A stretch of 64,000 nucleotides of DNA from Fimbriimonas ginsengisoli Gsoil 348 (GTDB lineage Bacteria > Armatimonadota > Fimbriimonadia > Fimbriimonadales > Fimbriimonadaceae). Location: contig NZ_CP007139.1 in assembly GCF_000724625.1 (NCBI RefSeq), forward strand, positions 4,154,001 to 4,218,000, written 5' to 3'. Positions 1-64,000 of this stretch are shown piece by piece. The notes under the pieces are model-generated. The model worked only from the letters and a program-made list of their open reading frames with translations, was not told the DNA's origin and made no database searches. How positions within the stretch are numbered: position 1 is the stretch's first letter; each line of letters begins with the position of its first letter. A program made the position numbers and the translations under genes.

Positions 1-156
1 GGGATCCGCAAGCCGGGCCGAATGGGTACCGACACGATCACCCAGAAAGGGCTGAAAGTCGTTAAGGTCGACGTCGAGCGAAATCTCGTCCTCGTGGACG
101 GATCCGTTCCCGGCCCGAACGGCGCCCAGGTGACCATTAACAAGGTGGCGAGGTAA
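1..156 (+). CDS. rplC: 50S ribosomal protein L3, C-terminal part (5' truncated by window edge)
   Basis: Frame 1 is open from the first base to TAA at 154-156 and gives about 51 residues. They begin GIRKPGRMGTDTITQKGLKV and end INKVAR, which is the conserved C-terminal part of L3, including the GRMG segment that contacts 23S rRNA. L3 is an early-assembling large-subunit protein. The next gene, rplD, starts 2 nt after the stop, as in the S10 operon. The N-terminal three quarters lie outside the window, so nothing can be said about its start or about rpsJ upstream. Confidence 0.95.
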   Translation, partial: GIRKPGRMGTDTITQKGLKVVKVDVERNLVLVDGSVPGPNGAQVTINKVAR

Positions 157-158
157 AG

Positions 159-830
159 ATGGCACAGCTCGATATCAAGGGCAAAGACGGTAAAACCGTT
201 GGCCAGCACACCCTGAGCGATAAGATCGCCAACGCCAGCGTCAGCATGGTCACCGCTCACCGAACGGTCGTCGCCGAAGAAGCGAACGCCCGCCAGGGAA
301 CGCAGAAGGCGAAGACCCGCAGCGAAGTTCGCGGCGGTGGTCGCAAGCCGTACAAGCAGAAGAAGACCGGTAACGCCCGCCAGGGTTCGATCCGAGCTCC
401 GCACTATGCCCACGGTGGAATGGCGCTCGCCGTCGCTCCGCGCGACTACGACAAGAAGGTGAACAAGAAGGAGCGGCGCGCCGCGATTCTTGCCGCCCTC
501 GGCGCGCACTTCGAAGCCGGAAACGTTAGCATCGTCGACAGCATCACGTTCGCCGCGCCGAAGACCAAGGACGCGACCGCAATGCTCGAGGCGCTTGGCC
601 TCAACGGTCAGCGCCGGCTGCTTATCGTGCTCCCCGAGTACGACGAGGTGGTGCTGAAGTCGTTCCGCAATCTTCCGAACGTGACCGTTCGCACGGCTCC
701 GGCGAGCACCGCCGGCGGCGCCGAGGCGCCGAAAACCGCGGTCTTCTCGACTCGCGACCTGCTGTTGGCTCACAAGCTGATCGTGGTTCAAGAGGCGCTT
801 AGCCGCATCGAGGAGGTTTGGGCGAAGTGA
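159..830 (+). CDS. rplD: 50S ribosomal protein L4
   Basis: The 223-aa product has the L4 core, with the basic, Gly-rich loop that lines the exit tunnel (EVRGGGRKPYKQKKTGNARQ around residues 56-75) followed by GSIRAPHYAHGG. L4 binds 23S rRNA and in E. coli also represses the S10 operon; whether it does so here is unknown. The length is normal (about 200-220 aa). It starts with ATG 2 nt after the rplC stop, and its own stop TGA overlaps the likely GTG start of rplW as GTGA, which suggests translational coupling. Confidence 0.97.
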   Translation: MAQLDIKGKDGKTVGQHTLSDKIANASVSMVTAHRTVVAEEANARQGTQKAKTRSEVRGGGRKPYKQKKTGNARQGSIRAPHYAHGGMALAVAPRDYDKKVNKKERRAAILAALGAHFEAGNVSIVDSITFAAPKTKDATAMLEALGLNGQRRLLIVLPEYDEVVLKSFRNLPNVTVRTAPASTAGGAEAPKTAVFSTRDLLLAHKLIVVQEALSRIEEVWAK

Positions 831-1240
831 AGAACCCGCACAACATTATTCTGCGACCGCACATCACGGAGAAGTCGGTCGGACTGTCTTATGGCGACGA
901 TCAGGGAGCGCTCAAGCGCCTCCGAAACGAAGCCAAGAAGGCGGCTCCCGGCGACAAGAAAGCTCGCGAAGTGCAGGTAACCGACGAAGATCTCGTCCGC
1001 AAGTACACGTTTATCGTGGCTCGCGACGCGAACAAGATCGAAATTAAGAGCGCCATCGAGGCGATCTACAACGAAGGCAAGAAGGCCGACCAAGCGATCT
1101 CCGTGACCGCGGTCCGCACCGTCAAGGTGCTCGGTAAGAAGCGAAAGCGCGGACAGCGCAGCAGCGGCTTCGAGCCGGATCGTAAGAAGGCGATCGTAAC
1201 GCTTGCGAAGGGCCAGATGCTCGAGGATTACGGAGTCTAA
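827..1240 (+). CDS. rplW: 50S ribosomal protein L23 with an internal insertion
   Basis: The product has the L23 hallmarks: [10 protein letters not shown] at the N-terminus, [23 protein letters not shown] in the middle, and a KKRKRG basic loop followed by [12 protein letters not shown]23 sits at the tunnel exit and docks trigger factor and SRP. I place the start at GTG 827, 10 nt after AGGAGG (811-816) and overlapping the rplD stop as GTGA. The TTG at 818 would lie only 1 nt from the Shine-Dalgarno sequence. Oddity: about 35 charged residues (from [10 protein letters not shown] to VTDEDLVR) separate the ITEKS and KYTF motifs, where bacterial L23 usually has about 10. The product is 137 aa against the usual 95-100. 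Confidence 0.93.
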
Positions 1241-1241
1241 G

Positions 1242-2075
1242 ATGCCAACTCGACAGTATAAGCCGACCTCGCCAGGCCGACGCCATATGATTGGCGCGAC
1301 CTATTCCGAGGTCACCGCAAGCAAGCCGGAAAGGTCGCTGCTTAAGGCTAAGCCAAAGAGCGGCGGCCGCAACAGCTACGGCCGTATCACCTCGTTCAAC
1401 CGAGGCGGCGGCAACAAGAACAAGTACCGCATGATCGACTTCAAGCGGGATAAGGACGGCGTACAGGCCAAGGTCGCGACGATCGAATACGATCCGAACC
1501 GAACCTGCCGAATCGCGCTGCTCCACTATCTCGACGGTGAGAAGCGATACATCCTCGCGCCGAAGAACCTGACGGTGGGCACCCGCGTGGAGAGCGGTCC
1601 GGAAGCGGACATCCTCCCGGGGAACGCGCTTCCGCTCAAGAACATTCCGCTTGGCACGCTCGTTCACAACATCGAGCTTCAGCCGAAGCGCGGTGGGCAG
1701 ATGGTCCGGTCCGCCGGAACCGCCGCCCAGGTTATGGCCAAAGAAGGGAACTACGTGACCCTTCGCTTGCCGAGCGGCGAGATGCGGATGGTGCACAACA
1801 CCTGCCGCGCCACCGTCGGCGAAGTTGGCAATGCCGAGCACGAGAACGAGTCGATCGGTAAGGCCGGTAAGAACCGCGGCCTCGGCCGCAAGCCGCACGT
1901 TCGTGGCGTCGTCAAGTCGCCGCGAGACCACCCACACGGTGGTGGTGAGGCGAAGTCGCCGGTCGGACGCAAGAAGGGTCCGGTCGACCGCTGGGGCAAC
2001 AAGGCGCTGGGTCAGAAGACTCGCCGCAACAAGTCCAGCCAAAAGTTCATCGTCCGCCGCCGAACTTCCAAGTAA
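1242..2075 (+). CDS. rplB: 50S ribosomal protein L2
   Basis: This is a full-length L2 of 277 aa starting [16 protein letters not shown], 1 nt after the rplW stop. Its C-terminal part carries [20 protein letters not shown], the universally conserved loop whose His lies near the peptidyl-transferase centre. L2 is needed for subunit association and peptidyl transfer. An upstream in-frame ATG at 1203 lies inside rplW and is rejected. The usual next gene, rpsS, is absent here: a strong terminator follows, and rpsS lies at 13080-13367 on the other strand. Confidence 0.97.
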
Positions 2076-2092
2076 GGCGCGAGCGTTTCATT

Positions 2093-2131
2093 ACAGGCGT
2101 CCCGAGTTTCTCGGGACGCCTGTTTTGTTTT
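2093..2131 (+). terminator. Intrinsic terminator of the rplC-rplD-rplW-rplB unit
   Basis: A perfect 14-bp stem is formed by 2093-2106 (ACAGGCGTCCCGAG) and 2110-2123, with a TTT loop and the T-rich tail TTTGTTTTT. It lies 17 nt after the rplB stop. It ends transcription exactly where most bacteria continue into rpsS, so the shortened operon is a settled transcription unit. Confidence 0.92.
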
Positions 2132-2139
2132 TGCGGAGG

Positions 2140-2225
2140 CGGTTGGCAGTCCGGAGGTAGCACCGGCTCCCAGCCGATGACCGCCGCTCCGCCGGCGGGG
2201 CAGAGCTGGAGCTCTGCGGTCCGTA
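2140..2225. repeat. Intergenic GC hairpin repeats
   Basis: Between the terminator and the ABC-2 permease lie short palindromes such as GGTAGCACCGGCTCCCAGCC and GCAGAGCTGGAGCTCTGC. The motif GGCTGGGAGCCGGTGC recurs in opposite orientation near 45595-45612, and variants occur at 19717, 29690 and 54808. No gene is seen here. Confidence 0.6.
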
Positions 2226-2230
2226 TGGGA

Positions 2231-3031
2231 TTAGAGGCCGACGCCGGTGTAATGCCTTAGGCCCTTTCTCCACAGGAATTTGGCGGCGGCGTAGGCGATG
2301 ACGATCCAGATGCACTGGATGCCGATCGTCTGCCAGGCGGCGGCGCCGGTGACGCGACCGATGAGGATCTCGGTGGGCGCGCCAGTGGTGAAATAGAACG
2401 GGAACGCTTTGGCGAGGCCGGCGGCCCAGGCGGGCAGAAGCGAGATCGGGAAGAGCTGGCCCGACAAGAACAGCATCGGGATGTAATACAGCTCGAAGAT
2501 CGAATAGACCTCCTGGGTGTACAGCGCCAGCATCGCCATCGCCATAACGACTGTAAAGCTGACGAAGTGGCCGAGCACCAGCGACAGCCAGAATTCGGGT
2601 CCGAAGTGCAGGGTCGCGTCTCCTAGGAGGGAGCGATAGAGGATCAGGAGAAGCACGAAGACGGGAGCGAACAGCGAGACCCGGATGATACGCCAGGACA
2701 GGTTCCGGATGTAGCTGATCTGAAAGAAGCTCATCGGTCGGAGAAGCGCAGTCGAAAATTGTCCCTCCTTGATCTCCACGGCGAGGTCCCACATGATGTG
2801 GCTGGTCACAAAAGAGCCGAGCATCAGCATGCAGAGGTAGTAGAGAACGAAGTCGCTCGTTCGGTACCCGGCGATGGCCCCGGCTTTGCTGGCGTGTGAC
2901 CACACGAGCGGCATGGTAACCGCGGTAGTAACGTCCGTCAGGATCCAGATGATCCCGCTGGCCCGGTAGGCGAGCCCCTCCTGGAAGTAGATCGCGAATA
3001 CGGCTTTCCACTTGCGCAGGGCAACTTCCAT
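2231..3031 (-). CDS. ABC-2 type transporter permease (DUF990-like)
   Basis: This is a 266-aa integral membrane protein with about six hydrophobic segments (residues about 20-45, 60-85, 110-135, 145-170, 180-205, 230-250). The layout and motifs such as EIKEGQFSTALLRPMSF match the ABC-2 permeases of the DUF990/daunorubicin-exporter-like group, which export drugs or lipids together with a separate ATPase and usually a sister permease. No ATPase gene is adjacent. The gene is isolated, flanked by the rplB terminator and a divergent secreted protein gene. Start ATG at 3031. Substrate unknown. Confidence 0.8.
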   Translation of the reverse strand: MEVALRKWKAVFAIYFQEGLAYRASGIIWILTDVTTAVTMPLVWSHASKAGAIAGYRTSDFVLYYLCMLMLGSFVTSHIMWDLAVEIKEGQFSTALLRPMSFFQISYIRNLSWRIIRVSLFAPVFVLLLILYRSLLGDATLHFGPEFWLSLVLGHFVSFTVVMAMAMLALYTQEVYSIFELYYIPMLFLSGQLFPISLLPAWAAGLAKAFPFYFTTGAPTEILIGRVTGAAAWQTIGIQCIWIVIAYAAAKFLWRKGLRHYTGVGL

Positions 3032-3169
3032 AAATCTATGCTACCGTCCGGCGTCTACTCCACGATTTTCTTGGCGCCCTCGTAATTGTATCAGTATTGC
3101 TTGTTGCGACCAATAGCGCACCAAGGAGGCGGAGGGAAACCAGCTCAAAGTGCGAAGCTATCTGTTGGT

Positions 3170-3874
3170 ATGCGAGTTCGTTTTTTCGCGATAACCATCG
3201 CCTCTTTGGCGTTGGCTGCAGTCGCCTCCGCCACGGGCCAAGCCCGGATCGCGGTTGGCAAGTACAAGTGGGTTCCGGCGGAAGATACGATTTCGTTCTA
3301 CAAGCGACACAAGCTGCCGATGCCGAGCGCGGTGCTTTGGATGAACGCCAGCGGCGTTTTCCGTCATGTCCTGACCGACGACCAAGGCACGGATACCACG
3401 CTCGGTACCTACACCGTAAAGGCCGACGAGATCACGTTCAAGATCGAAACCGGTGACGGCGTCGGATTGCCTCGCAAGATGAAGCTGGAGCTCGACAGCA
3501 TCAGCGCCACTGGAACGTCGTTCCTAAGGGATAAGAAAGTCCAGTTGACGCCGACGGCTCCGAGCGCACCGGCGGCGGACTCGATGCCGGACTGGGTTGT
3601 CGGGACGTGGACGCTTCACCGGAATGGGGCGGAGGACTCGACCACTCGCTTCTCGTTCACATCAAACGGCACCTTTCGGTACAAGGGGCTGGGCGGCACA
3701 TCCGCCGGGACATTCACGGTCTCCGACACCGGCATCGATCTCTTCTATTCGGAGATCGACGGGGAGCCCGTAGACCAAGGGGTAAAGATGCACAAGACGC
3801 TTCCGCTCCTTGAGGAGAAGGCCGCCTTTATGGTCGACACCTACCGCTACGAAAAGTCGTCGGCTGGTAAATAG
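3170..3874 (+). CDS. Secreted two-domain lipocalin-like protein, paralog 1
   Basis: The start is set at ATG 3170, which gives a clean signal peptide (MRVRFFAITIASLALAAVASA); the longer frame from 3086 would bury it. The mature part has two similar halves of about 90 residues. Each has a G-x-W/Y opening, a D/SNGTFRY-type strand and a G-T-Y/F-T-V strand, which suggests a duplicated small beta-barrel (lipocalin-like) domain. The next gene at 3999 encodes a paralog with the shared C-terminal motif SEIDG-PVD-G---HK-LP. The molecular function is unknown; it is probably a periplasmic or secreted binding protein. Confidence 0.75.
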   Translation: MRVRFFAITIASLALAAVASATGQARIAVGKYKWVPAEDTISFYKRHKLPMPSAVLWMNASGVFRHVLTDDQGTDTTLGTYTVKADEITFKIETGDGVGLPRKMKLELDSISATGTSFLRDKKVQLTPTAPSAPAADSMPDWVVGTWTLHRNGAEDSTTRFSFTSNGTFRYKGLGGTSAGTFTVSDTGIDLFYSEIDGEPVDQGVKMHKTLPLLEEKAAFMVDTYRYEKSSAGK

Positions 3875-3998
3875 ACGGGGAAACTTCTTCAGACGTCCGA
3901 TTCTTTCGTTCGGTTCGTCCATGTTTAGCTAAGAAACTAGCACTGGACCGCGTAGACGCGTATCAGCCGATCTCCGATACTCCTCCAAGGAATCGGAT

Positions 3999-4709
3999 AT
4001 GCGAAAGATCGTTCTTACCCTTGCTCTGGCCGCCTTCTCGGCGGCTTCCTTTGCCGTCACCCGCGATCGTGTCGCGGGTTTCTATCACCTCGTTCCGAAC
4101 GAGGAAACAAGGCGCTTTTGCCGTCGCCACCATATCGACCTTCCGACCGGCCGACTCGTGATGCGCGACGATCGAACCTTCAAGCTGACGTATTCGGACG
4201 ACGAGGGGGTCGAGAGGACCGCCGGCACATACGATATCGAAGACGGGACGGTGCGGTTCGTCATCGAGTCCGGATTTGGCGTCGGTCTACCGCCTGAGTT
4301 GCGGCTAGAGGAGAGCTGCCTCCGATCCGACCGAACCGAATACGCTCGAGACGAGGAAGTGCGCGAGGTTCCTGTTCGTCCGCGCGAGGAGCCCCGGAGC
4401 CGGCCCCAACCACGATACGAAGCGGGCCGACACAGCGGATCGATCGAAGGGACCTGGCGCATGGTCCGAGGAAACGGAATCGACAGCAACACGAAGTTCG
4501 TGTTCAGCTCCGATGGAACGTTCCGGTACGTCGGCGATAATAGCTCCAGCCGCGGCCGATACAGCCTGAGCGATCAGGGGATTGAATTGGTCTGGTCGGA
4601 AATCGACGGCCAACCCGTCGACCGGGGCGCGAACGTTCACAAGTGCCTCCCGTTCTCCTACAGCGGCGACGCGTTCTACGTGGACGACTACCGCTACGAG
4701 CGCAGATAG
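3999..4709 (+). CDS. Secreted two-domain lipocalin-like protein, paralog 2
   Basis: This 236-aa product is a tandem paralog of the preceding gene. It has the signal peptide MRKIVLTLALAAFSAASFA, an N-terminal half with GFYHLVPNEETRRF and an ESGFGVGLPPELRL motif (compare ETGDGVGLPRKMKL in paralog 1), a basic Pro/Arg-rich linker around residues 125-145, and a C-terminal half with GTWRMVRGNG, SSDGTFRYVGD and SEIDGQPVDRG. The two genes lie 124 nt apart on one strand and probably arose by duplication. An ATCGGATATG context precedes the start. Function unknown. Confidence 0.75.
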   Translation: MRKIVLTLALAAFSAASFAVTRDRVAGFYHLVPNEETRRFCRRHHIDLPTGRLVMRDDRTFKLTYSDDEGVERTAGTYDIEDGTVRFVIESGFGVGLPPELRLEESCLRSDRTEYARDEEVREVPVRPREEPRSRPQPRYEAGRHSGSIEGTWRMVRGNGIDSNTKFVFSSDGTFRYVGDNSSSRGRYSLSDQGIELVWSEIDGQPVDRGANVHKCLPFSYSGDAFYVDDYRYERR

Positions 4710-4831
4710 AACGTCAGGGGCAACCGCCCCTGACAAATTGCCTTACCACGAGTTGCTTCGGCACCGGTGTGATGCCTGACGGCGTCCTCGTTCTGGATAC
4801 TCTCAAATAGGCCGCCGCTCGCCTTAACTCG

Positions 4832-4866
4832 AGCTGCCAACTGCAAACCGCTAACTGCCAACCCGC
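4832..4866. repeat. Period-7 degenerate tandem array (AACTGCC type)
   Basis: Five 7-nt units read AGCTGCC-AACTGCA-AACCGCT-AACTGCC-AACCCGC. The array sits 21 nt upstream of the GH3 gene and belongs to the dispersed period-7/8 class described in the findings. Confidence 0.7.
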
Positions 4867-4887
4867 AAGGAATGCTAGGCTAACAGC

Positions 4888-7461
4888 ATGTCGATGCTTG
4901 CGTTGGCCTTTGCGCTGGTGGCCCAGGATGCTACTGCCCCGTATCTCAATCCTTCTTTGCCGGTCGAACAACGGTCGGCGGACCTTGTCTCCCGGCTGAC
5001 CTTGGCGGAGAAAGTCGCCCAGATGCAGAACGAGGCGCCGGCGGTGCCTCGGCTCGGCATTCCCGCCTACGTTTGGTGGAGCGAGGCGCTGCACGGCGCG
5101 GTGGGGAACCCGGTAACGGTCTATCCCCAGGCGATCGGCCTCGCTTCGAGCTTCGACACGCTGCTGATGGCAAACGTCGCCTCCGCGATCTCCGACGAGG
5201 GGCGGGCCCGCTATTACGACACGCTCAAGCGACGCGGTCGAACCGGCATGCACCAAGGGCTCGACTTCTGGGCGCCGAACATCAATATTTTCCGCGACCC
5301 TCGATGGGGCCGCGGCCAGGAAACTTACGGCGAAGACCCGTTTCTGACGAAGCGGATGGCGATCGCCTTCGTGAGCAATTTCCAGGGCGAGCAGAACGGG
5401 AAGTTCAAGGCGATCGCGACGCCTAAGCACTTCGCTGTCCATAGCGGCCCGGATCGGGAGCGGCATCATTTCAACGCCGTCGTCGATCCGCGCGACGAGT
5501 GGAACACCTATTTGCCGGCTTTTCGCGGCGCGGTCACGGAGGCGGGGGCTTGGTCGATCATGTCGGCTTACAGCGCGGTCAACGGGGAGCCGGCCTCCGC
5601 CAGCCCCACGCTACTGGGCAAAATCCTGCGCGATACGTGGGGATTCCAAGGGTACGTCGTTTCGGATTGCGGCGCGATCGGCGATCTCCTCTCCGGACAC
5701 AAGCTAGCCTCGACTGAGGCGGAGGTCTCCGCCAAGGCGGTAACTGCCGGGTGCGACTTGGAGTGCGGCGGGACCTATCACTCCCTGGAGGAGGCGGTCG
5801 CCAAAGGGATCATCTCGGTAGATAAGCTCGACCGCTCTCTAGTGCGGCTATTCGAGGCTCGGATCCGGCTCGGGATGTTCGACACCGCGCAAACCGGACC
5901 GTGGAAGCCAATACCGATGAGCGTGGTGGATTCGCCCGAGCATCGGGCGCTGGCTTTGAAGGCGGCGCGCGAGTCGGTGGTGCTGCTGAAAAACGACGGC
6001 ATCCTGCCCCTAAAGGGGGTTCGATCGTTGGCCGTCATCGGTCCGAACGCCGCCGACCACGACGTTCCGCTAGGGAACTACAACGGAACTCCAGCCCACA
6101 CGACATCGGTTCTGGAAGGGATCCAGCAGGTGGCTCCTCGCGGCACGCGCGTTAGCTACACGAAAGGCTCCTCCCGCCTGGCGGGCGATGGCGGCGAACC
6201 GGTTCCGGCATCGGTTTTGCCAGGTGGCGTCAGTGGCGAGTACTTCTTAAACGAGAACCTACAGGGAAATCCGATCCTCCGGCAGAAGAGCGATAACATC
6301 GACAACGACTGGGGGAGCGACGGGCCGGGAGGCGGAGTGCCCAAAGACGGATTCTCGGCCCGGTGGACGGCGACGCTCGTTCCCAAGGTGAGCGGCGAGT
6401 ACGCGCTCGGCGCACGCGCCGACGATGGGGTGCGGGTCTGGTTGGACGACAAGCAGATCGTGAACGACTGGAGCGTCCATCCCGCGTCGAGCGTCGTGAC
6501 CACGGTTCCGCTCGTCGCCGGACGAAGCTATCGGATCCGGATGGAGTATTACGAGCACGATGGGCAGGCATCGGCAAAGCTGGTTTGGATGCCGCCCGTT
6601 CGGCAGAATTACGCTGAGGCGGTGAATCTGGCCAAGCAAAGCGACGCGGTGGTGATGGTGCTTGGGATCTCCGGCCAGGTGGAGAACGAGGAGAACGACC
6701 GCTCGAACATCGATCTTCCGGCACCCCAGCAGGGTTTGTTGAACGCCGTTTTGGCTACCGGCAAGCCGGTAGTTGTAGTTCTTGAAAGCGGGAGCTGTCT
6801 TACGGTTTCAGACTCTCGCATCCGGGGACTCGTACAAGCGTGGTATCCCGGACAATCCGGCGGCACGGCGGTGGCGGAAGTGCTGTTCGGCAAGGTGAAT
6901 CCAGCCGGACGGCTACCGGTCACTTTCTACAAGTCTTTGGCGCAGGTGCCGCCGATCGCGAACTACAAGATGGATGGTCGCACCTACCGGTACATGAAGG
7001 CGAAGCCGCTCTATCCGTTCGGCTACGGTCTCAGCTACACGCGGTTCCGATACTCGGACGCTCACGTGGAGCGGCGATCCGATAACGGCGGGCTGTTCGT
7101 CACCGTCTCGGTGCGGAATATCGGCAACGTGGAGGGGGATGAAGTGATCCAGGTTTATTCGTCGCGCGAAGGGGCGGCGTGGCCGGAACCGCTACGGAAA
7201 CTGGTTGCCTTCCACCGGGCACACATCCTCCCCGGCGCCAATGTTACGGTCACCATCCCGGTCGACCCAAGAGGGCTGGCCCAGGCGGACGGAAACGGCA
7301 TCCTTACCATTTTGCCGGGCAAGTACCGCATCCATATCGGCGGCGGCCAACCCGGCTACGATCCGGCGACTTCGGGACGGGGGCAAGATGTGACGATGCG
7401 GCTAGACGAGAAGGTGATCCCAACCTCCAAGCAGCGTGTGCTGCCCGCGATCATCAAGTAG
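4888..7461 (+). CDS. Glycoside hydrolase family 3 with inserted PA14 domain
   Basis: The 857-aa product begins with a short signal-like segment (MSMLALAFALVAQ) and then the GH3 N-terminal barrel: WWSEALHG, FWAPNINIFRDPRWGRGQE, KHFAVHSGPDRERH, and VVSDCGAI around residue 260, whose Asp is the expected nucleophile. The C-terminal alpha/beta sandwich (ESVVLLKNDG, VIGPNA) is interrupted by a PA14 domain at about residues 449-575 (GEYFLNENLQG to RIRMEYYEHDG), a common carbohydrate-binding insert. A fibronectin-III-like tail follows. The closest known activities are beta-xylosidase and beta-glucosidase; the substrate cannot be fixed from the sequence. It probably acts outside the cytoplasm on plant-type oligosaccharides. 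Confidence 0.92.
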   Translation: MSMLALAFALVAQDATAPYLNPSLPVEQRSADLVSRLTLAEKVAQMQNEAPAVPRLGIPAYVWWSEALHGAVGNPVTVYPQAIGLASSFDTLLMANVASAISDEGRARYYDTLKRRGRTGMHQGLDFWAPNINIFRDPRWGRGQETYGEDPFLTKRMAIAFVSNFQGEQNGKFKAIATPKHFAVHSGPDRERHHFNAVVDPRDEWNTYLPAFRGAVTEAGAWSIMSAYSAVNGEPASASPTLLGKILRDTWGFQGYVVSDCGAIGDLLSGHKLASTEAEVSAKAVTAGCDLECGGTYHSLEEAVAKGIISVDKLDRSLVRLFEARIRLGMFDTAQTGPWKPIPMSVVDSPEHRALALKAARESVVLLKNDGILPLKGVRSLAVIGPNAADHDVPLGNYNGTPAHTTSVLEGIQQVAPRGTRVSYTKGSSRLAGDGGEPVPASVLPGGVSGEYFLNENLQGNPILRQKSDNIDNDWGSDGPGGGVPKDGFSARWTATLVPKVSGEYALGARADDGVRVWLDDKQIVNDWSVHPASSVVTTVPLVAGRSYRIRMEYYEHDGQASAKLVWMPPVRQNYAEAVNLAKQSDAVVMVLGISGQVENEENDRSNIDLPAPQQGLLNAVLATGKPVVVVLESGSCLTVSDSRIRGLVQAWYPGQSGGTAVAEVLFGKVNPAGRLPVTFYKSLAQVPPIANYKMDGRTYRYMKAKPLYPFGYGLSYTRFRYSDAHVERRSDNGGLFVTVSVRNIGNVEGDEVIQVYSSREGAAWPEPLRKLVAFHRAHILPGANVTVTIPVDPRGLAQADGNGILTILPGKYRIHIGGGQPGYDPATSGRGQDVTMRLDEKVIPTSKQRVLPAIIK

Positions 7462-7466
7462 CGCCG

Positions 7467-7922
7467 ATGGGTTCGGGCATCTCAAAGATCGTCAAGGCGC
7501 CGCGGGAGAGGGTGTATCTTGCCCTCACCGACCCCGCGGCACTGACGGTGTGGCAGGCGCCCGGCGAAATGACCGCCTTGGTGCACGAGTTCGACCTCCG
7601 CGTTGGTGGTGGGTATCGCATGTCGCTCTTCTATCCCTCGTCGGAACCGGAGGGCCGAGGAAAGACCTCCGGAAGGGAAGACCGCTTCACGGCGCGGTTC
7701 GTGGAGCTCGTTCCACCGGAGAAGGTTGTGCAAGCGATCAACTTTGATTCCGCGGATCCGGCCTTCGCGGGGGAGATGACTATGACGGTCAGCCTGGAAA
7801 CCGTACGCGATGGAACGGAAGTGACGATCTCGTTCGACGGCATTCCTCCCGGTATCCGCCCGGAAGATAACGACGCCGGCACGCGGATGTCGTTGGAGAA
7901 ACTGGCGAGGTACGTCGAGTAA
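7467..7922 (+). CDS. SRPBCC/AHSA1-family protein
   Basis: This is a 151-aa START-like protein. IVKAPRERVYLALTDPAALTVWQAPG at the N-terminus and FTARFVELVPPEKVVQ, MTMTVSLETVRDGTEVTI and GTRMSLEKLARYV further on fit the AHSA1 branch of the SRPBCC superfamily, which forms a hydrophobic ligand pocket or binds a chaperone. Start ATG 7467 is 5 nt after the GH3 stop, so the two genes are probably co-transcribed. The ligand is unknown. The longer frame starting at 7179 only runs antisense or in a shifted frame inside GH3 and is rejected. Confidence 0.85.
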   Translation: MGSGISKIVKAPRERVYLALTDPAALTVWQAPGEMTALVHEFDLRVGGGYRMSLFYPSSEPEGRGKTSGREDRFTARFVELVPPEKVVQAINFDSADPAFAGEMTMTVSLETVRDGTEVTISFDGIPPGIRPEDNDAGTRMSLEKLARYVE

Positions 7923-7976
7923 GGACGATCCATGCCGCTCCATCTGATACAATGAACTGTCTCAGGTGATGCAAAA

Positions 7977-8405
7977 GTGATCAACGCCAGTGGAATCGCG
8001 ACGGTTTTGTTCGGGGATGACTTCGAGTCTCGCTCGGTGCGGACGCTCGACGACTTGCGTAGCCGTATCTCCAAGGGCCTTCCGAAGCGAGTTTTGAAGA
8101 ACACGGTTTCGCATGTCGCCGACCGTTCCGGACAGCAAGATCTAATCTATCAAATCGTCCCCCGGGGGACGTTGAGTCGGCGCGATACGCTCACCCCTGA
8201 GGAGAGTGAGCGGGTGGAGCGGCTTGCCCGCGTCATCGCAACTGCCGAGCATGTTTTAGGCGACGAGCTCCAGACCCGGCGGTTCATGACTTCGGCCCAT
8301 CCGTTGCTCGGAGGAAAAACCCCTTTGGAGCTCAGCTATTCGGAATTAGGAGCGAGGCAGGTCGAGGAACTGCTTTGGCGAATCTTCTACGGTGTTACGG
8401 AATAA
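7977..8405 (+). CDS. Antitoxin with MbcA/ParS/Xre toxin-binding domain
   Basis: The 142-aa product ends in HPLLGGKTPLELSYSELGARQVEELLWRIFYGV, the DUF2384/MbcA-ParS toxin-binding domain of Xre-type antitoxins. The N-terminal half (residues about 20-85, with TLTPEESERVERLARVIATA) matches the helix-rich Xre-like part that binds DNA and autoregulates. It precedes and overlaps by 14 nt a RES-domain toxin, the standard RES-Xre type II gene order. Start GTG 7977, preceded by AGGTGAT at 7964-7970. A TACAAT at 7948-7953 could be a -10 box, but no good -35 is visible. Confidence 0.88.
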   Translation: MINASGIATVLFGDDFESRSVRTLDDLRSRISKGLPKRVLKNTVSHVADRSGQQDLIYQIVPRGTLSRRDTLTPEESERVERLARVIATAEHVLGDELQTRRFMTSAHPLLGGKTPLELSYSELGARQVEELLWRIFYGVTE

Positions 8406-8880
8406 GCTCGTCGAACGAGCGTCATCTTTGACCTGCTTTCTGATTGCCGACCGAAGGTACAGCCTTCTGTCGGGAATGGGGGCGGCTCTCTATGGCGGCC
8501 GTTGGAATTCGGTCGGCTCGGAAATGCTCTACACATCTCTAACATTCGCGGGGGCGATCTTGGAGAAGCTGGTTCACACCAACACGGGCTCTATTTCGCA
8601 AACTCAGGCATGGATACGGCTGGAAGTTCCTAGCTCTCTACCGATTCATGCTTTCGAGGAAGACGACATTTCCGACTGGCTGTCCGATCAAGCAGGGTGC
8701 CGGAATTATGGAGACAAATGGCTTATCTCGGGTGCCTCGGTCGGGCTGATTGTGCCGAGCATCATCGGCCGTCCGCACGAGATGAACTTACTCTTGAATC
8801 CGAAGCACCCAGGATTCGGTGAGATTCTCACATCCGAGCCAGCCGCCGTCGATTGGGATCCCAGACTGTTCTCTCGCTAA
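8392..8880 (+). CDS. RES-domain toxin (NAD+-degrading type)
   Basis: The 162-aa product has the RES family signature: an Arg near the N-terminus, YSLLSGMGAALYGGRWNSVG, MLYTSLTFAGAILEKLVH with its Glu, and a late Ser-containing segment SGASVGLIVPSII. Known RES toxins (for example MbcT) degrade or phosphorolyse NAD+ and are neutralised by the adjacent Xre/MbcA antitoxin. The likely GTG start at 8392 lies inside the antitoxin gene (14-nt overlap), so translation is coupled. The conserved R, G-G-R-W-N and E residues are present, so the toxin looks intact. The pair sits directly at the broken end of the inverted ribosomal segment. Confidence 0.88.
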   Translation: MLRNKLVERASSLTCFLIADRRYSLLSGMGAALYGGRWNSVGSEMLYTSLTFAGAILEKLVHTNTGSISQTQAWIRLEVPSSLPIHAFEEDDISDWLSDQAGCRNYGDKWLISGASVGLIVPSIIGRPHEMNLLLNPKHPGFGEILTSEPAAVDWDPRLFSR

Positions 8881-8883
8881 GGC

Positions 8884-8941
8884 TATAAACAGAAAGAGGC
8901 CCGGAGACGACGAAGTCGCTCCCGGCCTCTTTCTGTTTATA
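8884..8941. terminator. Bidirectional terminator between the RES toxin and rplE
   Basis: A stem of about 23 bp with one mismatch joins 8884-8906 (TATAAACAGAAAGAGGC...) to 8919-8941. The A-rich outer left arm and T-rich outer right arm let it terminate in both directions: the TA pair from the left and the rpsS-rplE unit from the right. It ends the minus-strand ribosomal operon after rplE, where spc operons normally continue into rpsN and rpsH. Confidence 0.9.
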
Positions 8942-8944
8942 TCT

Positions 8945-9541
8945 TTACTTCTCGCGAAGCGGAAGGCCCATGGCCTTGAGGAATGCGTACGACTCCTCGT
9001 CCGTCTTGGCGGTGGTGCAGATGATGATGTCCATGCCGCGGATCCGGTCGAACGTGTCGTACGGGATCTCGGGGAAGACGAGCTGCTCTTTGAGGCCCAT
9101 GGCGTAGTTGCCGCGGCCGTCGAACGACTTGGCGGAGAGGCCTTGGAAGTCTCGAATACGGGGAAGGACGACCGACGTCAGCTTGTCGAAGAAGTGGTAC
9201 ATCCGGTCGCCGCGGAGGGTGACCTTACAGCCGACTTCTTCGTTCTCTCGAACCTTAAAGTTGGAGACGGCTTTCTTGGCCCGGGTGATGACCGGCTTCT
9301 GACCTGAAATCAGCGCCATGTCGCGAACCGAGTTCTCGAGGTGCTTGTCCCCGTTCTTGGTCTTGCTGCCCGTGCCCATGTTGATGACGATCTTGTCGAG
9401 CTTCGGCGCTTGCATCACCGAGGTGTACTTGAACTGCTCGACGAGCTTTGGGATGACCTCTTCTCGCTGCTTCTTCTTCGCTCGCGGATACGGGAGCGTG
9501 ACCGGGCCGGTCGACTCCTGGACTTTATCTTTTCGTGCCAT
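8945..9541 (-). CDS. rplE: 50S ribosomal protein L5
   Basis: The 198-aa product contains [53 protein letters not shown], and the C-terminal [27 protein letters not shown], all typical of L5, which binds 5S rRNA and contacts P-site tRNA. The N-terminus is about 15 residues longer than in E. coli. It is the last gene of the minus-strand ribosomal unit. The canonical successors rpsN and rpsH are not here. It is separated from rplX by a 117-nt gap that holds a period-7 inverted array. Confidence 0.97.
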
Positions 9542-9586
9542 TGGGTGTTTTCCTTTGCCTGAGTTCTGACCAGGCTTGTTTTGTGG

Positions 9587-9660
9587 GGAGTTGGCAGTTA
9601 GCAGTCTGCAGCTAGCAGTTCTGAATGGACTGCAAACTGCTCTCTGCTAACTGCAAACTC
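9587..9660. repeat. Period-7 array with inverted arm inside the ribosomal operon
   Basis: Left arm 9593-9620 reads GGCAGTT-AGCAGTC-TGCAGCT-AGCAGTT. After a short loop, the right arm 9630-9660 is its approximate reverse complement (CTGCAAACTGCTCTCTGCTA...). The right arm runs into the stop codon of rplX (9659-9661). The hairpin lies on the transcript between rplX and rplE and lacks a poly-U tail, so it is not an ordinary terminator. Confidence 0.8.
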
Positions 9661-10072
9661 ACTTCGCCATTACTTCGGCATCGGGGATGGCGGTGCCGGT
9701 TTTCTTGGCGTAGCGGACCAGCTTGCCGGTGGCATCGTCCTTGCGGCGGCCGACTCGGGTGGGCTGGTTGGTGTTCGGGTCGAGCACCATCAAGTTGCTG
9801 ATGTGTATCGGCGCCGGGAGCTTGATTCGAGCCGATCGCTCGCCCTGAGTTCGCGCCTTGCGGTGCTTGATCACAGCGTTCAGCGGCAGCGGCTGATCGG
9901 GGTTCTCGTCGTTCTCCTTGAGAATGATCGCCTTCTGCTCTTTGGGAGCGACGGCGGCCACGAAGCCGATTTCGCCCTTGTCCTTGCCGGAGATGATCAT
10001 CACCCGATCGCCCTTTCGGACTTTGAGCTTGATGTGCGAATTCTGTAGCTTAATTTCGGCCTTGGTGGGCAT
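9659..10072 (-). CDS. rplX: 50S ribosomal protein L24
   Basis: The N-terminal KOW motif KVRKGDRVMIISGKDKGEIG and the motif PIHISNLMVLDP identify L24, an assembly initiator for the large subunit. At 137 aa it is about 30 residues longer than usual. The extra length sits in the middle (PDQPLPLNAVIKHRKARTQG) and at the C-terminus (GTAIPDAEVMAK). The start is ATG 10072, 1 nt after the rplN stop. The stop overlaps the right arm of the adjacent repeat. Confidence 0.96.
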   Translation of the reverse strand: MPTKAEIKLQNSHIKLKVRKGDRVMIISGKDKGEIGFVAAVAPKEQKAIILKENDENPDQPLPLNAVIKHRKARTQGERSARIKLPAPIHISNLMVLDPNTNQPTRVGRRKDDATGKLVRYAKKTGTAIPDAEVMAK

Positions 10073-10073
10073 C

Positions 10074-10445
10074 TTAAAGAACCTCCGGCGCGAGCGATAC
10101 GATCTTCATGAAGTTCGCTTCGCGAAGCTCGCGGGCGACCGGGCCGAAGATGCGCGTGCCGCGCGGCTCCTGGTTGGCGGGATTGATGACCACGCAGGCG
10201 TTGTCATCGAATCGGAGCGTTGAGCCATCGACTCGGCGCACGGCGCGCTTGGTGCGCACGATGACCGCCTTGATGACGTCGCCCTTCTTGACGGGCATAT
10301 TCGGCGTAGCAGCCTTGACCGAGGCGACAATGACGTCACCCACGCGGCCATAGCGGGGCTGCGAGCCCTTCAGAACGCGAATACACATTACGTCGCGCGC
10401 TCCGGAGTTGTCGGCCACTTTGAGCCGCGTAAATTGCTGAATCAT
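10074..10445 (-). CDS. rplN: 50S ribosomal protein L14
   Basis: The 123-aa product starts [20 protein letters not shown] and includes [33 protein letters not shown] and [14 protein letters not shown], all highly conserved in L14, which bridges the subunits near the GTPase centre. Length is standard. Its order between rpsQ and rplX is canonical. The upstream gap of about 120 nt to rpsQ contains a period-8 inverted array. Confidence 0.98.
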
Positions 10446-10504
10446 TAACTTGCTTCCTTACTTCAGAGGCCAGTCCGGCTTTTTGCCGGGTTAGGCGTGG
10501 GGCC

Positions 10505-10568
10505 ATTGCTGGAATGCTAGATTGCTAGATTGCTGGATTGAAATCAAGCAATCGAGCAATCCAGCAAT
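10505..10568. repeat. Period-8 array with inverted arm between rpsQ and rplN
   Basis: Units ATTGCTGG-AATGCTAG-ATTGCTAG-ATTGCTGG-ATTG (10505-10540) are followed by the reverse-complement units CAAGCAAT-CGAGCAAT-CCAGCAAT (10545-10568). The right arm ends in the rpsQ stop codon (TAA on the minus strand, 10568-10570). Architecture matches the period-7 array at 9587-9660, but the unit sequence is unrelated. Confidence 0.85.
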
Positions 10569-10864
10569 TACTTAACTTTCTCTACGATGCGGGTGACGCG
10601 CCAGCACTTGTCGCGGCTGATCGGGCGGGTCTCCATGATTTCCACTCGGTCGCCCACGTCGCAGCCGATCTCGTCGTGCGCCTTGAACTTCTTGGAGCGG
10701 AGAACGACCTTGCCGTACAGCGGGTGCTGCACGCGTCGCTCGATGTTGACCACGACCGTCTTCTGCATCTTGTTGGAATAGACGATCCCCTCTCGGACCT
10801 TTCGGCGTCCGCGCGCTTCGGCGGCCGGAGTCGGCGTCGTCGTATCCGTGTTTTGCTCTGCCAT
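10568..10864 (-). CDS. rpsQ: 30S ribosomal protein S17 with N-terminal extension
   Basis: Residues from [20 protein letters not shown] to the C-terminus ([28 protein letters not shown]) are typical S17, a primary 16S rRNA-binding protein. The first about 20 residues ([19 protein letters not shown]) are an acidic/Thr-Pro extension not found in E. coli S17. The ATG start overlaps the rpmC stop as TAATG, so translation is probably coupled. Confidence 0.96.
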
Positions 10865-11070
10865 TAGGCGTTTCCTCGCTTCTTCTCGGCGATCAAGGTC
10901 ATGATCCGGGCGATGTTGTGTCGCCGGGTCTTCAGGCTCGCCGTATCGGTAATGCGGCGGAACACGAGATCGCGGCGAGCCCGGTAAAGGCTGGCCTGCT
11001 CCTCGCGGACGAGCGCTTCCAGTTCCGGCACGCTCTTATCCCGCAGCTCAGTAGTCTTCGTATCTTTCAT
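10864..11070 (-). CDS. rpmC: 50S ribosomal protein L29
   Basis: This is a 68-aa helical protein with [30 protein letters not shown] and [18 protein letters not shown], matching L29, the tunnel-exit partner of L23. It follows rplP by 19 nt and its stop overlaps the rpsQ start by one base (TAATG). Confidence 0.95.
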
Positions 11071-11089
11071 ATTTCTTTCGCTCCGAGGA

Positions 11090-11566
11090 CTACTCGGACG
11101 CGACCTCCTCGGTAGCGTCAGCGGCGGCGTGCGCGGGCTGAACGGCCTGGAAGTCTCGCTTGGTCATGAACTTACACTTGATCGGCAGCTTGAAGATGGC
11201 AAGTCGCATTGCTTCCTTCGCCACTTCCTCGGCCGGCCCCGCCATCTCGAACAGAACGCGGCCCGGCTTGATGACGGCCACCCATCCTTCGACCGGAGCC
11301 TTACCCTTACCCATTCGGGTTTCGAGCGGTTTCTTCGTGTAGCTCTTGTCCGGGAAGATCCGGATCCAAACTTGTCCGCCACGCTTGATGTGGCGGGTCA
11401 TGGCGATACGAGCGGCCTCGATCTGCCGGGAGGTGATCCACGCCGGCTCCATCGCGACGATCGCGTACTCGCCGAAGGAGATGCGGTTCCCTTGGGTCGC
11501 GCGTCCCTTCATGCGGCCGCGATGCATCTTGCGGCGGCCTTCTTTAACTCTCTTGGGCATCAACAT
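11090..11566 (-). CDS. rplP: 50S ribosomal protein L16
   Basis: The product starts [20 protein letters not shown] and contains the core motif [19 protein letters not shown] and [20 protein letters not shown], as in L16, which organises the A-site region. At 158 aa it carries a tail of about 20 residues rich in Ala and Glu beyond the usual end. The ATG overlaps the rpsC stop as TAATG. Confidence 0.97.
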
Positions 11567-12354
11567 TAGGCGTTCTCTCCGGTTTGGGTAGCGCCGAATG
11601 CCGAGGGGGCCTCGCCTCCGTCGCGCTTATCGCGACGCTCGCGGCGCGGCGGTCGGTCGTCCCGGCCTTCGCGATTCTCGCGGGCTTGGTCCATCTCACG
11701 CAGGCGGCGCTCCGGGAGCACCTCGCCCTTGTAGATCCAGACCTTGCAGCCGACGGAGCCGTAGACGGTGTGGGCGGTCGCCTGACCGTAGTCGATGTCG
11801 GCGCGAATCGTGTGAAGCGGGATCTTGCCCGTCTTGTCACCCTCGCGGCGAGCGATTTCCGAGCCGCCGAGGCGACCGGAGACCTGCACCTTGATACCGC
11901 GGCCGTTCATTCGCATCACGCGGGTCATCGCCTGGCGCATGGCGCGGCGATGGGAGATGCGCTTCTCGAGCTGGACGCAGATGTTCTCGGCGACGAGCTG
12001 AGCATCGAGCTCCGGCTGGCGAACTTCGGTGACGTTGACCTGGACGACCATGGTTGGGTCCTCCCGTCGAACCTTGCGGTTCAGCGTATCGGTCAGCTCG
12101 TCGATTCCCTTGCCGCCGCGGCCGATGATTGCGCCTGGGCGAGCGGTGAAGATCGTGACCTTGATGCGGTTGGCCGCACGCTCGATCTCGACGCGGCTCA
12201 CGTTGCCGAGGCCGGTTCTCCGCTTGATGAAGTTTCGAATCTCATGGTCCTGCAACAGGGCGGGGCCATACCCCTTTTTGTTGTAGTACCACTGACTGTC
12301 GAAGCCGCGGATGACTCCGACGCGAAAACCTACGGGATGGATCTTCTGTCCCAT
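11566..12354 (-). CDS. rpsC: 30S ribosomal protein S3 with charged C-terminal tail
   Basis: The 262-aa product has the S3 N-terminus [20 protein letters not shown], a KH domain with [19 protein letters not shown], and the C-terminal S3 domain with [20 protein letters not shown] and [16 protein letters not shown]3 forms part of the mRNA entry site. About 40 residues after residue 215 form a low-complexity tail rich in Arg, Asp and Glu. It follows rplV with a 6-nt gap. Confidence 0.98.
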
Positions 12355-12360
12355 GTGTGG

Positions 12361-13002
12361 TTACTGCGCTCCTTTATCGTCGTCCGAGGCTGCGGCCCCG
12401 TCGGTCTCGGCGCTCTCGGGAGCGCTCGTCGTCTCTTCGGCCACCGGAGTGGCGCTGCCGCCCTCTTCGGGGGCTTCGCTCGCCGCGACCGGAGTTGCTT
12501 CGGCCACGGTCGGCGCGACTTCTTCCACGTCGGTGTCGGTCGTTTCGTTCGGCGTTACCGGCTCGGGGGCCGGAGCGGCTTTAGCGGCGGCTCCGCGTCG
12601 CGCCTTGGGGGCGGCGAACGTCGGTCGCGGCTTAGCCTTGGTGCCGTGCGGCTTAACCGCCGGCTCGGCGTCGAACTCTTCGACGACTACGGTAATGTGG
12701 CTCGTCTTCTTGATGATCCGGTTGCCTCGGCCCATAGCGCGGGCTCGAAGCCGCTTCAGGCGAGGACCCTCATCGATAAAGATGGTGGCGATCCGAAGGC
12801 CATCGGCCGGGAGCTGGTGATTCTCCTGCGCGTTTCCGATTGCCGAGATCAGCACTTTGCGAAGCGCCTTGGCGCTCTTGCTCGGGTGATATCGCAGAAG
12901 GCCGGCGGCATGCAGGGCCGTCTTGCCGCGGATCTCGTCCGCGATGATGCGGACCTTGCGCGGCTGCACCCTTACGTATTTTGCGGTTGCTCTAACTTCC
13001 AT
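12361..13002 (-). CDS. rplV: 50S ribosomal protein L22 with a ~95-residue low-complexity tail
   Basis: Residues 1-112 are a complete L22: TAKYVRVQPRKVRIIADEIR, KVLISAIGNAQEN, and the tunnel beta-hairpin region ending RGNRIIKKTSHITVVVEE. The remaining about 100 residues are Ala-, Pro-, Glu- and Thr-rich and become strongly acidic (ending ASDDDKGAQ), so the protein is 213 aa against the usual 110-120. Both ends of L22 lie on the outside of the large subunit, so the tail may be exposed at the ribosome surface; that is inference. It lies 77 nt after rpsS. Confidence 0.96.
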   Translation of the reverse strand: MEVRATAKYVRVQPRKVRIIADEIRGKTALHAAGLLRYHPSKSAKALRKVLISAIGNAQENHQLPADGLRIATIFIDEGPRLKRLRARAMGRGNRIIKKTSHITVVVEEFDAEPAVKPHGTKAKPRPTFAAPKARRGAAAKAAPAPEPVTPNETTDTDVEEVAPTVAEATPVAASEAPEEGGSATPVAEETTSAPESAETDGAAASDDDKGAQ

Positions 13003-13079
13003 CGTTCTTTTTGCCTCGTGGCGGCCGCGCTTGATGCGAAAGCCGCTTATTTTACCTGCCGGTATGCAGGTGGGGAGGG

Positions 13080-13367
13080 TTAGCGGAGTCGGGTCCCCCT
13101 CTCGGCAAGGCCGCCGGCGTGACCCTTGAACGTGCGAGTCGGAGCGAATTCACCCAGCTTGTGGCCGATCATGTTTTCGGTCACGAAAACCGGAACATGC
13201 TTGCGCCCGTCGTGGACTGCGAATGTGTGCCCGATCATGTCCGGAATGATCGTGGACCGGCGACTCCAGGTCTTGATGAGCCGCTTTTCGTCCTTGGCAT
13301 TGAGATCGTTCACCTTTTTGATTAGGTGATCGTCTACGAAATAACCTTTCTTTAAACTTCTTGCCAT
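13080..13367 (-). CDS. rpsS: 30S ribosomal protein S19
   Basis: The 95-aa product starts [19 protein letters not shown] and contains [37 protein letters not shown] and [11 protein letters not shown], identical in layout to other S19 proteins of the 30S head. GGAGAT lies 7 nt before the ATG. This is the first gene of the minus-strand unit; in most bacteria rplB would lie just upstream, but here it is more than 11 kb away on the other strand, so a promoter must lie in 13368-13627. Confidence 0.97.
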
Positions 13368-13627
13368 ATATCTCCGTTGTTAACGCTGAGCACGAAGCCG
13401 CGCGCAAGTTAATCGGGCGCTCACGAAAATTTGTCACCAAACTTCGCGGGCAGGAGATTCTACCCAGTCCATGGTTGACGAATCTAGGGGCTATCCCGCG
13501 CCGGACCGCCGGTCTCCAGACCGGCCTCCCCAACGACTGGTGTACCTTCGGTACACCGGATCATCGGCGAGGGCGCCGACGCTACGCGCTTCGCGTCATT
13601 GACGGATGAACGGGTAAAACCGCCCGC
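13368..13627. promoter_or_regulatory. Divergent intergenic region driving rpsS and the M42 peptidase gene
   Basis: This 260-nt region must hold the promoter of the orphaned rpsS-rplE unit and that of the divergent peptidase gene. On the minus strand TAGAAT (near 13450-13455) is a possible -10, but its -35 partner is poor, so I do not assign one. The right half carries dispersed palindromes: CCGGTCTCCAGACCGG, GGTGTACCTTCGGTACACC, and a segment at 13558-13586 (GGATCATCGGCGAGGGCGCC...) that recurs at 44723-44751. Confidence 0.55.
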
Positions 13628-14668
13628 GTGAATATCGATCTACTTCAGGAATTAACCGAGGCCCATGGAGTTTCGGGACGCGAAGATGCCATCCGAGAGA
13701 TCGTCCGTCGCGAGCTCGGGCCGCTTGGCGAGCTTTCGTCCGACTCCATGGGGAACGTGATCTGCGTGAAGCGGGGAAGCGGAGGCGGAAAAAAGGTGAT
13801 GATCGCCGCCCACATGGACGAGATCGGATTCTGCGTGAAGTTTATTGATGACAAAGGATTCGTTCGGCTTCAGACCCTTGGTGGCTGGGACCCGCGCCAA
13901 ATGAATGCCCAGCGGGTGATCGTCGGCACGAAAGACGGGCCGCTGCGGGGCGTGCTGATGTATTCCTCTAAGCCCGCGCACTTGTTAACCGAAGGGGAGA
14001 AGAAGGGTCAGAATCACGACGAGTTCTTCGTCGACCTCGGCCTCTCCGGCGAAGAGGCGAAAGCGAAGGTCCGGATCGGCGACCCGGTAACAATGGATCG
14101 TGGCTTCTTCCAGCTTGGGAATCTCCTGACCTGCAAGACGATGGACGACCGCGTCGGGGTGTTCGTGATGATCGAGGCGATCAAGGCGCTCGGCGCTCAC
14201 GAAGTCGACGTTTATGCAGTCGCCACCGTTCAGGAGGAGGTCGGCCTTCGGGGCGCGGCGGCGGCGGGCTGGTCGGTGCAGCCGGACATCGCCATCGCCC
14301 TGGATATCACCCTCGCCAACGACATTCCCGGCTTACCCGAGCAGGACCAGATAACTCGGCTTGGCCAGGGCGCCGCGATCAAGGTCATGGACAGCTCTCT
14401 GATCTGCCACCCCAAGGTGGTCGACCACTTCCGTGATGTCGCGGAAGCAAAGGGAATCAAGTACCAGTTGGAAGTGCTGTCCCGTGGCGGCACCGACGCC
14501 GGCGCCATCCAACGCCTCCACGGCGGCATCCCCAGCTTCACCTTGAGCATCCCGACCCGCTACGTCCACACCGTCAACGAGACGGTCCACGGCGAAGACG
14601 TCCAAGCCTGCATCGACCTCCTCGCCTGCTACTTGGAAGACGCGCATTCGCGGGAGTATGGGTATTGA
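13628..14668 (+). CDS. M42-family metallo-aminopeptidase
   Basis: The 346-aa product has the di-metal ligands of M42 (TET-type) peptidases: AAHMDEIGF (His and the general Asp), TCKTMDDRVG (bridging Asp), ATVQEEVGLRGA (catalytic and ligand Glu), ALDITLAND (Asp) and the C-terminal RYVHTVNE (His). GGTDAGAI precedes the last ligand. Members remove N-terminal residues from peptides in the cytoplasm as large oligomers; some relatives are annotated endoglucanase M by mistake. Start GTG 13628. The stop TGA (14666-14668) is the beginning of an 8-nt tandem array. Confidence 0.93.
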   Translation: MNIDLLQELTEAHGVSGREDAIREIVRRELGPLGELSSDSMGNVICVKRGSGGGKKVMIAAHMDEIGFCVKFIDDKGFVRLQTLGGWDPRQMNAQRVIVGTKDGPLRGVLMYSSKPAHLLTEGEKKGQNHDEFFVDLGLSGEEAKAKVRIGDPVTMDRGFFQLGNLLTCKTMDDRVGVFVMIEAIKALGAHEVDVYAVATVQEEVGLRGAAAAGWSVQPDIAIALDITLANDIPGLPEQDQITRLGQGAAIKVMDSSLICHPKVVDHFRDVAEAKGIKYQLEVLSRGGTDAGAIQRLHGGIPSFTLSIPTRYVHTVNETVHGEDVQACIDLLACYLEDAHSREYGY

Positions 14669-14805
14669 GGCGTTGAGGCGTTGAGGCGTTGAGGCGTTGA
14701 GGCGTTGAGGCGTTGAGGCGTTGAGGCGTTGAGGCGTTGAGGCGTTGAGGCGTTGAGGCGTTGCCAGCTTGCTGCTTTACCCTTTTCCAACGCCCAACGC
14801 CTAGC
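14665..14805. repeat. TTGAGGCG x12 tandem array with inverted partner
   Basis: Twelve perfect copies of TTGAGGCG run from 14665 to 14760, beginning on the stop codon of the upstream gene. After about 25 nt of unrelated sequence, CCAACGCCCAACGCCTAGC (14787-14805) is complementary to variant units, so the transcript could fold into a long stem. The same unit and layout recur at 16628-16743. Both copies lie between convergent genes and may serve as bidirectional ends of transcription. Confidence 0.95.
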
Positions 14806-14809
14806 ACCC

Positions 14810-15097
14810 TCAGTGAAACGTCCTCGCCGCCACCGAAGCAATATCTTTTAGTTCGAACCAGAGTTTTTCGGCTTCGTGTTTGACGCTGTCCCATGCGTCG
14901 TCGGGGTGGGATTCCATTTGGTTTACTCGGGCTCGCAGGTCGCGCTGACGGTTGCGGAGTTGGTCGACGCGTTGGTAGCGGTATTGGCGGATGCCTGCGC
15001 TCTGATGGTTGGCTTCTTCCTGAAGCGTTTCGATCTGGCGCTCGAGGTTGTCGTCCTCAGAACGGATACGGGTGATCATTTCCTCTCGGTGCGTCAT
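14810..15097 (-). CDS. Small coiled-coil protein of unknown function
   Basis: This is a 95-aa, highly charged helical protein (MTHREEMITRIRSEDDNLER to KHEAEKLWFELKDIASVAARTFH). Heptad-like spacing of Leu/Ile/Val in residues 5-55 suggests a coiled coil. There is no signal peptide or known motif. It is the second gene of a possible minus-strand pair, with the HEXXH protein gene 49 nt upstream. I do not recognise the family. Codon use matches its neighbours, so I believe it is real. Confidence 0.6.
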   Translation of the reverse strand: MTHREEMITRIRSEDDNLERQIETLQEEANHQSAGIRQYRYQRVDQLRNRQRDLRARVNQMESHPDDAWDSVKHEAEKLWFELKDIASVAARTFH

Positions 15098-15146
15098 GGT
15101 CGCTTTTCTCCTGACATCAACGACTTCCGCCGTCCGAGAGCGGTTC

Positions 15147-16058
15147 CTATGGTCCAGGCTGATCGCGAAGAAAGGCGAGGGCGTTCGAGAAAAGCTCCCG
15201 CTGGCTCATGCCGAAAACGGTTTCAAGCGCGGCCTCTACTCGCCCCTGACGGCGGACCGTACGTCGCAGATTCCAGGCGACGGACTCGTTGGCGACCTCA
15301 CGTAGCAGACGTCCGAGACGTGCCTCGTTTCCCAGAGAAGCCATGTACCGGCCGATCCATCCGGCTTGCTGGTAAGCCAGCCACACTTCGTCTCTCCCTT
15401 CCTCGTCGTCGGTTCGCCCCTCGATCGCAAGCTCCAGGTCGTCTGCCTGCCGCCAGGGCGAGATTCCGTCGCGAAAGTCTCGCCAGGTCTCTTCGTCGAA
15501 CCGCTGCTCGACCAAGACCGAAAGCGCCTCTTCTAGCCACCGGCTGCAATATCCGTCGGCCAGATTCTCAGAAATGACGTGCGCGTATTCGTGAGCGACC
15601 GCCTGCGAAAACTCCTCAGGGTCGTCGACCAGATAGTTGGGGAGGCAGATCTTGGCGTATGGCTCCTTGTGCACGCAGTAGCCATATGGGTGCGAGGCCC
15701 AAGGGGCGTCGGTCTCTTCGGCGAGGATGGAGAACAAGGTTTGCTCCGAATGGATCCACCCCAACCGACGGGCGACTTCGTCGCAGGCTTTCTCGATCCG
15801 GTTCGCCAACTCCTCTCGGAGGTCGAGCACTTCAAGCGGGACGAATTCAAACTTGAGCCAATCGTTCACGTCGACGCGCTGGCTCTTTTGCCGAGTGATC
15901 GTCTCCGCCTCGATGACCCGGTACCAGCGTAAATAGCCGCCGGCTTCGCCGATCCCGAAATCGCGGATTTCCGCATAGGCGGCTTCCAACCGGTCGCAGT
16001 GGTAATGCTCCAGCGCGGCGTCCCAGTGAGACGAGTCCTCGATGTGAGGGTTAGACAA
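15147..16058 (-). CDS. Putative HEXXH metallopeptidase-like protein
   Basis: The 303-aa product contains VAHEYAHVISENLADGYC (HEYAH, an HEXXH zinc motif) followed 13-16 residues later by WLEEALSVLVEQRF, which could supply the third ligand Glu as in gluzincins. The rest is helical and acidic with no signal peptide, so it is probably cytoplasmic. The first 100 residues (DVNDWLKFEFVPLEVLDLRE and so on) match no family I know. Activity is inferred from the motif only. Start ATG 16058. Confidence 0.7.
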   Translation of the reverse strand: MSNPHIEDSSHWDAALEHYHCDRLEAAYAEIRDFGIGEAGGYLRWYRVIEAETITRQKSQRVDVNDWLKFEFVPLEVLDLREELANRIEKACDEVARRLGWIHSEQTLFSILAEETDAPWASHPYGYCVHKEPYAKICLPNYLVDDPEEFSQAVAHEYAHVISENLADGYCSRWLEEALSVLVEQRFDEETWRDFRDGISPWRQADDLELAIEGRTDDEEGRDEVWLAYQQAGWIGRYMASLGNEARLGRLLREVANESVAWNLRRTVRRQGRVEAALETVFGMSQRELFSNALAFLRDQPGP

Positions 16059-16151
16059 GCGACCGGGTCTCCCGATTTTTCCAAATGGTTGAGGTACCGA
16101 ACGTCATGGTCTTCGCAACGCCCTCATTGTCACCGCATAATGTTATGCAAT

Positions 16152-16631
16152 ATGGCCCGGATTTGCCCTGACTGTAACGTGCCCCTCGAGGCGAGAGAGT
16201 TCCAAGGAGTTACGATCGACGCCTGCTCAAAGTGCGCTGGGATCTTCTTCGATGAAGGCGAGGTCGGACGGATCAAGGCCCAGGGTCTGGCCGCCTTCGA
16301 TGCCCTCGAGGATGCGGTGGTGCCGACTATCGACGTCGAGGCGATCGCCGACCGCCCTCGCGCCTGTCCGAGCTGCGGCACCACGATGGATAAGTTCCGG
16401 TACATGTATAGCTCCAAGCTGATGCTCGACGAGTGCGAGCGCTGCGGCGGGATCTGGGTGCAAGATGGCGAGCTGCGCCACATGCGCCAGGTACTCCAAG
16501 AGCAAGGCTTGCAACGCCCGGCGGTCTCCATTGCCCAAGGCAAGAAAGCCGATCGCCCCGCCTCCGGCTACGCCGACCGAATGCGCAAAGTCCACCAGTT
16601 CATCCTGTCCGTCGGCGGAAGAGCGGCCTGA
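16152..16631 (+). CDS. Double zinc-ribbon protein (zf-TFIIB type)
   Basis: Two related zinc ribbons are visible: CPDCNVPLEAREFQGVTIDACSKC at residues 5-28 and CPSCGTTMDKF...LDECERCGGIW around residues 70-100. Each is followed by an acidic D/EGEL or DEGEV segment, as in zf-TFIIB family proteins of unknown role. The product is 159 aa and probably cytoplasmic. ATG 16152 is preferred; an in-frame ATG at 16140 would add four residues, and neither has a clear Shine-Dalgarno sequence. The stop TGA (16629-16631) starts an 8-nt tandem array, as in the gene at 13628. Confidence 0.8.
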   Translation: MARICPDCNVPLEAREFQGVTIDACSKCAGIFFDEGEVGRIKAQGLAAFDALEDAVVPTIDVEAIADRPRACPSCGTTMDKFRYMYSSKLMLDECERCGGIWVQDGELRHMRQVLQEQGLQRPAVSIAQGKKADRPASGYADRMRKVHQFILSVGGRAA

Positions 16632-16743
16632 GGCGTTGAGGCGTTGAGGCGTTGAGGCGTTGAGGCGTTGAGGCGTTGAGGCGTTGAGGCGTTGTTTAGC
16701 TTTTGGGCATTACCTTATTCCCAACGCCTAACGCCTAGCGCCC
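16628..16743. repeat. TTGAGGCG x8 tandem array with inverted partner
   Basis: One variant (CTGAGGCG) and seven TTGAGGCG units run from 16628 to 16691, beginning at the stop codon of the zinc-ribbon gene. CCAACGCCTAACGCCTAGCG (from 16721) is the complementary arm, ending 3 nt before the stop of the convergent DUF4139 gene. Confidence 0.95.
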
Positions 16744-16745
16744 TT

Positions 16746-18161
16746 CTACCACTTCGTCTCCACCGTGTAGGTGACCTTCCGAACCTCGTTCGGTTTGAGC
16801 GTGACCTTGAAGACCATCGCTTCGGCGGAGGCCTTGGCGAAATCCATGTTCTTGGCAAGGACGCGCCAGTCGCCGTAGTGGCGCTCGATCACTTCGACCG
16901 TTTCCGTGGTCTCCTTCCGGTTGCGTAGCTCGATTTCGAACGACTCTTGGACCGCGCGGTCGCTGATGCGGGTGAAGTTCGTTCGCTTCCGGCTTGCCAC
17001 GACGTCGAACGCCCGGCCCACCACCAGCGAGACGGTTTCGTCGCGCGGAGTGTGATCGATGTTGTCTTCACCCAGGAGTTGCACGGAGCCGGCTTGATCG
17101 CGCTGATAGATGCGCACCCGTCCGCGGGGAAGGGGAATCCCCAGGTCGTTCGTCTTCTTGTTTTCGAACTCGATCCGGACCTGCGGTTTGATGTCACCGG
17201 TTCCGATTTCCCCTTCGCCCGGGTAGTACCGGCCGAAGTTCATCGAGGCGTCCACGATCATTCGCTTCTGGACGGTGACGTTCGACGATTCGAGCAGCGA
17301 GATCTGCTTGGTCTCCCGGTTTCGCACCGTTGCCGGTCGTTGGAGCGTGTACAGGTGGTATTCGAAGAGCCCTTCTTCCTGGAAGTTCGCGTCTCGCCCC
17401 CCACCCCGAGGACCGGCCATCTTTAGCATGGCAACGTCCGGCCCGGCGGTGGGAGCTCGGTTGACGTCTCCCGCAAGCAGCTTCAGCTTCGCATTCTCGA
17501 AGGTGGCGCCGCACTGGTTGTTGATCGTCACCCAGCCTTGCAAGGCAGCCTTTCCGAGGCCGTCCAAGGTGAGAACGTAGTCGCTGTTCCAGCTAATGCC
17601 GTTGGTGATATAGCTGAGCTCGACCGTGTTTTCGCCCGCCATCGCGGACTCGAGGTCCCAAACCAGGGTTGGCCGGCTGATGAGCCCGTTCGGCACCGAT
17701 TTCACCTCGATCTCGCCGATCGGGTCGAGGACGATACGACCGTCGTCGGTGCGGATGACCATGCCGTTATAGGTTTGCTGGTTACCGCCGCCGGGAACTC
17801 CCACCACCGCCGTCGGCGCGCTGATCAGGGTTCCTTCGAGAACGTCGCGTTGGTTGGCGATGGTGCGGATAAAGCGCACCTTCTGACCGACCGACTTGTT
17901 GAGAATCGCCATCGGCGAGATCAGGTCGTACTGGTAGTTCTGCTCCAGCACCCGGAACGATCCCTTACTGCTGATGCTTTGAACGCTCACGCTGCTCGGA
18001 TCGATCATCGCGGCGACGTCTTCGACGGCGACGTTCTGACGACCTGCGCCAAGTTTCATGACGCGGGTCTCTTTGACGAGCCCCATCCCCTGGTTGTAAA
18101 CCGTAACCTCGGTAAGGCTCGGTGCGGTAGCCATAACCGCGGCGGCAATCATGCCTAACAT
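16746..18161 (-). CDS. DUF4139 domain-containing secreted protein
   Basis: This 471-aa protein has a signal-like N-terminus (MLGMIAAAVMATAPS) and then TEVTVYNQGMGLVKETRVMKLGAG, typical of the start of DUF4139/DUF4140 proteins. The C-terminal part includes ISWNSDYVLTL, FENAKLKLLAGDVNRAP, NDLGIPLPRGRVRIYQRD, LLGEDNIDHTPRDETV and VTYTVETKW, the usual DUF4139 core. The biochemical role is unknown; the family is predicted extracytoplasmic and beta-rich. AGGAG lies 9 nt before the ATG, which supports this start. It is convergent with the zinc-ribbon gene. Confidence 0.85.
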   Translation of the reverse strand: MLGMIAAAVMATAPSLTEVTVYNQGMGLVKETRVMKLGAGRQNVAVEDVAAMIDPSSVSVQSISSKGSFRVLEQNYQYDLISPMAILNKSVGQKVRFIRTIANQRDVLEGTLISAPTAVVGVPGGGNQQTYNGMVIRTDDGRIVLDPIGEIEVKSVPNGLISRPTLVWDLESAMAGENTVELSYITNGISWNSDYVLTLDGLGKAALQGWVTINNQCGATFENAKLKLLAGDVNRAPTAGPDVAMLKMAGPRGGGRDANFQEEGLFEYHLYTLQRPATVRNRETKQISLLESSNVTVQKRMIVDASMNFGRYYPGEGEIGTGDIKPQVRIEFENKKTNDLGIPLPRGRVRIYQRDQAGSVQLLGEDNIDHTPRDETVSLVVGRAFDVVASRKRTNFTRISDRAVQESFEIELRNRKETTETVEVIERHYGDWRVLAKNMDFAKASAEAMVFKVTLKPNEVRKVTYTVETKW

Positions 18162-18290
18162 CTTGAAGCACTCCTTCGCATTTGCATGACTCTAAGTGCC
18201 GCTTTCAGGTCTAGGAGTTCAAATCGAGTTTAGATTGTCCGTCAGAGTTGTAAACGAGGCGTCCTACGGGCAACGAGTCTTGCTGAAACT

Positions 18291-19661
18291 CTAGCCTCGT
18301 GGCAGGGCGCTCGCCCATTCGCCAATCGCTAGCCGTAAATTGTCGATCCCGGTGGGCTCTCCTAGCTCGTCAAGTAAGCCTTGCCGCTGAAGCCAAGCTT
18401 CGAATTCCGGCGCGGGACGCCGCTTCGATAGGCGGCGAACCATCAATGCGTCGTGATACGAGGTGCTCTGGTAACCGAGCATTACATCGTCGCTCCCCGG
18501 CACCGCCATCACGTAGTTCACGCCAGACAGCGCAAGAAGCATCAAGAGAGAATCCATGTCGTCCGGATCGGCTTCGGCGTGGTTGGTGTAGCAGACATCC
18601 ACCCCCATGGGTAGACCGAGCAGCTTGCCGCAGAAGTGATCCTCCAGCCCTGCCCTCAGAATCTGCTTGCCGTCGTATAGATACTCCGGCCCGATGAATC
18701 CCACGACCGTGTTCACGAGGAAAGGATCGAACGCCCGGGCGACGCCGTAGGCGCGACACTCGACGGTTTGCTGGTCGATACCGTGGTGAGCGTTTGCGGA
18801 GAGCGCGCTCCCCTGGCCGGTCTCGAAGTACATCGTTTGGTTTCCCACGGTCCCTCGATTCAGCCCTTGGGACGCTTCCTTCGCCTCGCTCAGCATGGAA
18901 AGGGTAATCCCAAAGCCCTTATTCGTGGCCTCCGTGCCGCCGATCGATTGGAAAATCAAGTCGACCGGAGCTCCCGCCTCCATCGCGCGAAGCTGGGTGG
19001 TGACGTGCGAGAGAACACAGCTTTGGGTAGGGATTTCGAGGCGCGAACGGACGTCGTCCAAGAGCTTCAGCAGGGTGATCGTCGATTCGACGGAATCTCC
19101 CGCCGGATTGATTCCGATGACCGCGTCGCCGCAACCGAAGTAGAGGCCGGTGAGTGTGCTGGCGAGGACGCCGCGGGGATCGTCGGTCGGGTGGTTCGGC
19201 TGGAGACGCGTCGAGAACCTACCCGGAAGGCCGACCGTCGTGCGAAAGCGCGAGACCACTGGCAGGCGCTGGGCCGCCAAGATCAATTCGCCATTCCGCA
19301 TCAGCTTGCTAACGGCGGCCGCCATCTCCGGCGTCACGCCGGAACGGATGACGCCGATGTCCTTGGCGAGGACGTTCTCCCTGAATTCTCCAACCGTTTG
19401 AGAGCGGATCCCGGCGAAAGACTGGTCGCTGTGGGTCCGGTGGATGAGGTCGGTGACGTCGTCCTCCACCAGCGGTTCGTCTAGGAAAGCTTGAAGTGGA
19501 ACATCCGCTAAGGCGATTTGAGCCGCCGCCCGTTCCGCCTCGCTGGCCGCCGCGATCCCGGCCAACTCGTCGCCCGACCGCCGCGGGGTCGCTTTGGCGA
19601 GCAACTCCCGAAGCGAGTCAAACCGAAAAGAAGTCGAACCGATAGCGGCACGGTACGGCAT
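18291..19661 (-). CDS. eutB: Ethanolamine ammonia-lyase large subunit (orphan)
   Basis: The 456-aa product has EutB signatures: GCGDAVIGINPAGDS, IPTQSCVLSHVTTQ, DLIFQSIGGTEATN, MYFETGQGSALSANAHHG, FLVNTVVGFIGPEYLYDGKQ and DVCYTNHAEADPDDMDS. EutB binds ethanolamine in a barrel and, with the B12-binding EutC, converts it to acetaldehyde and ammonia. The start is placed at ATG 19661, matching the family N-terminus; the open frame continues upstream to 19967 across a repeat and is not coding. No eutC, eutA or microcompartment gene is adjacent: neighbours are DUF4139 and proS. Confidence 0.93.
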   Translation of the reverse strand: MPYRAAIGSTSFRFDSLRELLAKATPRRSGDELAGIAAASEAERAAAQIALADVPLQAFLDEPLVEDDVTDLIHRTHSDQSFAGIRSQTVGEFRENVLAKDIGVIRSGVTPEMAAAVSKLMRNGELILAAQRLPVVSRFRTTVGLPGRFSTRLQPNHPTDDPRGVLASTLTGLYFGCGDAVIGINPAGDSVESTITLLKLLDDVRSRLEIPTQSCVLSHVTTQLRAMEAGAPVDLIFQSIGGTEATNKGFGITLSMLSEAKEASQGLNRGTVGNQTMYFETGQGSALSANAHHGIDQQTVECRAYGVARAFDPFLVNTVVGFIGPEYLYDGKQILRAGLEDHFCGKLLGLPMGVDVCYTNHAEADPDDMDSLLMLLALSGVNYVMAVPGSDDVMLGYQSTSYHDALMVRRLSKRRPAPEFEAWLQRQGLLDELGEPTGIDNLRLAIGEWASALPRG

Positions 19662-19688
19662 GCAGCACAGTATGAGCCAGCACCCATC

Positions 19689-19738
19689 GGAAGGCGGAAG
19701 GCGGAAGGCGGAAGGCTGCCGGCCTGGAGGCCGGCCCC
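19689..19738. repeat. GGAAGGC x4 period-7 array plus GC hairpin
   Basis: Four copies of GGAAGGC (19689-19716) are followed by the palindrome GCCGGCCTGGAGGCCGGC. It lies between proS and eutB on their shared strand, just 3' of the proS stop. Confidence 0.85.
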
Positions 19739-19741
19739 TCA

Positions 19742-21262
19742 TCAGTACGATTTTGCGAAGAGAACTCGCCGGGCGCTCGGTTTGCCTGACTTCACGCAAA
19801 CTCCGGGCTGGTCGTCGCTCGGATCGAGAGCGGTGAGCGGGATGCAGCGGATTGTCGCCTTGGTTTGCTCGGAGATCGCCTTTTCGGTTTCGGTCGTTCC
19901 GTCCCAATGCGCCAATACGAAGCCGGCTCCGCCTTCCCCGGCGAAGGTCGACTCGAACTCCTCCCACGTGTCCACCCGTTTGGTGTTCGCTTCGCGCATT
20001 TCGAGCGCTCGCTGGAAGAGCGACTTTTGAATCTCATCCATTAGGCCGGCGACATGCGCGGTCACGTCGCCTAGCGGCAGCGTCGTCTTTTCACCGGTGT
20101 CCCGGCGGGCGACGATGACGGTGCCCGAATCGAGATCACGAGGGCCGACTTCCACTCGTACCGGCACGCCGCGCAACTCCCAGTAGTTGTATTTGAACCC
20201 AGGCGACTCCTTCTCCCGCTTATCGACCTTTACTCGCAGGCCCAGTTTCTTCAACTCGGCGGCAAGCGTGTCCGAAGCGCCGAATGTTCGTTCGCGCGTC
20301 TCTTCGTCCCGTCCCATCGGAACGATCACGACCTGGATCGGCGCGAGCTTGGGTGGACAGACGAGCCCCTTGTCGTCGGAGTGCGCCATGATGAGCGTTC
20401 CGACGAGGCGGGTCGAGACGCCCCAACTGGTGGCATAAACGTAGTCGAGCTGGTTCTCTTTGTTGACGAACTTGACGTCGAACGCTTTTGCGAACGCCTG
20501 ACCGAGGTGGTGAGAGGTTCCGGCCTGAATCGCCCGCAGATCCTGCGTCATCGCTTCCATCGTGTATGTGTGGTCGGCGCCGGCGAACTTTTCGTTTTCG
20601 CTCTTGACCCCCTTGATGACAGGCACCGCCATCCACTCCTCAACGAAGCGGCCATAGCATTCGTGGAGGATCGTAAGCGCTTCCTGCTCCGCTTCCTCGT
20701 GGGTCGCGTGGGCGGTGTGACCCTCCTGCCAAAGGAACTCGGCGGTGCGGAGGAACAGCTTGGTGCGCAGCTCCCACCGGACAACGTTCGCCCACTGGTT
20801 GATCAGCAGAGGAAGGTCGCGGTAGCTCTGGATCCAGTCCTTGTAGGTGTTCCAGATGATCGTCTCACTGGTAGGACGAACGATCAGCTCCTCGGTGAGC
20901 TTAGCCTCGGGATCGGGGATCAGGCCGGGGCCGTTCGGATTCGGTTTCAGCCGGTGGTGAGTCACGACGGCGCATTCTTTGGCGAATCCTTCCACGTGCT
21001 CCGCTTCTTTCTCGAAAAAGCTCTTAGGTATGAAAAGCGGGAAGTAGGCGTTGACGTGACCGGTCTCTTTGAACAGGTCGTCCAAAGCGCGTTGCATAAG
21101 CTCCCACAGCGCGTACCCGTGCGGCTTGATGACCATGCACCCGCGCACGGCGGAGTGGTCGGCGAGGTCTGCCTTAAGGACGAGCTGGTTGTACCACTCG
21201 CCATAGTTTTCGCTGCGGGAAGGGATACCGTGGTTGCTGCTCACAGATGGGCAGTTTGACAC
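19742..21262 (-). CDS. proS: Prolyl-tRNA synthetase, archaeal/eukaryotic-like type
   Basis: The 506-aa product is a class II synthetase of the shorter ProS type 3. Motifs are [74 protein letters not shown] (motif 2) and [36 protein letters not shown] (motif 3 region). An anticodon-binding domain and the special C-terminal domain ending in FAKSY follow; the terminal Tyr is typical of this type. The bacterial-type editing insertion is absent. It charges tRNA-Pro in the cytoplasm. Start GTG 21262, 55 nt from the divergent kinase gene. Confidence 0.95.
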
Positions 21263-21317
21263 ACCATGGGCTCCAGCCCCTTGCGTTTAAAGGAGGACTG
21301 ACCGAAGATAACCCGAG

Positions 21318-24300
21318 ATGGCTGTGTCCGAACGTCCTGCAGGTCCAAACCCTTGGGTACCCCCTGACGATACCGCCGAATATCGCCGCCTTTCCCTCGT
21401 CGCCGAGCAGACGGGCCATTCCGTAATTATTCAGGATGTCGAAGGGCATATCGCTTGGGTCAACCAAGCCTTCACGGAGACGACCGGGTACACAAGAGAA
21501 GAGGTGGTGGGCCGCACCCTCGCGGAGATCCTCGACGGTCCCGAAACGAGTGTCGATGTGGTTCAAGCGATCGGCGAGGCCGTGGCCGCTCGCGTGCCTT
21601 TCAAAGGCGAGATCGTCAACTATAAGAAGGACCGCACCCCGTACTGGTGCACGCTTGCGATCAATCCGATTTTTGACGGAGAGCTCTATTCCGGAACGAT
21701 CACCCTTCAGGCCGACATCACCGCGCGTAAGCAACTCGAGCTAGAGCTCGAACAGAGCGAGCAGCGGAGCCGGCTGATCCTCGAGAATATTCGCGAGGTC
21801 GTCTTCGAAGTTGACCGAAACGGATGCTGGTCGTATCTAAATCGAGCGTGGCAAGAATTGACCGGCCACTCGGTTCTGAGGTCGATCGGGAGACCGGTCC
21901 TCGAATTTTTGCACCCGGAAGACGCGCCTAAGCTTCGCGGCCTAATCCTAGAAATGAGCCGGACGCGAAAGCCGGTCTCAGGGGTGACCTTGCGTTGCCT
22001 TCACCGGTTGGGAGACTTCCGTTGGGTCGACATCTCCTGTCGTCGAAGCCCGGATGAGAACAGCCGCGTCGAGGTGTTCGGCACCCTTCGCGACGTTACG
22101 GAGGCTCACAACTCCCTTCGCGCGTTGAAGGACGAGCGCGATTTTAGCGAAGCGATCCTCCACACCGCGGGCAGTCTGGTCGTCGTTCTTCAAAGAGATG
22201 GGCGAATTATTCGCTTCAATCAGGAGTGCGAGAGGGTCACCGGATACCGGTTCGACGAGGTCGCGGGCCACCAATTCCACGAGCTCTTTATTCCGGAAGA
22301 AGACCGCGGAAGGGTCGACCGGGCGCTCAAAAGCCTTTCGGAAGGAAAGTTCGAGCCGCAGGTGGAAAACACCTGGCTCTCTCGCGATGGCGAGCTGAAG
22401 CGAATCCGTTGGTCGAACAACGTCATTAACGACGAAGAGGGAAACGTCCAATACCTGATCTCGATCGGGCAGGACATTTCGGAGAGCCTTCGAAAAGAGC
22501 AGCGTCTGCGCGAGAGCGAAGCCCGCCTCGAAGAATCTCAGCGGTTGGCGAAGATCGGTTCATGGGAGGTGGACATCGCTTCCGGCCGGGTGACTTGGAG
22601 CAAAAACATGTATCGGGTCCTTGGGATGGACCCTTCCCAGGGCGAGCCCACGCTCGAAGTGTTTCACACGCTCCTCCATCCGGCGGATGAAGACGGCTTT
22701 AGGGCCATCGGTAGATGCCTGGCGGAGACCGGCGAGCCGTTCGACACGATCGTTCGGATGCGCGTTCCGAACGGAGAGCTTTACATGCGATCGATCGGAC
22801 GAGCGGTCCGAGATGACTCCGGCAAGATCGTCCAACTCGTCGGCTCGGCTCAGGATGTTACGGAGGCGAAGCTCGCGGAGATGGCGTTGGAACGGAGCCA
22901 GGAGTTTCTCGTGGAGGCTCAGCGTCTGGCGCGTCTCGGAAGCTGGGAGATCGGTATCGTCGACCACACCGTCAGTTGGAGCGCCCAGACCTATGCGCTC
23001 TTCGAGCGCGATCGGTCCCTCGGCGAGCCGACCTTCGAGGAATTTTTAAGGTTGCTTTCGGTCAGCTCAAAGGCCCGGGCAAAGAAAGCGTTTTTCGATG
23101 TTAGAAATGGGAAACAGGTCGATATGGAGATCGAGTTCACCCCCGCCAACGGCTCCACGAGACATTTTCGGGTCTTAGGGAGACCGAACTGGGAGGGCGG
23201 AAAGGTAATCGGGATCCTTGGCGCGATCCAGGACATCACCGAGCAAAAGCTAGCGGCGAAACAACTCGCGACTCAGCGCGAATTCTTGCGAAGCGTCATC
23301 GATACGGACCCCAACTTCATCTTCGTCAAAAACTGGGACGGAGCTTTCTTACTCGCCAATAAGTCGCTCGCCGCCGCCTACGGCACGACGCCCGAAGAGA
23401 TCATCGGTAAGACCGACGCCGACTACAATCCACACGCGGACGAGGTTGCGGGGTTCCTTGCCATGGACCGGATGGTCATCGAAACCGGCCTCGAGCAGCA
23501 ATCGTTCGAGGAGCGGCTTTCTTCGGCCAACGGAGATCGATGGCTTCAGACTGTCAAGCGTCCCATCATCGACCCGGAGACCGGCGAACGGCAAATGCTC
23601 GGCATCTGCGCGGACATTACCGAGCGCGTAACGAATCAGCACGAATTGGTCGCTGCCCGAGAGGCGGCGCTAGAGAGTTCCCGCCTCAAGTCGGAGTTCC
23701 TGGCGAACATGAGCCATGAGATCCGTACCCCGATGAACGGCGTCATCGGGATGGCCGACCTGCTCCTCGATACGACCTTGGACGCCGGCCAGCGCGACCT
23801 GAGTCGGACCATTCGGGATAGCGCGGAAAGCCTTCTCACGATCCTGAACGATATTCTCGACTTCTCCAAAATCGAAGCGGGGAAGATGTCGCTGGAGTCG
23901 CTGCCGGTGGATCTGGCCGACGTTGTCGAACGGGTAGCCGTGAGCTTCGCCGTTCGTGCTGAAGAAAAGGGGCTCGGGTTCGAGATCGACATCGATTGGC
24001 GGCACTCTTGGACCTATGCGACCGATCCCGTCAGGCTTCGCCAGGTTCTGACCAACCTCGTCGGCAACGCAGTCAAGTTCACCGACGAGGGGAAGGTCAC
24101 GGTATCGCTCCGAATGGAAAGCGGCAAGCCGCGTATCATGGTGTCCGACACCGGAATCGGCATCCCGGTCGATCGGCAGGCAGCGGTCTTCGGGGCATTT
24201 ACCCAGGCCGACGGCTCTACTACCCGCAAGCACGGAGGAGCCGGCCTCGGCCTGTCGATCGCTCGCCAACTGGCCCAACTGCTCGGAGGCTCCCTCGGCC

Positions 24301-25436
24301 TGCAAAGTGAGCCCGGCAAAGGAAGCTGCTTCTGGCTGGACCTAGATGTTCCGCACGTTGAATGCGTGGAGGAAGAGCGGCGCCTTCTTGGACGTCGAAT
24401 CGCGGTAGTCAGCGGCGATCCGGACCTCGTCGTATTTGCCCAGGGTGCTTTGCTGAGCCTCGGCGCGGCTGTGGTTCCGGTCGAGAGGGATTACGACGCC
24501 GTCTTGTTCGATGCGCGGAATGCGGAAGCGGAAAACCCGCAGGGCCGCATCGTCGCCCTTGTAAAGCGCGGCTCACGGATTCCTGCCGGCATTTCGGAGG
24601 CGATTTTTGAACCGCTCACTCGTCGAGGAATCATCGACGCCGTATCCCGAGCGTTTGCACAACGGATTCCGCAGGAGCGCTTGCCGGACGAAACAATCCG
24701 CTCGGCCCGGGTGCTCTTGGTGGAGGACAATTCCGTAAACCAGCAGGTGGCGGTACGTCAACTTGAAAGAGAGGGATTAATCGTCCAGATCGCGTCGACG
24801 GGAGTCGAAGCGGTTGCGTACACTGGGGAAACCGATTTCGACATGGTCCTCATGGACATCCAAATGCCCTTGATGGACGGCCTCGAGGCGACGAGACGGA
24901 TCCGCGAACGAGACGACGCCACCGGCAGGCATTTGCCGATCGTCGCGATGACCGCCCACGCCATGGTCGGAGATCGGGAACGATGTCTCGAAGCCGGGAT
25001 GGACGACTATTTAAGTAAGCCGTTGCGAAGGGAAGAATTGCAAGAAAAGATAGCCGCGTGGATCGATGTCTCTGATTCCGATGGGGTTGCGCGCCTCGAT
25101 CAGGAATACATTCTCTCCGTATTCGGAGAGGACAGCGCCTTTCTTGCCGAGGTCCTTAACACCTTCGTCGAGTCGACCGACAAACTGCTGGACGACTTGC
25201 GCGCCTGCGTTGCGAAAGAGGACCTTACCGGCGTCAAGCACATCGCCCATACGCTGAAGGGGAGCAGCCGGTCGATCGGCGCGACCGCCTTCGCCGACAT
25301 CTGCGAGCGCGCCGAGCGGGCGACGACTGCTACCGCGACGCCGGAGGTGGCCGCCCGCATCCTCCGCGACGGCCCGCGACTGCTTGCAACCTGCCGCACC
25401 CGGATTCGTCGCGTCAAAGCCAGCGAATCTTCCTAA
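21318..25436 (+). CDS. Multi-PAS hybrid sensor histidine kinase with REC and HPt
   Basis: This 1372-aa soluble kinase has no signal peptide or membrane segment. I count six PAS/PAC units from about residue 20 to 780 (for example GHIAWVNQAFTETTGYTREEV, GSWEVDIASGRVTWSKNMYRVLG). A HisKA domain has its H-box FLANMSHEIRTPMNGVIGMA near residue 797. An ATPase domain follows (NLVGNAVKFTDEG, DTGIGIP, GGAGLGLSIARQL). A degenerate receiver-like domain at about 1025-1110 lacks the usual acidic pocket. A true receiver at about 1132-1255 has VEDNSVNQQ, the phospho-acceptor MDIQMPLMDG and the Lys in LSKP. A C-terminal HPt has HIAHTLKGSSRSIGA near 1308. All parts of an internal phosphorelay are present. No response regulator gene is adjacent. 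Confidence 0.95.
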   Translation: MAVSERPAGPNPWVPPDDTAEYRRLSLVAEQTGHSVIIQDVEGHIAWVNQAFTETTGYTREEVVGRTLAEILDGPETSVDVVQAIGEAVAARVPFKGEIVNYKKDRTPYWCTLAINPIFDGELYSGTITLQADITARKQLELELEQSEQRSRLILENIREVVFEVDRNGCWSYLNRAWQELTGHSVLRSIGRPVLEFLHPEDAPKLRGLILEMSRTRKPVSGVTLRCLHRLGDFRWVDISCRRSPDENSRVEVFGTLRDVTEAHNSLRALKDERDFSEAILHTAGSLVVVLQRDGRIIRFNQECERVTGYRFDEVAGHQFHELFIPEEDRGRVDRALKSLSEGKFEPQVENTWLSRDGELKRIRWSNNVINDEEGNVQYLISIGQDISESLRKEQRLRESEARLEESQRLAKIGSWEVDIASGRVTWSKNMYRVLGMDPSQGEPTLEVFHTLLHPADEDGFRAIGRCLAETGEPFDTIVRMRVPNGELYMRSIGRAVRDDSGKIVQLVGSAQDVTEAKLAEMALERSQEFLVEAQRLARLGSWEIGIVDHTVSWSAQTYALFERDRSLGEPTFEEFLRLLSVSSKARAKKAFFDVRNGKQVDMEIEFTPANGSTRHFRVLGRPNWEGGKVIGILGAIQDITEQKLAAKQLATQREFLRSVIDTDPNFIFVKNWDGAFLLANKSLAAAYGTTPEEIIGKTDADYNPHADEVAGFLAMDRMVIETGLEQQSFEERLSSANGDRWLQTVKRPIIDPETGERQMLGICADITERVTNQHELVAAREAALESSRLKSEFLANMSHEIRTPMNGVIGMADLLLDTTLDAGQRDLSRTIRDSAESLLTILNDILDFSKIEAGKMSLESLPVDLADVVERVAVSFAVRAEEKGLGFEIDIDWRHSWTYATDPVRLRQVLTNLVGNAVKFTDEGKVTVSLRMESGKPRIMVSDTGIGIPVDRQAAVFGAFTQADGSTTRKHGGAGLGLSIARQLAQLLGGSLGLQSEPGKGSCFWLDLDVPHVECVEEERRLLGRRIAVVSGDPDLVVFAQGALLSLGAAVVPVERDYDAVLFDARNAEAENPQGRIVALVKRGSRIPAGISEAIFEPLTRRGIIDAVSRAFAQRIPQERLPDETIRSARVLLVEDNSVNQQVAVRQLEREGLIVQIASTGVEAVAYTGETDFDMVLMDIQMPLMDGLEATRRIRERDDATGRHLPIVAMTAHAMVGDRERCLEAGMDDYLSKPLRREELQEKIAAWIDVSDSDGVARLDQEYILSVFGEDSAFLAEVLNTFVESTDKLLDDLRACVAKEDLTGVKHIAHTLKGSSRSIGATAFADICERAERATTATATPEVAARILRDGPRLLATCRTRIRRVKASESS

Positions 25437-26394
25437 AAATGAGCAGCGTGACCGCCGCCGAAGCGACCATTAGTCCAATCGCGAACGGATAGCCGTATCG
25501 CCAATGCAGCTCGGGCATCTTATCGAAGTTCATGCCGTAGATTCCGGCAATTAAGGCGGCGGTCATAAGAACCGTCGATAGGATCGTCATCTTCTTCATG
25601 ACGTTGTTCAGGTTGTTCGAGACGGTGGAGAGGTGTACGTCGAGCACCGAGGTTAGGGCGTCCCGGTTTGAGTCGATTAGCTCCGCTAATCGGAGCGCGT
25701 GGTCGTACACGTCCTGGAAGTAAATCTTTGAATCGGCGGGCACTTGGGTGAAATCGCGTCGCAAAAGGCTGTTCATCACGTCCCGGGTGGGGGTGATGGC
25801 CCGCCGAAGGCCGAGCAGCGACCGCTTCAACCGCATGATGTTCGGAAGCTGGGTAGCGTCGCCGTCGAAGATCTTCTCGGTAAGGTCGTCCGTCATCTCC
25901 TCGATTTCGTCGAGGATCGGGAAGTAAGAATCGACGGCGGCGTCCAAGAGCGCGTGCATCAAGAATGCTGGGTGATCTCCGATGCGGTCGGGGTGGTCCT
26001 CCCAACGGTGAAACCAGTCGTCCACGACCTCCAGGTCTGCCCGAGCCACGGTAACCAACGAGTGGTCGCGAAGGAAGAACGCGAGCTCGGCGAAATCGAT
26101 GTCCGTGGTCTTGGCCTGAACAGGCACGCCAACACTGAGAAAGACCGATGGACCGAATTCTTGAAGCGCGGGTCTCTCCGTTTCGTTTAGCGCATCTTCA
26201 ACCGCCAAGGGGTGGAATTTGAGTCGCTCGATAAGGAACTTCCGGGCGTCGTCCTGATCCTCCCATCGAATGTGGAGCCAGACGAGGCGCGACCCGTCCA
26301 TAACCGCCGAGATGGCCTGTTCCACGTCCAGCGGCTCGCACTTTTGCTCGCTCAATACCGCGGCTCGAATGGCCAGAGATCCGTTCTGCTCCAA
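25414..26394 (-). CDS. corA: CorA-family Mg2+/Co2+ transporter
   Basis: The long N-terminal cytoplasmic domain (SRLVWLHIRWEDQDDARKFLIERLKFHPLAVEDAL) and the two C-terminal membrane helices, the first ending in the pore signature YGMNFDKMPE, identify CorA. The channel moves Mg2+ or Co2+ inward. I prefer TTG 26394: it lies 2 nt after the Nudix stop with AAGGA about 9 nt upstream. The longer frame from TTG 26430 would overlap the Nudix gene by 34 nt. The 3' end overlaps the convergent kinase gene by 23 nt. About 326 aa. Confidence 0.92.
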   Translation of the reverse strand: MEQNGSLAIRAAVLSEQKCEPLDVEQAISAVMDGSRLVWLHIRWEDQDDARKFLIERLKFHPLAVEDALNETERPALQEFGPSVFLSVGVPVQAKTTDIDFAELAFFLRDHSLVTVARADLEVVDDWFHRWEDHPDRIGDHPAFLMHALLDAAVDSYFPILDEIEEMTDDLTEKIFDGDATQLPNIMRLKRSLLGLRRAITPTRDVMNSLLRRDFTQVPADSKIYFQDVYDHALRLAELIDSNRDALTSVLDVHLSTVSNNLNNVMKKMTILSTVLMTAALIAGIYGMNFDKMPELHWRYGYPFAIGLMVASAAVTLLIFRKIRWL

Positions 26395-26396
26395 TC

Positions 26397-26972
26397 TTAA
26401 GTTCCTTGCGAGCTGCTTTTCCAGCGCCAATGCATCAAGGCGATCTGGGTCTTGGCGTCCCGTATCTCCCCCCGGTCGAGCATTTCGAATGCCTCCTCGA
26501 TCGCGATCGAAACCAGTTCCACATCTTCGTGCTCGTCCACTCCACCTCCCTCGCCGACCGGCTCTTCGCCCGAGACGTCCGCAAAGTACAGGTCGACTCG
26601 CTCCGAGAGAGCTCCTGGCGAGCCGTACATCACTCCCAGTGGCTCGAGCGACCGGACGCGGTAGCCGATCTCCTCTTCGACCTCTCGCCGGGCCGATTCT
26701 TCGGCGCTCTCTCCTTCGTCGATCACCCCGGCGACGATCTCGACGAGCCAGGGCTCCTCGTGTCGGATCATCGGCGGGCGAAGCTGGCGGACGAAGAGAA
26801 AGTTCTCATCTTTGCGAACGAGGGCTCCGACCGCGTCCCCTCGTTCGATTACCTCACGCTTGATCGGCTCGCTCATCGAGCCGTCACGAGCCTCGTATCG
26901 AAGCTCGATAACATCGAGCTTGCAAAACCCGTCGTAAACCCTTCGCCGGCCGATTAAGTCGATTCGTCTCAA
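26397..26972 (-). CDS. Nudix hydrolase, probable ADP-ribose pyrophosphatase
   Basis: The 191-aa product has a full Nudix box, GVIDEGESAEESARREVEEE followed by IGY (residues about 82-104), and the upstream FVRQLRPPMIRHEEPWLVEIVAG of the ADP-ribose pyrophosphatase branch. The downstream GVMYGSPGALSERVDLYFADV is also typical. It hydrolyses ADP-ribose or a related nucleoside diphosphate compound with Mg2+ in the cytoplasm; the exact substrate is inferred. It is the first gene of an apparent nudix-corA pair. Confidence 0.92.
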   Translation of the reverse strand: MRRIDLIGRRRVYDGFCKLDVIELRYEARDGSMSEPIKREVIERGDAVGALVRKDENFLFVRQLRPPMIRHEEPWLVEIVAGVIDEGESAEESARREVEEEIGYRVRSLEPLGVMYGSPGALSERVDLYFADVSGEEPVGEGGGVDEHEDVELVSIAIEEAFEMLDRGEIRDAKTQIALMHWRWKSSSQGT

Positions 26973-27022
26973 TATGATCCCCTTGCAAAGCAGCCTAACA
27001 CAGTCGGGACATACTTCTTTCT

Positions 27023-27286
27023 ATGCTGATTATGGTGATCGAAACTTTCAAGGCCGGGCTGAAGCCGGTCGGCGAACGGTTCGCGCGCAGCGGCCGGATG
27101 CTCCCAGACAATGTTTCTTATATCGCCAGTTGGATGGAGTCTTCGGGAGCCCGATGCTTTCAGATCATGGAAGCTCCCAACGTGAAGGCGTTGACTCCCT
27201 GGCTCGATTTTTGGGGCGACATCGTCGAGTTTGAAGTCGTGCCGGTTCAGACGTCGGCCGACTTCTGGGCGGCTCGAAAAGGGTAA
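27023..27286 (+). CDS. DUF3303-like small protein
   Basis: This is an 87-aa protein starting MLIMVIETFKAGLKPVGERFARSGRMLPDNVSY and ending near FWAARKG. The pattern MVIE-F--G---V--RF---GRMLP---Y--SW is that of DUF3303 proteins, small cytoplasmic ferredoxin-like-fold proteins of unknown role. It ends 31 nt before the esterase gene on the same strand and may be co-transcribed with it. Confidence 0.75.
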   Translation: MLIMVIETFKAGLKPVGERFARSGRMLPDNVSYIASWMESSGARCFQIMEAPNVKALTPWLDFWGDIVEFEVVPVQTSADFWAARKG

Positions 27287-27317
27287 CGTCCGCCCGGTTC
27301 CAACGTAAGATAGTTTC

Positions 27318-28250
27318 GTGCGTGGACGTCTCGGCTTAATTCTTCTGGCGGTTGCCTTATCCAGCTTCGGCTGTTCGCAAACCTCGCTCCCCAAATCGAC
27401 CGCGCTGCCGAGTAAAGCGCCGGGGAGGTACTCGGAAACATTGCCCTCCGATGGGGTGACCCGGCACTATATCCTTCGGGTCCCCCGAGCGTACGACGCC
27501 ACCCGGCGGCTTCCGCTCGTCGTGTTGCTTCACGGGTGGACCGGGTCCGCCCAGACCTTCGAGGCGTATAGCCGCATGGCCGAAAAGGGGGAAAAGGAAG
27601 GGTTCATTCTGGTAACACCCGACGGTTTGGGCCAGCCGCAGGGCTGGAACGTCGGCTTCCTCGATCTGAGCGGCAAGCATGCCGACGACGTGGGATTCGT
27701 CGGACACGTGATCGACCAAGTCGAGACCGAAGTCGGAGTCGATCCGGACCGCGTCTACGTCGCCGGATTCTCGAACGGAGCAATGCTGGCGCATCTGGCC
27801 GGCGCGCGCCTTTCCGATCGAATCGCGGCGATAGGCGCCGTTGCCGGCACGGTGGGTCTGCCGAACGCCGACGGCCAGAAGGCAATTCCAGCGCCGGCAT
27901 CTCCGGTTTCGGCGATGTTGATCCACGGCAAGAAGGATTCGATGGTCGCTTACGACAAGAGCGCTTCCGCCCTTCTCGCTGGTATCGGCGCGGAAGAGTC
28001 GGCTCAATGGTGGGCCGGTCAAGACGGCTGCGCCAAAACTCCGTGCCAGACGATGTCGGCCAACGGAAACGTCGCCACGGAGACTTTTTCCGGTGGCCGC
28101 CTAGGCGCGGAAGTCATTCTCGTCTCCATCGCCAACGGAGTCCACGCCTGGCCCGGCGGCCTCACGCGCCCCGGCCACGAGTCCACACCCGACGTTGACG
28201 CCGCCGATCTTCTTTGGCAGTTCTTTAAGAGCCATCCGAAGAGGAGGTAA
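27318..28250 (+). CDS. Lipoprotein esterase of the PHB depolymerase/LpqC type
   Basis: The 310-aa product starts (GTG) with a lipoprotein signal whose lipobox is LSSFGC, so it is probably anchored in the outer or cytoplasmic membrane. The alpha/beta hydrolase core has the oxyanion strand VVLLHGWTGS, the nucleophile elbow VAGFSNGAML (Ser near residue 153), the acid in LIHGKKDSMV and the His in NGVHAWPG. Cys pairs in WWAGQDGCAKTPCQ are common in this family. Relatives include feruloyl esterases and PHB depolymerases; the substrate is not fixed here. Confidence 0.88.
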   Translation: MRGRLGLILLAVALSSFGCSQTSLPKSTALPSKAPGRYSETLPSDGVTRHYILRVPRAYDATRRLPLVVLLHGWTGSAQTFEAYSRMAEKGEKEGFILVTPDGLGQPQGWNVGFLDLSGKHADDVGFVGHVIDQVETEVGVDPDRVYVAGFSNGAMLAHLAGARLSDRIAAIGAVAGTVGLPNADGQKAIPAPASPVSAMLIHGKKDSMVAYDKSASALLAGIGAEESAQWWAGQDGCAKTPCQTMSANGNVATETFSGGRLGAEVILVSIANGVHAWPGGLTRPGHESTPDVDAADLLWQFFKSHPKRR

Positions 28251-28253
28251 ATG

Positions 28254-28336
28254 GGCGTTTGGCGCTAAGGCATTGGGCGGTGTTAAGGTGGCGCTTTACC
28301 ATCCGCCTAGCGCCCAATGCCCCAGCGCCAAACGCC
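28254..28336. repeat. Period-7 array with inverted arm between the esterase and helicase genes
   Basis: Left units GGCGTTT-GGCGCTA-AGGCATT-GGGCGGT (28254-28281) and right units CCGCCTA-GCGCCCA-ATGCCCC-AGCGCCA-AACGCC (28303-28336) are complementary. The structure starts 4 nt after the esterase stop. Confidence 0.85.
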
Positions 28337-28362
28337 TTATCTTAATTTGGCGTCATAATAAA

Positions 28363-28387
28363 AAGCCCTGCGCATTATCGCAGGCTT
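28363..28387. promoter_or_regulatory. Hairpin directly before the helicase start codon
   Basis: AAGCC-C-TGCG (28363-28372) pairs with CGCA-GGCTT (28379-28387) around the loop CATTAT, ending 4 nt before the ATG of the DEAD-box gene. No Shine-Dalgarno sequence remains between hairpin and ATG. On the minus strand the same hairpin is followed by TTTTATTAT and would look like an intrinsic terminator. It could shape helicase translation or stop antisense transcription. Confidence 0.5.
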
Positions 28388-28391
28388 ACTA

Positions 28392-29624
28392 ATGACCGCC
28401 AAGACAACCGAATCCACAACTTCCTTTGCAGACCTGGGCCTTTCCGCCCGCACTCTAACTGCCGTCACCCGCGAAGGATTCACTCAACCGACCCCCATTC
28501 AGCAAGCAGCCATCCCCGCCGGACTTTCCGGCCGAGATGTCATCGGCATCGCTCAGACCGGCACGGGTAAGACCCTTGCCTTCGGTCTTCCGATGCTGGA
28601 GCGTGTGCTGAACGACGGCGTGGGTCTCGTTCTCGCGCCGACGCGCGAGTTAGCACTGCAAATTGAAGAGACGCTCCGACGCGTCGGCTCTAGCTTTGGC
28701 ATCCGCACTGCCGTGCTGATCGGCGGCGCCCCTATGGGCCGCCAGATCTCCCTGCTTCGTAGCCGCCCGCACGTGATCATTGCCACGCCGGGCCGCCTTC
28801 TGGATCACTTGACTCAGAACACCATCCGGCTCGACCAAGTGTCGGTCGCCGTATTGGACGAAGCGGATCGGATGCTCGATATGGGATTCCTCCCCGCGAT
28901 CCGCAAGATTCTTCTTCGGGTTCCGGCGAAGCGCCAGACGATGCTGTTCTCGGCGACGATGCCGCCCGAGATCGCGAAGCTCGCCAACGAGTTTCAACAG
29001 AATGCGATTCGAGTGGAGGTCGCCCCCGCGGGTACCACCGCGGAACTCGTCGATCAAGAGCTGCACCTTGTTCCGCAGATCGACAAGCTGAGTTTCCTTG
29101 AGAAGCTGCTCGGAGATAACTCCGGCACGATCCTCGTCTTCGCTCGAACCCGACACGGCGCCAAGAAGGTTGCCAAACAGGTTCGGCTCATGGGGCACTC
29201 CGCCGCGGAGCTTCACTCCGACCGGACTCTGGCCCAGCGAAAGGCGGCTCTCGAGGGGTTCAAACACGGGACCTATCGAGTGCTCGTGGCGACGGACATC
29301 GCTGCCCGAGGCATCGATGTCAAGCAGATCTCGGTGGTCGTAAACTTCGACCTTCCGGACCAGCCGGAGGATTACATCCACCGTATCGGCCGAACGGGTC
29401 GAGCCGGTGAGACTGGGCGAGCGATTACGATCGCGACTCCGGAGCAGGTCGGAGAGGTTCGGCGCATCGAGCGCCTGATCGGCCGGCATCTCCTCCCCTC
29501 CTCGGTCCGCCCGGCCGAATCGGCCCATGGCCACTTCGGCGCCAACCGCGGCCCGTCCAACCGCTTCCCGCGCCCGCGCGCGCCTCAGGCGCAGCGCCGC
29601 ACGCCGCAAACTGCCAGGCGATAA
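28392..29624 (+). CDS. DEAD-box RNA helicase (RhlE-like)
   Basis: The 410-aa product has all DEAD-box motifs in order: Q motif (GFTQPTPIQQAAIP), AQTGTGKT, PTRELALQ, TPGRLLDHL, VLDEADRMLDMGF, FSATMP, VFARTRHGAKKVA, TDIAARGIDV and HRIGRTGRAGETG. The C-terminal about 40 residues are basic and Arg/Pro-rich, as in RhlE-type helicases that act on ribosomal precursor RNA or in cold stress. It is ATP-dependent and cytoplasmic. The leader contains a period-7 array and a hairpin that reaches to the ATG. Confidence 0.95.
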   Translation: MTAKTTESTTSFADLGLSARTLTAVTREGFTQPTPIQQAAIPAGLSGRDVIGIAQTGTGKTLAFGLPMLERVLNDGVGLVLAPTRELALQIEETLRRVGSSFGIRTAVLIGGAPMGRQISLLRSRPHVIIATPGRLLDHLTQNTIRLDQVSVAVLDEADRMLDMGFLPAIRKILLRVPAKRQTMLFSATMPPEIAKLANEFQQNAIRVEVAPAGTTAELVDQELHLVPQIDKLSFLEKLLGDNSGTILVFARTRHGAKKVAKQVRLMGHSAAELHSDRTLAQRKAALEGFKHGTYRVLVATDIAARGIDVKQISVVVNFDLPDQPEDYIHRIGRTGRAGETGRAITIATPEQVGEVRRIERLIGRHLLPSSVRPAESAHGHFGANRGPSNRFPRPRAPQAQRRTPQTARR

Positions 29625-29626
29625 GT

Positions 29627-29740
29627 AGTGTCGGCATCCCTGCCGGCATCTTCTCCCGTGTCCCCCCGGCATCCTGCCGGGCTGGGCTATCGCTTGGAAG
29701 CCGGTGCCACGAAAGAAGATGCCGCCACTACGGGGGTAAA
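29627..29740. repeat. Intergenic palindromic repeats
   Basis: The gap between the helicase and SDR genes is filled by short GC palindromes (CCGGCATCCTGCCGG, GCTTGGAAGCCGGTGCCAC) of the family also seen at 2155, 45595 and 54808. I see no gene in it. Confidence 0.55.
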
Positions 29741-29748
29741 ACGTTCGC

Positions 29749-30729
29749 ATGCGCGTTCTCTTCATCGGCGGCACGGGGATCATCTCCTCGGCCTGCTCTC
29801 CGCTTGCGATTGAATCGGGGATCGACCTCTATCTTTTGAATCGAGGCCAATCGCACCGCGGAGTGCCGGTGGGGGCGAAGGTACTGCATGGAGACATTCG
29901 CGACCGCGCCTCCGTGGAAAGCGCCATCGGCGACATGAAGTTCGACGCCGTGGTGAACTGGATCGCCTTCACGACCGATCACATCCAGCAAGACCTCGAC
30001 GTGTTTCGCGGGCGCACCGGCCAGTACGTCTTTATCTCCTCCGCCAGCGCCTACCAGACCCCGCCTTCGAGTCTCCCGGTCACCGAATCGACGGTGCTCG
30101 ACAACCCCTACTGGCAGTACTCCCGAAACAAGATCGCCTGCGAAGAGATGCTGGTGCGAGCTTATCGGGACGAGAAGTTTCCCACCACTATCGTCCGTCC
30201 ATCCCACACGTACGACCGGACCCTCCTGCCGTTCGATCATGGTTGGACGGTCGTCGACCGGATGAGACGCGGCAAGCCGGTTGTAGTTCATGGCGACGGT
30301 ACGTCGCTCTGGGTCCTTACTCACCACCGAGATTTCGCCGCCGCTTTCGTGCCTATGCTTGGGAATCCGCATACGATCGGCGACGCATTCCACATCACAA
30401 GCGACGAGTGGCTGAGCTGGAACCAGATCTACGACCAGGTCGCCGAAGCGGCCGGTACGAAGGCCGAGATGGTCCATATCTCGTCCGACACGATCAACGC
30501 CGTCGATCCCGGCTGGGGCGCCGGTCTGCTGGGCGACAAAGCGAACAGCATGGTCTTCGATAACACGAAGATCAAGCGTATCGCCCCAAACTGGTCGGCG
30601 AATATCCCGTTCCGCCGAGGCGCGGAGGAGATTCTTGCCTGGTTCGAAGAAGACCCCTCCCGGCAGAAGGTGAATGCCCAGCAGGACGCCCTCGAAGACC
30701 AACTGATCGAGTGGGCACAGAGGCAATAG
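29749..30729 (+). CDS. NAD-dependent epimerase/dehydratase-like protein (extended/atypical SDR)
   Basis: The 326-aa product opens with a Rossmann strand and dinucleotide loop, MRVLFIGGTGIISSACSPLA. VLHGDIRD, FISSASAYQ and an active-site-like YWQYSRNKIACEE (Tyr-x3-Lys variant Y-S-R-N-K) follow. The C-terminal part binds substrate. It resembles sugar-nucleotide epimerase/reductase-type SDRs. The substrate is unknown and there are no pathway genes next to it. The start at ATG 29749 gives the complete first beta strand. Confidence 0.82.
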   Translation: MRVLFIGGTGIISSACSPLAIESGIDLYLLNRGQSHRGVPVGAKVLHGDIRDRASVESAIGDMKFDAVVNWIAFTTDHIQQDLDVFRGRTGQYVFISSASAYQTPPSSLPVTESTVLDNPYWQYSRNKIACEEMLVRAYRDEKFPTTIVRPSHTYDRTLLPFDHGWTVVDRMRRGKPVVVHGDGTSLWVLTHHRDFAAAFVPMLGNPHTIGDAFHITSDEWLSWNQIYDQVAEAAGTKAEMVHISSDTINAVDPGWGAGLLGDKANSMVFDNTKIKRIAPNWSANIPFRRGAEEILAWFEEDPSRQKVNAQQDALEDQLIEWAQRQ

Positions 30730-31225
30730 TCCGTCCTAAGTAGAGCGGCACGGGCTCATTTCCGGGATTCCTGCCTGCGGAACAGGGGCCCGTCCGTTGC
30801 GAACTCCGAGGCGGTCCTCCTTGCGCATATCTTCTTGCCTCGCCAGCTTACGGCAGGTGGTCGCAGAACCTACCGCCTGCCCAGAAGTGAACGGCGTCAG
30901 ATCAATCTCTCCCAATATTGGTGGCGAGGGCCGGCCTGATGGTCATTGACAAATCAGGTTTACATTTCCCTTGTCTGATTTCACTCGTAGCCCGTGCTTT
31001 AGCCGCGGTTCAAGGTCTCTCTGGGGATAAATCTCCGGGCTACGGGTGAACCTTTATTGTCAATCTATTTTGTGAATGACCATGAGAGCGGCGGTCCGTT
31101 GAGCCCGGACCGTCACATATCAATAATCAATCATCACTTTCCGGACCGGACTCCCTCACCCCCAACCCCCTCTCCCTCGTTCGGCACATACATCCGAAGG
31201 AGGGAGAGGGGGCTCCGGAGGACGC
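30730..31225. repeat. Repeat-filled 496-nt gap: MITE-like copy 1 and a GAGGGAG hairpin
   Basis: No credible gene is present. From 30976 to 31083 lies a MITE-like element that is the reverse complement of the copy at 63618-63724. At 31113-31135 there is a short period-7 stretch (ATCAATA-ATCAATC-ATCA). At 31146-31216 there is a hairpin with CCCTCTCCCTC and GAGGGAGAGGG arms, nearly identical to 34788-34859. The part from 30730 to 30970 shows nothing I can name. Confidence 0.75.
30976..31083 (-). mobile_element. MITE-like element, copy 1
   Basis: Read on the minus strand it begins ATGGTCATTCACAAAATAG and matches the copy at 63618-63724 end to end with scattered mismatches. Inside are near-perfect terminal inverted repeats beginning TTCACCCGTAGCCCGG and ending CCGGGCTACGGGTGAA-like. 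There is no coding capacity, so mobilisation would need a transposase in trans. Confidence 0.75.
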
Positions 31226-32509
31226 CTAGGGGTCGATCGTTACGAGCTTGGCGGGGCCGCGGTAGGCCTTGCGGCCGTTCCACGTTACGGTAACTTCGCC
31301 GGTCAACCCCATCGCGAGGAGGTCGACGGTTAGTTTGGGAGTGCCTTGGCTGTCGATTTTCACCGACGATCCGTCGACGGTGCATTCGAAGCTTGGCGAT
31401 CCGCTGACGGCGAGGTCGCGAACCATTGTCACGCCCCAAACTCCGTTGTGCTCCGCGGTATCGGCGACGAACGCGAAATGTGACGGGCGTTTTCTCACCT
31501 TGCCGTCGAAGAAACGCATCGCCGCCCGTTGAGCCTCTTGAAGATAGTTATGCCCCGTCGCCGGCTCCTCGCGGTAGGGCGGCATCGGCCCGTACTTGGC
31601 GATCTCGTCGCGGAGGAGGCGGGCGGTGGGGGCGAGGCCATCATCCGCGCCTACCCAGATCCACAGGGGAAGGTTCGCCACGTTTCTACCGAGGCCGACG
31701 GCGGCGTCTTGTTTCATCGAGCGCGCCGCGGGCGCTAGCATCGCGGCGGCCGCCCATTTGTCCGGAGTTCGAGTCGCGATCCTCCACGTCCCGCCGCCGC
31801 CCATGCTGAACCCGTAGAGATAGTACCGGGCCGGGTCCAGCTTTACGGTAGCTTCGGCGTCCGCCAATGCCTCCCAAACATCGGTTTCTCCGATGTCGGT
31901 GTATCCGGAGTTGCCGCGGCCGAATGGATAGACGTGAAATCCGAGGCGTTCCACCATCGGCACCATCGTCGGTCGCTTATATTCCTCCGCCTTGACGCCC
32001 TCCGGCAACCCAAGCTGGCCTTGCGCCCACCCAAGCGGGTGAGGGTCGCCGGCCCCGTGTAGTTCGAAATAGAGAGGATATGCCTGTTCCGGCTGCCAGC
32101 TCTTGGGGAGCGTCAGCCAATAATGGGCTACCGTGTTATCTCGTTTCGAGACGTACGCCATCAGCAGGGATCGGCGACCCTCGAGGTAGCTATTCCAGTC
32201 GCCGGCATCCGCGTCGAACCCTCGCTGTAACTGGCTCACAATCTCCGTGGTTTGGGCGCTGACGTCGTTGGCGCCGCCACAGTAGATTGCCGCTCGACCT
32301 TCTTCGGTGAGCAGAAGTGCCCGCACGGAGCGGAGATGCCGACGGAAAAGGTTAGGCTGGGCCGTCGGTTCGATCGCATCGATGCGGGCTACTAGGCGAT
32401 CGATCGCCGTGGTCAATTCTCGCAATGGAACTCCTTTGGGCTTGGTTGTCCCCTGCCCGATCCCGGTGGCGATCACCACCATCAACAACACCGACGTAAA
32501 GGCACTCAT
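31226..32509 (-). CDS. Secreted alpha/beta hydrolase
   Basis: The 427-aa product has a signal peptide (MSAFTSVLLMVVIATGIGQG), a helical N-terminal region, and a hydrolase core with YPLYFELHGAGDPH (oxyanion), YYLYGFSMGGGGTW (Ser elbow GFSMG), WIWVGADDGLAP (acid) and ATGHNYLQEA (His). A beta domain of about 90 residues follows. It is probably a secreted esterase or peptidase. Start ATG 32509 is preceded by GAGGAG and lies 10 nt after the deacetylase stop, so it is the last gene of the sugar operon that begins with lacI at 39509. Confidence 0.82.
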   Translation of the reverse strand: MSAFTSVLLMVVIATGIGQGTTKPKGVPLRELTTAIDRLVARIDAIEPTAQPNLFRRHLRSVRALLLTEEGRAAIYCGGANDVSAQTTEIVSQLQRGFDADAGDWNSYLEGRRSLLMAYVSKRDNTVAHYWLTLPKSWQPEQAYPLYFELHGAGDPHPLGWAQGQLGLPEGVKAEEYKRPTMVPMVERLGFHVYPFGRGNSGYTDIGETDVWEALADAEATVKLDPARYYLYGFSMGGGGTWRIATRTPDKWAAAAMLAPAARSMKQDAAVGLGRNVANLPLWIWVGADDGLAPTARLLRDEIAKYGPMPPYREEPATGHNYLQEAQRAAMRFFDGKVRKRPSHFAFVADTAEHNGVWGVTMVRDLAVSGSPSFECTVDGSSVKIDSQGTPKLTVDLLAMGLTGEVTVTWNGRKAYRGPAKLVTIDP

Positions 32510-32519
32510 GTACTCCTCC

Positions 32520-33263
32520 TCATTGCGCCGCCTCGCGATAGGTCATGGAGAGAATCCGCCCTTGGCGAACGGCATCCACTAGGCGCGGATCGGTCAAGAC
32601 CCGGCGATCCTGAGCTCGTTCCCTCAGCACCTCGCCCGGCTGCATTCCGCCAAGGGTGAATTGCCTCATCGTCGGATCCACGTCGGAACCGGGGTGGGCC
32701 ACTACCACGTGGGGCGCATCCGAAGCCGCGGAAATCGTTTCCAGCAGGGCCGAAACGTCCTGCGTTTGGCTCCCTTCGAGGAAAGGAACCCGCCGCGCAA
32801 AAACCAGACCCTTTTTACTGCAGAACTCCTCGAGTCGATCAACCAGCCCGATCCAGCCAACCCCCATATGCTCGTCGAGGTAGTCGATTCGCAAACCCGA
32901 CTCCCTCAGCTTCGCGAGCTGCGCGGCCACCTCGGCCATTGCTTCGTCCACTGAGAAGCCCCGTTCCTTCAGAGTCGCCGGCTCGGAAGTGAAAGAGCCG
33001 TCGACCTCGACAAGCGAGGGAACCTCCGCTGCCGGCAATACCGGCCCCCATTTCACGCGATCCCACTCGGCGTTGAGAGTGACGTGGAGTCCGAGATTTA
33101 CGCCTTCCAGGTCCCGAAGGAGCTCCGCCGCGCTCGAAAGGGCCGGACCAGGGGCCATCACTCCCACGTTCCTCACCACTCCCTCCCGGACGGTTCGGAG
33201 AATGGCGATATTTGCGCCTTCGCTGGAACCCGCGTCGTCGGCTCGAAATACGATCTTCTTCAC
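32520..33263 (-). CDS. ChbG/HpnK (YdjC-like) carbohydrate deacetylase
   Basis: The 247-aa product starts VKKIVFRADDAGSSEGANIAI (GTG 33263, overlapping the GNAT stop as GTGA). The RADDAG Asp pair, LGLHVTLNAEW and DYLDEHMG are the metal-binding and catalytic motifs of the YdjC/ChbG family, which remove an N- or O-acetyl group from chitooligosaccharides or hopanoid glucosamine. The sugar ABC genes just upstream suggest that the imported sugar is N-acetylated. The longer frame beginning at 33332 runs into the GNAT gene and is rejected. Confidence 0.88.
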   Translation of the reverse strand: MKKIVFRADDAGSSEGANIAILRTVREGVVRNVGVMAPGPALSSAAELLRDLEGVNLGLHVTLNAEWDRVKWGPVLPAAEVPSLVEVDGSFTSEPATLKERGFSVDEAMAEVAAQLAKLRESGLRIDYLDEHMGVGWIGLVDRLEEFCSKKGLVFARRVPFLEGSQTQDVSALLETISAASDAPHVVVAHPGSDVDPTMRQFTLGGMQPGEVLRERAQDRRVLTDPRLVDAVRQGRILSMTYREAAQ

Positions 33264-33790
33264 TTTGCCGTCTCCGTCTGAGCGAGCTTCCCGAATACCG
33301 CCGCCCACCGGGCTCCGTGGTCTGAATCGCACTCCAAGGGTCGGAAGCCGAGCTTTAGGTAGGTTCGGATTGCGGCCAACCGTTCATCGTCCGTGGTAAG
33401 GACTGCGCTTGTCAGCCCGGCGTCGCGGTGGTCGCGAAGCACGGCGAGGCACACCGCGTAACCAAGCCCGCGTCCCGCGTGCGCGGGCTCGGCGCCCACC
33501 CAGTGGACCACTCCCGAATCGGGCCACCGGTCGGGGATGGTTTGCGAGGATGCGGTCGCCACGACCCCCTGATCGGAAACGATAACGAACGTCCGGCGAA
33601 CATCCGGGGCTCGAAGCAGCCGCTCGAAAACATCTGCTTCGGTCCACTCGTCACCGAACGCCGCCGTCAATACGGATGCCAATCCAGAAGCATCGGCCTC
33701 GACCGCTTCGCGAAGCAGGTAATTGCCGGCCAGCGGTGGCTCTCCCGGCAAGACGTCCAGCCGGTCGCGTCTCATCACGAGTTGGCTCAT
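33260..33790 (-). CDS. GNAT-family N-acetyltransferase
   Basis: The 176-aa product has the GNAT fold: LREAVEADASGLASVLTAAF at the start, VVHWVGAEPAHAGRGLGYAVCLAVL (acetyl-CoA binding loop, motif A R-G-L-G-Y) and AIRTYLKLGFRPL at the end. It acetylates an amine with acetyl-CoA; the substrate is unknown. The ATG overlaps the permease stop as ATGA and its stop overlaps the deacetylase start as GTGA, so the three genes are translationally coupled. An acetyltransferase and a deacetylase made together point to amino-sugar handling. Confidence 0.87.
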   Translation of the reverse strand: MSQLVMRRDRLDVLPGEPPLAGNYLLREAVEADASGLASVLTAAFGDEWTEADVFERLLRAPDVRRTFVIVSDQGVVATASSQTIPDRWPDSGVVHWVGAEPAHAGRGLGYAVCLAVLRDHRDAGLTSAVLTTDDERLAAIRTYLKLGFRPLECDSDHGARWAAVFGKLAQTETAK

Positions 33791-34620
33791 TTGCCTCCCG
33801 ACAGCGTGATCCCGCGTGCGAAGTAGCGTTGGCCGAATAGGAAGATTAGGAAGATGGGCAGCAGGACGATCATCGATCCCGCCATCAGTAAGTGAAATTC
33901 GGTCTTGTGAGAGCTCTGAAGGGAACGAAGCGCGACCTCCAAATTCATCAGGTCGGGATCGCTGAGATAGAGGAGGGGCCCGAGGAAATCCTTGAATCCA
34001 CCGACAAAGCCGAGCACCCCGAGGGTCGCCAATACGGGCGCGCAGTTTGGAAGCAGAATCCTCCAGAAGATGGTCGCATGGCTCGCTCCGTCGATCTTGG
34101 CCGCTTCGTCGAGCTCGCGGGGGATCGCCATCATGAACTGCCGGATCAAGAAGATTCCGAACGCGCCCCCGCCGAAGAAGGCTGGGATGATAAAAGGCTT
34201 ATAAGTGTTGATCCATCCAAGGTTGGCCATCAGCACGTAGCCGGGAATCATCGTCACTACGCCCGGAAGCATCATCGTGCTTAACAGGATAAGGAAAAGC
34301 CGGTCGCGTCCGGGAAATCGTAATCTCGCGAACGGGTAGGCGACCATGGCTCCGGTCAGCACAGATGCGATCGTCGGCGCCGCCGCTAGGAAAAGCGTGT
34401 TGACGAACTTCCGGAAGAAATTTAGCTCTGGATCGGTGAGCACTTTCGCGTAGTTCGCAAGGGTCGCGTGGGCGGGCCAAGACCACATGGAACTGTTCGA
34501 GATCTCATCCGGCGTCTTCAGCGACAGCGAGACCATGATGTAGAGCGGCGCCATGAACATGACCGCTCCGGTTAGCAGTACCGCGTACAGAATCGCCCGA
34601 TTCAGGCGAAGCTGAGTCAC
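33787..34620 (-). CDS. Sugar ABC transporter permease (MalG/UgpE type)
   Basis: This is a permease of about 277 aa with six membrane helices. The EAA loop is ELDEAAKIDGASHATIFWRILLPNCAP, and the N-terminus AILYAVLLTGAVMFMAPLYIMVSLSLKTPDEI is typical of carbohydrate uptake permease 2. I place the start at GTG 34620 (VTQLRLNRAIL). Upstream frame extension to 34785 only translates palindromic repeats (GGPPMRNTGEPPVP). It pairs with the permease half of the fused protein at 34885. No ATPase gene is in the cluster, so a shared MsmK-like ATPase elsewhere is likely. Confidence 0.92.
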   Translation of the reverse strand: MTQLRLNRAILYAVLLTGAVMFMAPLYIMVSLSLKTPDEISNSSMWSWPAHATLANYAKVLTDPELNFFRKFVNTLFLAAAPTIASVLTGAMVAYPFARLRFPGRDRLFLILLSTMMLPGVVTMIPGYVLMANLGWINTYKPFIIPAFFGGGAFGIFLIRQFMMAIPRELDEAAKIDGASHATIFWRILLPNCAPVLATLGVLGFVGGFKDFLGPLLYLSDPDLMNLEVALRSLQSSHKTEFHLLMAGSMIVLLPIFLIFLFGQRYFARGITLSGGK

Positions 34621-34633
34621 CCCCCGCCGTGGC

Positions 34634-34859
34634 ACGGGCGGCTCGCCCGTGTTTCTCATGGGCGGCCCGCCCATGTTCCGTCGCACGTTGCCTGCAAAGG
34701 CGGTCGCCCTGGATTTGGGCCTACGGCGACAGTCTTTACAGGGGCGAGCCGCCCCTGGGATCCACGGGCGGGCTGCCCGTGCCACTTCCGGACTCCCTCA
34801 CCCCCAACCCCCCTCTCCCTCGTCGGGCACATGCATCCCGAGGAGGGAGAGGGGGGCTC
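34634..34859. repeat. Cluster of four GC palindromes plus a GAGGGAG hairpin
   Basis: Four 17-nt palindromes occur: ACGGGCGGCTCGCCCGT (34634-34650), ATGGGCGGCCCGCCCAT (34658-34674), AGGGGCGAGCCGCCCCT (34740-34756) and ACGGGCGGGCTGCCCGT (34764-34780). The hairpin at 34788-34859 matches 31146-31216. They separate the two permease genes within one operon. The same palindrome type lies inside dnaE at 42216-42236. Confidence 0.85.
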
Positions 34860-34884
34860 TCGATAGCGCTCCGGATGGGGGCGA

Positions 34885-37302
34885 TCACTTTAGATCTCCT
34901 TCGTAATAGACCCACTTACGGGCGATGCCGAACTGGAGAACGGTGATGAGCAGGATGATCACGAAGAGAATCCATGCGAGCGCGGAGGCGTAGCCCATTC
35001 GAAGCTCGCCGAACGCTTTTTGGTAGAGCCAGACGACGTAAAAGAGTGTGGCCCGATCAGGTCCGCCGCCGGTCATCACGAATGATTGACCGAAAACCTG
35101 CAAAGCCCCGATCACCCCCGTGATCGTGGAAAAGAAGAGGTACGGCGTCATCATCGGAACCGTCACGTTCCGGAACCTCCGCCAATTCGACGCCCCGTCT
35201 AGGGTCGCGGCCTCGTAATAACTTGGCTCGATTCCTTGAAGGCCGGCGAGGAACATGATCGTTCCGCCTCCCGCGCCCCACATTCCCATGATGATGAAGG
35301 CGGGAATCACTGTTTTGGCGCTACCGATCCAGTTGATCGGATCTCCCGGGGTGCCGAGGAAGTTGCTGATCAGCGGCCCGAGGTGGAGGAAGCCGGACTT
35401 TCCGTCCGCGCCATACAAGAGGTAGTTAATGGCGCCGTGGTCCTTATCGAAGAGGCGCATCCAGATCAGCGACATCGCCACTGCGCTCGCGAGGGACGGC
35501 ATGTAGTAGAGCGCTCGAAACAGCGGCACTCCCTTCACTTTTTGGTTCAAGAGGAGCGCCAGTAAGAACGCGGACGCCACTCCGAGCGGCATGCTGAGAA
35601 CGGCATAGATGAATGTCTGCTTAAGCGAAACGTAGAGAGTGTCGTCGATTGCGGGATTCAGAGCGTCAGCATAGTTCCCGATTCCACGCCACCTTGGCGT
35701 TTGGATGATGTCCGAATCTGCGAAGCTCAGCAAGAGGGAATAGATCATCGGGCCGATTGTAAAGGCCAGGCCGACGAGCCAGGGGATGAGGAACAGGTAG
35801 GCGCTGCGCCCTTCCGCCCGCTCGCTCCTCGTGCGTTTCTTTCGCCGCTCCGGCAGGTAGATCCATGCCACGAGCGCGAGCACCAAGAGAACCCCAACGA
35901 CCACGGCGGGGGCGAATGGATACGGAGGTGCGTCTACCCGGCGGAGCGCAAGCGCTAACTTTCCCGGCTCGTCGCGCTGGAGATTGGTCAGTGCCTCTTT
36001 CGCCGTATGCTCGCCCGCCAGGACGGAGTAGTAATTTCCCCCAAGATCGTTCGCGATTCCACTGAACCAGTCCGGCGTTTGCACGTGTCGGACCCGCAAG
36101 ACGGCTTCGTCGGTGATGCCAAGGTGCTCGGGCAGGCGAGCGGCTCCGGTCGCATCGGGAGCGGGAAGCCAAACCCCCGGCGTTTGGGAGAGCTTTCGAA
36201 GCGAAGGTTGGCTCTCTCCCGCCCGTGCCATCGCGGCCAGCGATTTCGGCCCACAGAAGAACTTGATCCATTCCCAAGCCTCGCTCTTGTGTTGGCACGT
36301 GCTGAAGATCGCGAGGCCGTTCCCCTCGCCGGGTAGAGAAGCGGTGGTGCCGCGGGCGAAGCGAGGAAACGGCGCGATGTCCCAATCCTCGCGCATTTTC
36401 TCCCGCATATCTTTTATTTCCCAAGCCCCGGACTCGATCATCGCGATCTTGCCCTTTCGGAACTCGTCTTGCATCGACGAGCCGGCGCCCATGGAGACGT
36501 CGTTGTTACTCGGAATCCAGTGATTGTGGTTGATGCAGTCGGCCGCAAACTGAAACACCTCGACGTTCATCGGCCGGTCGAGGAACAGCTTGGTCGGGTG
36601 ATCGTCGTTGTCCCACATCCGCACGTTGCTAGAGAGGAGCAGGGTCTCCATCCATAACTGCGGCCAGGACGGGGCGAACCCGTATTGGAACGGCCTCGCT
36701 TCGCCCGGGCGTCGCTTGGTGAGCTCGCTCATCACCCAAACGAAGTCGTGCTCGCGAAGCTCGGGGCGGGTGTTGGTGTCCCAGGTCCAGGTTCCATCCG
36801 GGTATGGAATCTTCGCTTCGCGAAAGAGGCGCTTGTTGTAGTAGATGTAGGCGGAACAGGCGACGTCTCGGGGAATCGCGTACAGTTTGTTCTCGTAGGT
36901 AAACGCCTTTATGTAGTTCGGATACCGCCCTGCGAGGTCGACGTCCGGGCCGTTCAGGTCCGAAAAGGTTGAGAGGGGAACGAGGGCGCCGCGGCCGGCG
37001 AACATCCGAAACCGGTTCGGATTCATGTTCGCGACGTCCGGCGCGTCGTTTGCCGCGTAGCTCGCGAGCAGCTTATTCTCGTAGGTGTCGACGATCGGCT
37101 CGACCTTGATACGGATATTCGGGTGAATTGCCTCGAACTCGGCGACCTGCTTTCGAAGCTCCTTTAAATTGTCGCCGGTCGTGGCGCAAGCGTAGCGGAT
37201 CGTCACCGGGTCAGCCCATGCGAACGCAGAGAGAAGCGCTACCCCACACAGGGCGGTAGCGCGAAGAACAGGACGCTTTTTTACGAACGATAAAAAGCGC
37301 AT
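34885..37302 (-). CDS. Fused extracellular sugar-binding protein and ABC permease
   Basis: This 805-aa protein joins two normally separate parts. Residues about 1-30 are a signal/anchor (VLRATALCGVALLSAFAWA). Residues about 31-450 are a family-1 solute-binding protein (FEAIHPNIRIKVEPI, MNPNRFRMFAGRGALVPL, GKIAMIESGAWEI, EAWEWIKFFCGP). After a membrane helix near 470-490 (VVVGVLLVLALVAWIYLPERRK), residues about 505-805 are a MalF/UgpA-type permease with the EAA loop YYEAATLDGASNWRRFRNVTVP. The binding domain would thus be tethered outside next to its own channel. It precedes the MalG-type permease in the operon. One open frame with no stop makes a sequencing fusion unlikely. Confidence 0.93.
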   Translation of the reverse strand: MRFLSFVKKRPVLRATALCGVALLSAFAWADPVTIRYACATTGDNLKELRKQVAEFEAIHPNIRIKVEPIVDTYENKLLASYAANDAPDVANMNPNRFRMFAGRGALVPLSTFSDLNGPDVDLAGRYPNYIKAFTYENKLYAIPRDVACSAYIYYNKRLFREAKIPYPDGTWTWDTNTRPELREHDFVWVMSELTKRRPGEARPFQYGFAPSWPQLWMETLLLSSNVRMWDNDDHPTKLFLDRPMNVEVFQFAADCINHNHWIPSNNDVSMGAGSSMQDEFRKGKIAMIESGAWEIKDMREKMREDWDIAPFPRFARGTTASLPGEGNGLAIFSTCQHKSEAWEWIKFFCGPKSLAAMARAGESQPSLRKLSQTPGVWLPAPDATGAARLPEHLGITDEAVLRVRHVQTPDWFSGIANDLGGNYYSVLAGEHTAKEALTNLQRDEPGKLALALRRVDAPPYPFAPAVVVGVLLVLALVAWIYLPERRKKRTRSERAEGRSAYLFLIPWLVGLAFTIGPMIYSLLLSFADSDIIQTPRWRGIGNYADALNPAIDDTLYVSLKQTFIYAVLSMPLGVASAFLLALLLNQKVKGVPLFRALYYMPSLASAVAMSLIWMRLFDKDHGAINYLLYGADGKSGFLHLGPLISNFLGTPGDPINWIGSAKTVIPAFIIMGMWGAGGGTIMFLAGLQGIEPSYYEAATLDGASNWRRFRNVTVPMMTPYLFFSTITGVIGALQVFGQSFVMTGGGPDRATLFYVVWLYQKAFGELRMGYASALAWILFVIILLITVLQFGIARKWVYYEGDLK

Positions 37303-37309
37303 TGAGCGA

Positions 37310-37531
37310 TTATTTGGGTTTACTCGGGGCGCTCACACCCCCGCCCGCATATTGGGCCATCTTTTCTTTCTGGACCTGAGTTAACTTGCTGGGGTCGACC
37401 GCGTTTTTAGGTTCGAACGCGGCTTTCATTTCCGCGTTTTGAGCGGGCGTCATCTTGTCGTCTCCCCCGCTGCATCCGACCAATAACCCGGCTCCCAATA
37501 AAAAGGTTGCGCAATAGATTAGGTTCTTCAT
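37310..37531 (-). CDS. Small lipoprotein
   Basis: The 73-aa product starts MKNLIYCATFLLGAGLLVGC, a lipoprotein signal with its lipobox Cys, then SGGDDKMTPAQNAEMKAAF and PSKLTQVQKEKMAQYAGGG. Start ATG 37531; the open frame upstream of it overlaps the pilin-like gene and is not used. It lies 7 nt before the fused transporter gene and 46 nt after the pilin-like gene. I do not recognise a family. Its place suggests a role at the envelope in the same uptake system. Confidence 0.75.
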   Translation of the reverse strand: MKNLIYCATFLLGAGLLVGCSGGDDKMTPAQNAEMKAAFEPKNAVDPSKLTQVQKEKMAQYAGGGVSAPSKPK

Positions 37532-37577
37532 TGGCTTATCGCTCCGGCCATTAAGGCCGGAGCGTGGTGTCACGATA

Positions 37578-38429
37578 CTAGTCGCTACGCTTGGAGTTCC
37601 ACATGTTCTTTGCCGGCTGTCCCGTTCCGTCGGGATTGGTGGCGACCGGCTTGAGCGACTTCGCGTGCCCATCGGAGAACACGAAGCTCGATTGGCCGTT
37701 GCTCATCGAAACCCCACCTTCGAGTCCGGCCGGATAAGCGGCCGGCTGGCCGTTGGAGGCTCGCTTTCGCGTTCCGTCCGGGGTCGCGGAGGACCAAACT
37801 TCGTAGAAGTCTCCGTCGTTTCCGGTGTAGTCCCACATGAAAAGTTGCTGCGGCCAGATGTAGGCGGAGGTACCGCCGATCCAATCGAAGCCAGGCAGCT
37901 TCTTGGTGTCGCTGCTGTACTTCGGCGCAAGCATAATCGTCTCGGCCGGCTTGGTGACCGACGTGGAGCTGATCGTGCCGCCCTTGAACCAATCGTTGCC
38001 GGGGCCTTCCCATCCCCGATTCGTCACTCCGAAGATGCCGGAAGCGACGTTGTCACTCATTCCCGGACCACCCATCGTCGCGTTCGCCGCGAACGAAATG
38101 TACGGCCCGAACCCACCCGGGGCGGGGACGGTGTCGAGGGTGGAGCGGTATAGATCGAGGCTCTTTACATAGGGAAGAGTCTTCTTGGACCAATATAGCT
38201 CGGCGTTGTTATCGCCGAAGTCGAAGACGGCGGCGGTGGGGAAGACGTCGTCCGTGTCGCCGGCGTACATGATGCTGGCGAGGCCGAGCTGCTTGGTGTT
38301 GGAAAGCTCGGAGGTGCGCTTAGCCGCGGCTTTGGCCTGGGCGAAGACGGGGAATAGGATCGCCGCGAGGATCGCGATGATCGCGATCACGACGAGTAGC
38401 TCGATGAGGGTGAATGCTCGATTTTTCAT
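37578..38429 (-). CDS. Pilin-like protein, prepilin N-terminus and H-X9-DG type C-terminus
   Basis: The 283-aa product begins [20 protein letters not shown], the prepilin cleavage/methylation segment (cleavage before F, Glu at +5). [20 protein letters not shown] and a C-terminal [14 protein letters not shown] follow, as in the DUF1559 / H-X9-DG pseudopilins that are abundant in planctomycetes and Armatimonadota. Such proteins are assembled by type II/IV-pilus-like machinery and their jobs are mostly unknown. The gene lies between lacI (15 nt) and the sugar transporter, which suggests a cell-surface role in capturing the substrate. Confidence 0.9.
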
Positions 38430-38444
38430 GATAGATAGCCTTCG

Positions 38445-39509
38445 TTAGCTCGATAGGACTGCGATGTCGGAGAGGGAAATAGGTTCAAGATCTTGGGGTG
38501 GACGGCACGTGGTGCCGCCGGGCCTGAGCTCGACGGCAAAACGCACCACCTCCGCGGGTTGAGTTGGGTCGACCAGGCGGTCGATCAGCAGGCTGGCCGC
38601 CCGCTTGCCAATGGAGTGGAACGGCTGGGGCACGGTGGTGAGTTGGAGGGCCGAATCGTTGATGCGAACTAATCCATCGACCCCCACGACCGACACATCT
38701 TCGGGCACGCAGACGCCGTGGGAGCGGAACGCTTCGATCAGCGCCGAAGCGGCTTCGTCGTGCCATGCAAAGAAAGCGGTGGGCGGACGGGATTTCCCGG
38801 AAAGGATCTCGTCGACGAGCCGGCCAACCGAGCCGCTACCTCGGGGTGAGTAAACGCGATAATCGTCCCCCCCGAACCCGGCTTCGCACAGAATGCGGCG
38901 GAATCCCCGTTCGCGTTCTCCGGCGGTTGGGGAATCTGTTGTTTCGACAAATCCGAAGCGGCGGTGTCCCAGCGCAATAAGGTGGGTGGCCGCCAGCGAG
39001 CCCGCGGACTCGTTGTCGATATCGACGCTCGAAATTCCGGGAAGCGTGGCGCTGTTTCCGACCAAGACGATGGGGACGCCGCGTTCGTTGAGAGAGTGCA
39101 CCACCTCGTGGTCTTCGTTCGAGGCCACAAGGATGAGGCCGTCGCAACGGCCGTCATAGGTTCTCCGAATTGAAAGTCCGTGGTCGCCCCACATCTTTTC
39201 GGTGAAGATCGTGACGCTCCACCCTCGAAACATCGCGGATTCCAGGATTCCGTCGAGGATGTTTCGGAAGTAGTCGTGGCGGAGAATCGGGTTTTTGGCG
39301 AGATCCGTCATCATCACGCCGATGTTTTGGGTGAGAATCGTCGCCTGCTTTTCCTCCCGGGCGGTCGGCCGGTAGCGCAGGTCGCGGATCGCCGCTAAGA
39401 CGCGTTCGCGGGTCTCCGGGCGGACTCGGCCCGAGTGCGCGTTGAGAACGTTCGACACGGTGGCGGTCGAAACCTTCGCTTTATTCGCAACGTCGCGGAT
39501 AGTGGCCAT
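38445..39509 (-). CDS. LacI-family transcriptional regulator
   Basis: The 354-aa product has the LacI helix-turn-helix at residues 1-50 (MATIRDVANKAKVSTATVSNVLNAHSG). A periplasmic-binding-like sensor domain follows (NIGVMMTDLAKNP, DGLILVASNEDH, PIVLVGN, GISSVDIDNESAGSLAATHL, GHRRFGFV, DVSVVGVDGL). It is the first gene of the sugar operon and probably represses it until a sugar binds. The palindrome at 39523-39536 in its own leader is a candidate operator, which suggests autoregulation. Confidence 0.93.
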   Translation of the reverse strand: MATIRDVANKAKVSTATVSNVLNAHSGRVRPETRERVLAAIRDLRYRPTAREEKQATILTQNIGVMMTDLAKNPILRHDYFRNILDGILESAMFRGWSVTIFTEKMWGDHGLSIRRTYDGRCDGLILVASNEDHEVVHSLNERGVPIVLVGNSATLPGISSVDIDNESAGSLAATHLIALGHRRFGFVETTDSPTAGERERGFRRILCEAGFGGDDYRVYSPRGSGSVGRLVDEILSGKSRPPTAFFAWHDEAASALIEAFRSHGVCVPEDVSVVGVDGLVRINDSALQLTTVPQPFHSIGKRAASLLIDRLVDPTQPAEVVRFAVELRPGGTTCRPPQDLEPISLSDIAVLSS

Positions 39510-39522
39510 GGCTAATTGAACG

Positions 39523-39536
39523 CGTTTACTAAAACG
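39523..39536. promoter_or_regulatory. Candidate LacI-family operator
   Basis: CGTTT-ACTA-AAACG is an inverted repeat located 14 nt upstream of the lacI start. A related AAACG...CGTTT pair lies near 39632-39651 in the same region, which also carries the dnaE leader. The CG-step-bearing palindrome is of the kind LacI-family proteins bind, but binding is inferred. Confidence 0.4.
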
Positions 39537-39784
39537 TATCCTATCGCAGCATCTTCGATCTGCAAAGTGGAAAGTTGTCTAGGTAAATGCGCCAAGTGTA
39601 AGGTTTCAGGCCAGTTCGTTGCAGATAAACGCGTTCATAATCGTTTCAGCGCCCACGCCACGGGCTGCGGAGGGCCGGCTGAGGAATCAACGCTCCTATC
39701 CCCACTTTCCTGCTGCGTCTGGGGCGGGTGGAACGTCACAATAGAGGGTCCGGGCGTTCCGCCTTGGCAATCCTTCTTTTTCGA

Positions 39785-42700
39785 ATGTCGAAGACGTTCT
39801 GTCACATCCATAACCACACCGAGTACTCCCTGCTCGATGGCGCCAACCGCATTCCCGACATGGTGAAGCGGGCCAAGGAGATGGAGATGAGCTCGCTGGC
39901 CATCTCCGATCACGGCGTCATGTTCGGGGTCATGGAGTTCTACTTGGAGTGCAAGAAGGCGGCGATCAAGCCGCTTCTGGGGGTGGAGGCGTACGTCGCG
40001 CCGCAGGGGATCGACCAAAAGAAAGGGGACGGCGAGAAGAACGCGTACCACCTCCTGCTCCTCGCCAAGGATCTCGAAGGATATCGAAACCTCTGCCGCC
40101 TCTCCACGATTGCGGCGCTCGAAGGCTATTACTACAAGCCGCGCGTAGACCACGAGATCCTTCGGGCGCATAGCAAAGGAGTCATCGCCACCAGCGCGTG
40201 CCTCGGCTCCGAGGTTTGCCAAGAGCTGCTCAAGGGTAACTATGACCGTGCCCAGTACATCGCCGGGATGTACGACGAGATGTACGGTCACGGCAACTTC
40301 TTTATCGAGCTGCAAGACCACCGCCTGCCGGAGCAGGGACGCATCACCCCGGACCTCATCCGGATCGCCAAAGAGCTGAAGCTTCCGCTCGTTGCTACCA
40401 ACGACGCCCACTACCTCTGCAAAGGGGACGCCCAGCCGCACGACGTGCTGCTCTGCATCCAGACCGGCGCGTTGGTGGCGGACGAGAAGCGGTTCAAGTT
40501 CGCCACCGACGAGTTCTACTTGAAGAGCCAGGTGGAGATGGGCGAGATCTTCAAGGAGTATCCGGAAGCGCTGGAAAACACCGCGATGATCGCGGAGATG
40601 TGCAACGTCGAGCTGGACAAGCAGCGCGCGCCGATGCCGGAGCCGCAAGTGCCGGAAGGGATGGAGAGCTTCGCCTACCTTCGCGACCTTGCCGAGAAGG
40701 GATTGAGCGCGCGGATGAAAGACCCGGAAGCGTCGCTCACCCGGCTCGAGTACGAGCTCGAGGTCATCAAGAAGACCGGATTCGGCGACTACTTCTTGCT
40801 CGTCCGAGAATTCGCAAACGAGGCTCGCCGAAAGGGGATTCACTACGGAGTCCGCGGCTCGGCGGCGGGGTCGCTTGTTTCGTATTGTGTCGGCATCACC
40901 GACGTCGACCCGGTCGAGTACGGCCTCACGTTCGAGCGGTTCTTGAATCCCGAGCGGATCTCCATGCCGGACGTCGACATGGACTTCGAGGACACCCGGC
41001 GTGAGGAGATCATCCAGTACGTCACCGAACGGTTCGGCCGCGATCGCGTGGCTCAGATCGTGACGTTCGGAACGCTTGGGGCGAAGGCGGCAATCAAGGA
41101 TTGCGGCCGGGTGCAGGGGTACACCCCGCAAGAGACCGACCGGCTGACGAAAACCATCCCAACTCTGCCGGGCTGGTCTTTGAAGCGCGCCTACTCGGAG
41201 ATCGCGGAATTTCGTCAGATCGTCGACGGCGACCCTCGGATGAAGTCGCTGTTCGAGACCGCGAAGACGGTGGAAGGGATCGCCCGCAACTCAGGCGTCC
41301 ACGCCGCCGGCGTGGTCATCTCCCGCGATCCGCTCGTCGACTACATTCCGCTTTACCGAGGTAACGATGGCCAGGCGATTACCGCGTTCGAAATGGGCAT
41401 TCTCGAGAAGATCGGGATGCTCAAGATGGACTTCCTGGGGCTCTCGAACCTTACCGTTCTCGGCGGGACGATCGCCAAGATCAAGCAGACCCAAGGAATC
41501 GACTTCGACATTTCGACGATCCCCGAGGACGACGCCAAGACATTCGACATGCTCGCCCGAGGCGAGACGACCGGTGTATTCCAGCTTGAGGGCGGTGGAA
41601 TGACCCGCTATGTGCAGCAGCTCAAACCGGCCAGCATCCGGGAGCTCGCGGCTATGATCGCGCTCTACCGGCCGGGGCCGATGGAGCACATCCCTCGCTT
41701 CATCGACACCAAGTTCGGACGCCAAAAGGCGGTGTACCTGGACGAGCGGATGAAGCCGATCCTGGAGGAGACGTACGGGGTCATCGTCTACCAGGACCAG
41801 GTCATGCAGGTCGTCCAGGCAATCGCCGGCTTCAGCCTGGGCAAAGCCGACGTGCTCCGCCGGGCGATGGGGAAGAAGGACGCCAAGGCGATGGCCGACA
41901 TGAAGGTCGAGTTCATCGAAGGTACGGCGGCGGCCGGTATCAGCGAGAAAGTGGCGGAGGAGGTCTGGCAGCTCCTGCTCCCGTTCGCAGGCTACGCGTT
42001 CAACAAGGCGCACGCGGTTTGCTACGCGATCCTCTCCTACCAAACCGGCTACCTGAAGGCGAACTTCCCGACCGAATACATGGCGGCGCTGCTTAGCGTC
42101 TACCTCTCGAAAGAGGACCGGGTCGCGGCATGTATCGAAGAGTGCCGACGGCTGAAGATCCAGGTGCTGCAGCCTGACGTCAACGCCTCGCTTGGCGACT
42201 TCAACATCGAAGGTGGCACGGGCGGCCCGCCCGTGCGTATCTCAGGCGGATCGCCAGAGAAAAAGAGTAAGTCCGCGCCGAACTCCATCCGGTTCGGATT
42301 GACCGCCATCAAAGGGGTCGGCGAGGGAGTGGTCGAAGGGATCATCAAGGAGCGAGAAGAGAACGGGCCGTACCGGCACCTGTACGAGTTCTGCGACCGG
42401 ACCAAGCCGTTTGGGCTGAATCGAACCGCTCTCGAAGCGCTCGTGAGAGCCGGCGCCCTAGACAGCATCGACCCCAACCGGCGGAAGCTGCTCAACCATG
42501 TCGACGGAGCGCTCCAGTTTGCCGACCAGCAGCTCAAAGAGCGACTGTCCACCCAAAGCTCGTTCGAATTCTTGGTGGATAGCGGACCAGCCCACACCTC
42601 CTACCCGACATTGCCCGAGTGCGACATGCCGAGCCGGGGGGATAACCTCTCGATGGAGAAGGAAGTGATGGGAATCTACGTCTCCGATCACCCGCTGAGA

Positions 42701-43312
42701 GGGCACGAGCGGACGATTTTGCAAAACGGCTCTCACACCTGCGCGGCAGCGCTGGAGCTCGACGACAGCCATCCGGTCAAGCTGGCCGGCGTTATCGCAA
42801 AGCTACGGACGATCGTGACGAAGGCGGAGGGGAAGAAGATGGCTTCCCTGGTGCTGGAAGACTTCACCGGTCAGGTCGGGGCGATCGCGTTTCCCGCGAC
42901 GTTCGAGAAGCTGCGGGAGTCGCTCGTCAAGGACTCGGTGGTGCAGATCACCGGATTCATGATGCACCGGGAGATGCGAGGCGAGAAATCGGTCGAGGTT
43001 CGAATCGAGGACATCAAGCCGCTGGAGGCGAGTCTGCTGCCCGTGGACGGGCCGAGCCGGGCGGCGGGGAAGGTGTCGCTGACGATTTGGCGGGCCACGG
43101 AACGCGAGATGTTCAACCTGCGTCGGCTTATCGAGGAACACCCGGGCGACTATGAGCTGTTTATTCAGATCATGGTCGGATCGACGCCGCAGATGCTGCC
43201 CGTGCCTCACCATGTGAACCCGACCCAGACTTTCTGCACCGCCATTTGCGAGGGTCTGACCCGGGCCGAGCTCGACGTTACGCATAGCCAGGGGCCGGGG
43301 ACGATTCATTAG
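39785..43312 (+). CDS. dnaE: DNA polymerase III alpha subunit
   Basis: The 1175-aa product is the replicative polymerase. It has an N-terminal PHP domain (CHIHNHTEYSLLDGANRI, AISDHGVMFG), the palm with catalytic Asp residues in SMPDVDMDFEDTRRE near residue 394-404, ERFGRDRVAQIVTFGT, LYRPGPMEHIPRFID, QDQVMQV, a helix-hairpin-helix region (FGLTAIKGVGEGVVEGII) and an OB fold near residue 1000. Start is ATG 39785 (MSKTFCHIHNHT); the upstream extension to 39728 is not conserved. Oddity: about 20 residues after FNIEG (GGTGGPPVRISGGSPEKKSK) come from an intruding palindromic repeat. Confidence 0.97.
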   Translation: MSKTFCHIHNHTEYSLLDGANRIPDMVKRAKEMEMSSLAISDHGVMFGVMEFYLECKKAAIKPLLGVEAYVAPQGIDQKKGDGEKNAYHLLLLAKDLEGYRNLCRLSTIAALEGYYYKPRVDHEILRAHSKGVIATSACLGSEVCQELLKGNYDRAQYIAGMYDEMYGHGNFFIELQDHRLPEQGRITPDLIRIAKELKLPLVATNDAHYLCKGDAQPHDVLLCIQTGALVADEKRFKFATDEFYLKSQVEMGEIFKEYPEALENTAMIAEMCNVELDKQRAPMPEPQVPEGMESFAYLRDLAEKGLSARMKDPEASLTRLEYELEVIKKTGFGDYFLLVREFANEARRKGIHYGVRGSAAGSLVSYCVGITDVDPVEYGLTFERFLNPERISMPDVDMDFEDTRREEIIQYVTERFGRDRVAQIVTFGTLGAKAAIKDCGRVQGYTPQETDRLTKTIPTLPGWSLKRAYSEIAEFRQIVDGDPRMKSLFETAKTVEGIARNSGVHAAGVVISRDPLVDYIPLYRGNDGQAITAFEMGILEKIGMLKMDFLGLSNLTVLGGTIAKIKQTQGIDFDISTIPEDDAKTFDMLARGETTGVFQLEGGGMTRYVQQLKPASIRELAAMIALYRPGPMEHIPRFIDTKFGRQKAVYLDERMKPILEETYGVIVYQDQVMQVVQAIAGFSLGKADVLRRAMGKKDAKAMADMKVEFIEGTAAAGISEKVAEEVWQLLLPFAGYAFNKAHAVCYAILSYQTGYLKANFPTEYMAALLSVYLSKEDRVAACIEECRRLKIQVLQPDVNASLGDFNIEGGTGGPPVRISGGSPEKKSKSAPNSIRFGLTAIKGVGEGVVEGIIKEREENGPYRHLYEFCDRTKPFGLNRTALEALVRAGALDSIDPNRRKLLNHVDGALQFADQQLKERLSTQSSFEFLVDSGPAHTSYPTLPECDMPSRGDNLSMEKEVMGIYVSDHPLRGHERTILQNGSHTCAAALELDDSHPVKLAGVIAKLRTIVTKAEGKKMASLVLEDFTGQVGAIAFPATFEKLRESLVKDSVVQITGFMMHREMRGEKSVEVRIEDIKPLEASLLPVDGPSRAAGKVSLTIWRATEREMFNLRRLIEEHPGDYELFIQIMVGSTPQMLPVPHHVNPTQTFCTAICEGLTRAELDVTHSQGPGTIH
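42216..42236. repeat. GC palindrome inserted in frame within dnaE
   Basis: The 21-nt near-perfect palindrome has the core ACGGGCGGCCCGCCCGT (42218-42234) and is the same repeat type as the four intergenic copies at 34634-34780. In dnaE it is read as GTGGPPV. It falls in a linker before the FGLTAIKGVGEG helix-hairpin-helix motif, where an insertion should be tolerated. Confidence 0.85.
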
Positions 43313-43316
43313 AAAG

Positions 43317-44009
43317 ATGTTTAAAACGATTTTTGCTGCCACCGCGCTTCTGTTGTCCGGCGTCGCCTCGGCGGCGATGGACCCGTTCGACTTTCATTGC
43401 GCGGATGTCGTGATGCTTCAGGCGAAGCCTTTTCAACAAGAGATCGGCCTAACTAAGGCACAACGCGACCGAATGAACAAGCATGCCGACAACCACCGAA
43501 AGGAGATGGCGGCGCTGGAAAAGCAGATGGCGGGGAAGCAGATGAACCCCAACGAGAAGATTCTCCAGTACTACAACGAGTTGAAGACGAACGTGCTGGG
43601 GGAGCTAACCCCGCCGCAGTTGCGGAGGCTTCGGGAGGTCTCGCTGCAGCGGTTCGGTTTGGCCGCCCTTTGCGATCCGATCGTCGCCAAGCGGATCGGG
43701 ATGAACGCCGCGCAGATCAAGAAAGAGCAAGACACGTTCGCCCAGGGCGAGCGCGAATTCAAGGCGATCGAGAAGACCACCTTGGACAAGGTGCTCCTAC
43801 CGTACAAGGGAAGGGTCGCCAAGTCGAAGCAGGAAGCGGCGCGGCTCAACGATGAGGTGCGCGGAAAGCTGGACGCGGCGAAAATGGCCGTAGCGCCGCA
43901 GCTTAGAAAGCTTCGAAGTAGCTACGATGCACGAATGAGGGCGATTATGACGTCTTCACAAAGGGCGTCTTACCAGGCGCTGCTTGGCAAACCGTTCACC
44001 TTGAAGTAG
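43317..44009 (+). CDS. Secreted helical protein of unknown function, member 1 of a tandem pair
   Basis: The 230-aa product has a signal peptide (MFKTIFAATALLLSGVASA) followed by a helical, Lys/Arg/Gln-rich body with LTKAQRDRMNKHADNHRKEM and LTPPQLRRLREVSLQRFG. LTPPQ/LT-x-x-Q-type motifs recall the Spy/CpxP and heavy-metal-sensing LTXXQ group, but similarity is weak. It starts 4 nt after the dnaE stop, so it is probably in the same operon. The following gene has a similar build and may be a distant paralog. Confidence 0.7.
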   Translation: MFKTIFAATALLLSGVASAAMDPFDFHCADVVMLQAKPFQQEIGLTKAQRDRMNKHADNHRKEMAALEKQMAGKQMNPNEKILQYYNELKTNVLGELTPPQLRRLREVSLQRFGLAALCDPIVAKRIGMNAAQIKKEQDTFAQGEREFKAIEKTTLDKVLLPYKGRVAKSKQEAARLNDEVRGKLDAAKMAVAPQLRKLRSSYDARMRAIMTSSQRASYQALLGKPFTLK

Positions 44010-44028
44010 AAATCACCCAGGTCAACCC

Positions 44029-44655
44029 ATGCGAAACTCGATTCTTTCCCTTCTGTTCGTCGCCGCGTCGGCCCTGGCCGGCGCCCAGTCGCTCCCCTCC
44101 GCTCCGCACCTGGACCTGGCGCACCGCGGCACTTTTCTGCTGAACGACCCCAAGATCCAGGCGCAGATCGGGCTCAGCTCGGCTCAGGAAGCAAGCTACA
44201 AGCGGATCATGCAGACGCTGTCCGAACGGCAATCGAAGCTGTTTCAGTCCGCGACGCCGGATAACAAGGCGATCATGGTCGCCGACCGCGTGGCGAGCGA
44301 CGACGTCTTGAAGACCCTGACCGCGGACCAGCGGGCGAAGCTGATGAAGGCATCGGTTAAGGCCGCCGGGTACACCGCGCTGGTGGCGCCCGACGTGGCC
44401 GCTAAGCTGAAGCTGAAGCCGGCCCAAGTGAACCGGATCCGTGCGATCTTGAACAAGGCGGACGAGCCGATCGAAGAGCTGGAGTCGATCGTCGCCGAGC
44501 AAGTTTCCAAGGACCCGAAGCACGCCGAGGAAGTAGAGAAAAGCTACCGTGCCGAGCGAAAGCGCCGCGCGAAGAACCAGCTAGCCGACCAGGAGAAGTC
44601 CCTGAAAGTGCTAACCCCCGCCCAGAAGCAAGCCTGGCTCGCACTGACGAACTAG
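44029..44655 (+). CDS. Secreted helical protein of unknown function, member 2 of a tandem pair
   Basis: The 208-aa product has a signal peptide (MRNSILSLLFVAASALAGAQ) and a helical mature part with DPKIQAQIGLSSAQEASYKR, LTADQRAKLMKASVKAAG, LKPAQVNRIRAILNKAD and a final VLTPAQKQAWLALTN. Repeated L-T/S-x-x-Q segments are shared with the preceding gene 19 nt upstream. They suggest an LTXXQ-like periplasmic protein, with function unknown. Confidence 0.7.
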   Translation: MRNSILSLLFVAASALAGAQSLPSAPHLDLAHRGTFLLNDPKIQAQIGLSSAQEASYKRIMQTLSERQSKLFQSATPDNKAIMVADRVASDDVLKTLTADQRAKLMKASVKAAGYTALVAPDVAAKLKLKPAQVNRIRAILNKADEPIEELESIVAEQVSKDPKHAEEVEKSYRAERKRRAKNQLADQEKSLKVLTPAQKQAWLALTN

Positions 44656-44798
44656 CGCTTTCTTACGCCGCAGGCGTGTAGTCGGCACCTAGGTGTGCCG
44701 CCTGCTGTACCAAAGGTACAGCAGGATCATCGGCGGGGCGCCGACGCTACGGGAGGAGGCGCGGCGGCTCAAAGCGGAGTTGCGCCACAATTCGGTCG
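44656..44798. repeat. Intergenic palindromic repeats upstream of trpA
   Basis: The gap contains CTGCTGTACC-AAA-GGTACAGCAG followed by GGATCATCGGCGGGGCGCCG... (44723-44751), which recurs with few changes at 13558-13586. Another palindrome, GGCACCTAGGTGTGCC, lies just before. No gene is visible. Confidence 0.7.
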
Positions 44799-45590
44799 GT
44801 GTCCAAGCTTCATGACCGGTTCGATGCGCTTCGGGGGCGGGGGGAGAAGGGGCTTGTCCTCTTTCTGACGGCGGGAGACCAGCCGCTCGAGGAGCTTCCG
44901 GCGATCGTCGACGCGCTCACGGAAGGTGGGGCCGACGTAATCGAGATCGGGATCCCGTTCAGCGATCCGTTCGGCGAGGGGCCGACGATCCAGGCGAGCA
45001 GCCAGCGAGCGCTGGACAACGGCGCGACCACTCGCTCGATTTTGGATGCGGTAGGCCGCATCACCGCCGCCGTACCGATCGTGACGATGGGCTATTACAA
45101 TCCGGTGCTTCGGTTCGGCCTGGCCGAGTTCGCGTTAGCGAGCGCCAAGGCGGGGGCGTCGGGGACGATCATCAGCGACCTGGTTCCGGATGAAGCGGAC
45201 GCTTGGTGCGAGGCGAGCGCGGCGGCCGGGATCGACACGATCTTCTTGGTAGCGCCGACGAGCACGGAGGAGCGGATTCACGAGGTGGCGGAGCGGACGA
45301 CGGGGTTCGTCTACGCGGTATCGCGGACAGGGGTGACGGGAGCCGAGAACCAGGTTCCGGCCGACGTGCGGGGGCTAGTCGAGCGGATCAAGCGGGAGAC
45401 GGATAAACCGGTGTGCGTTGGCTTCGGAATCTCCAAACCCGAGCACGTCCGGATGGTATGCCAAGTGGCCGACGGGGCCGTGGTCGGAAGCTTCCTAGTC
45501 AACCTGCTTCACCAGAAATGGAACGGCGGCTCGGGCCGCGCGGAAGTCGTGCAGGCGGTCCGAGAATTGAAGGCCGCGACAACTGCGTAG
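44799..45590 (+). CDS. trpA: Tryptophan synthase alpha chain
   Basis: The 263-aa TIM-barrel product has GLVLFLTAGDQP, the catalytic pair in ADVIEIGIPFSDPFGEGPTI (Glu and Asp as in E49/D60 of Salmonella), VTMGYYNPVLRFG, GTIISDLVPDEA, FLVAPTSTEERI, FVYAVSRTGVTGA and VCVGFGISKPEHV. It cleaves indole-3-glycerol phosphate to indole and glyceraldehyde 3-phosphate for the beta chain. Start GTG 44799. No trpB or other trp gene is adjacent, so the pathway is dispersed in this genome. Confidence 0.95.
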   Translation: MSKLHDRFDALRGRGEKGLVLFLTAGDQPLEELPAIVDALTEGGADVIEIGIPFSDPFGEGPTIQASSQRALDNGATTRSILDAVGRITAAVPIVTMGYYNPVLRFGLAEFALASAKAGASGTIISDLVPDEADAWCEASAAAGIDTIFLVAPTSTEERIHEVAERTTGFVYAVSRTGVTGAENQVPADVRGLVERIKRETDKPVCVGFGISKPEHVRMVCQVADGAVVGSFLVNLLHQKWNGGSGRAEVVQAVRELKAATTA

Positions 45591-45609
45591 CCTCGGCTGG
45601 GAGCCGGTG

Positions 45610-46683
45610 CTACTGCGGAACATAGATCGCGTCTCGGCCGAGGGTCGGGATCCGGCGCGAACAGGTGAAGCACCAGAGGTCCCACTGGCCGTCGATGTAG
45701 TTGTGGTTATTTGGGAGGGGGCAGGCTTGGGTGTAGAGATACCACTTGCCGCCGATCTTGTAGAAGGCTGGGGTGGCGACGTGGTAGATGGCGTCGTCGC
45801 GGTAGATGCCGGTCCATTTGGTTTGGAGCACGGTGTCTACGTCGAGCTGCTTCCAGCCTGAATCGGGGCGGTCGCTGACGGCGATGACGGGACGCCAGCG
45901 CTTGCCGTAATCGGTTCCGACTTCGGTGCTAAGAACGTAGGTTCGGCCGATTTTGCTGACCTGGTGCCACTCGTAATAGGCGTCGGGAGTGGAGGCAAAG
46001 ATCTGGCCCATTCCTCGTGGGTCGTTCTGGTTGAAGTGGCGCGTCCACGTTTTGCCGTCGGACGACGTTGCCAGGCGGATGCCGGGCAGGGTTCCGTCTT
46101 TGCCTCGGTACGAGTAATACATGTACCAGCTCCATCTGCCCCGCTTCTTCTCTCGCCAGACTGCGGCTTGGGAGGCCATTTCCTCGGAGTAGGGGGCAGT
46201 GGGCTCGGGGGAGAGGACAGGAGCGGCAGAGTAGCGCCGAATGTTGACGGGGGTGATCGACGAGTATCCGTCGGGGCCGGCCGGGCAGATGGCGAGGCCG
46301 ATGTGGTCTTGGATGTTGCCCGCGGTGGCTGAGTAGTAGATGTAGTAGGCGTCTTCTTCCGGAATGTAGAGGACGGCGTCCAGTCGGATCGTCGTGGCGT
46401 CCCAGCCTTTGCCGATCGGACCGAAGACCGGGTTACGGCGGTCTTGGTGCCAGGTGAACGGATCCTTGACGGAGGCCCAAGCCTTGCCGACTGCGCACAC
46501 GACCCGATTCGATTTGGGGACCCCCGAATAGAACATCACCAGCTTCGATGGGTCCTTCGGGTTGGGGAGAATGCACGGCTCTTGGACCTGCTGCGATTCC
46601 CAGGCGCCGTCGGCCCGGTCGACGATAATTTGTCCGGCCGGCGGCGTTACCACCAGAGCGGCCAGGAGCGAAAGGAACGTCAT
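45610..46683 (-). CDS. Secreted beta-propeller protein, GH43/GH32-like
   Basis: The 357-aa product has a signal peptide (MTFLSLLAALVVTPPAG) and repeated blades with the pattern of five-bladed glycosidase propellers: VQEPCILPNPKDPSKLVMFYSG, WDATTIRLDAVLYIPEEDAYYIYYSA, SQAAVWREKKRGRWSWYMYYSYRG, GIRLATSSDGKTWTRH, HVATPAFYKIGGKWYLYTQA. This resembles GH43/GH117-type proteins acting on arabinose- or agar-like sugars. I cannot assign the three catalytic acids with certainty, so enzymatic activity is not proven. Confidence 0.7.
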   Translation of the reverse strand: MTFLSLLAALVVTPPAGQIIVDRADGAWESQQVQEPCILPNPKDPSKLVMFYSGVPKSNRVVCAVGKAWASVKDPFTWHQDRRNPVFGPIGKGWDATTIRLDAVLYIPEEDAYYIYYSATAGNIQDHIGLAICPAGPDGYSSITPVNIRRYSAAPVLSPEPTAPYSEEMASQAAVWREKKRGRWSWYMYYSYRGKDGTLPGIRLATSSDGKTWTRHFNQNDPRGMGQIFASTPDAYYEWHQVSKIGRTYVLSTEVGTDYGKRWRPVIAVSDRPDSGWKQLDVDTVLQTKWTGIYRDDAIYHVATPAFYKIGGKWYLYTQACPLPNNHNYIDGQWDLWCFTCSRRIPTLGRDAIYVPQ

Positions 46684-46712
46684 GACGCCAGCTTAGTCGG
46701 AAAGGTCGGCAA

Positions 46713-47315
46713 CTAGGCAGGCGGCGGCTTCTGCACGAACGGGTTCGGTTTTAGCTCGATCTTTTTGACCGATTGCAAGTAATCCACCATCTTGTCCGCG
46801 TCTTTACCGGCGAGCTGGGCGTGGAAGTGGAGGGTGAAGCCGTGGGGGCCTCGGGAGTCGATGAGGTGGGGTTGGAGGGTGAGGAACGATTTCACCGCTT
46901 CGAGCTGGCCCATCATGGTGGCGCAGAAGATGTCGATGCGGGCACCTCGCTCCAGCAGGAGCTCGACGATGTCGTGGCGGCCCATGTGGGAAGCGCCTCC
47001 GAGGCCGGATTCCCAGTCGCCGGCGCCCCAGTCCATGAACCCGTTGACGAGGAGCGGCTCGCGGTCGAGTAGCTTCTTGGTCATCTCCAGGTCGGAGTGG
47101 GCGTAGATGACGAAGTCTTGGACCATCAGCCGGTTGAGCTGCGGCTTCTTCCAGCGCGGCTGGAATTCGGGGGCGGCGTAGTCGCGGGTGAACGGGGCCT
47201 CGACCGGGGTGGGCGTCTTGGCCGGTTCCTGAGCAAGGCCAAGCCCGGCGAGGGAGCCAGCCGCCGCACCGGCGGTCCAGCGGCAAAGAGAGCGACGGGA
47301 TAGCGATTCGGACAT
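46713..47315 (-). CDS. Tat-exported ankyrin-repeat protein
   Basis: The product of about 200 aa starts MSESLSRRSLCRWTAGAAAG (ATG 47315, with GAGGAG 7 nt upstream), a twin-arginine signal. The mature part has ankyrin-like repeats: VIYAHSDLEMTKKLLDREPLLVNGFMDWGAG, LGGASHMGRHDIVELLLERGARIDIFCATMMGQLEAVKSFL and THLHFHAQLAGKDADKMVDYL-like. Ankyrin repeats bind proteins. Partner and role are unknown. ATG 47318 directly before is an alternative start. It ends 29 nt from the GH43-like gene on the same strand. Confidence 0.78.
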   Translation of the reverse strand: MSESLSRRSLCRWTAGAAAGSLAGLGLAQEPAKTPTPVEAPFTRDYAAPEFQPRWKKPQLNRLMVQDFVIYAHSDLEMTKKLLDREPLLVNGFMDWGAGDWESGLGGASHMGRHDIVELLLERGARIDIFCATMMGQLEAVKSFLTLQPHLIDSRGPHGFTLHFHAQLAGKDADKMVDYLQSVKKIELKPNPFVQKPPPA

Positions 47316-47678
47316 CATCCAACTCCTCGGGGTCTTCCCGATACCAGACTTCATCTTACGTCAATGGCGATTCATTGTACGAACGGCGACCGTCCGTTCG
47401 GTTCCCGCCCGTCCGGATTGGCGCTGGTGGGTTCGTTTTCGACCGGTTTAGGTTCAATTCTGGGTTCGTTCCACGATTTTTGTTTTCGTTTTGGGGTTTT
47501 TGGGGGCCCGTGACGACCACCTCACTATTCTATCATGGACAGGTAGACATTTGTTGCACTCTGACCTGCCTCGCAATTCTTGAGCCGTCGATGGTCTACT
47601 GAGGGATCGGTGAACGCAGCGTCGCCTCCTTCCAGAGGGTTCATCGGCTGAAGCCGATGCTACGGGTAAGGTTCGGGA
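47316..47678. other. Intergenic region at the left edge of the accessory island
   Basis: About 360 nt contain a T/G-rich stretch at 47440-47510 (TTTTTGTTTTCGTTTTGGGG) unlike the surrounding DNA. Near 47637-47665 there is a copy of the TCATCGGCTGAAGCCGATGC hairpin. A 75-codon frame at 47375-47602 shows no protein-like features. The promoter of the HNH gene should lie here, but I cannot pick it. Confidence 0.5.
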
Positions 47679-48620
47679 GTGCGCGTTTACGTTGGCATCA
47701 CGGACCGGGATTGGTTTGAGATGCTCTCGGCGATGCGGCCGGATGAGGTGAACTTTTGGAAGCCGGGGGAGCGGGGGTCCTTTGGTTCGCTTAAGCAGGG
47801 CGAGCTATTCTTATTCAAGCTTCATTCGCCGTTGAACTACATCGTTGGCGGCGGATACTTCGTGAGGTTTGTGCCGGATCTGCCGGTTTCGTTTGTCTGG
47901 GACGCGTTCCGGGAGAAGAACGGGGTTAGGTCGATGGGCGAGTTTCTGACTCGAATCCGGAAGTACCGGGCAGGGGTGGTCGATGCGGATCCAAAGATTG
48001 GGAGCATCGTGCTGACGGAGCCGTTCTGGTTTCCCAGGGACGCGTGGATACCGGCGCCGGCGGATTGGCCGAAGAGCACGGTGCAAGGGAAGGGTTTCGA
48101 TGCGCTGGATGGGCGAGGGCACGAATTGGTAGCCCAAGTCCGCGAACGGCTTGGTCAGCCGACCGAGCCTGAGCTGGCAATTCCGGGCGACTTCGTGCGT
48201 GAGCGGGACCGAGGTCGGGAGCGGTATGGCGAGGCGGTTCGCAAGGTGCGTCTTGGGCAGGGCGGTTTTCAAGTCGAAGTCGTCGAGGCATACGAGCGGC
48301 GGTGTGCATTGACGGGTGAGAAGACATTGCCGGTGCTGCAGGCGGCGCACATCGTGCCGTATTCCGAGGGTGGGGAGCACGAGGTGCAGAACGGGCTTCT
48401 ACTTCGATCCGATATGCACACGCTGTTCGACCGGGGGTATTTGACGATAACGCCCGATTACCGCGTCGAGGTGAGCGCGCAGATTCAGGAGCAGTTTACA
48501 AACGGGAAGCTGTACTACAGCTATCACGGTCAGGAGCTGCGGTCGTTGCCGTCCGAGTCGCGAAGACGGCCGTCGGCGGAGTTCCTACAGTGGCACAACG
48601 ACCGCGTGTTTGTACCATAG
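47679..48620 (+). CDS. HNH endonuclease with N-terminal PUA/EVE-like domain
   Basis: The 313-aa product ends in an HNH domain of the HNH_2 type: CALTGEKTLPVLQAAHIVPY, SEGGEHEVQNGLLLRSDMHT and LFDRGYLTI (residues about 209-256), with the catalytic AAHI His and the N/H pair. The first about 75 residues (MRVYVGITDRDWFEMLSAMR to NYIVGGGYFVRF, with VNFWKP) look like a PUA/EVE-type reader domain. That layout, reader plus HNH nuclease, fits modification-dependent (type IV) restriction; this is inference from domain order. Start GTG 47679. No methylase gene is adjacent. It lies at the left end of the mobile, repeat-rich island. Confidence 0.8.
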   Translation: MRVYVGITDRDWFEMLSAMRPDEVNFWKPGERGSFGSLKQGELFLFKLHSPLNYIVGGGYFVRFVPDLPVSFVWDAFREKNGVRSMGEFLTRIRKYRAGVVDADPKIGSIVLTEPFWFPRDAWIPAPADWPKSTVQGKGFDALDGRGHELVAQVRERLGQPTEPELAIPGDFVRERDRGRERYGEAVRKVRLGQGGFQVEVVEAYERRCALTGEKTLPVLQAAHIVPYSEGGEHEVQNGLLLRSDMHTLFDRGYLTITPDYRVEVSAQIQEQFTNGKLYYSYHGQELRSLPSESRRRPSAEFLQWHNDRVFVP

Positions 48621-48712
48621 CGGACGCGAAAATCAGTCATCGGCTTCTCCTGACGGTTTGCCGGTCGAAGCGAAGCTTCGTTGACTTAGGTGGTGCAAAG
48701 CCGGGTGAGGTC

Positions 48713-48830
48713 GATCCCTCCCGACGCGCCGTCGGGAGGGTCCCGCGCCAGCGGGGCCTCCATCTGAGAAACGCGTAGCGGATTGCCCGGCCGGTGGCCG
48801 GACCCTCCCGACGGCGCGTCGGGAGGGATC
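48713..48830. repeat. REPIN-like pair of palindromes in inverted orientation, just 5' of RAYT
   Basis: A 31-nt sequence at 48713-48743 (starting GATCCCTCCCGACGCGCCG) is repeated as its exact reverse complement at 48800-48830. Each arm is itself a palindrome (CCCTCCCGACG...GTCGGGAGGG). Two inverted REP units separated by 56 nt form a REPIN, the mobile unit associated with RAYT transposases, and the RAYT gene begins 6 nt later. Confidence 0.88.
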
Positions 48831-48835
48831 AGGCG

Positions 48836-49252
48836 ATGGCATGCGAGGCCCGGCGAAAGCCGGTGCTTGCGGAGCCCGAATTCACCGACTCCTGCGCGGC
48901 GAATCTCGCACGGGCGGCTGTGGAAAACGGTTGCATCGTCCCGATCTACACGATCTTGCCGGATCACGTGCACGTCCTGATCATGGGCGCGGAGGACTCG
49001 AGTCAACCAAAGAAAGCCATGGAGCGGTTTAAGTATCTCTCAGGAACTTGGCTCTTCCATAAGAGACCTGGGGTCGCTTGGCAAGACGATTTCCACGATC
49101 GTAACATCCGCTCCTCCGACGATTGGCCGAACCATGTCCGATACATCGCCTTGAACCCCGTTCGCGCCGGTCTCTGCGAGAACATTAAGGATTGGCCATT
49201 CACCGGTTCCATCGGCACCGACCTGGACGAGATCCTTGACACGACCATTTGA
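48836..49252 (+). CDS. REP-associated tyrosine transposase (RAYT, Y1/IS200-like), 5'-trimmed
   Basis: The product of about 138 aa has the HUH motif in YTILPDHVHVLIMG and the late motif NHVRYIALNPVRAGLCENI, which contains the conserved region of the catalytic Tyr in RAYTs. RAYTs nick single-stranded DNA at REP hairpins. ATG 48836 gives MACEARRKPVLAEPEF. A related copy at 52153 has about 18 more N-terminal residues (YRGRKSVSFTACEARRKPVL), so this copy has lost its N-terminal end, and a REPIN now takes its place. An in-frame ATG at 48794 would translate the palindrome and is unlikely. The transposase core looks intact. Confidence 0.85.
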   Translation: MACEARRKPVLAEPEFTDSCAANLARAAVENGCIVPIYTILPDHVHVLIMGAEDSSQPKKAMERFKYLSGTWLFHKRPGVAWQDDFHDRNIRSSDDWPNHVRYIALNPVRAGLCENIKDWPFTGSIGTDLDEILDTTI

Positions 49253-49639
49253 TGTGAAATGTGGTAGTCGATGCGAAACGGAGGTGAGTGGACTGTAGGG
49301 AAATGAAGCAAAGCGGAATCGGGTCCGAAAGTTGGCTCGTACCTGGGCGAGAGCGTTTCACATTGTTGACCGCGGCGCAAATGGTCGGAAGGCCTCCGCC
49401 ATCCAAGAACCAACCTGCGCCGACACAACCTCCAGTCGCGAGGCAAACCAGCCCGGATCGACACGAAGACAGCGCACCCAAAGATGATTTGTGTTGGAGA
49501 GATGCCCGAGATCTGAGAGATGGCTTCTAACCTTCTCTTAGGTCGCCAAGCGAGAAGCATGGACGGAAACTATGGTTATTTGGGCTGGTCCAGGCGACGA
49601 GGGCCGGATCAATTTTAGATGGTTAGGATTGAGGGCTCC
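49253..49639. repeat. 387-nt gap with degenerate REP sequences
   Basis: GTTGGCTCGTACCTGG (49331-49346) and the inverse CCAACCTGCGCCGACACAAC (from 49410) are diverged copies of the REP units at 51832-52045. Between them lies GTTTCACATTGTTGACCGCG. I see no gene. Confidence 0.65.
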
Positions 49640-50710
49640 TCAACGAGAAGTGAGGGCTCTAAGCTGGTCCAGTGAGCCATTGAATACTTCCAAGTGTAGT
49701 TTCTTGCTAAGTCCTTCCATCTGACCCGCCCGCGAGTACTGCTCGAAATCACAGGACACGCGTTTGCCAGTTGCGCCCGTGTGAGAATGTCCACCCCAGT
49801 AACCCGTTGAGCCCGTCCACCTCAGATTCGCTTTTAGATCTGGATCGTCTGCCAAGAAAGCGCACAGATCTCGAGGCCCCGCAATTATCACCTTTCGGTT
49901 GCTAAGCTTCTCAATCTCCCGAACAAAGGATTTAAGGATGCCGGCTTTCGATCGAAAACTATCGAGCCGCTTGTCGACGCGACCCGGTTCCACACCGACC
50001 AGCAGCGGGAGGTCTGATGGCTGAGGCTGCACAACCTCATACATATGGCGGGCTTGGTCCGCCCCCGAGGTCTGGAACGAGAGGTAGTGGTAGGCACCCC
50101 TCAGAATTCCGGCACGACCTGCTGCAGCCCAGTTAATATCAAAAGTTGGATCTGTAAACGTTACACCCTCCGTGGCCTTAATGAACGCAAAACAAACACC
50201 TCGCGACTTGAGGTGTTTCAAAGCAGCTTCTACACGTTCAACAGTCAAAGGGGTACGCCTAGGAGCACCATCGATGTCCCAATGGTTCATATCTATTCCA
50301 ATGGGTCCGTGGTTTCCACCTGGTTTGTTGGGAGGCAACGGCAGATTAGAGACGGCGTCACTAAGTTCCTGGGCAAGGCGGGGCTGTGTATGTGTCAGGT
50401 AAGGCAATACTTCTCCTACCTTGTTTGCGACGCGTGCAGAAGACTGTTGGGCTTTACGAATCTTGAGATTGGCCGCAATTAGCTGATCATTCTTCTTTTG
50501 CAACTCCCGGTTCTTCTCCTGTAGAGCGGCGACGATCGCTTCGGCGGACCTGGCCTTCTCCAGCTCAGTTACGTGGAGGACCTCTAGGCGATGGCGCTCC
50601 GACTCGCTCCTGAGAGCAAAGAGAACTGCACAGAAAGATCCCAGCAAGCCTGCGACAGCAACAGAGTTAGTTATCGCAATTCGTATTGTAAAGGATCGAT
50701 TTTCAGTCAT
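49640..50710 (-). CDS. Membrane-anchored GH25-type lysozyme with a missing catalytic Asp
   Basis: The 356-aa product has an N-terminal membrane helix (residues about 10-33), a coiled coil (about 36-90, KARSAEAIVAALQEKNRELQ), and a GH25 muramidase domain from about 135: GPIGIDMNHWDIDG (Asp140), FAFIKATEGVTFTDPTFDINW, AGILRGAYHYLSF, LPLLVGVEPG. In active GH25 enzymes the last motif is D-x-E; here it is G239-V-E241, so one of the two acidic residues is replaced by Gly. It may be weakly active or a peptidoglycan binder. Its start overlaps the end of the upstream membrane-protein gene by 8 nt. Base composition is lower in G+C than the core genes. Confidence 0.82.
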   Translation of the reverse strand: MTENRSFTIRIAITNSVAVAGLLGSFCAVLFALRSESERHRLEVLHVTELEKARSAEAIVAALQEKNRELQKKNDQLIAANLKIRKAQQSSARVANKVGEVLPYLTHTQPRLAQELSDAVSNLPLPPNKPGGNHGPIGIDMNHWDIDGAPRRTPLTVERVEAALKHLKSRGVCFAFIKATEGVTFTDPTFDINWAAAGRAGILRGAYHYLSFQTSGADQARHMYEVVQPQPSDLPLLVGVEPGRVDKRLDSFRSKAGILKSFVREIEKLSNRKVIIAGPRDLCAFLADDPDLKANLRWTGSTGYWGGHSHTGATGKRVSCDFEQYSRAGQMEGLSKKLHLEVFNGSLDQLRALTSR

Positions 50711-51245
50711 GGGCGGAAGAATGGGGAGAGGGTATTTCGTGTGGTAACCGTTGTAGAACTGTGATTCTCGTCTCTGAATTCAACTCTTGCCGCAATTTCT
50801 CAGTGATCTTACGAACCTCTTCCTCCGCCTTCTTGATTCCTTCGAGGCTCTTGGGCACTTGCCGGTGGCGATTTCGGCAACTTGCCCATTCTATATCGAC
50901 CCTGGCTTTCAGTCCTAAGCAACGAAGAAAGGAGCCCACTTGAGGAGCTGCAGTGAGCGAGAAGCATGCGGTGAGCCCAGCAATGGCTGGGACGGCATTT
51001 GGAATGATTAACTGCTTTCCAACATAGGGGCCAATAATGAGGGCAATTGCATAGAGTCCGCGTGTGAAAAGCAAGCCCCTGGCAAGGCCCTTGACAGACC
51101 TGAAGTGGTCGCAGATGGAGAACTCGAAGGTATCTCCCGCATCTTGGTTTGGATCCGATTTCATACTCTCTGGGAGTGACCTGCTCATTTCGCCGAACAC
51201 CGCGGCCAAGGACAGTGCCCATTGTATCAATAATTGCATTATCAC
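50703..51245 (-). CDS. Membrane protein of unknown function, partner of the GH25 gene
   Basis: The 180-aa product has a hydrophobic start (MIMQLLIQWALSLAAVFGEM), a hydrophobic region at about residues 58-105 (LLFTRGLYAIALIIGPYVGK, IAGLTACFSLTAAPQVGSFL) that could form two helices, and a charged helical C-terminus (GIKKAEEEVRKITEKLRQEL). I do not recognise the family. It overlaps the GH25 gene by 8 nt, so they are co-translated. A phage-lysis-like pair (membrane protein plus lysozyme) is possible, but the protein does not look like a known holin. Confidence 0.6.
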   Translation of the reverse strand: MIMQLLIQWALSLAAVFGEMSRSLPESMKSDPNQDAGDTFEFSICDHFRSVKGLARGLLFTRGLYAIALIIGPYVGKQLIIPNAVPAIAGLTACFSLTAAPQVGSFLRCLGLKARVDIEWASCRNRHRQVPKSLEGIKKAEEEVRKITEKLRQELNSETRITVLQRLPHEIPSPHSSAHD

Positions 51246-51566
51246 GCCAGAAATTGGTGCACAAAAACGTCAGCGGTCTGGCCTATGAAAGTGTTGTAGC
51301 CATCTGGATGCCTATAGCGTACAGAGGCAGTCTGAAAAATTGCCCGAGCCACCGGCTGTGGAACCGATTGGGGCCGGTCTCTGATTTATCGCTCCGGATC
51401 TGAACCTACTGGGTTGTGCGATGCAGCCGGTGATGGCCGTCCAGTTATCGCTCGCGCGGACGACTTAGTGGTGAAGGTCGTGCTGCCACCGAACGCCCGG
51501 GCCGCGCTGAAAAAACTCCAGACCGAGAGGTGTCTTAACCGATCCATGGCGGCTTAGGGTCGGCTG
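51246..51566. other. 321-nt gap with a possible gene remnant
   Basis: On the + strand, 51336-51557 is open without a start and encodes a tail such as ARADDLVVKVVLPPNARAAL, which looks like the C-terminal end of a once-functional protein (vaguely FRG-domain-like). There is no start codon or ribosome-binding site. I call it a remnant at most. Confidence 0.3.
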
Positions 51567-51809
51567 TTAGCGTCCGTGCAGGTAGCGTTCCCGTGGACAT
51601 AATCCGGCATGATGGTGTAAACGGGATGGTCTGGCGAACTCGTTGGTGGCTCCGGCGAGGAGGTGGACGCAAGCTCGAACGATTTCAGGGTCGGCGAGTT
51701 TTGGGCGCCGGTGGAGCTCGCATGCGGTGAAGGAGACGGTCTTCTGGCCGTTGTAAGCGGCCTCCGGTAGCCGAAGTTTCTTCATCCGCGGCGGCGTCAT
51801 GACGGGCAT
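51567..51809 (-). pseudogene. RAYT transposase remnant, frameshifted
   Basis: MKKLRLPEAAYNGQKTVSFTACELHRRPKLADPEI is the N-terminal part of a RAYT and aligns with the copy at 52153 (PPDAAYRGRKSVSFTACEAR). Near 51625 the frame shifts; the adjacent frame reads VYTIMPDYVHGNAT, the HUH region, where the second His of the motif is followed by unrelated sequence. The rest of the transposase is missing. Confidence 0.75.
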
Positions 51810-51812
51810 TTT

Positions 51813-52045
51813 AACGCGAAGCGTTGTAGCCGCAGGTTGGTTCGTACCTGCGCGGGGGTGTTTTGGTTCGAGGACCGCCGCGCCTATCGGACGTTGTTGT
51901 CCCGTTTTGACGAGGTGTGGAGGTCGTTTGGGGGTTGTCCGCAGGTACGAGCCAACCTGCGTCTACACAACCTGCGGTTGTAAACCCATACGAATCGTTC
52001 GCACCTAACGCGAAGCGTTGTAGTAGCAGGTTGGCTCGTACCTGC
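51813..52045. repeat. REP cluster: three 20-nt palindromes with flanking GAAGCG palindromes
   Basis: GCAGGTTGGTTCGTACCTGC (51832-51851), its inverted form GCAGGTACGAGCCAACCTGC (51941-51960) and GCAGGTTGGCTCGTACCTGC (52026-52045) are copies of one REP. The first and third are each preceded by AACGCGAAGCGTTGTAG. The first two face each other as a REPIN would. They lie between two RAYT remnants. No gene is present in this 340-nt gap. Confidence 0.85.
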
Positions 52046-52152
52046 TCTAAAGTCTTGGCGGTGTGACGCTCACCTCAACCACCCGTCGTACCTCCGGGAC
52101 CCAGTTGCGCATACACGCGCTGCGCGCGTAGGAACGGCGTGCCGTATATCGA

Positions 52153-52392
52153 ATGAAGCCCCAGCGACCTCCGGACGCAGCCTACCGTGGTCGAAAGTCG
52201 GTCTCATTCACAGCATGCGAGGCCCGCCGAAAGCCGGTACTCGCGGAACCCGAATTCGCCGACTCCTGCGCCGCGAGTCTCGCAAGGGCTGCCGTGGAAA
52301 ACGGCTGCATCGTCCCTATCAACACGATCATGCCGGAGCACATGCGCGTCCTGATCATGGGCTTCAAGCGGCCGGTGATGTTAGAATCTGGG
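52153..52392 (+). pseudogene. RAYT transposase remnant, 3' truncated
   Basis: MKPQRPPDAAYRGRKSVSFT and ACEARRKPVLAEPEFADSCA, then SLARAAVENGCIVPINTIMP and EHMRVLIMG, is a RAYT N-terminal half about 85% identical to the copy at 48836. The HUH motif DHVHVLI has become EHMRVLI, which would be inactive. Similarity stops at about 52370, after which the frame runs into the 3' end of the convergent PIN gene. Confidence 0.8.
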
Positions 52393-52393
52393 C

Positions 52394-53668
52394 TTACCCG
52401 TCTTCTAGTTCAAGCAAGTTCTTTAGGACAGTCTTGAGTTCTTCTAGAGACCCGGGTTCTTCCATCAACTCGAATAGTTGCCAATCTACAGAACCAGGGT
52501 CTTTCTTGTTAATCAATTCGGATAACGTTTCCCGAACAGTAGGCTGAACAGCTGTTTTATAGCGTAATAGAGCCTGTCCTTCAATCCTTCGCTCATCGTC
52601 AAACGCATCATGAATAATTATGTCTCGCAACATTTCTGGCTTGCTTTCCAAATCCCGCATAAACTTATGGTTAGCTTCTTTCTTTAGGATTTCAGCGTCC
52701 GTCAATAGTTTGCGCAAAGCTTGAATCGCCTGATTTGATGCTGCTTGATTTTTGAAGATCGCCCGATTTCTGTACCGTTCACGAACTTCATGCTGTTTCA
52801 CATCCCGAACAACTTTCTCTGGCTGCTTCAGAACCTTCAGCAATTCGCTCCATTCGACAACATGGACGCTATGATTATTCGATACTTGAGCGTATTCATA
52901 AGATAACTCGTAACGAAGATGAAGCGGACCATTGCTTTGGTGAAACCAGTCCGTTTTGGCATCGCTGGAGACAAAGATAGCGTTCCGTCTCTTATTAGCC
53001 GCTTCTTGGAGAATAGTCAGCCAAATAATGATATCACCTGCGCCATGGTCATTCTTCGACTTATCGGCATAACCAGGCGGAATATTGTGTTTGATGCGGC
53101 GCTCGATTTCACTTAGAAGCGCATCTTCGCTCATAGTACACTCGACAATGGAATGAGCTTGGACAAACGATTTATATAAATTTGTTACCGGATCATTCCA
53201 TCGCCAGGACTTTATCACGTTCACAAGATTGTCGTGAGCCTTATTGTATTCCAGTCTCGCCTTTGCTAGGGCCGTTGCTTCTTTTTCAAGGGCCTTGAAT
53301 TCTGCCAGATCGGCCAAGAACCTGTGCTTAATTTGTTCGGGCTGCTTGGCTTGGCTAAAAGAATTGAGTAGACCACTATGAATTTCCCCAATCTTGTTGG
53401 GACGGTGTTTTGCGAATTCGCGAAAAGCGCGGGCCGGAATCCGAAGCCTATCTGATTCTGACAGCTGTTGTAGTACTGCTCCGAAAGAGCTTAAATCTTC
53501 ATTTGAAACTCTATAAAGGAAAAGAAGTGCATTTGCATCAAGGAACACTAGCGCTGATTCTGTTACCTCTCTTAGAGATTTTATGTCAAGATCAAGTAGA
53601 AGAGTTGGGTCCGGATATAGATTCTCCAGAGCGAATACGTCGTCCTTTTCAAACTTAATTTCTTGCAT
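52394..53668 (-). CDS. PIN-like domain protein (PIN_8/DUF4935 type), low G+C
   Basis: The 424-aa product has a PIN-like nuclease core: ALVFLDANALLFLYRVS (first Asp near residue 44), RIPARAFREFAKHRPN, YADKSKNDHGAGDIIIWLTI (Asp residues) and NAIFVSSDAKTDWFHQ (last Asp). The C-terminal half is helical and charged. Proteins of this type are found in defence islands and as stand-alone RNases, but the target is unknown. Base composition is clearly lower in G+C (AT-rich codons such as AAA, TTT, ATT) than all neighbours, which points to recent acquisition. No partner gene is adjacent. Confidence 0.78.
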   Translation of the reverse strand: MQEIKFEKDDVFALENLYPDPTLLLDLDIKSLREVTESALVFLDANALLFLYRVSNEDLSSFGAVLQQLSESDRLRIPARAFREFAKHRPNKIGEIHSGLLNSFSQAKQPEQIKHRFLADLAEFKALEKEATALAKARLEYNKAHDNLVNVIKSWRWNDPVTNLYKSFVQAHSIVECTMSEDALLSEIERRIKHNIPPGYADKSKNDHGAGDIIIWLTILQEAANKRRNAIFVSSDAKTDWFHQSNGPLHLRYELSYEYAQVSNNHSVHVVEWSELLKVLKQPEKVVRDVKQHEVRERYRNRAIFKNQAASNQAIQALRKLLTDAEILKKEANHKFMRDLESKPEMLRDIIIHDAFDDERRIEGQALLRYKTAVQPTVRETLSELINKKDPGSVDWQLFELMEEPGSLEELKTVLKNLLELEDG

Positions 53669-53766
53669 GCCTACCTATCAAACTTTGTTAAGAGTTTAAT
53701 CTGAATTAGTCGGATCGTACTTTAGAAGAAATGGATACAAACTTAAAATATTCTGTAGCTATTGCC

Positions 53767-56700
53767 TCAACTACAACCGCTGGTTTCGCCGCACGTATCG
53801 CACTTCAAACAAACCCCGTTGCGGACCATAGTGAAGGCGCCGCAGTTGGTGCAGGGGTCGCCTTCGTAGCCTTTTAGGCGGGCTTGCCTCACTTTCTCGG
53901 CGATTTCGCCGCCGGGCAGGCGGGGTGTTGGGGTGTTACGGTGTTGGGGTGTTGGGGCAGCGGAGGGCGTTGGGCGTTGGGCGTTGGGCGTTGGGGCCGG
54001 AGCGAACAGGTTCGTTTGGGCGCTTTCTACCAGAACTTTGCCGTTGGAGCCGTTGCCGCTGACGTAGCGGTCTTCGTATTGGGCCGGGGCGTTTTTCTGC
54101 TTTTGCTCCAGGGTCCAGGTGGGAGAGCCTACAGCTTGGGGATTATCGTCGAGCGGCAACGACGCTTGGGGCGCGTTGTCGCGGGTGGCGTAGAAACCCT
54201 TGGAATCGTGGGGCTGGGCGGCGCGGCCGGGGATTTGGCCTTCTAGGTGGTCGTCTTCTACTTCTTCTTCCTCGAAGTCGGGCACTTGGCTGGGGCGGCC
54301 GACGGTGTCGCCTTGGAGGTCTTCGGGCTTTACCTGCACGAGATCGGTGCGGGCTAGGTAGGAGAGGGCGAGCTCGCGGAAGATGTAGTCGATGACGGAC
54401 GTCGACATCTTGATGTTGTCGTGGCCCTGGACCGAGCCATTCGGCTCGAAGCGGGTGAAGACGAATGCCTCGACGAACTCCTCCAGCGGAACGCCGTACT
54501 GGAGGCCGAGGGAGATCGCGATGGCGAAGCAGTTCATCAACGACCGGAACGCGGCCCCCTCGCGGTGCATGTCGATGAAGATCTCGCCGAGCGAGCCGTC
54601 TTCGAACTCACCGGTCCGCAGGTAGACCTTGTGTCCGCCGACGCGCGCCTTCTGGGTGTATCCCTTGCGCCGACCGGGAAGGGTTCGGCGGCGGCTTATA
54701 TACCGATAGACTAGCTTTGTTGCTGCCTCCTCGGCTAGTGATGTTTGATGATTGATGACTGATGGTTGATCGGGCACGGAGGAGAAGGAACTCGCTGGGG
54801 CGAGTTCGGGCTGCCGGCTGGAAGCCGGCGCCACTTCTTCTTCTTCCAACGTCGCCTCCAGGATCGCCGCCGCGGCGTCGTCGGACGAGGCGTTTAGCGG
54901 CTGAGAAAGCTTGGAGCCGTCTCGGTAGAGGGCGTTGGCCTTCAGGCCGAGCGTCCAGGAGAGCCAGTAGGCGTCGTTGACGGCCTTGACGGTGGCTTCG
55001 CCGGGGAGGTTGATGGTTTTGCTGATGGCGCCGGAGAGGAACGGCTGGGCGGCGGCCATTTGGCGGATGTGGCCCTCGGCGGAGATGAAGCGGGTGCCGA
55101 TCTTGCCGCAGCGGTTGGCGGTGTCGAACACGGGCAGGTGCTCCGGCTTCAGGCCCGGGGCGCCTTCCACGGTCATGGTTCCGCAGCAGTAGAGGTTGGC
55201 GGCGTCGATCTCGGCGCGGGTCCAGCCGAGCTCGGCGAGCATGTTGAACGACCAGTCGTTGAGCTGCTCGTCGGTGAAGCCGAGGACGTTGTGGCAGAAG
55301 TCGTCACCGAAGGTCCACTTGTTGAAGGCGAAGCCGATCTCGAAGGCGTTCTCCAGCGCGGTTTCCAGCGCGGCGAGCTGATCGGGTCCGAACCCCTTCG
55401 CCCGCAGCGTCTCGTGGTTGATATACGGCGCGCCCTTGAGTGACTTGTGGCCGAGGGCGTAGCCGATGATCTCGCCGATCTGCGCGTCGGAGTAGCCGAG
55501 CTTAGTGAGCGACGGCGGAACCGACTGGTTAATGATCTTGAAGTAGCCGCCGCCGGCGAGCTTCTTGAACTTCACGAGGGCAAAGTCCGGCTCGATTCCG
55601 GTGGTGTCGCAATCCATGATGAGGCCGATGGTGCCGGTGGGGGCGAGCACGGTGACCTGGGCGTTTCGGAAACCGTTTGCGGTTCCCAGCTCCAGCGCTC
55701 GGTCCCAGGCGCGGTGGGCGGCTTGTAGCATGTCGGGCGGGCAGATCTTTTGGTCGATGCCGACGGGAAGGACGCTGAGCCCTTCGTATTCGTCGGCCGT
55801 GTTGTAGGCGGCGCGGCGGTGGTTGCGGATCACGCGGAGCATGTGCTCCTTGTTCGCCTCATAGCGGGGGAACGGCTGCTGCTCCTTCGCCATTTCGGCC
55901 GACGCGGCGTAGCTGCCGCCGCCGAGGATGGCGGTAAGGGCGCCGGTGATAGCGAACCCTTCCTGCGAATCGTAGGCGTAGCCCATCTGCATCAGCAGCG
56001 CGCCAAGGTTGGCATAGCCGAGGCCGAGGGTGCGGAAATCGTAGCTAAGCTGGGCAATGTCCTTACTGGGGAACTGCGCCATCAACACCGAGATCTCGAG
56101 CACGACCGTCCAAACACGGATGGCGTGCTGGTAGCCGGTGAGGTCGAACTTGCCGGTCTGCTGGTCGTAGAACCGGACCAGGTTGATGCTGGCGAGGTTG
56201 CAGGCAGTGTCGTCAAGGAACATGTATTCGGAGCAGTTGTGAACGACGAGGCCGTTCGCCACGAAGTGGTGGCTCTCCGGTTCGGTCAGGTCATACACAT
56301 CTTCGATTCCGCACGGCGTGAGGCTAGCCACGCGATCAAACATCGGGTCCGCGTAGGCGCTCACGCGGCGGTTGAGATCGGCGAGAGCGTTCGCCTTGCG
56401 GCTCTCGGGCAGGAAGCCGATCTCTTGCTCGAAGGCGAGCCGGGAGGCGCGGCTGATCCGCAGACTGTGCATCTGCTGGACCTCGCACTCTTTGTGGCCC
56501 CCTTGGCCATCGGGCAACATCGCGGAGGTGTTGGCGAGCGGACGTCGGTTCTCGTAGATCTTGCCCTTGATGCCGAAGCCGAGGAGGAGGAGCTGAACCT
56601 GTTGGATCAGGGTCAGGCTGGTGCTATCGAGCGAGACGTACTGGGACTTCTCGCCATAGTTGGCGACGGTGCCGTCGGCGGAGAAGAGGCCTCGAAGAAT

Positions 56701-58782
56701 GGCCGCTTGGGATTCGCGGTCGAGCTCGAAGACGCGGTTGCGGAACGCTTTGTGGGCGGCGCCTTCGCCGAGGGTGGCGATCTCTTCGATCGCTTCGAGC
56801 ACGGGCCGGACGGAAGTTCCGACGCGGAGGCTGGTCGGCGTGGTTTGGATCGTGGTCGTCCGCTTGGATCGTCCATCGACAGCCAGGGAATCCTTGACGG
56901 TTTCCAGGTTCCGGCGCATCCGTTCGGCCAGTTCGGCCTCGTCGTGGCCGAGGGTGACGAAGAGGAAACGCTGGTCGTTGGCACCCTTGGTGAGGCAGCC
57001 GTCTCCGACGGCGGCGCCGACTAGCTCGGCGAGCGGGCGGTCGATCGACTCGGTCCCGAAGCCGGGACGCTCCAGGACCACTACGTCGTCCAGCATCAGC
57101 TCACAAGCGGGCACGTCGCCGCGGTTGGCGGTGAGAACGCGGTGGTCGGCGGTGAGCTTGAGGCGGTAGCCGGCAGCGGTCTTGAGCTCGAAGACCGGCT
57201 TGGTGCCGGTCTTGAAGACCTTCTCGACGGTGACCTTGCGACCGTGGCCGTTGATGACCTCAACGCGCTCGCCGACGAGGTCGACGATGCGCCGGTACCC
57301 CTTGGCGGTGGCGACGAGGGTGTCGCCGGTCACGCATGGGTTGCTCGCGTTGATGCGGCCATCAACGGGGCAGGTGTGCCACTCGTTGATGGTGGTGTCG
57401 TACTGCAGGCCGGGGTCGGCGGAGTTCCAGGCGGCTTCGCAGATCTGCTCCCAGAGGTCTTGGGCGTCGACCGTCTTAATTGTTTTTCCAGTGGTCCGGG
57501 CGGTGAGGTTCCAGGTGTCGCCTTTCTCCACGGCGTGGAAGAACGCGTTCGGCACGCGGACGGAATTGTTGCTGTTCTGCCCGGAGACGGTGATGTACGC
57601 CTCGCTCTCGTAGCCGGTGTCGAAGGTGGGGAACTCGATCTTGGTGAACCCCTGCTGCGCGAACTGGATGGCGCGCTGAATGTAATTCGGCGGAATCTCG
57701 TCGAGCTTGGCCTCGGCGATGGCGAGGCGGAGGGCTTTATTCGTTCTGGGGTTGAAATCGGGGGTGCCAGGCGCGAGGTGTGAGGCGTGAGGCGTGAGGG
57801 AAGAGGAATCTTCACGCTTCGCGCTCTGCGCTTTGCCACCTTCGTAGCATGCCTTCATCACCGCGTTAAGGTGCCGCTCGTTCAGCTTGGAGCCGGTTAC
57901 CAGCGCGGCTACTTTTTGCTCCTCTTTGACCTTCCAGTTGATGAACTCTTCGATATCGGGGTGGTCCAGGTCGAGGCAGACCATTTTGGCGGCCCGGCGG
58001 GTGGTGCCGCCGGATTTAATGGCGCCGGCCGATCGGTCGCCGACGCGCAGGAACGACATGAGGCCGCTGCTCTTGCCGCCGCCGCTCAGCTTTTCGTTAC
58101 CGGCGCGGAGTTTGGAAAAGTTGGTGCCGACGCCGGAGCCGTACTTGAAGATGCGGGCCTCGCGGGTCCACAGGTCCATGATTCCGCCCTCGTTGACGAG
58201 GTCGTCCTTCACGCTGAGGATGAAGCAGGCGTGGGGCTGGGGTCGCTCGTACGCGTTTTGGCTCCGCTCCAGCTCGTTCGTCTTGGGGTTGACGTAGTAG
58301 TGCCCCTGAGGAACGCCGGTGATGCCGTAGGCGAAGTGGAGTCCGGTATTGAACCACTGCGGCGAGTTCGGTGCGGCGACCTGGCGGGCGAGCATGTGCA
58401 CGAGCTCGTCGTAGAACGCCTGGGCGTCTTCGGTGGTGTCGAAGTAGTTGTTCTTCTCGCCCCAGTATCGCCAGCAGCCGGCGAGGCGGTGGAAGACCTG
58501 GCGAGAGTCGGTCTCGCGGTCTTCCTTGGGGGTGAGGACGTCTTTCAGAGACGGCGCGTACTCCGCGCCGTGGATCTCGCCCACGGGGAGTCCGGCCTTT
58601 CGGAAATATTTCTGGGCCAGGATATCGGTGGCGACCTGCGACCAGTGCGCGGGGACCATCACGTTTTCCATAAGGAAAACGGTGGAGCCGTCCGGGTTAC
58701 GGATCTCGCTGCGGCGGGGCTCGAAGGGAATCCCCGAGTAGGGGTCTTGGCCGGACGTGGTGAAGTAGCGGGAGATTTTCAT
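53767..58782 (-). CDS. nrdJ: Vitamin B12-dependent ribonucleotide reductase with intein and three in-frame repeat arrays
   Basis: The 1671-aa precursor starts [20 protein letters not shown] (ATG 58782; the frame extends upstream to 58860 through a repeat). Class II RNR motifs are [21 protein letters not shown]-type [65 protein letters not shown] and [22 protein letters not shown]-terminal zinc ribbon with redox Cys ([26 protein letters not shown]) ends the protein. It makes deoxyribonucleotides with adenosylcobalamin. Residues 483-849 are an intein. Around residues 317-337, 1338-1348 and 1596-1620 the frame reads through period-7/8 arrays in linkers. nrdR lies just upstream on the same strand and probably regulates it. 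Confidence 0.96.
53922..53996. repeat. Period-8 then period-7 array, in frame in nrdJ (site 3)
   Basis: GGGGTGTT-GGGGTGTT-ACGGTGTT-GGGGTGTT (53922-53953) is followed by four GGGCGTT units (53965-53992). On the minus strand they are read as [20 protein letters not shown], a Pro/Thr linker just before the C-terminal zinc ribbon. The same GGGCGTT unit occurs near 59685-59712. Confidence 0.9.
54739..54770. repeat. TGATGNT period-7 array, in frame in nrdJ (site 2)
   Basis: TGATGTT-TGATGAT-TGATGAC-TGATGGT-TGAT is read on the minus strand as part of [13 protein letters not shown]. It is followed at about 54808 by the GGCTGGAAGCCGGCGCCAC palindrome, read as [10 protein letters not shown]. The whole linker joins the barrel domain to the C-terminal region. 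Confidence 0.85.
56236..57336 (-). other. LAGLIDADG intein in NrdJ (367 residues)
   Basis: The intein starts at Cys (codon 57334-57336) after extein NASNP with [20 protein letters not shown] (block A). [15 protein letters not shown] is block [12 protein letters not shown] and [12 protein letters not shown] are the two LAGLIDADG motifs, with a DOD-type endonuclease between. [21 protein letters not shown] is blocks F and G, ending in His-Asn (56236-56238), followed by extein Cys+1 of CSEYMFLDD. All splicing residues (Cys1, the T-x-x-H of block B, His-Asn, Cys+1) are present, so it should splice itself out and leave a normal NPCSEY active-site stretch. Confidence 0.95.
57773..57833. repeat. Period-7 array with inverted arm, in frame in nrdJ (site 1)
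   Basis: GCGAGGT-GTGAGGC-GTGAGGC-GTGAGGG (57773-57800) and the opposing CACGCTT-CGCGCTC-TGCGCTT (57813-57833) encode a linker read as [20 protein letters not shown]. It lies before the conserved DFNPRTN segment. Confidence 0.85.
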
Positions 58783-59061
58783 GAGACTAATGCGCGAGGC
58801 GCTGGGCGTTAAGGCGTTGGGAGGGGGCGCGGAAGGCCCTCCGGAATATGCCGAAGGCATTACAGACGACAGCGAAGGGTTGCGAGGAACGAGCTACCCT
58901 GGAACAGCGAAGTGATGGGTCCCTACCTCGAAGAGGTTGCGTTCGGCGGACGGTGAAGGGAATGGTCACGCAAAGGCGCGAAGGCGCAAAGGGGAAGGGA
59001 GACCGAGTGGGTATGGCGCAACCTTCATGTCCTCGCGCCTCACGCTTCACGCCTTGCTCTC
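58783..59061. repeat. Repeat-filled leader between nrdR and nrdJ
   Basis: This gap holds a short GGCGTTGGG-type stretch near 58795-58825. A 31-nt segment at 58872-58902 (GCGAAGGGTTGCGAGGAACG...) is the near-exact reverse complement of 61503-61533, and CCTCGAAGAGGTTGCG (58926-58941) is the exact reverse complement of 61541-61556. A period-7/8 array with arms lies at 58966-59062 (GCGCCTC-ACGCTTC-ACGCCTT-GCTCTCT). No NrdR box is evident. Confidence 0.75.
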
Positions 59062-59556
<495 letters not shown>

Positions 59557-59779
59557 AGCTTTTAGGCGTCCCTCAACATCTTGTGGTTCCCATCATACCG
59601 CGACCCAAGCTGTAGCGGAAGAGGAAAATTCTTTCCCACCACTGGTCCCCAGGTTTTGCACCGAGTTACACGGGTTATCAACGGGGTGTTGGGCGTTGGG
59701 CGTTGGGCGTGGGGCGTTGGGCGCGGAGGGGAGCGCCGGACGGGGACGTCCGCGCTCCGGGGGCTTCCATAATGGGGGG
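59557..59779. repeat. Divergent leader of nrdR and the GAF gene, with a TTGGGCG array
   Basis: Units of GGGCGTT/GGCGTTG run from about 59685 to 59724, followed by GC-rich hairpin sequence. The first 100 nt (59557-59660) are free of repeats and should contain the nrdR promoter. I see no clear -35/-10 pair or palindromic NrdR box. Confidence 0.65.
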
Positions 59780-60229
59780 GTGATTGATTCGGAAGCGGCG
59801 GACGAATATATGCGTCGACTGGTTGGGGCAAAGGCGACGGGTGCTAAGTTGAGGCGGCGGGCGATGGAGACGCTGGCAGACTTGCCTGGCTACAACTGGA
59901 GCGGGGTCTATCGGCTGGAAGGGGACACGCTCGTGCTCGACGAGTATGTAGGGGCGGAGACCGACCATACGCGCATTCCGGTTGGCCGGGGAGTCTGCGG
60001 GACGGCGGTCGCGGAAAACAAAAACCAAGTGGTGACCGATGTTCGGGAGCTGTCGAATTACCTCGCTTGCAGCGCGGTCACCAGGAGCGAAATCGTGGTG
60101 CTGATCCGCGACGGGGAGCGGGTGTTGGGGCAGATCGACGTCGACGGGCATGAGGTGGGAGCATTTGACGCGACGGATGAGTCATTCTTGGAGCGAGTGG
60201 CCGCGGTTTTGGCGGCTCACTGGGATTGA
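59780..60229 (+). CDS. GAF-domain protein, probable free methionine-(R)-sulfoxide reductase
   Basis: The product of about 149 aa (GTG 59780) has LPGYNWSGVYRLEGDTLVLD, IPVGRGVCGTAVAENKNQVV, NYLACSAVTRSEIVVLIRDG and LGQIDVDGHEVGAFDATDES. The order of Cys residues (GVCG and LACS) and SEIVV followed by DVD matches the fRMsr group of GAF proteins (YebR-like), which reduce free methionine sulfoxide. One of the three usual Cys is not evident, so activity is likely but not certain. The longer upstream frame to 59195 is antisense to nrdR. Confidence 0.78.
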   Translation: MIDSEAADEYMRRLVGAKATGAKLRRRAMETLADLPGYNWSGVYRLEGDTLVLDEYVGAETDHTRIPVGRGVCGTAVAENKNQVVTDVRELSNYLACSAVTRSEIVVLIRDGERVLGQIDVDGHEVGAFDATDESFLERVAAVLAAHWD

Positions 60230-60286
60230 AAGAACTCGATCGCCGAAGCGGTAAGATTGGGATCAGCGAACGTTTCAACGTGGACC

Positions 60287-61438
60287 ATGAGCGCGACGAC
60301 AACCGATAAATATCCGAACTACAGCCCCGGGCTAGAAGGGGTGCCGGCCGGCATCAGCAGCATCAGCGAGATCGACAGCGACCGGAGCAGCCTGCAATAC
60401 CGCGGCTACGACGTCCACGATCTGGCCGAGCAAGGGTCTTACGAAGAGACGGCATTCCTGCTGATCCACGGGCATCTGCCCACCGCGGCCGAACTTGCCG
60501 ATTTTAACCGCCTGTTGGGAGCGGAGAGGGAAGTACCGGAGGCGGTTTACACCGCGCTGGCGGCGATGCCGAAGCATACGCACCCGATGGATATGATCCG
60601 GACGGCGTACTCGATCCTCGCCCCGTTTGATCCGGATTACACGGCTCCGAGCACCGACCATGCGGCGAACCTCCGCAAGGCGGAGCGGATCATCGCCAAG
60701 GGCGGCACCATGGTGGCGAACGGGCACCGGATCCGTCAGGGTCTCGCCCCACTCAAGCCGAATCCGTCGCATACCACCGCGCAGAACCTGCTTTATCTCA
60801 TGCGCGGCGAAGAGCCGGACGCGAAGACGCTGCAGGTACTGGACGCCAGCCTTACCCTTTACGCCGAGCACGGTTTTAACGCTTCCACCTTCGCTTGCCG
60901 GGTCACGGTGAGCACGCTTTCCGATCTGTACAGCGGCGTGGTCACGGGCATCGGCACGCTACGCGGGCCGCTGCACGGCGGCGCGAACGAGGAAGCGATT
61001 CGCATGATCCTCGAGATCGGCGAACCGGAGAACGCGCAGGCTTGGATCGACGACGCGCTTGCCACCAAGAAGAAGATCATGGGATTCGGCCATCGCGAAT
61101 ACAAGAAGGGCGACAGCCGCGCCTTCTACATGAGCAAGGTCGCCAAGGAGCTCGGAATCGAGAAGGGCGTCACCAAATACGGACAGATCGCCGACATCTT
61201 GGAGAAGACGATGGCCGAACGGAAGAACATTTTCCCGAACGTCGACTTCCCGGCTTCGTACGCTTACTACTTGTTAGGGTTGCCGATCGACCTGTATACG
61301 CCGATCTTCGTCGCCTCACGGGTGGCCGGATACTGCGCCCACGCGATCGAGCAGCTCGATCACAACCGGCTGATCCGTCCGAAGCAGATCTACGAAGGGC
61401 AGGAGAATTTGGCCTACGTCCCCGTCGCGGAGCGGTAA
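60287..61438 (+). CDS. gltA: Citrate synthase (short, type I/2-methylcitrate-like)
   Basis: The 383-aa product has SSLQYRGYDVHDLAEQGSYE, FLLIHGHLPT, the catalytic triad regions LHGGANEEAIRMI (His), GFGHREYKKGDSRA (His) and NVDFPASYAYYLLGLP (Asp), and the C-terminal RVAGYCAHAIEQL. It condenses acetyl-CoA with oxaloacetate; propionyl-CoA activity (PrpC) cannot be excluded. The start MSATTTDKYPNYSPGLEGVP at ATG 60287 fits the family better than the 60257 extension. Single transcription unit. Confidence 0.94.
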   Translation: MSATTTDKYPNYSPGLEGVPAGISSISEIDSDRSSLQYRGYDVHDLAEQGSYEETAFLLIHGHLPTAAELADFNRLLGAEREVPEAVYTALAAMPKHTHPMDMIRTAYSILAPFDPDYTAPSTDHAANLRKAERIIAKGGTMVANGHRIRQGLAPLKPNPSHTTAQNLLYLMRGEEPDAKTLQVLDASLTLYAEHGFNASTFACRVTVSTLSDLYSGVVTGIGTLRGPLHGGANEEAIRMILEIGEPENAQAWIDDALATKKKIMGFGHREYKKGDSRAFYMSKVAKELGIEKGVTKYGQIADILEKTMAERKNIFPNVDFPASYAYYLLGLPIDLYTPIFVASRVAGYCAHAIEQLDHNRLIRPKQIYEGQENLAYVPVAER

Positions 61439-61633
61439 CGTATCTCGTGGGACCCAGAGGAGACGCAACCCCGTTGGGGTTGATCGTGTGTCGGTACCGA
61501 TACCAGGGTAGCTCGTGCCTCGCAACCCTTCGCTATGGGACGCAACCTCTTCGAGGTTGGGATGCGTGCTGTGCTGGTTCAGGTCTTTGGATAGCGACTT
61601 ACAGCAGCCACTTTGCCCGGGCGAGCGACGTCG
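61439..61633. repeat. Intergenic palindromes between citrate synthase and CAP genes
   Basis: It contains GCAACCCCGTTGGGGTTG, CGCAACCTCTTCGAGGTTG and the inverted copy (61503-61556) of the element found upstream of nrdJ at 58872-58941. Both flanking genes are convergent, so these hairpins may end transcription. Confidence 0.7.
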
Positions 61634-62782
61634 CTAGTTCCTCGCGCCGGTCGTGAATTTTACGGTTTTGTCGATGGGGCGGTCTTCGTCGTCGTAAGCC
61701 GAGAAGGTGGCGGTGTACGTCGACTTGGCGCGAAGCGGGAGTTGGGGAATCAGGATGGCGGCGCTGGTTAAAACATCGTCGTTTTCAGGTTTGTTTAACC
61801 AGCAGGTAATCGGCTCACCTTTGGGGCCAGCCAGTCTCGCCGAAACGCCGTGCAGGCGCGAGAATCCGGTTCCGAAGCCGGCCAACACGATCGGGTAGCC
61901 GGTGACGGTTGTAGTCGTCGCGCGGGATCGAAGGGGATTCGGCCGTTCGAAGTTGTGCCAGAGGCAGGGAACTCGGGTTTGGCCGTCGGCGGGCGAGACG
62001 ACCACGCCTCCTTCGTCGGATGCACCAAATTCGAGGGTGGTGCGCTGGTCGACGTATCCGGAGCCGAACGGGATCGATCCGGGCTGGAGGAACGGAATGC
62101 GGTGGTAGGGGGCGTCGAAGAGGTCGTTGACCGCCTCGGTGACCGAGTGAGAGCCGAAGCCCACATCCTCCCAGCAACTTCCGACATAGCCATAGGCTTC
62201 CAGGCGCTCGACCCCGGATGCGCCGAGGAAGCCGGGGGTACCCGGCTTTTCGGCATGGCCGTTTTCATTGTTCTTGGCGAGATAGGAGGAGTGGAGAAAC
62301 GCCGCGATGTTTAGGCGTTGGTCGGGGACGACCGTAGTGAGCCCGAGCGCGTGCCGGAGATCGTTGATCGCGGTTATGGCTTCGACCTGATCGCGGGTCG
62401 GCGACGGGAATTCGGCTAGCGGGGCTTCCGCGATACGGGTGACCCACTTTTTATCGAACGACGCTCCACCCTCGAAGGTTATTCGGCAATCGACGTTGTG
62501 CGCCCCCGGCGTCATCGGCTTGTTCGGAGTGTATTTGACCGCCCGTGCGTGAGGGTCGTACTGGGCGTCCACCGGCTTGCCGTCGAGAGTTAGAACCACG
62601 GACTGAACCCTTGCCTCCGGGTTGGTCGGCCAAATCTCCCAAAGGAGGGTCGGTCGAGCGTAGCGGACTTCCGCCCGCGGGCCAAATTGCCCTACTCGCA
62701 CGGAGAACTGCGCGTCGGCAGCAGTCCGGTAGGCAGCGACCATTGAAAGCCCAGCAAGCAGGGCAAAGCTGACGCGACGCAT
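61634..62782 (-). CDS. Secreted CAP-domain protein
   Basis: The 382-aa product has a signal peptide (MRRVSFALLAGLSMVAAYRT). An Ig-like N-terminal domain follows (ARPTLLWEIWPTNPEARVQS to TFEGGASFDKKW). Then comes a CAP/SCP domain: AINDLRHALGLTTVVPDQRL, NIAAFLHSSYLAKNNENGHA, VGSCWEDVGFGSHSVTEAVN and DLFDAPYHRIPFL. The His and Glu of the CAP pocket are plausible in NGHAE and WEDV. A beta domain closes the protein (TYTATFSAYDDEDRPIDKTV). Bacterial CAP proteins are extracellular; function unknown. Confidence 0.82.
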   Translation of the reverse strand: MRRVSFALLAGLSMVAAYRTAADAQFSVRVGQFGPRAEVRYARPTLLWEIWPTNPEARVQSVVLTLDGKPVDAQYDPHARAVKYTPNKPMTPGAHNVDCRITFEGGASFDKKWVTRIAEAPLAEFPSPTRDQVEAITAINDLRHALGLTTVVPDQRLNIAAFLHSSYLAKNNENGHAEKPGTPGFLGASGVERLEAYGYVGSCWEDVGFGSHSVTEAVNDLFDAPYHRIPFLQPGSIPFGSGYVDQRTTLEFGASDEGGVVVSPADGQTRVPCLWHNFERPNPLRSRATTTTVTGYPIVLAGFGTGFSRLHGVSARLAGPKGEPITCWLNKPENDDVLTSAAILIPQLPLRAKSTYTATFSAYDDEDRPIDKTVKFTTGARN

Positions 62783-63013
62783 ACGAATTCCTCCATTTCA
62801 GGATAGAGGAGAAGGGCCGGTAAAGATACTGGATCGGTGGATTTTGTTGAGGGGAGAGCAAAGGGAGGCGCTCGATTGCTCGATTAATTGGCTTTACCCT
62901 AAGGGAGGGCGCTAATCTTAGGTGGGTAGGCTCGCTACGTCAGAGTGGTAAGAGATTGATGACGTTAGAGCATCCTCGCAGCTCTCTAGTAATTACGTTA
63001 CAAAAGGGACGCC
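62783..63013. other. Divergent intergenic region
   Basis: About 230 nt between the CAP gene and the ORF at 63014. Two GCTCGATT units (about 62870-62885) are a short period-8 trace. No tRNA, promoter or terminator stands out. Confidence 0.5.
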
Positions 63014-63595
63014 ATGGGAGGGGAAGAATTTGAGGAGTTTCTCTTTATGGTCTCACGCGACGTGGATGACGAGTTGAACGACTTTGCTTCGTCGGAGGGG
63101 GATGCGCAGATAGCGCAGTGGCTTGTTCAGATCCTTTCGAACTGGAGGGTTCGAGCTCAGTCAATGTCTCACAAGGACCAGGACACGGTGCTCTGGCGAA
63201 TCGGGAGCAATCCCCTGTTTTTGGGCTGGAAGCTCGAAAGTGCCTCCAAGCTGAACTTTGACGAACAATGCGAAGTCGTTCGAGCGGCAAAGTGCGTAAC
63301 ATTGGCGATTCCGTTCCTTTTTGGCCCCGAAGAGCCTATGGAGAGGGGCTACTACATGTGGTGGGACCTCCTGATCTCTGGAGTCGACGACCGTGGCATC
63401 GGCTCGGTGATCCTCGAGACGCTCTCAGATCTCAGCCTGCACTCCGACGAGCGAGTACAGCTCAGCGCACTCCACGGCCTTGGTCACCTGCAACATCCCG
63501 GCCGCGCGGCTGCCATTGACCGATACATTCATTTCCGTCCGGAAATGGCTTCGGATCCGTGGATCCGTCAGTGCCGAGACGGATCGGTCATGTGA
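63014..63595 (+). CDS. Hypothetical protein, HEAT-like C-terminal part
   Basis: The 193-aa product is acidic and helical with no signal peptide. YYMWWDLLISGVDDRGIGSV, ILETLSDLSLHSDERVQLSA and LHGLGHLQHPGRAAAIDRYI look like HEAT/ARM-type helix pairs. Similar short proteins occur as immunity or unknown proteins in many genomes, but I cannot name the family. ATG 63014 has GGGACGCC just before it and no strong ribosome-binding site. Single gene, followed by a MITE-like element. Confidence 0.65.
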   Translation: MGGEEFEEFLFMVSRDVDDELNDFASSEGDAQIAQWLVQILSNWRVRAQSMSHKDQDTVLWRIGSNPLFLGWKLESASKLNFDEQCEVVRAAKCVTLAIPFLFGPEEPMERGYYMWWDLLISGVDDRGIGSVILETLSDLSLHSDERVQLSALHGLGHLQHPGRAAAIDRYIHFRPEMASDPWIRQCRDGSVM

Positions 63596-63617
63596 AGAGA
63601 CATTCCTCCGACGGATG

Positions 63618-63724
63618 ATGGTCATCAACAAATAGATTGACAAAACAGGTTCACCCGTAGTCCGGGGATTTATCCCCGGTAGAACCTTGAACCGCGGATA
63701 AATCCCCGGGCTACGGGTGAAATT
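63618..63724 (+). mobile_element. MITE-like element, copy 2
   Basis: This 107-nt non-coding element begins ATGGTCATCAACAAATAG, then has inverted repeats TTCACCCGTAGTCCGGGG (from 63650) and CCCCGGGCTACGGGTGAA (to 63722). Read as the reverse complement, the region 30976-31083 aligns along its whole length. The 32-nt leader outside the inverted repeats is shared, so the mobile unit is asymmetric. Confidence 0.8.
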
Positions 63725-63983
63725 AGAAAGGGAGGTCTAAATCTAACTGGTCAAAACTATTATTCCCGGGCCACATGCGAACCACTATTGCCGGCATTTT
63801 CTTAATGACGGGATATGAATAGGTACTGACTTCGGATTCGGATGTCCGATCAGTCCACAAGCCACAAGCCACATTTAGCTCCCATGGAACCGAGCCTGCC
63901 GAAAGAGGTTCACTATCTCCATGGATTCTTCCTCGCTCAACAAGCGGTTTGACGATGTGCTCGATGTTTTGGCTAGCGACCAT
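63723..63983 (-). CDS. Possible small protein
   Basis: An 86-codon frame with ATG at 63983 encodes CGLWTDRTSESEVSTYSYPV and IKKMPAIVVRMWPGNNSFDQ in its second half, which looks protein-like (the tail of an immunity-like or SMI1-like protein would be plausible). The N-terminal half overlaps the + strand start at 63921, so both cannot be right as drawn. The frame may be a remnant whose 5' part is lost. Confidence 0.3.
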   Translation of the reverse strand: MVASQNIEHIVKPLVERGRIHGDSEPLSAGSVPWELNVACGLWTDRTSESEVSTYSYPVIKKMPAIVVRMWPGNNSFDQLDLDLPF

Positions 63984-64000
63984 CCGGCGAAGCCTTACCT
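63921..64000 (+). CDS. Start of an unknown gene cut by the window edge
   Basis: ATG 63921 opens a frame to the window end reading MDSSSLNKRFDDVLDVLASD and HPAKPYL. AAAGAGG lies about 13 nt upstream. Codon choice (GAC, GTG, CTC, AAG) resembles neighbouring genes. With only 26 residues I cannot name it. Confidence 0.4.
   Translation, partial: MDSSSLNKRFDDVLDVLASDHPAKPY

Follow-up and report, generated by a model that had tools for sequence, protein, structure and literature searches.

Broken RAYT copies beside a GTAG-tagged REP family with an additional 5' mini-hairpin in Fimbriimonas ginsengisoli Gsoil 348

The window analysed in this study is the whole 64,000-nucleotide stretch of the Fimbriimonas ginsengisoli Gsoil 348 genome from position 4,154,001 to 4,218,000 of contig NZ_CP007139.1. 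The locus described here carries three copies of a RAYT transposase gene (W1, W2 and W3), a palindromic element (REP1) at the 5' edge of W1 and units of a second repeat family (REP2), whose coordinates are collected in Table 1.

Table 1. Features of the RAYT and REP locus, in window coordinates
Feature	Position	Strand	Basis
Left-end palindrome of the REP1 element (GATCCCTCCCGACGCGCCGTCGGGAGGGTCC)	48713..48743	+	inverted repeat, genome-wide family
REP1 element interior, with two unlike inner hairpins (CCCGC..GCGGG and CCGGCC..GGCCGG)	48744..48799	.	comparison of 30 REP1 loci
Right-end palindrome of the REP1 element	48800..48830	-	inverted repeat, genome-wide family
W1, 5'-truncated RAYT, 138 aa from ATG	48836..49252	+	NF047646, alignment with full-length relatives
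Diverged REP2 unit 3' of W1	49326..49345	+	90% over 20 nt
Diverged REP2 unit 3' of W1, opposite orientation	49407..49425	-	89% over 19 nt
W3, third RAYT copy, frameshifted, with stops	51417..51809	-	E 2.7e-7, 2 TAA
REP2 unit: T, hairpin A 51813-51825 (AACGC-GAA-GCGTT), GTAG 51826-51829, CC, palindrome B 51832-51851	51812..51851	+	direct repeat, unit analysis
REP2 unit: palindrome B 51941-51960, CTAC 51963-51966, hairpin A 51967-51981 (ACAACC-GCA-GGTTGT on - strand)	51941..51981	-	inverted repeat, unit analysis
REP2 unit: hairpin A 52007-52019, GTAG 52020-52023, TA, palindrome B 52026-52045	52006..52045	+	direct repeat, unit analysis
W2, 5' RAYT fragment, near copy of W1	52153..52377	+	89% DNA identity, alignment

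W1 was found to match the NCBIfam RAYT model NF047646 with 86.6 bits against a cut-off of 80 (profile positions 19-145 of 146), and it is also matched by Pfam Y1_Tnp. It retains the HUH motif (DHVH) as well as the catalytic tyrosine, which lies in RYIALNPVRAG and was aligned with the tyrosine region of E. coli TnpAREP (4er8), so that the initial annotation as a RAYT is upheld. The RAYT identity is supported by sequence (4er8 match, 7.6e-13) and by fold, as the model of a relative (L114, the intact RAYT of G010) retrieves 4er8 at rank 1 in Foldseek (2.0e-8). The alignment has shown that W1 is devoid of the first ~25 residues possessed by its full-length relatives, and in the L114 model the residues before ~26 comprise a helix (13-16) and most of strand beta-1 (21-28). 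W1 therefore has the RAYT profile, the HUH motif and the tyrosine but not the complete catalytic fold, and owing to the missing N-terminal parts it is to be considered a remnant of the family and not a complete RAYT member. Loss of the N-terminus had been proposed earlier and is confirmed by its presence in the full-length relatives and in W2, whereas the description of W1 as an active copy is not supported. The genome yielded no full-length member of the W1 lineage.

The other two copies are also broken, in agreement with the graveyard of RAYT remnants first suggested for this region. W2 (ORF 52153-52362) is 89% identical to W1 in DNA sequence across 150 nt and retains the N-terminus, but its HUH motif is lost (EHMR); W3 contains two in-frame TAA stops. 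In the tree W3 groups with W1 (94/76, 40% of columns), and W1 and W2 are near copies. REP2 adjoins each of the three genes. The locus had been suspected to combine two families of REP and two lineages of RAYT; the kinship of W3 with W1 and the position of all three copies beside REP2 argue against such an arrangement.

The exact 31-nt inverted pair reported just before the RAYT ORF is present, and ends 5 nt before the ATG of W1. The inverted arms (48713-48746 and 48797-48830) extend over 34 nt with 97% identity, the outer 31 nt being exact, and the left end is predicted to fold as single-stranded DNA (z -4.3). Comparison of 30 loci showed REP1 to be the terminus of a ~100-118-bp element, flanked by GAT...ATC and carrying neither a GTAG nor a GTGG tag. 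The core occurs at 37 places in the genome with up to 3 mismatches (reversed-pattern control 0), and the element is absent from 60 related genomes. At 14 other Y1/RAYT loci no REP1 was found closer than 1.5 kb, the weak matches being at chance level; one copy lies ~2 kb from a Y1 gene at 1573735, which is near chance by a rough estimate. A search for a transposase gene bracketed by REP1 ends found none in the genome, Rfam returned only sub-threshold hairpin look-alikes (miRNA models) for the element, and a search for tandem repeats gave none. On account of the missing tag and the lack of linkage to other Y1/RAYT loci, REP1 was rejected as a RAYT repeat. It is an unrelated, untagged palindromic element of ~112 bp, which sits where the 5' part of the gene should be; the pair once read as the perfect REPIN of W1 represents the two ends of this different element.

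Could W1 nevertheless be an active RAYT with the exact pair as its REPIN, REP1 and REP2 being the repeats of two successive lineages? The open frame of W1, its HUH motif and tyrosine, its score against the RAYT model, the repetition of REP1 in the genome and its closeness to the ATG would all suit such an arrangement. It is nonetheless very improbable in view of the missing beta-1 strand, the untagged REP1 without a further examined Y1/RAYT gene in its vicinity, the absence of REP1 from the 60 relatives, in which GTAG repeats accompany the RAYTs, and the presence of REP2 beside all three copies.

REP2 has the features of a GTAG-tagged REP: its palindrome falls within 20-40 bp, GTAG stands at the 5' foot, the copies are numerous and it is linked to RAYT genes. 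The repeat counts were obtained from genome-wide pattern searches and from 1.2 Mb of sequence that was read. REP2 gave 128 genome-wide matches (63+65) with up to 3 mismatches and none with the reversed-pattern control, so both palindromes of the locus are repeated in the genome, and the three clear and two diverged copies previously noted for this second family were recovered. GTAG is present in 95 of 110 units, and 32 distinct head-to-head dimers (REPINs) were observed among the copies read, mostly with 71-73 bp between starts. Pairing of each family with a RAYT succeeded for REP2, with W1-W3, and failed for REP1, for which no partner was found.

The REP2 units, and those of the sister family REP3, contain a further mini-hairpin (hairpin A) of 5-6 bp, mostly with a C-GNA-G loop, directly 5' of GTAG. 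It is perfect in 75/110 REP2 and 12/16 REP3 units, compared with 5% in the shuffled control; its lack of perfection in about a third of the REP2 units reflects either decay or a dispensable hairpin. Numbered inwards from the open end of the stem, base pairs 2, 3 and 4 are Watson-Crick in 65, 63 and 71 of 85 cases, against shuffle means of 34, 38 and 46 and maxima of 47, 49 and 54. The stem shows strong compensatory variation, and hairpin A belongs to the repeat itself. Homology between units begins at the T directly 5' of the hairpin (T in 93%), and the base before it is C in only 59%, TT being the next commonest.

A different origin for hairpin A would be a preferred target, with the REP inserting beside small palindromes that existed already. 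GTAG dimers inserted within palindromes have been described in A. variabilis and T. roseum (PMC3733652), and the two hairpin A stems of one REP2 dimer are often unlike. Such capture of targets should also leave empty ones, whereas the three commonest stems (AACGC-GAA, 9; ACGGC-GAA, 8; ACGTCC-GAA, 6) precede GTAG in 23/23 cases and recur nowhere else in 1.2 Mb; moreover, both dimer arms keep the C-G-closed GNA loop on their GTAG strand. A captured target is therefore disfavoured and appears unlikely. The same strand relation bears on a role in RNA, as a terminator or in mRNA stability, in place of one in single-stranded DNA transposition. REPs are often transcribed (PMC3733652), and hairpins A and B both fold. 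As GNA lies on each arm's own GTAG strand, a single transcript of a head-to-head dimer would read GNA in one arm and TNC in the other, which is not predicted for an RNA function, and this role is quite unlikely.

Taken together, the locus is most probably a dead REPtron (probability about 0.78), in which three broken copies of one RAYT clade lie beside their cognate REP2, REP1 is unrelated, and hairpin A would bring the cleavage site close to GTAG. REP2 presumably spread as single-stranded DNA through HUH/Tyr cleavage and strand transfer by the RAYT lineage of W1, and every copy of that lineage found in the genome would afterwards have decayed. The cleavage site of TnpAREP is C|T, and in one tested group 3 member GTAG serves as the guide (PMC8266576). 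In REP2 and REP3, whose units have the order hairpin A, GTAG, hairpin B, hairpin A may fold on the single strand and place the 5' (C)T cleavage site near the GTAG guide, taking the part played by linear spacing in other REPs. An unrelated intact RAYT of the genome could still move REP2.

Hairpin A was found again in G010, another Fimbriimonas, in a different REP with another palindrome, the full ACGC/GCGT stem being present in 18/22 units. Of 61 genomes, only G000 (80) and G010 (20) show a clear excess of GCGAAGC-N2-3-GTAG. No hairpin A was seen at the GTAG repeats of RAYT relatives outside this group, hence it is not needed in general. It is not assignable to one RAYT clade because of the placement of L063, the frameshifted RAYT bracketed by REP3 elsewhere in the genome, with its frameshift at 2102238-2102248 of the older pyrosequenced assembly (a single clade has p 0.33 in the AU test). 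It can tentatively be speculated, with the odds somewhat against it, that the REPs of this Fimbriimonas group consist of two hairpins, a mini-hairpin of the very stable C-GNA-G class bridging the cleavage site to the GTAG guide; this would be a separate structural way of choosing where to cleave during single-strand transposition, kept while palindrome and stem sequence change.

Related RAYTs of other genomes are bracketed by GTAG repeats of their own, and elsewhere in the present genome REP4 (228 copies) brackets an apparently intact RAYT. In G030 a RAYT (L216) lies between two repeats with the REP2 core GCAGGTTGG[C/T]TCGTACC. The REP2 palindrome core is thus also close to the REPs of another RAYT clade, and the pairing of REP2 with W1 therefore rests on linkage and not on a congruent tree. 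The palindrome core was also considered as a clean marker of RAYT clades and rejected, as several of them share the core GGNTGNNTCGTNCC.

A RAYT with its REPs is a known kind of system, and the extra mini-hairpin before GTAG is new and unusual. The TnpAREP/RAYT REPtrons of E. coli, Pseudomonas and Stenotrophomonas share with this locus an HUH/Tyr gene beside GTAG palindromes, head-to-head dimers and many copies; here, in contrast, the transposases of the W1 lineage are broken, the repeat unit includes a further, covarying mini-hairpin 5' of GTAG, and the host phylum is Armatimonadota. GTAG repeats have also been described in Verrucomicrobia, and no REP/RAYT paper on Armatimonadota was found in the literature consulted. 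The assignment of repeat to transposase is corrected in this study, REP2 and not REP1 belonging with W1-W3. With ~128 copies in a complete genome and all of its own RAYT copies broken, the REP2 family can be used to learn how long REPs outlive their transposase, and hairpin A, with its covariation, provides a testable extra REP part for studying the choice of cleavage site by TnpAREP.

The ends of IS200/IS605 elements (IS608, ISDra2) likewise have a subterminal hairpin whose 5' foot carries a guide tetranucleotide, with the cleavage site lying further in the 5' direction, and their transposases have the same HUH fold (PMC6006769). In REP2, on the other hand, a hairpin lies between cleavage site and guide, and no complete insertion sequence is present at the locus. 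REP1 resembles the terminal repeats of TIRtrons (TIR-flanked Y1 transposase elements), some of which are described as inverted, partly self-complementary repeat families (PMC3733652), but no transposase with REP1 ends was found in this genome. The composite REPs of P. putida and P. fluorescens, in which degenerate GTAG-1 units adjoin unrelated stem-loops and make up the long terminal inverted repeats that enclose a transposase gene (Di Nocera 2013, PMC3733652), have in common with REP2 a second stem-loop joined to the GTAG unit; the REP2 units differ in their intact GTAG, their ~128-copy family and their covarying hairpin.

The window spans G000:C1:4154001-4218000 of the 5,231,762-bp one-contig genome of F. 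ginsengisoli Gsoil 348, whose chromosome is described as a single 5.23-Mb circle in the accessible part of its genome report, where 12 transposase genes are mentioned and palindromic repeats are not (PMC4072686). The RAYT reading frame, inverted pair, broken copies and second palindrome of the initial annotation were all found in place, and both palindromes recur across the genome far above the reversed-pattern controls (0 in each case), with REP1, the perfect 31-nt pair, at 37 places and the GTAG-tagged REP2 in 63+65 hits. Named relatives in the RAYT search were mostly from Fimbriimonadaceae and other Armatimonadota. The RAYTs of JADZEW01 (L112, L120), titled Methanoregulaceae archaeon, group with Fimbriimonadaceae; this MAG appears to match the relative G030 and its public name looks wrong.

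RAYT (TnpAREP) copies of the window
Copy	Position	Strand	State
W1	48836-49252		RAYT by NCBIfam, 86.6 bits (cut-off 80)
W2	52153-52377		N-terminus kept; HUH motif lost (EHMR)
W3	51417-51809	minus	Stops and frameshifts

The catalytic tyrosine and HUH motif (DHVH) of W1 are both intact. The proposed loss of its N-terminal region was borne out, as the start still present in W2 is absent from W1 and full-length relatives carry 20-30 more N-terminal residues in the alignment. W1 begins at about residue 26 of the structure model (pLDDT 92) of L114, the intact RAYT of G010 and its closest full-length relative in the tree. The best PDB match of this model is 4er8, E. coli TnpAREP on a REP hairpin, and the residues ahead of the W1 start, which W1 lacks, form a short helix at 13-16 and the greater part of beta-1 (21-28). 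Similarity in W2 ends after about 70 residues; W1 and W2 share 89% identity over 150 nt, differing by 10 synonymous and 7 amino-acid-changing substitutions, and W3 groups with W1 (94/76, based on 40% of columns). Elsewhere in the genome, the lineage is represented only by L063 (at 2101964, frameshifted) and by a C-terminal fragment at 2936183, the further RAYT-like genes (32003, 2004134, 1982590, 2041774 and others) being of distant types. The lineage's transposases are all broken here, W1 included, which had been taken for an active copy; hence they probably no longer spread REP2.

REP2 precedes W3 by 15 nt and W2 by about 107 nt, and diverged REP2 sequence stands behind W1; given 128 hits in 5.2 Mb, this adjacency is not due to chance. 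In pattern searches of the genome, REP3 (CCGGCACCTACGTGTGCCGC) gave 38 hits (control 4) and brackets L063 with two copies per side. REP4 (GTAGCRTCGGC..GCCGAYG), the largest repeat family seen in this analysis, gave 228 (control 0); its copies flank, inverted to each other, the apparently intact RAYT at 1982590-1982853 (L347), and this is probably the live pair. Other Armatimonadota have their own GTAG repeats bracketing most RAYT loci checked, and one RAYT of G030 sits between two copies of a REP with the REP2 core. Since REP2 adjoins W1-W3 and GTAG repeats bracket RAYTs elsewhere, REP2 is the partner of the window RAYTs, and not REP1, which had been proposed as the REPIN of W1.

A perfect mini-hairpin (hairpin A) directly 5' of GTAG was found in 75/110 distinct REP2 units and 12/16 REP3 units, against 5% in shuffled upstream sequence. 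Its stems vary yet stay complementary (AACGC, ACGGC, ACGTCC, ACGCC, ACGAC, ACAACC and others). Numbered from the outer end, pairs 2, 3 and 4 form Watson-Crick matches in 65, 63 and 71 of 85 units, where shuffling gave means of 34, 38 and 46 (maxima 47, 49 and 54); kinship among copies inflates a comparison of this kind. Single descent would be an insufficient account of this pairing because at least three well-populated stem types and several rare ones occur. The loops of the 75 are GAA (53), GCA (10), AAA (4) and GGA (2), the closing pair being almost always C-G; few DNA mini-hairpins are as stable as those with C-GNA-G triloops, e.g. d(GCGAAGC). The loop strand tracks the GTAG strand in both dimer arms. 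Within 1.2 Mb of genome, GTAG follows the three commonest stems in 23/23 cases, none lacking it, and 30/33 C-GNA-G hairpins followed by GTAG are REP2 or REP3.

Homology among the units sets in at a T (93%) immediately ahead of hairpin A, with C as the base in front of it in 59%, giving the observed order T, hairpin A, GTAG, hairpin B (the REP palindrome), with covariation. In other systems, TnpAREP cuts single strands at C|T near the REP, and for one group 3 enzyme GTAG has been shown experimentally to serve as guide (PMC8266576). Hairpin A may fold on the displaced strand and present GTAG with the (C)T site; the excised or copied unit would then begin at that T.

In G010, whose RAYT is sister to W1 (97/90), the hairpin A module precedes another palindrome, with the full ACGC/GCGT stem in 18/22 units; of 61 genomes, only G000 (80) and G010 (20) show a clear excess of GCGAAGC-N2-3-GTAG. 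GTAG repeats, transposase and dimers are of a known kind that has already been described from several groups, PVC being one (PMC3733652). The REP types in the accessible part of PMC6006769 include none with a covarying hairpin 5' of GTAG, and the nearest precedent in that of PMC3733652 is Pseudomonas GTAG-1 units adjoined to unrelated stem-loops; on these partial sources, priority is not proven.

The complete form of REP1 is GAT-palindrome-TCCCGC(n)GCGGGG-spacer-GCCCGACCGATGGTCGGA-palindrome-ATC (about 100-118 bp), besides which REP1 is also present as lone palindromes and half elements. None of the 30 loci read carries a GTAG tag, and REP1 is absent from 60 related genomes, bar one 3-mismatch hit in G030. 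REP4 lies within 200 bp of 16/30 loci, compared with 12% for points in intergenic sequence (from crude gene calls); therefore REP1 prefers repeat-rich intergenic places. Four of the 30 are flanked by REP4 on both sides, and the position of REP1 inside or beside REP4 dimers (e.g. L199, L201, L213) is far commoner than intergenic chance would give. Homology of W1 to W2 sets in 9 nt past the REP1 end. The lost 5' start does not lie on the other side of REP1, which is at most a possible cause of the deletion. An IS200-like Y1 transposase element, present as two 653-bp copies (G000:C1 2310916 and 18747; L060, L062) with 98.5% identity and terminal inverted repeats of about 100 bp (about 82%), seems to have moved recently and to have no relation to REP1.

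Between or beside the RAYT remnants, minus-strand stretches at 52394-53668 (PIN-domain gene) and 49640-51245 (glycosyl hydrolase 25 and a small neighbour) have 43-48% and 51-54% G+C versus about 62%, and are likely later insertions. The HNH_2 gene at 47679-48620 (+) has part similarity to the phosphorothioated-DNA-binding restriction endonuclease family (73.8/180 bits, well below cut-off). A long ORF at 53767-58860 (-) resembles, in translation, a ribonucleotide reductase split by an intein-like insert.
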